DNA of 25,236 nucleotides, taken from positions 1 to 25,236 of the IMG/VR virus record IMGVR_UViG_3300042904_000074; one strand, written 5' to 3'. This document shows, piece after piece, positions 1-25,236 of the stretch. This stretch comes from a virus. The notes under the pieces were generated by a model. The model searched no databases. It was not told where the DNA came from and saw nothing but the letters and a program-made list of their open reading frames with translations. Position 1 is the stretch's first letter. The number at the start of each line of letters is the position of its first letter. Both the position numbers and the translations under genes were made by a program.

Positions 1-1
1 G

Positions 2-1780
2 ACTGACTCTGAGATCGAGATGGTTCCCAAGCTTGAAGAGAGGATGCAGTACCTCCGAGACAATGGGCACGAGCACTTCCGTATCGTCCAGCTTGTAGGT
101 GGCCGTCGTTCCTCTAAGGGATTCATCACGGCTATCTGTATTGCATACAAAGTCTACCGTATGACTCAGGTGGAGGATGTCGCTAAGGAGTTCGGCCTCG
201 CTAAGGCAAAGACTATCTATTACTCAATAGTCGGAGCCTCCCTAGACGAAGTTAAGGCCCACCAGTTCGCAGACGCCCGTGATGCAGTGACTGATACCAA
301 GCCACTGATCAATCAACGCTTGCTAGGTCAGGACTTAGCCGAGTCTATCTCTGTCTACACGCCCACTGACAGAAAGCGTCAGGCACAGCTACGGTCAGCA
401 GGTATGAAGGCTGATCGTGACATGGGATCCTTGATCATCAAGGCACACGGTACCAACAGCCGTACCATCCGAGGATCAGCAGCTATGATGTTCGTCTTTG
501 ACGAGATGGCCCATCTTGTGGCGGGTGAATCCCGCATGTCTGACGAAGAGTTATGGAACGCAGCTATCCCGTCCGTCAACCAGTTCGGTAAGCACGGTAT
601 GGTGTTTGCTAATTCCTCGCCGTGGCAGAAGACCGGAAAGTTCTTTGAGATTTATGAGCAGGCATTGATGTTAGACCCTCCGGAGACTGGCAATCCTGTC
701 TTCCCAGACTACTTCATGATGCGTTATCCATCCTGGACTCTCTATAAAGATTGGGAGAAAGAACCAGGTTGTCCTCCACCGCAGATTGATGACCCTGCAA
801 TTGATCCTATCATCGCACGAGAAGAAAGGGCTGATCCTGATTCGTTCGCTGTCGAGTATCGCGCTAGGTTTGCTGAGGTTATCAACGCATTCCTACGTCC
901 CGAATTCGTGGATCGTATGTTTGATCCTGATGACCATGAGCGTCTTCTAGGTAGAGAGCTACGTCCCACGGCAGGAGCAATAAGCTTCCTCACTTACAAG
1001 GGCCACGGCGACCCTGCATCTGTCGGTGCTAACTTCGGTATTGCTATTGGGCACCTTGAGGATGTTGAGGTGGAGCTTGAAGACCAAGATGGTAATCCCA
1101 CCGGGATACTACAGGTAGAGCAGCATGTAGTTTTCGATATGATTGATGCGTTCTACCCTGAAGACTTCAAGAATGGTACCATTGACTGGCTTCAGGTTGT
1201 CCCAGAGATCACATCTCTGATCAATGCGTTCCGCCCCTTTGAGTTTACCTTCGACCAGTTCGACTCACGCATGGCTCTTCAGACATTGGAAGAGAACCTT
1301 AAGAAGATTGGTATCCGTGAGTCTATGGTTGGTCTCAAGCATGCAACCCATGCTACTAACGAGCGACGTTGGAAGAACTTCCGCATGGCGCTCAACCTCA
1401 ACCGTGTGCATGCACCTCACCCGCGCACGTTTAGTCCTATTGCTACCAAGAATTCACTAGAGTTAGCTAGAAATGAGTTGAAATTCCTTCAGGAAAAGAA
1501 CGGACGTGTAGACAAGCAGTCTGTTGGCCCTATCCAGACTAAGGATATCGCGGACTGTATCGCTGAAGTAGTGGATGCTTTGATCGGTGATTCATTACAT
1601 GCTAACATGGGTGTAACACACCCGGAGTTCGGTCATGGTTTTGGTGCGCCTACCCCATGGACTCTGAAGCAGGGTAACAGTCACATGTTCCCTGAAATGA
1701 CGGACGCTTTTGACCGACGCAAGATGCGTGACATCAAGATGCCAGAGCGTGGACGTGGACAAACAAAACGTTACTACTAA
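2..1780 (+). CDS. terL: Terminase large subunit (5' end probably outside window)
   Basis: This is the ATPase and nuclease motor that cuts concatemeric DNA and pumps it through the portal into the prohead. Counting from the first in-window ATG (base 20), a Walker A-like GGRRSSKG sits at residues 27-34. A hydrophobic Walker B strand ending in D161-E162 (MMFVFDE) follows, then a coupling-type segment VFANSSPW near 195-202. The C-terminal half has acidic residues placed as in an RNase H-like nuclease: D331 (HGDPAS), D412/D415 (FDQFD) and D509/D512/D519. The frame is open from base 2 with no stop and only a few residues precede Walker A, so the true start is probably upstream of base 1. At 586 residues or more, the length is in the upper normal range. 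The family call is strong; the exact catalytic residues are inferred. Confidence 0.93.
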   Translation, partial: TDSEIEMVPKLEERMQYLRDNGHEHFRIVQLVGGRRSSKGFITAICIAYKVYRMTQVEDVAKEFGLAKAKTIYYSIVGASLDEVKAHQFADARDAVTDTKPLINQRLLGQDLAESISVYTPTDRKRQAQLRSAGMKADRDMGSLIIKAHGTNSRTIRGSAAMMFVFDEMAHLVAGESRMSDEELWNAAIPSVNQFGKHGMVFANSSPWQKTGKFFEIYEQALMLDPPETGNPVFPDYFMMRYPSWTLYKDWEKEPGCPPPQIDDPAIDPIIAREERADPDSFAVEYRARFAEVINAFLRPEFVDRMFDPDDHERLLGRELRPTAGAISFLTYKGHGDPASVGANFGIAIGHLEDVEVELEDQDGNPTGILQVEQHVVFDMIDAFYPEDFKNGTIDWLQVVPEITSLINAFRPFEFTFDQFDSRMALQTLEENLKKIGIRESMVGLKHATHATNERRWKNFRMALNLNRVHAPHPRTFSPIATKNSLELARNELKFLQEKNGRVDKQSVGPIQTKDIADCIAEVVDALIGDSLHANMGVTHPEFGHGFGAPTPWTLKQGNSHMFPEMTDAFDRRKMRDIKMPERGRGQTKRYY

Positions 1781-1801
1781 TTTGACTATAACGAGACGGT
1801 A

Positions 1802-2728
1802 ATGGGTGAGGTAAAATCGAATATGATCGTTAGAGAGAGCGGCAAAGTATACGAACTAGACGACGAGACAGGACGTGTCGTCAGTGTAACCGAAGAAGAA
1901 GAGGTTATCGAAAGCGCGGCTGAAGATTTCAAGATCGGCAGTCGTGTTGAGGTAGAAGGTGAACTAGGCGAGGTTGTAACCCTCGTTTCTAGTTGGGCTG
2001 GCGTTGCCTACGGTGTTAGATTTGATGACGGTTCCTTGGATGAATTCCAGGAGCATCAGTTGAAGCTGTCGTCCGTCGAAGAGAAGCCCGATTATGATTC
2101 GCCCGTAGCTGAAGTACTAGATAGATTTTCCAGCTACCAGGAGTCTCCGCAGTACACAAATGAGGAGATCACCGAGAAGGAGCGCGAGGCTCGTTGGCTT
2201 AATCTTCGTGCCCGCAGTCTCGTTACCGACTCCAAGCTTGCCCTCTCTCAGCAGAATGATCTTGGTCGAGTTGTCATCGTCACCGGCAATGACCTTAGTG
2301 AGCTAAAGGAACTACGCAGTCGATCTGAAGACTCCGAGACCTACCTTTCTAGCTTGAGCCGTTACGCTCTTTCCAAGGAAGTTAACGGCTACGGTGCAAG
2401 TCTGGGTATGAAGGGTGACACTTCGTGGCTTGATATGGGAGCCGAAGGCATGGAAGTAGTCGAGACTACGGACAGTGACCTCGCTGCTCGTGCAACTGAA
2501 GTGGTTGCCGCCCTCTCTAGAGAGCAGCTTGAGGACGACGAATTCATGCGTGTGGCTTCCTCCTATCAGCAAGAGTACTTGCAGATGACCGAGGAGCAAG
2601 TAGCGAAGTTTGATTCATACCTAGCAGCCGCAAAGAAGGATCGACTTAAGAACTTGGGCGAAGCGAAGACAGCTTCTACAGAAGAAGAGAACCTAGACGA
2701 CTTCGATACGACTCAGCTTTTCCTATAA
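1802..2728 (+). CDS. Unknown protein between terminase and portal, SH3/KOW-like N-terminal segment
   Basis: I do not recognise a family. Residues about 40-85 (KIGSRVEVEGELGEVV...YGVRFDDGS) have the alternating pattern of a small SH3/KOW-like beta barrel. The rest is acidic and probably helical (KEREARWLNLRARS, LSREQLEDDEFMRVASSYQQEY). It ends in an acidic tail (EENLDDFDTTQLFL). Position between terminase and portal suggests a role in packaging, head assembly or the virion, but that is inference. Two starts compete: ATG 1802 has GAGA five bases upstream, while ATG 1823 (residue 8) has GGTGAGG about eleven bases upstream. The downstream gene begins nine bases after the stop. Confidence 0.85.
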   Translation: MGEVKSNMIVRESGKVYELDDETGRVVSVTEEEEVIESAAEDFKIGSRVEVEGELGEVVTLVSSWAGVAYGVRFDDGSLDEFQEHQLKLSSVEEKPDYDSPVAEVLDRFSSYQESPQYTNEEITEKEREARWLNLRARSLVTDSKLALSQQNDLGRVVIVTGNDLSELKELRSRSEDSETYLSSLSRYALSKEVNGYGASLGMKGDTSWLDMGAEGMEVVETTDSDLAARATEVVAALSREQLEDDEFMRVASSYQQEYLQMTEEQVAKFDSYLAAAKKDRLKNLGEAKTASTEEENLDDFDTTQLFL

Positions 2729-2737
2729 GGGGGAACT

Positions 2738-4126
2738 ATGTGGTTTGATGAGAGTCTAGATGAGCGTCGAGAAAAGACGGCTCTACTTCTAGCACACGAG
2801 AGATACGCAGCACAATATGCGCCCTTCGTCAAGGGGCGCTATGCGCGTTTGGGGTATGTTCGTCCGCAGATTGACCGAATGCTCGATGAGGTATGCAATG
2901 AGACAGGTGCAGATCGCGAGCAAGTAGGTACGGAATTTGAAGTTTTCCTAGCAGCAGTGCTAGAAAAGGATCATTGGAAGAAGGACGATGTTAACAACGC
3001 CGACACAGTTGTTAAGAACACTGAAGGCCGTCCGCCTGCACCCGAGGAGCCAGGCGCTAAGCTTGTCGAGACTGACATCGCAGCACGTGGTGAAGTAGAG
3101 GGTCTTGGTCAGGAAGAAGCACTTAACCCTGACACTCAGGTCAGTGTAAGTCTGACAGAGGAGACTAGCGAGGGTCTTGATCCTAGCTATGCGGCCACTA
3201 AAACTTGTGCGCGTTGTCAGCACGAGACAACAGATTTAGTATGTGAGAAGTGTACTGGTGAGCTAAAGTCTTTAGCTTACATGGATATGGGAGATGGTGA
3301 GGGGCATTCTGCTGAGTATATGCAGGATGAATTCCTGAACAACACGGACTTTGATCGTCCCGGTGAGTCACAAGGAACCCCTTTTCGCTGCACCATTTGC
3401 GGTAACGAAGAGTCTTCGAGAGAAGCAGCAATCGCACACGTAGAGGATGATCACGCAGACGTGTTACAGCGTCAGCAAGAAGAGGCCGTGCCTGAGCAGG
3501 AACCTGCGTATGCTTCTACGAAGGAAGCTATCGACCAGGATCCAGCCGAGGTAGCACCTCTCCCGCAGTCTCCCGCAGACAGATTTGAAGAGTACGTCAA
3601 TGATCTTGCCAACCGAGCAGCAGCACAGCAGTTCTCGGCGGTAGATGACGCTACAATTCACTCTCTAGCTAGCCAGCTAGGGGCGGATGAAGATGAAGTA
3701 CGTGCTTCTCTTCACACCGTATCAATTTTCGGCAATTACGTTGGCTCTAACGGTCAACTTGTAGACGAATCGTTTACACCTGAAGGCTACCAAGAGGTAG
3801 GAGTTGAAGGTGTAGGTGGACGTGTGGCAGCACGAGAAGCACTCGTGCCCACAGACATGGTGATCAGTAAGGTTGCCGAAGAGATGAATATGGAGCAGGA
3901 TCTAGCATACGATTACATTAGAGATAAGTATGGCGATGATTTACCCACGACGTATCATGCGTCCGTTCAAGGTGAGCTTCATTTCTATCTTCCAGCCGAG
4001 CTAGCAGTGGCTGCACAGCAAGAGCAGATGAGCAGCCAGCCGATGGATCCTAACGCAGGGCCATCACTAGCTCCGGGGCAGAACACCCCAGCGGCAGCAA
4101 TGCCAGCAGCACCACCACGATTCTAA
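2738..4126 (+). CDS. Unknown protein with a four-cysteine knuckle and a C2H2-like finger
   Basis: A 462-residue protein with a strong ribosome site (AAGGGGGA) before ATG 2738. Two putative zinc sites are visible: C157-x2-C160-x8-C169-x2-C172 and C218-x2-C221-x12-H234-x4-H239, the latter with classical C2H2 spacing. Each lies next to a similar short motif, PSYAATK (149-155) and PAYASTK (256-262). The N-terminal 80 residues look helical. Residues 279-415 form another apparently folded region, and the C-terminus is Gln/Pro/Ala-rich and probably disordered. Zinc fingers of this kind bind nucleic acid or protein in other families; which applies here is unknown. Location between terminase and portal suggests a packaging or head-assembly role. 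No known family was recognised. Confidence 0.87.
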   Translation: MWFDESLDERREKTALLLAHERYAAQYAPFVKGRYARLGYVRPQIDRMLDEVCNETGADREQVGTEFEVFLAAVLEKDHWKKDDVNNADTVVKNTEGRPPAPEEPGAKLVETDIAARGEVEGLGQEEALNPDTQVSVSLTEETSEGLDPSYAATKTCARCQHETTDLVCEKCTGELKSLAYMDMGDGEGHSAEYMQDEFLNNTDFDRPGESQGTPFRCTICGNEESSREAAIAHVEDDHADVLQRQQEEAVPEQEPAYASTKEAIDQDPAEVAPLPQSPADRFEEYVNDLANRAAAQQFSAVDDATIHSLASQLGADEDEVRASLHTVSIFGNYVGSNGQLVDESFTPEGYQEVGVEGVGGRVAAREALVPTDMVISKVAEEMNMEQDLAYDYIRDKYGDDLPTTYHASVQGELHFYLPAELAVAAQQEQMSSQPMDPNAGPSLAPGQNTPAAAMPAAPPRF

Positions 4127-4135
4127 GGCGAGCGC

Positions 4136-4438
4136 GTGGCGTTCCATAACGCAAAGAATACAAGACAAGCTAGAAGAGGACTCATTCCGAACTACTGTGA
4201 GATTCCCGACTGTACGTTTACGGCCCTTGTCACAAAGCATAGGATCAAGCCGGGACGCAGAGGAGGGAAGTACATAGCAGGTAACGTGATCGGGCTTTGT
4301 CCCAACTGTCACGTTCTTGCAGAGCAGGGGCATTACTCACAGTTTGAGTTGTTTCAGATTGTACAGAAACGATTGAGGGAAGAGAATCTAAGGAGTAGGG
4401 AAGAAGCATATGGCGGACTTGACTTGGCTACAGGCTAA
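4136..4438 (+). CDS. HNH endonuclease-family protein, likely packaging-associated
   Basis: A small (100 residue) HNH protein starting with GTG; the SD AAGG overlaps the preceding stop. The zinc-binding beta-beta-alpha-metal fold is indicated by C21/C26 and C55-x2-C58. The HNH triad is H35 (KHR), N50 (GNVIG) and H59 (CPNCH). HNH proteins encoded near terminase and portal are established partners of the terminase in cos-type packaging of several phages. Its place two genes after the terminase and overlapping the portal by 29 bases fits that role. A free-standing homing endonuclease is less likely because the gene is translationally embedded in the packaging operon. Confidence 0.86.
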   Translation: MAFHNAKNTRQARRGLIPNYCEIPDCTFTALVTKHRIKPGRRGGKYIAGNVIGLCPNCHVLAEQGHYSQFELFQIVQKRLREENLRSREEAYGGLDLATG

Positions 4439-6512
4439 AGAAGCGAACGACTACGCAAGCGGTGCGTTGCACCTTCCGCGTGGGCCACGATCTGTGATGG
4501 TACAGCAGGATGGTCGTGATCTTTTCGCGGAGATTGAAGAGAACAACGAGCGTCTTGCGAATGATTTCGCGAGGGATAGACGGCAGAGATTAGGAAGCGG
4601 AGATGTCTTCGCTGCTATGCCACGTCTGTATAGTCCAACAGATTTCTTTACACAGCAGAATATTCCGTACGATATCAATAAGGAGAACGACCGCTTCAAG
4701 CTTTACCAATGGTTGGATCTCTTCTATCGTACTCACTACTTGATCCCAATCCTCGTTGACATCTTCACGAGGTTCCCTCTCGTTGGACTTGAGTTCCACT
4801 CGCCTGACCCTCAGCTTAAGAAGTTTTATGAAGAGTTGTTCTTCGAGCGTCTTGACTATGAGCAATTCCTCGTGGACTTGGGCCGTGAGTACTGGACGTT
4901 AGGACAAGCGTTCCCACTTGGCCACTTCAATGAGACGCTAGGTATCTGGGAAGAGGAAGAACTTATTGATCCCACAATGGTTAAGGTACGTCGTTACCCG
5001 ATCATTGGTGGTGAGCAGTTCTCATTTGCAGCAGACGGTATGAAGGAACTACGAGAGATCGTAGAGAAGCAGCAGCCTAAGGAGATCTACCACCTTATTG
5101 AGCGTGAGTATCCTGAGTGGATTCCCTTCCTTAAGAACAAGAAAGACATTCCGGTTTCGAGCGTGCTTCTAAAGCAGGTAGCTTTCAAGGCTAGCCCGCG
5201 AGATCTGTACGGTACACCTATCCTTCTTCGCGCACTGCGCACCTTACTCCACGAAGAGAAGTTGATGGCATCTCAAGATGCTATCGCTGAACGTCTTTAC
5301 TCTCCGTTCGTACTTGTTAAACTAGGTATCATGGATATGGGACAGGATCGTGGCCCGTACATCCCTGGCCCTGCCGAGCTTCGAGACGTGCGTGATGATA
5401 TTGACATCGCTCTAGCCTCTGACTTCAGGCTTATGGTTCACAACTTGGGCATCGATGTCCAGAATGTATTCGGCCGTGAGCAGATGCCCCGTCTTGATCA
5501 GGACTTCGATAGAATCGAACGCCGACTCATGCAGACGTTCGGTGTCAACCCGTCACTCCTCTCAGGTGGTGCTGCAAGCCAGCCTTACGCCTCCTCAGCC
5601 CTTCAGGCAGAGTTCCTTAACCAGATCCTTAGAACGTACCAAGGCTTCCTTAAGAAGCATTACCAGGCTCGTGCTATGATTGTGGCTGAGGCTCAGGAGC
5701 ACTACGACTATGAGAAGCGTGGAGAGCAGCGCATCCCGATCAAGGAAGAGGTTCTTGAGTACGATCCTGAGACTGGTGAAGAGATCATCGTAGAGAAGAA
5801 CAAACTTCTCATCCCTGAGCTACGCATGAAGGTGCTAGACTTGAGAGATGAGGCTACGCAACGACAATTCTTGCAGGCATTGAAGCAGCAGGGCGTTCCG
5901 ATTCCTGACTCTGACATCGCCATGGGTATGCACTTCGACTTCGAGGAAGCTCTTGGTCGTGTACAGGAAGAGATGATTCAGAAGACTGTAGCTCAGCAGG
6001 AAGCTAAGGTGAAGACTTACGACATTCTCTCCGCTAAGGGACTACCTATCCCTGCCGACTTAAAGGCAGAGATCGAGGGGCAGCAAGGATTCGCTGGGCC
6101 ACAAGGCCCGACCGAGCTTTCGGTCAATCCTCCTGGTCGAGGCGATGTCATTCCTATGCCGCCTCCTCCTGGTGGTACCCCAGCGATTGGGCCGAACAGT
6201 CCGATGCGAGGAATGCGGCCTGAGGTATCGGATGAACGTAGTCCTATCCCGGCTCCTGGTCAGGTACCAAACAACACTCCACAACTTCCCGGAGTACCCG
6301 GTCAGCCTGGTTTGATGGGCATCCCAGGCGCACCTACACCGGCAATCGGCCCACCACCACGTCGAACACACGTCGAGGAATCTACAGTTAGGGCATTACC
6401 ACGCAAGCAGGCGCAAGAATTTTCGTTGCCGAGCTTGACAGATGGTCTCGACGCTGATACTATAAGTGAGGATTCAGATGACAGACGAGACGAAGGAGCC
6501 TCAGACACCTGA
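4410..6512 (+). CDS. Portal protein
   Basis: The portal is the dodecameric ring at the capsid vertex through which DNA enters and leaves. Its 700 residues are long for the family because of a disordered tail. The first 470 residues or so show a typical portal layout. An acidic N-terminus leads to a region of LPILVDIFTRFPL type, followed by a mixed core and then long helices after MQTFGVNPSLLSGG (a stretch common in portals, near residue 375). About residues 557-651 are Pro/Gly-rich and collagen-like (GVPGQPGLMGIPGAP; PAIGP occurs twice), followed by an acidic end. The start ATG 4410 lies inside the HNH gene with AGGGAAG upstream, indicating translational coupling. I rate the family call good, based on overall pattern and position. 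Confidence 0.87.
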   Translation: MADLTWLQAKEANDYASGALHLPRGPRSVMVQQDGRDLFAEIEENNERLANDFARDRRQRLGSGDVFAAMPRLYSPTDFFTQQNIPYDINKENDRFKLYQWLDLFYRTHYLIPILVDIFTRFPLVGLEFHSPDPQLKKFYEELFFERLDYEQFLVDLGREYWTLGQAFPLGHFNETLGIWEEEELIDPTMVKVRRYPIIGGEQFSFAADGMKELREIVEKQQPKEIYHLIEREYPEWIPFLKNKKDIPVSSVLLKQVAFKASPRDLYGTPILLRALRTLLHEEKLMASQDAIAERLYSPFVLVKLGIMDMGQDRGPYIPGPAELRDVRDDIDIALASDFRLMVHNLGIDVQNVFGREQMPRLDQDFDRIERRLMQTFGVNPSLLSGGAASQPYASSALQAEFLNQILRTYQGFLKKHYQARAMIVAEAQEHYDYEKRGEQRIPIKEEVLEYDPETGEEIIVEKNKLLIPELRMKVLDLRDEATQRQFLQALKQQGVPIPDSDIAMGMHFDFEEALGRVQEEMIQKTVAQQEAKVKTYDILSAKGLPIPADLKAEIEGQQGFAGPQGPTELSVNPPGRGDVIPMPPPPGGTPAIGPNSPMRGMRPEVSDERSPIPAPGQVPNNTPQLPGVPGQPGLMGIPGAPTPAIGPPPRRTHVEESTVRALPRKQAQEFSLPSLTDGLDADTISEDSDDRRDEGASDT

Positions 6513-6669
6513 GGCTAGACAAGCTGGTTCGTTTTTGCTAGACTGTGGGCATCAGCAAGTGGTGTCTTCATTTCGTGCTACAATAGCAGCGGACGGATTA
6601 GAACAACACAAAGTCTGGTGTACGACGTGTGAAGAATGGGCGCGTCTCTCACCTGACAGAGGGGAGTAA
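6478..6669 (+). CDS. Small cysteine-rich, zinc-ribbon-like protein
   Basis: A 63-residue protein. ATG 6478 is preferred over GTG 6466 because GAGG lies six bases before it. It starts inside the end of the portal gene. Visible putative metal ligands are the CGH motif (residues 23-25) and C-x2-C in WCTTCEEW, spaced like a small zinc ribbon. Function is unknown. The stop codon shares a base with the start of the metallophosphoesterase gene (TAATG), so the two are probably co-translated. Confidence 0.75.
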   Translation: MTDETKEPQTPEARQAGSFLLDCGHQQVVSSFRATIAADGLEQHKVWCTTCEEWARLSPDRGE

Positions 6670-7781
6670 TGAATTCAGAAGATGGACTTTCATTAACTGA
6701 AGCAGCACGAGAGCTTGAGGGGATGACCCGTGAAGCTCTTAAGAAACGGTGCGACCGGCAGACCATCAAGTATTTCATTGATGACCGAGGGCTTCGACGT
6801 ATTCCGTTTGATGAGATTGATCGTATTAGAGATGGCACTTCGACAGTCGCGGACTTTCCTTTCGATCCGCACGACTACGATCCGAAGTTCGATATCCCTA
6901 AGGCAGAGATTTGGGGCAATGGTTTAGCTCCGGTCATTGATCTGCCCCGTAAGTCATGGGTCACGGTCATGGGATTCAATGACATCCATGTTCCGTATCA
7001 TGACAACGTAGTTATCGATGCAGCATTAGAGATTGCGAAGACAATCGATCCAGATATCTTCGTGTTTAATGGAGACACCAATGACTTCTTTGGTATCTCT
7101 CGATACAATCGCGCTCTTGAGCGACGAGACATGTTGCAGACAGAGCTAGATCAGGGTAAGCAGGTTCGCCGCACAGTCCGTGAGGCTTTGCCTAACGCTC
7201 AGTTCCACGAGACGTTGGGTAACCATGAGGAAAGGCTCCTCACCTACCCTGGTTTCAATGCGCCGATGCTTTCATCTCTAGATGCACTCAAGCCTTCTAA
7301 GCTTATGGGTCTTGAGGAACTAGAGATCAGGCACTGGCCGACGAATGGGTTCCGTATCCAAGAGGATTTCCTCGTGGAACACGGTGCCTCGGTAGCCTCA
7401 CAGTCAGGAGCGACAGCACGCAAGCGACTGGATCAAACACTAATCAGTGGAGTCATGGGACATACCCACCGCGCTGATAGCTTTGGACGCACAGGTTACC
7501 GCGATCTACAGTGGTTCGAGACGGGATGTCTCTGCCAGCTTAACCCTGACTACACAGCTAGTGAGGCTAACTGGAAGCAGGCATTCTGGATCGGTACCTT
7601 CTCTACTAAGACGAGGAACTTCAGCGTTCAGATCGTCAAGGCAACTGGGCGAGGATTCATCTTCGACGGTAAGCATTACGGTGACACAGGTGTTACACAC
7701 GACATTTGGAGTGGCCCGCGTGCAGACTTCGAACAGGATGTGCCCTCGGATTTTAATAAGGTAGTAGCCAGGACTTGGTAA
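6669..7781 (+). CDS. Calcineurin-like metallophosphoesterase with N-terminal helix-turn-helix-like domain
   Basis: All metal-binding blocks of the calcineurin-like phosphoesterase fold are present in order: D105-I-H107, G135-D136-x2-D139, G184-N-H-E187, H238 (VEHG) and G264-H-T-H267. It should therefore be an active dinuclear-metal phosphatase, phosphodiesterase or nuclease. Residues about 7-52 look like a MerR/excisionase-type winged helix (SLTEAARELEG...YFIDDRGLRRIPFDEIDRI), followed by a linker to about residue 95. Substrate is unknown. Phage members of this superfamily include DNA-processing nucleases and protein or nucleotide phosphatases. A strong SD (GAGGGGA) precedes ATG 6669. Confidence 0.9.
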   Translation: MNSEDGLSLTEAARELEGMTREALKKRCDRQTIKYFIDDRGLRRIPFDEIDRIRDGTSTVADFPFDPHDYDPKFDIPKAEIWGNGLAPVIDLPRKSWVTVMGFNDIHVPYHDNVVIDAALEIAKTIDPDIFVFNGDTNDFFGISRYNRALERRDMLQTELDQGKQVRRTVREALPNAQFHETLGNHEERLLTYPGFNAPMLSSLDALKPSKLMGLEELEIRHWPTNGFRIQEDFLVEHGASVASQSGATARKRLDQTLISGVMGHTHRADSFGRTGYRDLQWFETGCLCQLNPDYTASEANWKQAFWIGTFSTKTRNFSVQIVKATGRGFIFDGKHYGDTGVTHDIWSGPRADFEQDVPSDFNKVVARTW

Positions 7782-7798
7782 GTCCTAAGGAGTTGGAT

Positions 7799-8080
7799 AT
7801 GTACGAGCAAGCAATGGAAACAAGAGGTGGTGTCCCGTCAGGTGATCGTGGAACTGTTCCTATGATGGGAAATATTTCTGAGTTAGACATGCAGTTAGAA
7901 CGTTTGAGGTCTGAGTTAGAACGTCTTGAAGAGCGCACGAGTATAGTTCGTACACCTCTTCTTGAGAAGGTAGTGAGTGAGGTAGCATCTGATTCTCGCA
8001 ATGGTCTTAATGGTAGAGTGCGCTTACTTGATGATTCAATCTCTCGACTTGGCCGTATCATTGATGAAATCGATCTCTAA
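7799..8080 (+). CDS. Small coiled-coil protein of unknown function
   Basis: A 93-residue protein. The start is set at ATG 7799 because AAGGAG lies six bases upstream; the longer frame from TTG 7775 overlaps the previous gene and lacks such a site. Residues about 33-53 have heptad-type spacing (ELDMQLERLRSELERLEERT), and a second amphipathic helix ends the protein (RLLDDSISRLGRIIDEI). No domain recognised. It may oligomerise or act as an adaptor. It lies downstream of the phosphoesterase gene and upstream of a run of very short overlapping genes. Confidence 0.8.
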   Translation: MYEQAMETRGGVPSGDRGTVPMMGNISELDMQLERLRSELERLEERTSIVRTPLLEKVVSEVASDSRNGLNGRVRLLDDSISRLGRIIDEIDL

Positions 8081-8081
8081 G

Positions 8082-8240
8082 ATGTTACATATACAGGTTC
8101 AGCGAGACGAGGAGATCGTCTCCACTATAGACATTGAACTAGAAGATGATTCTGTTCTTGTCATAAACAATGAGGGCCAGGTAGGTATGGTAGAGGGCTG
8201 GTCAAAGTTAGGACTAGAGGAAGAAGATGGCGAAGCGTAA
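8082..8240 (+). CDS. Short acidic unknown protein
   Basis: About 52 residues if begun at ATG 8082, one base after the preceding stop; ATG 8064 is an alternative. Neither has a clear SD, so translational coupling is likely. The sequence alternates charged and hydrophobic residues (IDIELEDDSVLVINNEGQVG), suggesting a small beta-sheet protein. The end overlaps the next gene by 14 bases. Function unknown. Confidence 0.6.
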   Translation: MLHIQVQRDEEIVSTIDIELEDDSVLVINNEGQVGMVEGWSKLGLEEEDGEA

Positions 8241-8388
8241 GACATCAGCAATGCAGGTAGCTATCTATGACATGGGATCTAATCCCTTGAGCGACAAGCT
8301 ACAGCGAGAAGTAGAGCAGGCTGTCCAGAAGATCATTCAGGACAGCGGAACTAAGGAGACCCTAGCTTACACGGTGGTGAACGAATGA
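8227..8388 (+). CDS. Short unknown protein (53 aa)
   Basis: The frame ATG 8227 to TGA 8388 encodes 53 residues beginning MAKRKTSAMQ and ending YTVVNE. GAGG lies six bases upstream of the ATG, and the stop overlaps the next start as ATGA. This packing supports a real gene despite its size. It contains a basic start and one amphipathic helix (LQREVEQAVQKIIQ). Function unknown. Confidence 0.68.
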   Translation: MAKRKTSAMQVAIYDMGSNPLSDKLQREVEQAVQKIIQDSGTKETLAYTVVNE

Positions 8389-8645
8389 GCAACGAAGAGT
8401 ACGATGAAGGCGGCGTAGGTGGAGAGCAACATTTCCCCTTTGGGAATCTAGAAGGTAACTTCCCAGTGTTTGGGCCGTACCAGCAGGATCCAGAGGAAGC
8501 AGCAAGATTCCGTCGAGAACGAGCATTAGATTACGCAGTGCGTTTGTCTGAGGCTAATGCTTCTGAGAGTCGTGCAGGATATAGCCCTGATACAACTCTT
8601 GAAATTGCTCGTAAGTTCGATACATTTCTTGAGAGTGGCGAATGA
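8385..8645 (+). CDS. Small unknown protein (86 aa)
   Basis: It starts with an ATGA overlap with the previous gene and ends with an ATGA overlap with the dNMP kinase gene, so it is embedded in a translationally coupled operon. The N-terminus is acidic and Gly-rich (DEGGVGGEQ). The C-terminal half is probably helical (PEEAARFRRERALDYAVRLSEANASES). No family recognised. Confidence 0.78.
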   Translation: MSNEEYDEGGVGGEQHFPFGNLEGNFPVFGPYQQDPEEAARFRRERALDYAVRLSEANASESRAGYSPDTTLEIARKFDTFLESGE

Positions 8646-9220
8646 TTATCGGTCTAAACGGTAGGCTCAAGTCAGGTAAGGATACGACGTTCGGTATCAT
8701 TCAGGAGCTAGTTCCTCATGCCCGTCGTGTATCCTTCGCGGATCCACTAAAGGATAGTGCAGCCGCTGCTCTAGGTATTGATCGCTGGTTAATGGAAGAG
8801 ATGAAGGGCGATGAGGATGCAGTATGGATGCTCTTTGATTCTAGTGGAAGTGCTTTAGGGCCAATGTTCAATACTCGTGAGTTCTTGCAGCGGTATGGAA
8901 CTGAGGCTCATCGTGAAGTATTCGGAGATGACTTCTGGGTAGATATGGCATTAGCCCCAGACCTAGATCACTCCGGAGATCTACTTGTGGTTACTGATAT
9001 GAGATTCCCTAACGAGGCTCAGAGAGTGCGAGACCTCGGCGGGGTGACAGTGAAGGTTGTGCGTGAGGTTGAGACAGGTCACAGCGCACATCCGTCCGAG
9101 CAAAACATCGATCATATGATCGATTACTTCCTGTCAAACACAGGAACGTTGGGGGAGCTTCGCTCTAATGTAGAGGAGCTTCTGATCAACCTAGGGGTAG
9201 AGATACCCGTAAGGATCTAG
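8642..9220 (+). CDS. Deoxynucleoside monophosphate kinase (T4 gp1-like)
   Basis: A P-loop kinase of 192 residues expected to phosphorylate dNMPs to dNDPs for phage DNA synthesis. The P-loop is G7-R-L-K-S-G-K-D-T15. It is followed by SFADPLKD (31-38), typical of the dNMP kinase/guanylate-kinase-like phage family, and a later strand with DMRFPNEA typical of the same family. T4 gp1, the prototype, also accepts a modified nucleotide (hydroxymethyl-dCMP). It is coupled to the upstream gene by ATGA and followed after one base by the HAD gene. Family call strong, substrate range inferred. Confidence 0.9.
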   Translation: MIIGLNGRLKSGKDTTFGIIQELVPHARRVSFADPLKDSAAAALGIDRWLMEEMKGDEDAVWMLFDSSGSALGPMFNTREFLQRYGTEAHREVFGDDFWVDMALAPDLDHSGDLLVVTDMRFPNEAQRVRDLGGVTVKVVREVETGHSAHPSEQNIDHMIDYFLSNTGTLGELRSNVEELLINLGVEIPVRI

Positions 9221-9221
9221 A

Positions 9222-9893
9222 ATGTTAATTCAAATTGATGTAGACAGCACGCTGTATGACGCAGATAAGTTGTTCTATCAGTTAGCTAAGGAACAAGGTA
9301 TCAAGTGGCCACGCAACAATAACTGCTGGCTACCGGCCGAGAAGATCTTCCGTGAAGACGGCACGCCGTGTGGTCGTGAAGATCTTGTTCGTATCTTTCG
9401 CAAGGCTCATAGTTATGAGTACGTGATGCAGCAGAAGCCGTACGCTAGGTCAGCAGAGACGTTAGGTAGGATCGCTGCTGTTCCTGAGGTTGAGATTGCT
9501 TACGTCTCGGATCGTAACGAGCAGCAGACAGGTGCTCTCCGAGATTGGCTTGAAATCAATGGGTTCCTCTTCAGTGAGGATGCTCATGTTCAGGCTACCA
9601 AAGATAAGCGCCACTGGATGCGCGAGCGCAAGCCAGAGATCGTGGTTGATGATCGTGTACGCACGATGATGATGGCACGCTACGAGCTTGGCTCATATGT
9701 GGTAAGCTTGGAGCATGCACACAATGCAAACCTTCGTGGTGAGGTGGAGCACATCTACCTGGCTAAGAAGTGGAGTAGCTATGACAATAATGGTGGATGG
9801 GCAGATGAAGATAGCATCGACTACATCCTGACTGAAATCGTACTACCTAAGGCACTTGGACGTAGCCTAAGGAAGGAAGCAACATACGCATGA
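9222..9893 (+). CDS. HAD-superfamily phosphatase, 5'(3')-deoxyribonucleotidase-like
   Basis: A 223-residue HAD hydrolase. Motif I is D6-V-D8-S-T10 (nucleophile D6, acid/base D8), motif II is S96 (YVSDR), motif III lysine is K127 or K129, and motif IV is D143-D144 (VVDDR). The helical insertion between motifs I and II resembles a C1 cap. Context beside dNMP kinase suggests a nucleotidase that removes phosphate from nucleoside monophosphates. A polynucleotide 3'-phosphatase or another substrate remains possible. SD AAGGA lies six bases before ATG 9222. Confidence 0.85.
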   Translation: MLIQIDVDSTLYDADKLFYQLAKEQGIKWPRNNNCWLPAEKIFREDGTPCGREDLVRIFRKAHSYEYVMQQKPYARSAETLGRIAAVPEVEIAYVSDRNEQQTGALRDWLEINGFLFSEDAHVQATKDKRHWMRERKPEIVVDDRVRTMMMARYELGSYVVSLEHAHNANLRGEVEHIYLAKKWSSYDNNGGWADEDSIDYILTEIVLPKALGRSLRKEATYA

Positions 9894-10195
9894 CAGAAGA
9901 GAACGAGAACGTAGAAGAAGAGCAGGGCGAAGAACAGGAGCAGGATTTTTCCGGCGTACTGATTCGTCCTCATGCGCTGGGTGGACTTGAGCTAGTAGCA
10001 CGGGATCGCAACGGTGCAGAAGTATCCGTACGACTTGGACTAAACGAAGCGGCCACACTCGCTGCTTCTGCTCAGGCTCATATCACAATGCTCTTCCAAT
10101 CATTCTATCAGCAGATGGCTATGGAAGAACGAGCAGCACAAGAAGCACTGAGTGGTGCAGGGAGTTTGTATGTCCCACCCGGAACCAGAAGATAG
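9890..10195 (+). CDS. Unknown acidic small protein (101 aa)
   Basis: It starts with an ATGA overlap of the HAD gene. The first 20 residues are almost entirely Glu/Gln/Asn (NVEEEQGEEQEQD) and disordered. A small beta region follows (GVLIRPHALGGLELVARDRNGAEVSVRL is its extent, in part), then helices to the end. It overlaps the next gene by 26 bases. No function can be assigned. Confidence 0.75.
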   Translation: MTEENENVEEEQGEEQEQDFSGVLIRPHALGGLELVARDRNGAEVSVRLGLNEAATLAASAQAHITMLFQSFYQQMAMEERAAQEALSGAGSLYVPPGTRR

Positions 10196-10430
10196 TCGTT
10201 GGGAACTTGAGTTTGCCTTTCGGTTGTTCAAGGAAGGTGCCATGGGAGTGAAGGAGTTTCGTAACTACTTAGCTGCTAAGGATAAGACCTTCGAAGAGAT
10301 CCGAGATTCAAGTATGGATGATGACATTGATTCGAAAGCCCGGTTGATCCAGGCAATTCGTGAGCGCGAGCAGGATGCTCTGCGCGAAGATCGAGATCGT
10401 CGGCAACGTGAACTTGCTAATCGAGACTGA
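10170..10430 (+). CDS. Unknown charged helical protein (86 aa)
   Basis: ATG 10170 is chosen because GGGAG lies just upstream; the frame extends to GTG 10152 without support. The sequence is rich in Glu, Arg and Asp and almost certainly helical in its second half (RLIQAIREREQDALREDRDR). It overlaps both neighbours. Function unknown. Confidence 0.72.
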   Translation: MSHPEPEDSRWELEFAFRLFKEGAMGVKEFRNYLAAKDKTFEEIRDSSMDDDIDSKARLIQAIREREQDALREDRDRRQRELANRD

Positions 10431-10653
10431 TCCTGCTACACTAGAGTACATGGATGCTCTAGAGGAAAGGGTGCGTGCGCTAGAGACCGAACTGAGAGAG
10501 GTTCGGTCTCTTGTCGTGCGTCTACAGGAGGAGCTTCGCAAGGCTGCTAATTACGAACACGAGGATACTCGCACTCTTGTAGAGGGTGTTCAGGTATTCC
10601 TCAAGAGGGCTGGTGAGGTACGCGGCCGAGTGCAGAAGCGGAGACGTAGATGA
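10408..10653 (+). CDS. Small coiled-coil protein with basic tail
   Basis: The real start is uncertain. GTG 10408 overlaps the previous gene by 23 bases, while ATG 10450 has only TAGAG close by. Residues after MDALEERVRALETELREV form a clear heptad coiled coil, and the C-terminus is strongly basic (GRVQKRRRR). That pairing suggests oligomerisation and nucleic-acid or membrane-surface binding, which is inference. It ends with an ATGA overlap to the following zinc-ribbon gene. Confidence 0.68.
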   Translation: MNLLIETDPATLEYMDALEERVRALETELREVRSLVVRLQEELRKAANYEHEDTRTLVEGVQVFLKRAGEVRGRVQKRRRR

Positions 10654-10856
10654 ACAGGTATCGATGTGTTTCGTGCTCTACTAAGTTCCATGGATTCCAC
10701 AATCCGATGAAGTGTAATCGGTGTGGTGGTACTACAGAAGCCTTCCCAACAGATGTTCCTGCTACTCTAGCTGAGATGAAGCAGGCTCAGGAAACTTCAG
10801 AGAACAGTTTCTGGTATCGATTTGATATAGAACGTGCTCGATGGGGCAAGAACTAA
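10650..10856 (+). CDS. Small zinc-ribbon protein (68 aa)
   Basis: Starts by ATGA overlap. C-x2-C (CVSC, residues 6-9) and C-x2-C (CNRC, 22-25), 12 residues apart, form a typical zinc ribbon, followed by an acidic helical tail. Such ribbons bind nucleic acid or protein partners; the role here is unknown. One of several small cysteine-pair proteins in the window. Confidence 0.78.
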   Translation: MNRYRCVSCSTKFHGFHNPMKCNRCGGTTEAFPTDVPATLAEMKQAQETSENSFWYRFDIERARWGKN

Positions 10857-10872
10857 CAGAGAGGATACTCAG

Positions 10873-11028
10873 ATGAAGCGAGGAACAATTTACGTAGAGT
10901 ACAAGTATCCGAATGAGCCGTGGCGTGAGTACGACCGCTCACTCGATGGTGGCTGGGCAGCGATTCAGTACAAGCGCATGCAGCAGGATCACCCTGGCGC
11001 TCAGTACCGCACAAGGAAGGAAGCATGA
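10873..11028 (+). CDS. Short unknown protein (51 aa)
   Basis: ATG 10873 has GAGG eight bases upstream and is preferred to the longer frame from 10834. The product begins MKRGTIYVEYKYPNEPW and is rich in aromatic and charged residues, which fits a small beta-alpha fold. It overlaps the next gene by ATGA. Function unknown. Confidence 0.65.
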   Translation: MKRGTIYVEYKYPNEPWREYDRSLDGGWAAIQYKRMQQDHPGAQYRTRKEA

Positions 11029-11162
11029 CGTTTTATACCATTTCGATTCTCGATCCAGAGGGTGAGTGGCGAGACATGTACGAAACCGATGACTTAACTC
11101 AGGTGATGCGTCATATTAAGTATTGGGCAGACAAAGGTGTACCAGTGAAGGCAACGACATGA
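11025..11162 (+). CDS. Very short unknown protein (45 aa)
   Basis: ATG 11025 to TGA 11162 encodes 45 residues beginning MTFYTISILDPEGEW. The reading frame is delimited by ATGA overlaps at both ends, and AAGGAAG precedes the start. It resembles its upstream neighbour in style (short beta strands, then a helix), but I see no homology. Function unknown. Confidence 0.62.
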   Translation: MTFYTISILDPEGEWRDMYETDDLTQVMRHIKYWADKGVPVKATT

Positions 11163-11500
11163 AATATGATTATCTAGAACCACATTACCTCGTGGTACAT
11201 GAGGGTGGAGACTGGGAGATCGAACACTCAGATGATTGCCCTATCGAGACTCACATTTATCCCGCAGGACTAGAGGGAGAAGACACTCTAGATGTAGAGG
11301 AGTATCGTTGCATGGTGGGTAGCTGGGTTACTTACTGGGGCATTGAAGACTTGAAGGATCAAGATCCGATGCGTGTTCAGACGCCTGGACGTTATCGCGT
11401 GGCCGGTTTTAACTATACACCGCAGTCTTATTTCGAGGATGGCGAAACTTACATTTACTTTGTAGAGGAAGAGGATGGACGAGAGACAGGAACGCAGTGA
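11159..11500 (+). CDS. Unknown protein (113 aa)
   Basis: ATG 11159 overlaps the previous stop and has GAAGG upstream; the longer frame from 11123 is not needed. It contains HSDDCPIETH and a later single Cys (YRCMVG), a His/Cys pattern that might hold a metal, and then many aromatic residues (WVTYWG, YTPQSYFEDGETYIYF). It overlaps the next gene by 26 bases. No family recognised. Confidence 0.75.
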   Translation: MKYDYLEPHYLVVHEGGDWEIEHSDDCPIETHIYPAGLEGEDTLDVEEYRCMVGSWVTYWGIEDLKDQDPMRVQTPGRYRVAGFNYTPQSYFEDGETYIYFVEEEDGRETGTQ

Positions 11501-11780
11501 ACAGAATACAGTGGAGACGATGAGATATGAGCTTGGAAGAGAAGCCAAGCAGAAGGGAGAACCCCTCCATGAGGGCGCATCTGAAGAGTATCGTAGAGGA
11601 TACTCTTCGTATGGAGGAATCTTCGGATCTAACGTGGCTCCCAGACGGTTTGGTATGGGTCAGCGCCAGCGTACCGACTGGACATGTGTTTGTGGGGAGT
11701 TTAACAAGCGATATCGGAACCAGTGTTTTCTCTGTGGAGTTCGTAGAGAACTTGCACTAGCAGCAACTGAAGGAGAGTAA
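11475..11780 (+). CDS. Small protein with RanBP2-like zinc finger
   Basis: A 101-residue protein. Near residues 69-88 is W-T-C-x-C-G-x2-N-x6-C-x2-C-G, which matches the RanBP2-type finger (W-x-C...C-x3-N-x6-C-x2-C) except that the first Cys pair is one residue closer than usual. The family binds single-stranded RNA or ubiquitin in other organisms. Here a nucleic-acid role is only a guess. ATG 11475 has GAGGAA four bases upstream; ATG 11520 is an alternative start. Confidence 0.76.
   Translation: MDERQERSEQNTVETMRYELGREAKQKGEPLHEGASEEYRRGYSSYGGIFGSNVAPRRFGMGQRQRTDWTCVCGEFNKRYRNQCFLCGVRRELALAATEGE
11583..11608 (+). repeat. Perfect 10-bp inverted repeat inside a coding region
   Basis: GAAGAGTATC (11583-11592) and GATACTCTTC (11599-11608) are perfect reverse complements separated by GTAGAG. 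The hairpin lies within the gene for the RanBP2-like finger protein. No T run follows, so it is not a standard terminator. The 3' arm contains part of GAGGATACTC, which also occurs at 10561 and 10861. Confidence 0.6.
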
Positions 11781-12011
11781 ATGTCTGACCCAACTAAATT
11801 ACTTGTGATTGCAATTGAGGCAACTGCTGAAGGACTGAGAGCACAAGCTTTAGAAGCTTATGACCGGAGCAGGAAGATTCGAGATCGAGATGGTACGGAG
11901 AATGAAGAGGACGGTGATGATTATGAACTTGGTTTTGCCGAGGGTCGGCACCTAGCTTTAAACACTGCGTCTGAACGTCTCTCAAATCTCGCTAGGGCTT
12001 TGGGTGAGTAA
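11781..12011 (+). CDS. Small unknown protein with DYELGFAEG motif
   Basis: A 76-residue, mostly helical, charged protein. ATG 11781 directly follows the previous stop, with GGAGAG upstream. The central DDYELGFAEGRHLAL has the Y-x2-G-[YF]-x2-G pattern that recurs in the small proteins at 15406-16637, hinting at a distant relationship. Its stop shares a base with the start of the IMPDH-like gene. Function unknown. Confidence 0.74.
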   Translation: MSDPTKLLVIAIEATAEGLRAQALEAYDRSRKIRDRDGTENEEDGDDYELGFAEGRHLALNTASERLSNLARALGE

Positions 12012-13036
12012 TGGAACTTTTCTCACAGATCACTAGATCACCTGTGAAGTCAGGGATCGCGTTGTCATTTGATGACGTACTTCTCCGACCTAAAAGAGGC
12101 ATTCTGTCGAAGCGTGCAGAAGCAGACATTTCCTCAGATTTGGTAGAGGGTATTCGTCTTGACGTACCTATTGTTTCTGCACCTATGGCTAGCGTTACGG
12201 AACGTTGGATGGCGATGGCTATGATCCAGGCTGGTGGTTACGGTATCATTCATCGCTTCATGACTATTGAAGAGCAGCTTAAGCAGATTGAGCAGCCTGA
12301 GAACTTGGCGCATTGGGCACGGCAAGAGAACATCAAGTACAAGGGTCTTGCTATCGGAATCAATGAGGGTTATGAGCGCTGGCAGAAGTTGTATGAGTAC
12401 GGTGCTCGTGTCTTCTGTCTTGATGTAGCTCATGCACATCACGAGACTGTCATGAGTTTCATCGACAACGCTAAGAACGTGTCGGATAGCCTGCTGATCG
12501 TGGGTAATGTTGCTACGGCTGAAGCTGCAAATGAGTTAGCTACGAAGGTTGGTGGCATCGCTGCTATCAAGGTAGGTATCGGGCCGGGTGCAGCTTGCAC
12601 TACCCGTGAAGTTACAGGCTTCGGTGTACCTCAGCTTACTGCAATCATGGATGTAGCTGATGCGCTTCGAGGTACGGGCATCAAGATCATTGCCGATGGT
12701 GGCATCAAGAGCAGCGGAGATATCGTTAAGGCTCTAGCTGCTGGTGCAGACACGGTGATGTTGGGTCGTCTTCTTGCTGGTGCCGATGAGTCGCCACACC
12801 CTGGACTCTACTGGGGCATGGCATCCTACCGCGTCAATGGCCACCACGCACCTGAGGGTGTCGAGGGTGTAGTTGAGCGCACCGGCCCAGTAGGTAGGAC
12901 AATCAAGCAACTTGCTTGGGGTATCAAGTCTGGTGTATCATACGGTGGAGGTACAGATCTTGATGGCCTCCGCAGGAATGCAGAGTTCGTACGAGTAACA
13001 CCACTAAGCATGGGAGAATCAGGGACAAGACTATGA
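12011..13036 (+). CDS. IMP dehydrogenase/GMP reductase family protein without CBS domains
   Basis: A TIM-barrel purine nucleotide oxidoreductase of 341 residues. The catalytic loop is G189-I-G-P-G-A-A-C196-T-T-R, with C196 as the thioimidate nucleophile. The phosphate-binding strand [11 protein letters not shown] (227-237) and [15 protein letters not shown] (281-295) are typical of the family. IMPDH makes XMP from IMP; GMPR makes IMP from GMP. The sequence looks IMPDH-like after the catalytic loop, yet it has no CBS pair and lacks the Arg-Tyr flap used by IMPDH to hydrolyse E-XMP. CBS-less relatives such as GuaB3 and GMPR are alternatives. Reaction direction is therefore open. It is coupled to both neighbours. 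Confidence 0.88.
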
Positions 13037-13566
13037 CAGTGATCAAAGAAAGCAATGCCTCTGAGGTAATGCGTGATCTTCTCCCGATGGAAGAGGTTCA
13101 CGATGCCAAGCGGGCTATCAACTGTTGGCTATGGAACAACGGTATGGATAAGCATACCATTGATGACTGGACAGCAACAGCTAACTGGTTCACGCCTCTG
13201 TTGTACGAGGAGTGGGGCCAGTACATTCACGGTTTGCAGGATCACATTGGCTTAGAGGCTGACGAGGTGTGGACTCAGATCCTATTGCAGTTTCCCATGA
13301 GTCCTGGTGTTGCTGAGCCAGCACTTGAGTACCACATCGATCCAGATCCTGAGGGATTCAAGCTTGAGTACATCGCTGGTATAGCGTTGACTCATAGCGA
13401 TGGATTTCATGGTGGCGTGAGGTTCAAAAAGGACAATGGCATTGCCATTCCTCTTAACCCTGGCGATGCAGTTGTGTTCAGGGGAGATGAGGAACACTCA
13501 GGAGGAGTGAACTTCTCCGGAGACATTCGGTACGCGGTATACTTCCGCTATTTAAGGAGACTGTAG
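13033..13566 (+). CDS. 2-oxoglutarate/Fe(II)-dependent oxygenase
   Basis: A 177-residue double-stranded beta-helix enzyme. The iron triad is H101-x-D103 and H155, and R166 eleven residues later is positioned to bind 2-oxoglutarate. Strand motifs NPGDAVVFRGDEEHSGG and DIRYAVYFRY are typical of prolyl-hydroxylase-like members. Such enzymes hydroxylate proteins, free nucleotides, DNA bases or small molecules. The position between purine and thymidylate enzymes makes a nucleotide or DNA substrate attractive but unproven. ATGA overlap with the preceding gene. Confidence 0.85.
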   Translation: MTVIKESNASEVMRDLLPMEEVHDAKRAINCWLWNNGMDKHTIDDWTATANWFTPLLYEEWGQYIHGLQDHIGLEADEVWTQILLQFPMSPGVAEPALEYHIDPDPEGFKLEYIAGIALTHSDGFHGGVRFKKDNGIAIPLNPGDAVVFRGDEEHSGGVNFSGDIRYAVYFRYLRRL

Positions 13567-13752
13567 GTGCCTAGCACACTTGCATGGACAATCGTAGTTC
13601 TCCTAGCAGGAGGATGGGTTCTCGCTACGACGTGGATGCTTTATGGAGGCTACGTTCAAAAGGACTTTGTGCTTGCTCTGATTTATTGCATAGCTTGGCA
13701 GTTTGTCGCAGTAGGTACTACTGCATTGTTTGATCAACGGGGATGGTTGTGA
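13567..13752 (+). CDS. Small membrane protein with two predicted transmembrane segments
   Basis: A 61-residue protein starting with GTG 13567, with AAGGAG seven bases upstream. Hydrophobic segments at about residues 5-28 and 34-55 are joined by a short loop (YVQKDF). It could be a holin or an inner-membrane accessory protein; no lysis enzyme is adjacent, so I do not name it. It overlaps the next gene. Confidence 0.75.
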   Translation: MPSTLAWTIVVLLAGGWVLATTWMLYGGYVQKDFVLALIYCIAWQFVAVGTTALFDQRGWL

Positions 13753-13952
13753 GCACTGAGGAAGACTTCACGAAAAGACTAGATGAGGCATTGAATACCG
13801 GAGGGATTGTTAAGGTTGAAAACACTGCTGAATGTCTAGTCTTGATAAATCTTATCGAAAGAATACCTAACTGGGAAACTAATCCCACGTACGTAGCCTT
13901 ACGTACAGCGGCCTTAAAGAATGCTGAGGACGGTTTAAATGATGGAACTTGA
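13749..13952 (+). CDS. Small unknown protein (67 aa)
   Basis: GTG 13749 overlaps the previous TGA as GTGA and has GGGG six bases upstream, so it is preferred over ATG 13743. The product is acidic and helical (EEDFTKRLDEALN, LRTAALKNAEDGL). The row 13801-13860 has 21 G+C of 60, lower than the neighbours. It overlaps the ThyX gene by 14 bases. Function unknown. Confidence 0.7.
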   Translation: MSTEEDFTKRLDEALNTGGIVKVENTAECLVLINLIERIPNWETNPTYVALRTAALKNAEDGLNDGT

Positions 13953-14649
13953 TAGCACAGAGGTACTTGCATATGAGATGCAAGTACTGGATCGTGGATT
14001 TGTGAGGCTCGATGCAGCAGAAGCTACTGACCTTTCAGTAGTCAACGCCGCACGAGTCTCCTTTGCTGTACGTCATGAGGAGATGGAGGCTGGTGACGAT
14101 GGCCTTATTCGATTCCTCATGAGGGAGAGACATGGTACTCCCTTCGAGCACAACATGTTTCGCTTCCATGTCAAAGCTCCGCTCTTTGTAGTACGTGAGT
14201 GGCAGCGCCACAGAATGGCGAGTTACAACGAACTGAGTGGCCGCTATAAGAAGTTTGAGAACCCAGAGTTCTATATTCCTCGTCCAGAGCACGTGCGTAC
14301 GCAGACTGGGAAGCCTGGTGAGTACACCTTCGAGCGCTGGCAGGGGAACACCAAGCAGTTCATCGCGCAGCTTGAGCGACACAACCAGGACGCGGTGGAT
14401 CTCTATAACTATTACGTAGACAATGGCGTAGCTAAGGAACTTGCACGCATCGTCCTGCCGGTCTCACTTTATACTGAGTTCTATTATACTGTCAATGCTA
14501 GGAGCCTCATGAATTTCCTCTCGTTGAGGAATGCTCCCGCAGCCATGTATGAGATCGCTGAGTATGCTGTGGCGCTTGAGGGATTCTTTGGTATGCACAT
14601 GCCGATCACGGCTGAAGCTTTCCGAGCTAACGGGAGGCAGGCACCGTGA
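13939..14649 (+). CDS. thyX: Flavin-dependent thymidylate synthase ThyX
   Basis: ThyX methylates dUMP to dTMP with methylene-tetrahydrofolate, FAD and NADPH. The ThyX signature R-H-R-x2-S-x-N-x2-S-x-R-Y is complete at residues 90-103 (RHRMASYNELSGRY). Length (236 residues) is normal. The late segment YYTVNARSLMNFLSLR matches the FAD/substrate region of the family. GAGGA lies eight bases upstream of ATG 13939. With the thymidine kinase downstream, it gives the phage both de novo and salvage routes to dTMP. Confidence 0.96.
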   Translation: MMELDSTEVLAYEMQVLDRGFVRLDAAEATDLSVVNAARVSFAVRHEEMEAGDDGLIRFLMRERHGTPFEHNMFRFHVKAPLFVVREWQRHRMASYNELSGRYKKFENPEFYIPRPEHVRTQTGKPGEYTFERWQGNTKQFIAQLERHNQDAVDLYNYYVDNGVAKELARIVLPVSLYTEFYYTVNARSLMNFLSLRNAPAAMYEIAEYAVALEGFFGMHMPITAEAFRANGRQAP

Positions 14650-14831
14650 TGCCTAGGTCATGGCAGTTCTACTTCTTGGCCTTTGCTATCCTCTGGGTGA
14701 CAGCACTAGGAATCCTCGATGTGATCTGGGGTTACTGGTTGGGTGCTGGTATCCAGGTTTCTTTCCTGATCCTCTTCATCTATTGGATGGTCAAAGAGAT
14801 CAAGGCATGGCGCAAGGGAGAGCGTAAGTGA
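14646..14831 (+). CDS. Small membrane protein with two transmembrane segments
   Basis: 61 residues; GTG 14646 overlaps the ThyX stop as GTGA with GGGAGG eight bases upstream (ATG 14649 is possible). Hydrophobic segments occupy about 7-30 and 32-49, followed by a basic tail (KEIKAWRKGERK), so the C-terminus probably faces the cytoplasm. The layout resembles the other two-segment membrane protein at 13567, but I see no sequence identity. Function unknown; holin-like is one option. Confidence 0.74.
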   Translation: MMPRSWQFYFLAFAILWVTALGILDVIWGYWLGAGIQVSFLILFIYWMVKEIKAWRKGERK

Positions 14832-15073
14832 TTGAGATCCATGTCATGCCACGCGTTGACAACGAGCCACACTTTACGGTATCATGTCCTTGTGTACCTA
14901 TCGAGGAGGATAAACCTGGGAGCCTTCCAATACGTATTCACAATGCCTGGGCTACTGACGAAGAGTTGCTTGAGAAAGGGTACGAGCCGAAGTGGATTAC
15001 GTTAGAGCTTGACACAGATGATGAGATTATCATTCAAGATGAAGAGGGTAATCGCTTGAATCCTGAGGAATAG
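14828..15073 (+). CDS. Small unknown protein (81 aa)
   Basis: It starts with GTG 14828, overlapping the previous TGA; GGGAG lies upstream. The sequence has His and Cys near the N-terminus (PHFTVSCPCVP) and an acidic C-terminus (DTDDEIIIQDEEGNRLNPEE). It looks like a beta-rich single domain. No family recognised. A 66-base gap with a repeated element follows. Confidence 0.72.
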   Translation: MIEIHVMPRVDNEPHFTVSCPCVPIEEDKPGSLPIRIHNAWATDEELLEKGYEPKWITLELDTDDEIIIQDEEGNRLNPEE

Positions 15074-15081
15074 GTTATCGA

Positions 15082-15110
15082 TTTTCAGCGCGGGCCTCGC
15101 GTGAATCGTT
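15082..15110 (+). promoter_or_regulatory. Repeated intergenic element, copy A
   Basis: TTTTCAGCGCGG, then 12 bases, then TCGTT, starting nine bases after a stop codon. Copy B at 15620 has TTTTCGGCGCGG, 13 bases, TCGTT. Copy A also contains a short CGCG-loop-CGCG hairpin (15089-15101), and the palindrome GTTTTCAAAAC (15108-15118) overlaps its end. It may be a promoter, operator or terminator; the sequence alone does not decide. Confidence 0.4.
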
Positions 15111-15139
15111 TTCAAAACTGACAACTTGAAGGGAAATAG

Positions 15140-15409
15140 ATGATCGAGCTACACGGAAAGCCACAGCCACCTCCTCCACTAGAGGATGATCGTGGTTCAC
15201 GGTACAATGAGGTTGAGCAGTGGGCGCACACCCACGAAGACAGTCGCGGTATCTTGCATAGATGCTGGCACGTCTGTACTCATGCACCTCAGAACCTATT
15301 CACTAACTGGAAGTTCTGGGCTGGCATGACTTTCGGGTTTCCCATTGAGCACTACCTCTGGGAGAAGGTGCCAGTCTTCCGTGACATCTCTGCCTTTTTG
15401 GGACTATGA
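15140..15409 (+). CDS. Unknown protein (89 aa), possible membrane-associated C-terminus
   Basis: GAAGGGA precedes ATG 15140. The first 20 residues contain a Pro run (QPPPPLEDD). His and Cys residues cluster at 30-48 (HTHEDS, HRCWHVCTHAP) and might bind metal. An aromatic segment near 57-75 (NWKFWAGMTFGFPIEHYLW) may touch a membrane. Base composition is still near 50% GC here. It ends with an ATGA overlap. Function unknown. Confidence 0.7.
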   Translation: MIELHGKPQPPPPLEDDRGSRYNEVEQWAHTHEDSRGILHRCWHVCTHAPQNLFTNWKFWAGMTFGFPIEHYLWEKVPVFRDISAFLGL

Positions 15410-15612
15410 ACCGGATCGACATTCAAGAACTAGCGTGCAAGCATTTGAAACTAGATTGGAATCAATTTGCCGATTTAGATAGAGAGTCTAAGCAATATCT
15501 GTATGGATATGGTATGGGTCTCCAAGGTTTATCTTTTGATGTTCAATACACTTATACAGCTAAACATATCCAAGGTTATCAAGATGGTAAGGCAGTTCGC
15601 GAGGGAACGTAA
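15406..15612 (+). CDS. Small protein, GYxxG-type family, member 1
   Basis: A 68-residue protein at the left edge of an AT-rich stretch (22 G+C of 60 in row 15481-15540). It has two glycine motifs, YLYGYGMGLQG and HIQGYQDGKAV, matching the pattern seen in the proteins at 15648, 16256 and 16446: Y-x2-G-[YF]-x2-[GA], spacer, x2-G-x2-[DK]. It is probably a small helical protein. Function unknown. It starts by ATGA overlap. Confidence 0.7.
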   Translation: MNRIDIQELACKHLKLDWNQFADLDRESKQYLYGYGMGLQGLSFDVQYTYTAKHIQGYQDGKAVREGT

Positions 15613-15619
15613 TTCTCCG

Positions 15620-15649
15620 TTTTCGGCGCGGCGAGGGGTCTTATTCGTT
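15620..15649 (+). promoter_or_regulatory. Repeated intergenic element, copy B
   Basis: TTTTCGGCGCGG, 13 bases, TCGTT, starting eight bases after a stop codon. It matches copy A at 15082 except for one base in the first block and one base of spacing. The spacer contains GAGGGG, the SD for the TTG start at 15648, which overlaps the final TCGTT. Confidence 0.4.
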
Positions 15650-15917
15650 GTCCAATTTGAAAATATTTATGGATGATCTTATAAATGAGCGTGATGATCC
15701 TGTGGTGCAAAGATTAGAAGAGTTGATTCGCGAATTGCCCATGGGAGATGAACGCAATAAGTATGCTTCATATGTGTGGGGATTTATAGATGGTGTTCGA
15801 TACCACCCCAGATATCATAAAAATGCTTTAAAGGCTGGGAATTATCCTGATGCCGAAGGTTATCGAAAGGGCGTGGATGACGGAGCAGCACATAGGAGAG
15901 AAGTCTATGGCGAGTAA
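15648..15917 (+). CDS. Small protein, GYxxG-type family, member 2
   Basis: 89 residues from TTG 15648, with GAGGGG nine bases upstream; ATG 15669 is an alternative without an SD. A helical start (DDLINERDDPVVQRLEELI) precedes the two glycine motifs YVWGFIDGVRY and AEGYRKGVDDG. The gene is AT-rich (20 G+C of 60 in row 15661-15720). It overlaps the next gene by 11 bases. Function unknown. Confidence 0.68.
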   Translation: MSNLKIFMDDLINERDDPVVQRLEELIRELPMGDERNKYASYVWGFIDGVRYHPRYHKNALKAGNYPDAEGYRKGVDDGAAHRREVYGE

Positions 15918-16266
15918 AAAAGACTGGAAAGTTCCATTTGACAGAGATGGTAATCTAATCAGCTTTACGTATTCTGAGTACCCTGCTCTCCCTGCTATTC
16001 ATTGGGAAAACAGTAAAGCTGTTAGATCAGGCGAATGGCGTGATAACTACGTTTTTCATGATACGCTAATTGTAGAAGAATTCCGTAGAGGCCGTTCTGC
16101 GGCTAAATTCCTTCTACGCAGTGAAAGCGGCCAAAAGTACGAAATGTTCATGAGCGATATGCTCGAAATGGTGCAAAAGGCTGAATTAATTGCATATGGC
16201 CATATTGAGGGTGATTGGACATTTGCAAAGAAAGGCTCGAATTACGGAGTCAAGCTTGTTAAGTGA
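15907..16266 (+). CDS. Unknown protein of a phage-type family (119 aa)
   Basis: ATG 15907 has AGGAGAG about eight bases upstream and is preferred over the long extension from 15850. The pattern RRGRSAAKFLL, followed by YEMFMSDMLEMV and finally GDWTFAKKGSNYGVKLV, resembles a recurrent hypothetical protein of large phages as I remember it. I know of no assigned function. It separates members 2 and 3 of the small paralogous family and is AT-rich like them. Confidence 0.75.
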   Translation: MASKKDWKVPFDRDGNLISFTYSEYPALPAIHWENSKAVRSGEWRDNYVFHDTLIVEEFRRGRSAAKFLLRSESGQKYEMFMSDMLEMVQKAELIAYGHIEGDWTFAKKGSNYGVKLVK

Positions 16267-16453
16267 TCATGAAATAGCAACACGAGTAAGAGATGATAAT
16301 TATGGGCCTTATTGGCTGGGCTATTTGGATGCCATGGATGGAACACTTAGTTCTCATTGGTTGAAAACTTACTCAGAATATTGGACGGGTGCTCAAGACT
16401 ACAGGGGAGACAAGGAGCTTTGGGGCGTTATAGTGGAGCTAGAAAATGATTAG
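16256..16453 (+). CDS. Small protein, GYxxG-type family, member 3
   Basis: The start is set at TTG 16256: GGAG lies six bases upstream, and the resulting N-terminus (MLSDHEIATRVRDDNYG) aligns without gaps to member 4 (MISEREASRRWAEDASG). It has 65 residues with YWLGYLDAMDG and YWTGAQDYRGDKELWGVI. The last block is nearly shared with member 4 (YYGDKELWDAI). It overlaps both neighbours. Function unknown. Confidence 0.72.
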   Translation: MLSDHEIATRVRDDNYGPYWLGYLDAMDGTLSSHWLKTYSEYWTGAQDYRGDKELWGVIVELEND

Positions 16454-16637
16454 TGAGCGTGAGGCTAGTAGGCGTTGGGCAGAAGATGCGTCAGGTGGTT
16501 CTTATTGGTTTGGTTATCGAAATGGCATAAGGGGAATTCATAAGCCTGGCGATCTCGTGCAAATGAATGATTATGCCCATGGCATTCTAGATTATTATGG
16601 AGACAAGGAACTTTGGGACGCTATAGAGGAAGATTAG
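16446..16637 (+). CDS. Small protein, GYxxG-type family, member 4
   Basis: 63 residues from ATG 16446, starting inside member 3. It carries YWFGYRNGIRG and YAHGILDYYGDKELWDAI, so it is the closest relative of member 3 and likely arose by tandem duplication. Its 3' end overlaps the thymidine kinase frame by 25 bases. Function unknown. Confidence 0.75.
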   Translation: MISEREASRRWAEDASGGSYWFGYRNGIRGIHKPGDLVQMNDYAHGILDYYGDKELWDAIEED

Positions 16638-17179
16638 AGGTAATCGTCGGCCCGATGTACAGCGGCAAGAGCGAGGAATTGCTCAGACGCCTTCGTAGGG
16701 CTGAGATCGCCGGTAACAGGGTGGCAGTGATCAAGCCTGCTATCGATGACCGCTATGATAAAGATCATGTCATCTCTCATGCTGGCACGAAGATGAAGGC
16801 GTTCGTTGTGGATGACCGGCCAGGAGAACTTCGTACTCACGCCGTTGGATATTCTGTGATTGGTATTGACGAGGGCCAGTTTTTCACGTACGATGGTTTC
16901 ATCGAGGATGTACGTAATTTGGCTATATCGAAGGTAGTCATCGTCTCTGGGCTAGATATGACGTTCGCCCTAGAACCATTTGGGATTATACCTGAATTAT
17001 TAGCAGTAGCCGAGCGTATAGACAAGCTCTCGGCGGTATGTCACCAGTGCGGAGAGGATGCCAATCTAACCCAGCGATTGATCGATGGGAAACCCGCACC
17101 CTTTGGAGGGCCGGTGATTCAAGTTGGTGGACTCGAAAGCTACGAAGCTCGCTGTTCCCACTGTTTCCGCAAGGGTTAG
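16613..17179 (+). CDS. tdk: Thymidine kinase, TK1 (type II) family
   Basis: Phosphorylates thymidine to dTMP with ATP. From TTG 16613 there are 188 residues: P-loop G13-P-M-Y-S-G-K-S20, the D86-E87-G-Q-F-F91 motif with the general base E87, and the zinc site C143-x2-C146 with C181-x2-C184. YEARC near the end is typical of the thymidine-binding lasso region. The start is odd. The first ATG in frame (16655) falls inside the P-loop, so the gene must use TTG 16613 within the upstream paralog or another non-AUG codon. GC content jumps at this point. Confidence 0.92.
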   Translation: MGRYRGRLEVIVGPMYSGKSEELLRRLRRAEIAGNRVAVIKPAIDDRYDKDHVISHAGTKMKAFVVDDRPGELRTHAVGYSVIGIDEGQFFTYDGFIEDVRNLAISKVVIVSGLDMTFALEPFGIIPELLAVAERIDKLSAVCHQCGEDANLTQRLIDGKPAPFGGPVIQVGGLESYEARCSHCFRKG

Positions 17180-17342
17180 AGAGTATCAGTGCCTGCGTTG
17201 TTGGGCTGTCACTCCCAAGGAAGAATATCCGAATCCTCATGATGAGTGGGGAGTATGGCCGTGCCGAATTTGCAAACATCTTAACGCAAGATACGTTAGC
17301 CCGGAGCCTACTTTGGTCTTACCACGATCAAATAATAGGTAA
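17127..17342 (+). CDS. Small zinc-ribbon-like protein, start unresolved
   Basis: The convincing part (from about 17172) contains C-x2-C (CLRC) and C-x2-C (CRIC) separated by 21 residues, which fits a zinc ribbon. No ATG or GTG exists between the thymidine kinase stop and the first Cys. The nearest usual codon is GTG 17127, 53 bases inside the thymidine kinase gene, with only a distant GGAGG. The start is thus uncertain. Function unknown. Confidence 0.6.
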   Translation: MDSKATKLAVPTVSARVREYQCLRCWAVTPKEEYPNPHDEWGVWPCRICKHLNARYVSPEPTLVLPRSNNR

Positions 17343-17343
17343 G

Positions 17344-17535
17344 ATGGGCAGAATGATGAAATACCCTCCGTGTAACATCAATCCGATGACGGAAAAGCCT
17401 TACACTCGTCATCAGTGGATAATCCCGGAGAAGGGTAACGTAAAGCTGAAGGCTGGGATAGAAGGGCCGGTAACGGTCTATAGAGTCTTCTGCAAGCGCT
17501 GTGGAATAAACGATCCTGCCATCTTGGTTCACTGA
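17344..17535 (+). CDS. Small unknown protein with C-x2-C motif (63 aa)
   Basis: ATG 17344 follows the previous stop by one base and has AGGTAAG upstream. The longer frame from 17038 overlaps two genes and is not supported. The product begins MGRMMKYPPCN, has TEKPYTRHQWIIPEKGNVKL, and ends with FCKRCG; together with the N-terminal Cys this could bind zinc. Function unknown. Confidence 0.65.
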   Translation: MGRMMKYPPCNINPMTEKPYTRHQWIIPEKGNVKLKAGIEGPVTVYRVFCKRCGINDPAILVH

Positions 17536-17536
17536 T

Positions 17537-17707
17537 ATGTTTGCGGAATGTCAACAGTGCATCAAGGAACGCCTTGAAAACGATGAAAAGCCAGCTAGAC
17601 TAATCACGCTCAAGAACAAGACGCAACGTTTGGAAAAGTCTGTTGAGGTTTGCGAATATTGTGATGGTGGACTCCTCGATCTATATCTAAGGAGCAATGA
17701 AGAATGA
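17537..17707 (+). CDS. Short zinc-ribbon protein (56 aa)
   Basis: ATG 17537 to TGA 17707. C5-x2-C8 (CQQC) and C-x2-C (CEYC, near 39-42) flank a basic helical stretch (ARLITLKNKTQRLEK). Its stop overlaps the next start as ATGA, which supports translation. A nucleic-acid or adaptor role is possible but unproven. Confidence 0.66.
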   Translation: MFAECQQCIKERLENDEKPARLITLKNKTQRLEKSVEVCEYCDGGLLDLYLRSNEE

Positions 17708-18066
17708 GCCGCGCTGATGGAAAGTTCCCGGTCTATGAGAGACTAGACTTGGACAAAGAGAAGTTCCGAGCCGACTACTGGGATGCTTCACGAATGTGTG
17801 AGGTATGTGAAACCCGCTGGCCCACGAACGAGCATTTCGAGATATCTCCATGCTGTGGGTCTAATACAGTTCTAGATACAACAAAGGCACCAGATATGCG
17901 ATGGTCAACGGCGGTTGAGCGTCTACTTCAGTTCCGTTTTAATCAGTGGTATGAAGAATGGGACGACGGCACGACTGATGAGCAGTTAGCGTATAGCCCA
18001 GATATGATCGAAGAGGAAGTTGCGGACTTCCGCCAATCCATTGAAGTGATGCACGAAGCTGCTTAA
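17704..18066 (+). CDS. Unknown protein with cysteine cluster (120 aa)
   Basis: AAGGAG and an ATGA overlap define ATG 17704. C-x2-C (CEVC) near residues 32-35 and CC (SPCCGS) near 50-51 could form a zinc knuckle. The C-terminal half is acidic and helical (FRFNQWYEEWDDG, EEEVADFRQSIEVMHEAA). No family recognised. A 38-base gap with a hairpin follows before the protease gene. Confidence 0.76.
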   Translation: MSRADGKFPVYERLDLDKEKFRADYWDASRMCEVCETRWPTNEHFEISPCCGSNTVLDTTKAPDMRWSTAVERLLQFRFNQWYEEWDDGTTDEQLAYSPDMIEEEVADFRQSIEVMHEAA

Positions 18067-18077
18067 GAACTAGTCGT

Positions 18078-18104
18078 ATCGGCCTCTAATAAGTGGAGGT
18101 TGAT
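18078..18104 (+). promoter_or_regulatory. Hairpin covering the SD of the cysteine protease gene
   Basis: Bases 18078-18086 (ATCGGCCTC) can pair with 18096-18104 (GAGGTTGAT), giving nine pairs with two G-U, around the loop TAATAAGTG. The SD GGAGG (18095-18099) lies in the 3' arm, and the ATG begins at the next base. The segment 18081-18097 matches 19341-19357 at 15 of 17 bases. This suggests translational control or a shared promoter. Confidence 0.5.
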
Positions 18105-18872
18105 ATGGCAGCAGATCAGGGTCTAGGTCGTAGGGTTCCTACCGACTGGCGACACACAGAAGAGTATCCTTGGCGTAATCTCGAACCAAAGACGGTTTCG
18201 TACGTCAAGCGAGTGATGGTTTTACCGTATTGGCATTGGTCGCATGATCAGGGCTTCGAGGGCGCATGTGTAGGTTTTGGTGGATCGCTGGTAATGGCGG
18301 TTACAAACCTTATACAGCGTCGAGACTCAGATCCACCCATCAAGCCATACGCAGTACGTTACGATTCTTGGTGGCTTTGGGATCGTTCAAAGGAGATTGA
18401 TGAATGGAGTGACACCAACCCAGGCGATAGCAACGGCACTTCTGTGCGTGCTTCTATGGATATCCTTCGCACTTTGGGGCATGTACAGGTTGCAAACACT
18501 TATACCGGACGCGCTATTGACCCTAAGCCCGTTATAACGAATGGTATCGCTGCTAATCGTTGGGCATGGACTGTTGATGAGATGCGTACAGCCGTCTCTC
18601 AGGCTCTTCCGGTCTCTATCGGCGTCAACTGGTATGCTAACTTTGACAGTCCGCGTGAAAAGCGCTATAATGAGTATTGGATTGGAGAAGGAGACCTTGG
18701 ACGCATTCGTGGTGGGCACTGTGTAGCGGTTTATGGTGCTGATGACGATAGGCAAGCGTTCAGAGTCAAGAATAGCTGGGGCCGCTCGTATCCACTCGTA
18801 TGGTTGCCGTACAAGACAATGCAACGGTTGATCAGTGAAGATGGAGAAGCGGCTATCATTACAGACAGATAG
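18105..18872 (+). CDS. Papain-like (C1 family) cysteine protease
   Basis: 255 residues from ATG 18105 (GGAGG five bases upstream). The catalytic set of C1 peptidases is present in order: Q49 (oxyanion hole) and nucleophile C55 in DQGFEGACVGFG, H205 in GGHCVAVYG, and N223 in VKNSWG. There is no signal peptide and no clear pro-domain. Position directly ahead of the virion genes suggests processing of virion proteins; cleavage of host proteins is an alternative. C1 proteases are unusual in phages, so the role is open. The length is near a mature papain domain. Confidence 0.88.
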   Translation: MAADQGLGRRVPTDWRHTEEYPWRNLEPKTVSYVKRVMVLPYWHWSHDQGFEGACVGFGGSLVMAVTNLIQRRDSDPPIKPYAVRYDSWWLWDRSKEIDEWSDTNPGDSNGTSVRASMDILRTLGHVQVANTYTGRAIDPKPVITNGIAANRWAWTVDEMRTAVSQALPVSIGVNWYANFDSPREKRYNEYWIGEGDLGRIRGGHCVAVYGADDDRQAFRVKNSWGRSYPLVWLPYKTMQRLISEDGEAAIITDR

Positions 18873-18881
18873 GATCCAATT

Positions 18882-19070
18882 ATGGCAGTAAAACCAGGGA
18901 AGAGAGCAGCACGTCGAAACGAGAGAGCAGAACGCTACCGTAAGCGCGTACCTCGGCAACCAGAAGGAATGCCAATGGGTAAGCATCTGGCAGGGTTCAA
19001 GGGGAGTAAGACAGATGTTCCTTGTTACTGTGGAGGATGCAGTGCGCGGGCCAAGTCTGTGGCTTCCTGA
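18882..19070 (+). CDS. Small basic protein with CxCGGC motif
   Basis: 62 residues from ATG 18882, with AGGA about nine bases upstream. The N-terminal 27 residues are strongly basic (KRAARRNERAERYRKRV). The end has VPCYCGGCSARAK, which could hold a metal with partners. Nucleic-acid binding is plausible by charge only. Its last 56 bases overlap the next gene in another frame. Confidence 0.62.
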   Translation: MAVKPGKRAARRNERAERYRKRVPRQPEGMPMGKHLAGFKGSKTDVPCYCGGCSARAKSVAS

Positions 19071-19320
19071 CGAAAGTTCTTATCATCGTCACGACTTGTT
19101 TGCCTCATTAGACGTGAATAAGTACCATGATATGGTCGATTATGTTGAGCAGCGCTTAACCAGACTGCTCAACAATCGCCATAGTTACCCGATGTGGCCT
19201 AGAGATGGAATGAATCCTCAGGACGATTGGGAGAAAGAAGAATTTCAGCCTCTTCGCCACATGTATTATCAGAATACTCTGATGTGGATCAGGCTCCTGC
19301 GTCGTCTTCGAGATATGTAA
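19015..19320 (+). CDS. Unknown protein (101 aa)
   Basis: ATG 19015 has GGGGAG eight bases upstream. The product is rich in His, Tyr, Arg and Leu, with helical stretches (YHDMVDYVEQRLTRLLNN, LMWIRLLRRLRDM). It may be an assembly or adaptor protein; I recognise no family. The long overlap with the previous gene is unusual, but both frames look genuine. A 63-base gap dominated by a hairpin follows. Confidence 0.7.
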   Translation: MFLVTVEDAVRGPSLWLPDESSYHRHDLFASLDVNKYHDMVDYVEQRLTRLLNNRHSYPMWPRDGMNPQDDWEKEEFQPLRHMYYQNTLMWIRLLRRLRDM

Positions 19321-19321
19321 C

Positions 19322-19380
19322 CCTAGTTCCTTGTAGAAACGGCCACAAATAAGTGGAAACGTTTCTATCCTAGGACTAGG
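19322..19380 (+). promoter_or_regulatory. 59-base nested inverted repeat covering the SD of the first virion gene
   Basis: Three helices stack. CCTAGT (19322-19327) pairs with ACTAGG (19375-19380), extended by CCT/AGG past a bulge. TAGAAACG (19334-19341) pairs with CGTTTCTA (19360-19367). CCAC (19343-19346) pairs with GTGG (19353-19356) around AAATAA. The only SD-like bases (AGGACTAGG, 19372-19380) are in the 3' arm, and ATG 19384 follows three bases later. No T run follows, so it is not a standard terminator. Confidence 0.62.
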
Positions 19381-19383
19381 CGA

Positions 19384-19755
19384 ATGGCAAAAAGACGAAG
19401 CGGTAGAGCTACCGCGTTTTGGAATGGAGAGGCTGCTGGTGCCAACTCTTTTTCAGCAGCAGTAGAGTTAATGCGTGGGGCAGAAAACCTCACGATTTTC
19501 GTATCTGCTTCGGCAGCTACTACAGTATCTCTACAGGTTGCGCACTCTAGCGATACATCGGCAGAGGGCATCCTTAAAGACGACAGCAATGCCGATTGGA
19601 TGGATGTTTATTACTTGAATACACCCGTTCAGTTGGTATTGGCCGGTGCAGGAAAGGCAGCTTTGCTTGTTCCTGATTTCGGGCCAGGTTGGGTGAGATT
19701 GAAGACTTCTGGGGCAGCTACTTTGACAGCGGGCTACGAAGCCGCTACAGGGTAA
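19384..19755 (+). CDS. Putative virion protein, beta-rich (123 aa)
   Basis: First gene of the virion block. After a basic start (MAKRRSGR) come alternating beta strands rich in Ala, Ser, Thr and Val (LTIFVSASAATTVSLQVAHSSD, VRLKTSGAATLTAGYEAATG), a composition common in phage decoration, collar or fibre proteins. No specific family assigned. Translation may depend on opening the preceding hairpin. Confidence 0.72.
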   Translation: MAKRRSGRATAFWNGEAAGANSFSAAVELMRGAENLTIFVSASAATTVSLQVAHSSDTSAEGILKDDSNADWMDVYYLNTPVQLVLAGAGKAALLVPDFGPGWVRLKTSGAATLTAGYEAATG

Positions 19756-19788
19756 TGTTCCATTACGCGCTCATAACGATTGAGGATT

Positions 19789-19804
19789 ACAAATAAATGG
19801 CAAC
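19789..19804 (+). promoter_or_regulatory. Motif ACAAATAARTGG across the start of the next virion gene
   Basis: ACAAATAAATGGCAAC (19789-19804) matches ACAAATAAGTGGAAAC (19345-19360) at 14 of 16 bases. It includes the ATG at 19797, and GAGG lies 11 bases upstream of that ATG. It may be part of a repeated promoter or RNA signal, or a chance match around a start codon. Confidence 0.3.
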
Positions 19805-20354
19805 TTGGGGATTAACAGCACAGCTAACGTCCGGTACGCTCTCAGTTGGAGCTACGGATCGTGTATGGTGGAACGGTGCATCTTTCGGTACGAATGTTGT
19901 TGTAGGTTCTTATCAGGATACTACGCATATTTCAAGCTCGACGGACTCGCACGTTTGTACCACCAACCACGTTAACAACACAAAGTACTTGACCGGCACT
20001 ACGGTTTCGATTAACGGGGCAGGTTCTACTTCACTTCCGGTTGCAACAGCATCTCACGGATTGAAGTTCACATTCACTGATGCAGCTTCTGTCGCTACTT
20101 CAGCGGCTAAGTTCTACGCTTACGATGGTACCACAGATGCTACGGCAATGGCCGGTGTAACCTTCCAGGCGCACTCTGTCCAGGACGGTGTAGCTAACAC
20201 CACTTGGCGAGCAGCTAACGGTCTAGGTGCAGCGCTGACGTTTGCAGATCAGGCGGCAGCAACTTCACACGATTTCTATGTCTCTACAGCAGTATCTCCG
20301 ACTTCTACCGGCGCTAAGACTGGTTCAGTCAAGATCTCGCTAACCTACGTATAA
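19797..20354 (+). CDS. Putative virion protein, beta-sandwich type (185 aa)
   Basis: Rich in Thr, Ser, Ala and Gly with repeated short strands (LKFTFTDAASVATSAAKFYAYDG, TGSVKISLTYV), as in phage decoration or tail-decorating proteins. It has two Cys-containing turns but no catalytic motif. Position inside the virion block supports a structural role. The exact role, including a major capsid or tube protein, cannot be excluded but is not indicated. Confidence 0.74.
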   Translation: MATWGLTAQLTSGTLSVGATDRVWWNGASFGTNVVVGSYQDTTHISSSTDSHVCTTNHVNNTKYLTGTTVSINGAGSTSLPVATASHGLKFTFTDAASVATSAAKFYAYDGTTDATAMAGVTFQAHSVQDGVANTTWRAANGLGAALTFADQAAATSHDFYVSTAVSPTSTGAKTGSVKISLTYV

Positions 20355-20364
20355 GGGGGAAATG

Positions 20365-20676
20365 ATGGCAAAGGTAAAGCCCGGACTATATAAGGTAAGT
20401 GAACTTCTCGACAAGGCTGGTTTCGACCTTAAGAAGGAAGCAGCAGCGGACTACCTCAATGGTGAGGTGGATCATCGCAGAGTACAGGTTGGCGGACTTC
20501 CGTTTGATGATGTAGAGAAGGTTATCGAGGTTCCTGTTACGGCGAATGAAGTTGTCGTCTCTCTTGACGGCAAGGAAGTTGCAAAGCTTGAAGTGGATCT
20601 TTCCGACGAAGAGCATCAGAAGGCACGCGAGTACGCATTCGAAACTTCGGGCGATCTAGAAGACGACCGTAAGTAA
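20365..20676 (+). CDS. Unknown protein of the virion block (103 aa)
   Basis: ATG 20365 is preferred over ATG 20362 because AAGGGGGA ends too close to the latter. The product has an N-terminal helix region (GLYKVSELLDKAGFDLKKEAA) and a later beta region (VIEVPVTANEVVVSLDGKEV), and it ends in a highly acidic tail. It differs from the flanking beta-rich proteins and might be an assembly factor. Function unknown. Confidence 0.74.
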   Translation: MAKVKPGLYKVSELLDKAGFDLKKEAAADYLNGEVDHRRVQVGGLPFDDVEKVIEVPVTANEVVVSLDGKEVAKLEVDLSDEEHQKAREYAFETSGDLEDDRK

Positions 20677-20685
20677 GGAGGCGTC

Positions 20686-21081
20686 ATGGCCGACAATGTG
20701 AACATCACACCCGGTACGGGTGTCGTTGTACGCACAGAAGAGCTAGCCGATGGATCTCAGGCACAGGTTATATTCCAGGCCGAGATGTTTCCGTCTGCGC
20801 TCGATCTCGCTGCTGTAGCTGATCACACCCTTACAGTGGCGGCTACCGCTGTCGGCCTTCCTAACATCCCCTCTGATGCCACACATGCACTACTTAGTGT
20901 AGAAACCGATGCCTTGCGTTGGCTTGATACCGGAACTAACCCTACAGCTACTCAGGGTCATAAGTTAACGGCTGATAGTTATTTCTGGATCTCAGGGCGT
21001 CAGCGCCTTTTGGACTGGAAGATGATTCGCGTCAATGCCACGAGCGCAACAATTATGGTTACCTACTATAAGTACGTGTAA
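20686..21081 (+). CDS. Putative virion protein (131 aa)
   Basis: AAGGAGG lies four bases before ATG 20686, the strongest SD of the region. The opening NITPGTGVVVRTEEL and the later ALRWLDTGTNPTATQGHKL followed by a final beta strand (ATIMVTYYKYV) resemble small phage structural proteins as I remember them. Its stop overlaps the start of the beta-helix gene. Exact location in the virion is unknown. Confidence 0.76.
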   Translation: MADNVNITPGTGVVVRTEELADGSQAQVIFQAEMFPSALDLAAVADHTLTVAATAVGLPNIPSDATHALLSVETDALRWLDTGTNPTATQGHKLTADSYFWISGRQRLLDWKMIRVNATSATIMVTYYKYV

Positions 21082-23714
21082 TGAGAACACCCTGGAAGAA
21101 GATCATCGGCCTTACCCTATCCGTCGCCATAGCAGGCGGCGGTATTGCTATTTGGCAAACTACTACACAGGGTGGTGGCGGGGGCGCACCGGCAGGTACA
21201 GCCAATGTGTGGATGGATACCAATGGTGGCACCTGCACTTACTCGGCTTCACCCGTTGTATACAATGATGGCGCTGCGTGTAGTACCATTGATGCTGGTT
21301 GGGATCTTATGTCCGCAGGTAATACAATGCGGATTAAGAATGGTACGTACACGACGCAGCAAGTGATTAGCGGGAATAAGGCATCAAATACCTTTGTCAC
21401 TGGCGAGAGCAAAGCGGGCGTCATCTTCAACGCTACCTCTACACCAACAACCTGTGGTAGTTGGGGTGAACCTAATATCTGTATAACTGCACAGCGACTT
21501 GTGTTATCCGATGTAACCTCAGCTACGGGTGCGGAGAGTTCCAACAGCGGTGACGTGATCGGGATTAATGCGTCGAATGTCACCTTCAATAATGTGGATT
21601 CTGACACTGACTTTGGTGGATCTTATGTTCACGCCGCAGCCACTAACTTCACTTGGAATGGCGGAACGCTTGGTAGTGATACGCCAGGTCTACGTGCTTG
21701 CGGCGTTGGAGTATCAGATGTGTCCCTTTGGGTTGATGCTGCGAACCTAACGCTCAACAACCTCGTCTTTAATCCAGTAGAAAACACCGTCATTAGCGAT
21801 AACGATCCTAACTGTTTGGGCGATAGCCATCACTTCGATACAATTCGGTTGCAAGGAAATACGTCGGGTTTCAAGCTCACCAACTCGTATTTCGTTTCTA
21901 ACTACTCGTCTCATGGTGGAGCTACCACTGGTCACCTGTTCGTTACCGGTGGTACTTCAAATAACGCTATCATCTACAACAACTACTTTGGTGCAGCTAC
22001 ACCACCGGGCAGTGGAAACGGTGTTTGGGACTTTTCTAACACTTGTACGGGAATGCAGAACTGGTTCGTTGGCTACAATACGTTCGCAGGAGGAATTGTC
22101 AATTGGGGTGCTTGTTCATCTACAGGAGATATTTGGGTTGGTAATCTCGGCCCCGATGCAGCTAAGGTAGGTACCTGTGCGAATCACATCAAGAACGTAT
22201 GGCAAGCTGCAACAGGGACTTGCGGAACCGACATTAACGTTGCTGGTACGTCGTGGACACCTGATAAGGATCCTGTCACCGCAACTAATAACCTTGATTT
22301 CAGTATCAATTCTGGATTAGGTGATGCTATTCTTGAAGCAACTTCACCAGCAATCGACGCTGCTGAGACTCCTGGTGCATCTGATCATTGTACTGATGTG
22401 GCAACCATTAACTCGCTTGATCGACTTTCAGTAGTTAGACCACAGGGGTCAATCTGTGATGCAGGATCTAATGAGCGCATCGTTATAGCGGCCAACATCT
22501 GGGTTGATAGCAATGGCGGAACTTGTACAGATAGTGCAACCTTAGTGGTTTATAGTGATTCAGCGGCCTGTGGTAGTCTTGATGCTGCTAATGATACCTG
22601 TGAAAATGGAGACATCGTTTACGTAAAGACAAATGCTTATCCTTCTCAGGATATCACCGGCTCGAATAGCCGTAGCTCTGCATGTACTATTCAAGAAGCA
22701 CCAGGAGAGACAGCCACAACTACCTCTATTTGGTTACGTGATACTACTAACTGGTTGACGATCAAAGATATCTCAAATATTGGCGGGGTGACAGGCCACA
22801 ATGGCGGTGACTGCTTTAATGGATCTGTCCCTGATGTTTCTGTCTGCGTACATGGTGACAATATCATCCTCGACAATGTTGACGTTCCTGGGCCTTATGC
22901 CCATGTAGACTTACAAACTAACAATAGTGTCTGGAAGAATAGCGACTTCGGTACCGAAGGGAATACCCAAAGTATCGATTGCGACTTCAACGATCAGCAG
23001 CCGATCACGATTTCAGGTTCTACCAACCTTTTAATTGATAAGATGAACTTCTGGGAAGTACACGGTGACGACCCGACTTGTGACATCCACATCGAGACGT
23101 TCCGGTTGTGGGATGGTAGCGATGGCGTTACCATTTCGAACAGCTACTTCGTACCGGAGAGCGGTGACAATACCGCTCGCATCTCAAGCTCCGCAGTCCA
23201 CAACTGCGAAACTACACCTCCTGATTGCAACAAGAATATTCGTATTATTAATAACTTCTTTGGTGAGCATTTGTCTGGACTTGCTGCGCCCGATGTGTTC
23301 TTTGGCGATAATCGCCCGTGTGAGGGTTGGGTAATTGCTTACAACTTCTTGAGCAATGGCGTTATCTACAACTGCTCGACTCAACTTAATAATATCTCAG
23401 TTGGCAACATGGGTACCAATACAGGTGGTTGTTTGTTTAGCGGTACAGGAGCAGTGAATACCGATAACCTCTGGTCAGCTACCAGTCATGGAACTTGTGC
23501 AGGGGATGCCTGGGTAAATGGTACTTGTGCGAGCTTTGTATGTAATTATAGCACCTATAATCTAGCTGGCGACGGCTATCATTTGACGGCAACCTCACCG
23601 TCAATTAATGCAGGCGAGACTACGCGCTGTAATACATATACTGGACTTCTAGACTTCGAAGGAGACTCAAGAACGGGCGATTGTGACGCTGGCCCGGATG
23701 AGTACGTACCGTAA
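21081..23714 (+). CDS. Duplicated right-handed beta-helix protein with signal-like N-terminus
   Basis: 877 residues. A basic start (MRTPWKK) and a hydrophobic segment (about 8-25), then TTTQGGGGGAPAG, look like a signal peptide or membrane anchor. Two similar halves follow: NVWMDTNGGTC at 42 and NIWVDSNGGTC at 472, ending in CDAGSNER (459) and CDAGPDEY (868). Each has the Asn/Gly/Ser repeats of pectate-lyase-like beta helices (NSYFV, NNYFG/NNFFG). I count 30 Cys. It is probably a spike, fibre or polysaccharide-binding protein; no catalytic residues are assigned. There is no SD, so translation is likely coupled through TAATG. Confidence 0.8.
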   Translation: MRTPWKKIIGLTLSVAIAGGGIAIWQTTTQGGGGGAPAGTANVWMDTNGGTCTYSASPVVYNDGAACSTIDAGWDLMSAGNTMRIKNGTYTTQQVISGNKASNTFVTGESKAGVIFNATSTPTTCGSWGEPNICITAQRLVLSDVTSATGAESSNSGDVIGINASNVTFNNVDSDTDFGGSYVHAAATNFTWNGGTLGSDTPGLRACGVGVSDVSLWVDAANLTLNNLVFNPVENTVISDNDPNCLGDSHHFDTIRLQGNTSGFKLTNSYFVSNYSSHGGATTGHLFVTGGTSNNAIIYNNYFGAATPPGSGNGVWDFSNTCTGMQNWFVGYNTFAGGIVNWGACSSTGDIWVGNLGPDAAKVGTCANHIKNVWQAATGTCGTDINVAGTSWTPDKDPVTATNNLDFSINSGLGDAILEATSPAIDAAETPGASDHCTDVATINSLDRLSVVRPQGSICDAGSNERIVIAANIWVDSNGGTCTDSATLVVYSDSAACGSLDAANDTCENGDIVYVKTNAYPSQDITGSNSRSSACTIQEAPGETATTTSIWLRDTTNWLTIKDISNIGGVTGHNGGDCFNGSVPDVSVCVHGDNIILDNVDVPGPYAHVDLQTNNSVWKNSDFGTEGNTQSIDCDFNDQQPITISGSTNLLIDKMNFWEVHGDDPTCDIHIETFRLWDGSDGVTISNSYFVPESGDNTARISSSAVHNCETTPPDCNKNIRIINNFFGEHLSGLAAPDVFFGDNRPCEGWVIAYNFLSNGVIYNCSTQLNNISVGNMGTNTGGCLFSGTGAVNTDNLWSATSHGTCAGDAWVNGTCASFVCNYSTYNLAGDGYHLTATSPSINAGETTRCNTYTGLLDFEGDSRTGDCDAGPDEYVP
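21204..22490 (+). repeat. Beta-helix half 1 (protein-level duplication)
   Basis: Codes for residues 42-470 of the beta-helix protein. Landmarks shared with half 2: NVWMDTNGGTC, SDNDPNC before a DTIRL strand, NSYFV, NNYFG, and CDAGSNER at the end. The DNA itself has diverged, so the duplication is old. Confidence 0.7.
22494..23711 (+). repeat. Beta-helix half 2 (protein-level duplication)
   Basis: Codes for residues 472-877. The matching landmarks are NIWVDSNGGTC, GDDPTC before an ETFRL strand, NSYFV, NNFFG, and CDAGPDEY at the end. Confidence 0.7.
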
Positions 23715-24382
23715 TGGCATTTCCAACAACTACTCTAATCGACAACTTTAACCGAGCTAATGAAACCCCACTCTCAACAGCGGGCAACTGGTCTTCACCA
23801 GCCTTTCTTGGAGATGGCGCGTACAATCTAACAGGAAACCAACTTGTTGATCCGGGTGGCGGTGGCTGGCGCTCTATTTACTGGGATGTTTCTTTCGGGC
23901 CAGACTCCGAGGTTTGGTGTACCACTCCGGTTGAGCCTTTGGCAGCTATTGAGCTTATAGCCCGACTGTCGTCGCCAGGAGGAGGAAGCGCTGCTGGTTA
24001 TATGGCGCATTTTGCAGAAGGTGCAGGGGCTTGTGGTCTTTATCGAATCGTGAGTAACATCCAGACACAGATAGGTGGGACGGCCACGATAACAATCGGC
24101 AATAACGATCAGTTTGGTTTAGAGGTCACCGGCACGGGAGCAACAGTCACTATTAGTGCCTATCATAAACCCGCAGCAGGTGCATGGACACAGATAATTA
24201 CTTTTGGTGATACCAACGCTGCTCGTATTACCTCTGCTGGCTTTATAGGTCTTGCGGCTTCAATCGGTGCCGGTGGGGCTTCTATCGATGATTTCAGTGG
24301 TGGAACCGTTGTATCGGGTGTAGCTAATCTCTTGATCCCTTCGCCTCGCCGCCGTCGCAATGCAGTGTTATTCCAAATGTAA
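23714..24382 (+). CDS. Putative virion protein, lectin-like jelly roll (222 aa)
   Basis: It begins DNFNRANETPLSTAGNW, a pattern common at the start of phage proteins with a concanavalin/LamG-like beta sandwich. The middle has many short strands (AIELIARLSSP, TATITIGNNDQFGLEV) and the end a short basic tail (SPRRRRNAVLFQM). It is probably a tail or fibre carbohydrate-binding or decoration protein. ATG 23714 overlaps the previous stop with only a weak GATGAG upstream. Confidence 0.74.
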   Translation: MAFPTTTLIDNFNRANETPLSTAGNWSSPAFLGDGAYNLTGNQLVDPGGGGWRSIYWDVSFGPDSEVWCTTPVEPLAAIELIARLSSPGGGSAAGYMAHFAEGAGACGLYRIVSNIQTQIGGTATITIGNNDQFGLEVTGTGATVTISAYHKPAAGAWTQIITFGDTNAARITSAGFIGLAASIGAGGASIDDFSGGTVVSGVANLLIPSPRRRRNAVLFQM

Positions 24383-24415
24383 GTTTCCCTCGATATCTAA
24401 CAGGTAATAGATGCA

Positions 24416-24892
24416 ATGAGAATTTATACAGTAGAGTTTGAAAACGTAAGCATTACGAATGCAGCGGGCGACCAAGATCTATTTTACATCGCTCCTGCTG
24501 ATGATATCCCCGTGGCGATCCACGCCCTTTATCTAGATCAGATTAGTGATGTTGGAGATGCACAGGAAGAGGTACTTCGTTACCGCATTATTCGTGGCCA
24601 CACTACGGTTGGTTCTGGTGGCGCAGCGGCTACGGCTCGCTCAATTGGCCCTGGTGACTCAGGTGCATCTTTTACGGCTCGAACCAATGACACAACGATT
24701 GCTTCCGCTGGTACGGCCGTTAACATTCATTCTGGTGGATTCAATGTTCGTGTTGGTCTCCCGCTCGTGTTTCCTGTTGAGCATCGCCCCGTAGTATCTC
24801 AGGCTCAGGGTTCTATCGTGGTTCGTCTAATGGCTGGCCCTGCCGATGACCTTACGATGAGCGGCACGCTTTACCTAGAAGAACTAGTCTAA
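24416..24892 (+). CDS. Putative virion protein (158 aa)
   Basis: Starts MRIYTVEFENVSIT and includes LRYRIIRGHTTVGSGG, GFNVRVGLPLVFP and TMSGTLYLEEL. I associate this combination with small structural proteins common in phage genomes of soil and water, but no exact role is known. The sequence is beta-rich without catalytic motifs. The 33-base gap before it contains only a weak AGG 11 bases upstream of ATG 24416. Confidence 0.76.
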   Translation: MRIYTVEFENVSITNAAGDQDLFYIAPADDIPVAIHALYLDQISDVGDAQEEVLRYRIIRGHTTVGSGGAAATARSIGPGDSGASFTARTNDTTIASAGTAVNIHSGGFNVRVGLPLVFPVEHRPVVSQAQGSIVVRLMAGPADDLTMSGTLYLEELV

Positions 24893-24902
24893 GAGGTTTC
24901 CT

Positions 24903-25236
24903 ATGCCTTTGTTCCGGCGACCGCAACCTCCTCGTCCGAGAAGGCGTTGGGTTGGCACAACTCCCACGTATCAGTATGCACGTCCTAATGCTGATGTCAC
25001 CGATGGGAACTGGACGAACGAGGTAGGCAGTAATACGAACCTCTACGCGTCTTACGACGAGGCATTCTCGCCGAATGATGCAGACTACATTCAATCGTCT
25101 CAAAGTCCTGCTACGTGGGATGTAACTGAGCAGAGTCTATCGTCGGTATCTGATCCCGCTGTAGATCACGGTCATGTCTTCCGATATCGCTATAAGAAGG
25201 ATACGGCGGGAGATCGTATTGATTACACTCTCCGCT
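24903..25236 (+). CDS. Putative virion protein (3' end outside window)
   Basis: ATG 24903, preceded by AAGAGG, starts a frame open to the end of the window (at least 111 residues). A basic proline-rich opening (RRPQPPRPRRRW) is followed by a beta-sandwich-like region (TDGNWTNEVGSNTNLYAS, FSPNDADYIQS, FRYRYKK). It is similar in style to its upstream neighbour. Probably tail or fibre related. Confidence 0.72.
   Translation, partial: MPLFRRPQPPRPRRRWVGTTPTYQYARPNADVTDGNWTNEVGSNTNLYASYDEAFSPNDADYIQSSQSPATWDVTEQSLSSVSDPAVDHGHVFRYRYKKDTAGDRIDYTLR

Follow-up and report, generated by a model that had tools for sequence, protein, structure and literature searches.

Predicted hairpins over the ribosome-binding sites of two nearby phage genes, one of them with counterparts in related phages

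The stretch from 19322 to 19380 of virus record IMGVR_UViG_3300042904_000074 (the complete record of 25,236 bases, here called the window, and probably a fragment of a larger genome) is, according to RNA folding, a hairpin that hides a ribosome-binding site (RBS) and resembles the start-site hairpins of phage T4. The explanation that we favor, tentatively, is that ribosomes open it as they complete translation of the 101-aa gene upstream. A stronger case of this general kind is predicted at the start of a protease gene located 1.3 kb upstream of the 19384 gene. Judged by sequence comparison, this second hairpin is conserved with compensatory changes; it had been overlooked by the sequence-only reading that drew attention to the first.

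Table 1. Positions of the genes, hairpins and motif copies in the window
Feature	Position	Strand	Details
Hairpin before the 19384 gene	19322-19380	+	22 bp in three helices; apical loop AAAUAA
Outer helix	19322-19327/19375-19380 plus 19329-19331/19372-19374	+	9 pairs
Middle helix	19333-19341/19360-19368	+	9 pairs
Inner helix	19343-19346/19353-19356	+	4 pairs
Motif copy AAATAAGTGGA	19347-19357	+	one mismatch; apical loop and 3' side of inner helix
Protease gene hairpin	18073-18109	+	uninterrupted 16-bp stem with 5 G-U pairs; loop AUAAG
Motif copy TAATAAGTGGA	18087-18097	+	exact; loop and 3' arm of protease hairpin
Terminase gene	left end of window		
Portal gene	4410-6512		phrog_2833, E 1e-161
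Papain-like cysteine protease gene	18105-18872	+	phrog_16701; Peptidase_C1 below cut-off
Upstream gene	19015-19320	+	101 aa; stop TAA 19318-19320
Downstream gene	19384-19755	+	123 aa

The portal protein of the window shares about 40% identity with its counterparts in Gordonia phages and Mycobacterium cluster C phages, and genes of nucleotide metabolism are encoded as well. The main genes between 17704 and 24892 run in the same direction with short gaps, and a shared transcript is therefore likely. ATG 18105 was preferred over GTG 18093 as start of the protease gene, which is separated from the 19384 gene by a 62-aa gene and the 101-aa gene. No family match to the 19384 product was obtained in the profile search, and its structural model was a generic beta-sandwich of low confidence. 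The sequence-only reading had called it the first virion gene, a designation that lacks support because the portal gene (13 kb upstream) and the terminase gene lie far upstream. A virion role for the 19384-19797 neighborhood is plausible, since a homologue of the next gene (19797) occurs in contig L133 near a gene that, from its sequence, may encode a major capsid protein. Among phage records, no DNA relative of the window and no protein match to the 19384 or 19797 products was found, and genome contigs yielded no match to the portal or 19797 products; the collections scanned may omit very close relatives of the window. Elsewhere, the window carries a dehydrogenase-like gene (12011-13036; phrog_9582, E 1e-83), whose sequence resembles IMP dehydrogenase/GMP reductase, and a gene (21081-23714) for a protein of 877 aa whose N terminus looks like a membrane anchor. 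This protein has two similar halves, and the motif NVWMDTNGGTC/NIWVDSNGGTC stands at the beginning of each. It had no family matches; its sequence would suit a beta-helix protein that is secreted or part of the virion.

Folding energies, all calculated for naked RNA at 37°C, amounted to -26.3 kcal/mol for the bare 19322-19380 element and -27.6 kcal/mol for 19315-19400. None of 200 shuffled sequences was as stable as the latter (z -4.7), nor was any shuffle as good as 19318-19386 (z -5.7). The proposed fold of about 21 bp in three helices within 59 bases thus passed the folding analysis that had been suggested for it, with 22 pairs, including one G-U, in three helices. As had also been described, the hairpin nearly fills the gap: it occupies 59 of the 63 nt between the upstream stop codon and ATG 19384, its 5' arm beginning 1 nt past the stop and its 3' arm ending 3 nt before the start. 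It is the seventh most stable non-overlapping 62-nt stretch on the + strand of the window. Among the 46 gene starts of the window, which, like all starts in the comparisons over whole genomes, were called with a simple script, the 19384 start is the second most structured by z. Among 795 starts in nine records it ranks 13th, with 13 starts at z -3.67 or lower, so a window of 46 genes would not be unusual in having one start of this kind. The element is equally stable as - strand RNA and accordingly gives no sign of strand-specific selection. In line with the earlier reading, which had noted the lack of a T-run, none flanks it on either strand; an intrinsic terminator was rejected on these grounds, and the terminator scan does not list the hairpin. 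A search with Rfam 15 covariance models gave no match at this site (E up to 5), and no tRNA was detected.

The 3' arm contains the SD-like sequence AGGA (19372-19375), 8 nt before ATG 19384, and this is, in agreement with the earlier description, the only SD-like element with good spacing for this start. Both AGGA and the AGG at 19378-19380 are nearly always paired, with a pairing probability of >0.99 for three of the four AGGA bases. The AUG is unpaired with a probability of approximately 0.4, i.e., it is partly paired, so that the notion of a buried ribosome site holds for the SD and only in part for the start codon. The cost of opening the region from -14 to +3 was 7.9 kcal/mol (rank 14 of 46) with 60 nt of upstream context, an ordinary value; this context cuts the 5' arm of the hairpin. 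With longer context, it rose to 13.9–14.0 kcal/mol (rank 4 of 46).

Homologues of the 19384 gene were identified in four phages: G008 (L015, 43% identity), G001 (L009, ~35%), G002 (L010, ~35%) and L135 (33%). The protease gene precedes the homologue in G008, G001 and G002, and homologues of the 101-aa gene precede it in G001 and G008; no homologue of the 101-aa gene was found in G002. In L135, a dehydrogenase-like gene similar in appearance to that of the window is located upstream (5041-6045). The gaps before the homologues measure 39 nt in G008, 42 nt in G001, ~20 nt in G002 and 74 nt in L135, and none of the four harbors a hairpin comparable to 19322-19380. Gap folds had z values of ~+0.5 to +1.3 in G008, +0.8 to -1.4 in G001, +0.8 in G002 and +0.2 in L135. 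The opening costs of the homologous starts were no higher than average, ranking 116 of 124 in G001, 76 of 112 in G008 and 210 of 240 in G002. A 6-bp match (UCAGAA:UUCUGA in G001, UUAGAA:UUCUAA in G008) was not accepted as covariation because it lies partly in Leu-Arg-Lys codons of the upstream gene and is not part of the predicted G008 fold. The sequence-only reading had proposed to look for covariation across homologous phages and had regarded a lack of compensatory pairing as refuting its hairpin; with no comparable fold in any of the four relatives, such pairing is lacking. On the basis of the three to four relatives known, the 19322-19380 hairpin would be a local variation private to the window phage. 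Of the translational switch that had been proposed, the RBS-hiding hairpin stands as a prediction and the switch appears plausible, while conservation fails at this site.

At the protease gene, the predicted stem pairs both the SD GGAGG (18095-18099) and ATG 18105. Its calculated stability was -21.5 kcal/mol as + strand RNA and only -6.0 kcal/mol as - strand RNA, which marks it as a structure of the messenger rather than a DNA inverted repeat. The fold recurs in the same layout in two of three relatives: G001 forms an 18-bp stem with two bulged bases (-27.3 kcal/mol, z -4.7), and G002 a hairpin with a 23-nt loop (-21.8 kcal/mol, z -3.8) in which the SD occupies the upper and the start codon the lower stem. 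In G008, a weaker hairpin ends at the SD, and the start ranks 46 of 112 in opening cost. When the 3' arms of the window and G001 were aligned by hand on SD and AUG, 8 of the 14 comparable pairs were unchanged, 3 had changed on one side, and 3 on both sides with pairing kept, a count that compares two sequences only. Pair counting on the MAFFT alignment was set aside because that alignment departs from the structure. The opening cost from -14 to +3 was 17.8 kcal/mol in the window, 23.7 in G001 and 17.2 in G002, in each case the highest of the genome (of 46, 124 and 240 starts, respectively). When region and context were chosen differently, the ranks ranged from 1 to 4 in the window, from 1 to 3 in G001 and from 1 to 26 in G002, which makes G002 the softest case. 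ATGs anywhere at least as costly amounted to 1.2% in the window, 0.07% in G001 and 0.8% in G002. Three phages keep the start of the protease gene hidden despite divergence in the protein and in the stem sequences. The replacement of stems with the hiding preserved would point to selection for keeping the protease off until some event and, if borne out by experiment, would represent a first post-transcriptional control point for this phage group.

A survey of 65 wider relatives of the protease revealed the start-hiding fold only in G001 and G002, and a feature of the whole family was therefore rejected. The best z among these wider relatives belonged to L127, where the hairpin lies upstream of a doubtful start; the protease start of Streptomyces phage Muntaha had an opening cost of 10.4 kcal/mol, with no motif seen. 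The proteases themselves differ in segment order. In G001 (L009 341-1147, ~64920-65726) the His-bearing segment precedes the Cys-bearing segment, an order that differs from that in the window (His segment at residues 171-216, Cys segment at 46-172) and G008; all segments are present in G001 despite this change. Inside the protease coding sequence of the window, positions 18643-18671 match the sigma-70 consensus at 12 of 12 bases (TTGACA, 17 nt, TATAAT). This sequence is not kept in G008 or G001; G001 and G002, for their part, contain several promoters with a perfect consensus.

The two start sites share an 11-nt motif, TAATARGTGGA. With at most one mismatch it was found at six of six sites (two genes in three phages), within 50 nt of the start, compared to 0.17% of random 50-mers. 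Before the protease gene it is located at 18087 in the window, 64914 in G001 and 12067 in G008, the last copy sitting within the upstream reading frame. Before the 19384 homologues it is kept in two of the four relatives, G001 (TAATAGTTGGA, 65968) and G008 (TAATAGGTGGA, 13128). It lies on the coding strand at every site, with its first base 18–37 nt upstream of the start codon, and outside the motif the gaps otherwise align poorly. Its persistence may be due in part to the SD-like sequence that it includes (AGGUG, GUGGAGG). G002 has no clear copy, with 4 mismatches at the protease gene and 3 at the other gene, and the motif was not seen upstream of the portal gene or other virion genes. A scan of viral contigs for the pattern TAATARGTGGAGGTTNNNATG returned G001 and six contigs of other phages; none of the six has a start-hiding fold of the protease type, and one stretch (L060/L065) does form a short CACUU-AAU-AAGUG stem. 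In G001, exact TAATAAGTGGA also occurs outside the protease region at 44263-44273 (L032), just upstream of a perfect TTGACA-TATAAT promoter and a 195-aa gene starting near 44346. Another hairpin-hidden start of this phage (L030, 4966-5268, - strand) has UAAUA in the loop region (UUCCC-UA-GCACC-UAAUA-GGUGC-AA-UGGGAA, with the AUG within the 3' arm) and an opening cost of 14.3 kcal/mol, among the three highest of 124.

How might the 19384 start become accessible? On a polycistronic transcript the hairpin would hide the SD and make independent initiation difficult. A ribosome positioned on TAA 19318-19320 would cover about 13 nt after the stop and with them the outer helix's 5' strand (19322-19331), thereby freeing AGGA 19372-19375; the inner hairpin could remain folded and bring stop and start close together. 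When the ribosome footprint was modelled on this stop codon, the opening cost fell to 5.2 kcal/mol, as against 14.0 without it; the genome median is 6.0. The drop of 8.8 kcal/mol was the second largest among 124 gene pairs with gaps of 15–75 nt (median drop 0.4). Because the cost falls near the median and the drop ranks second, coupling to the upstream gene is our first choice for this hairpin. Fold, buried SD and drop in opening cost are the computed part of the case; a shared transcript, the action of the ribosome and coupled output as the purpose are what we infer. An upstream ribosome could thus suffice in the model where a phage protein or RNase had been suggested as opener, and a special factor may be unneeded. 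Coupling is most efficient at short distances, and here stop and start are 63 nt apart; in compact genomes, moreover, 5' arms often lie near an upstream stop, which counts against coupling. With the hairpin missing from four relatives, in two of which the same upstream gene precedes the start, coupling via this fold is at best private to the window phage, and it leaves the conserved loop motif unexplained. In the same ranking of drops, the protease hairpins of G001, the window and G002 were 1st, 4th and 16th, with 5' arms 2, 6 and ~7 nt from the upstream stop, respectively. Their opening cost stayed at 9–17 kcal/mol with the modelled ribosome on the stop, indicating that coupling alone is insufficient at the protease gene and something more is needed there. 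This could be a promoter in the arm as in T4 gene e, an RNA-binding factor, or processing.

The main rival to coupling, which we consider unlikely, is a timing device as in T4 genes e and soc: early read-through transcripts would keep the hairpin and stay untranslated, and a later promoter in or after the 5' arm, with the conserved TAATAR as a part of it, would give hairpin-free transcripts. T4 e, soc, 49 and I-TevI carry hairpins at their starts, and late promoters in the DNA of the 5' strand of gene e yield well-translated transcripts lacking the hairpin (PMC3014915). The TAATAR of the motif, A+T-rich and placed in the loop before both genes in each of the three phages, and a TATCCT box at 19366, found by a consensus scan from which the phage's own promoter specificity may differ, would fit such a promoter. 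However, TAATAR lacks the final T of the usual -10 box, inspection of the six motif copies revealed no common -35 element, and the motif does not precede other virion genes such as that for the portal. It also fits poorly as -10 element at the protease gene, since the motif ends 7 nt before the ATG in the window and G001, and a transcript starting 6–7 nt after TAATAR would lose the very SD that is kept. The motif could instead act as RNA, with UAAUARGUGGA in the hairpin loop bound by a protein or sRNA of phage or host that holds or releases the protease and 19384 genes together. The recurrence of the motif far above the random rate and the strict + strand nature of the protease hairpin favor this operator, and in T4, gp43 recognizes a hairpin that has UAAC as its loop (PMC3014915). 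Against it, at least two of the six copies, those preceding the 19384 homologue in G008 and in G001, have not kept a pairing partner for GUGGA, the G002 protease hairpin has no recognizable motif, and part of the motif is no more than SD-like sequence. We consider the operator rather improbable and know of no binding protein for it. Slightly less probable is its generalization, in which UAAUARGUGGA in a start-site hairpin would be a translational operator of this unclassified phage group, one factor would recognize it and control the protease and the following small protein together, and the arms would turn over freely while loop and start-hiding are kept.

That the 19322-19380 hairpin has no function and is a chance fold in a 63-nt gap is held to be improbable to a similar extent. 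About 1.6% of starts score as well by z, so that ~0.7 would be expected among 46, and all four relatives with the homologous gene do without the hairpin. Against chance stand the z of the bare element, the presence in its loop of the motif common to the conserved protease hairpin, and the precise fit of its 5' arm to the upstream stop codon. Least probable is an RNase III-type processing site or 5' stabilizer, where a cut in the stem would create a new 5' end for the downstream message. A total of 22 bp and an intercistronic position fit phage RNase III sites generally; the stem is interrupted, however, and kept in no relative, and at the protease hairpin the SD would be lost if the 3' arm were cut.

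In T4-like phages, hairpins at gene starts are well documented; to our knowledge, little is known of them in large actinophage-like, mostly metagenomic viruses. The hairpins of T4 e, soc, 49 and I-TevI likewise pair the SD and/or AUG in a helix at a phage gene start, and they too are present in some relatives and absent in others (PMC3014915). The same sequestration is predicted here for the AGGA of the 19384 gene and for SD and AUG of the protease gene. T4 differs from the window in phage group, genes and sequence; where T4 gene e has late promoters in the 5' strand, the consensus scan gave no convincing promoter here, and phage specificity may differ. The gp43 operator of T4 is likewise a hairpin preceding a start, and the conserved A-rich loop in the window could serve as a protein target in a similar way; loop and stem differ between the two (PMC3014915). 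Structures opened by ribosomes at an RBS have precedents in f1 VII/IX, MS2 coat/lysis and rpmI-rplT (at +52 nt), which share with the 19384 gene an inhibitory fold over the downstream start and a 5' part of that fold within reach of the ribosome finishing upstream (PMC12548453). In contrast to these, coupling in the window is a modelled one, would span a stop-start distance of 63 nt, and is not kept in relatives. The SAS/ESAS elements of cluster K mycobacteriophages, 13-bp GGGATAGGAGCCC sequences located 3–7 bp before starts in 11–19 copies per genome, are, like TAATARGTGGA, short SD-like sequences in one orientation before a subset of starts, sometimes with inverted repeats (PMC3203893). They lie closer to the start than TAATARGTGGA, measured from the beginning of the motif, and are more numerous than its two main sites per phage; GGGATAGGAGCCC was not present in the gaps before the protease and 19384 genes. 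Whereas the authors of the ESAS study found little support for pairing in the mRNA (PMC3203893), folding of the protease hairpin described here argues for a structure formed as RNA.
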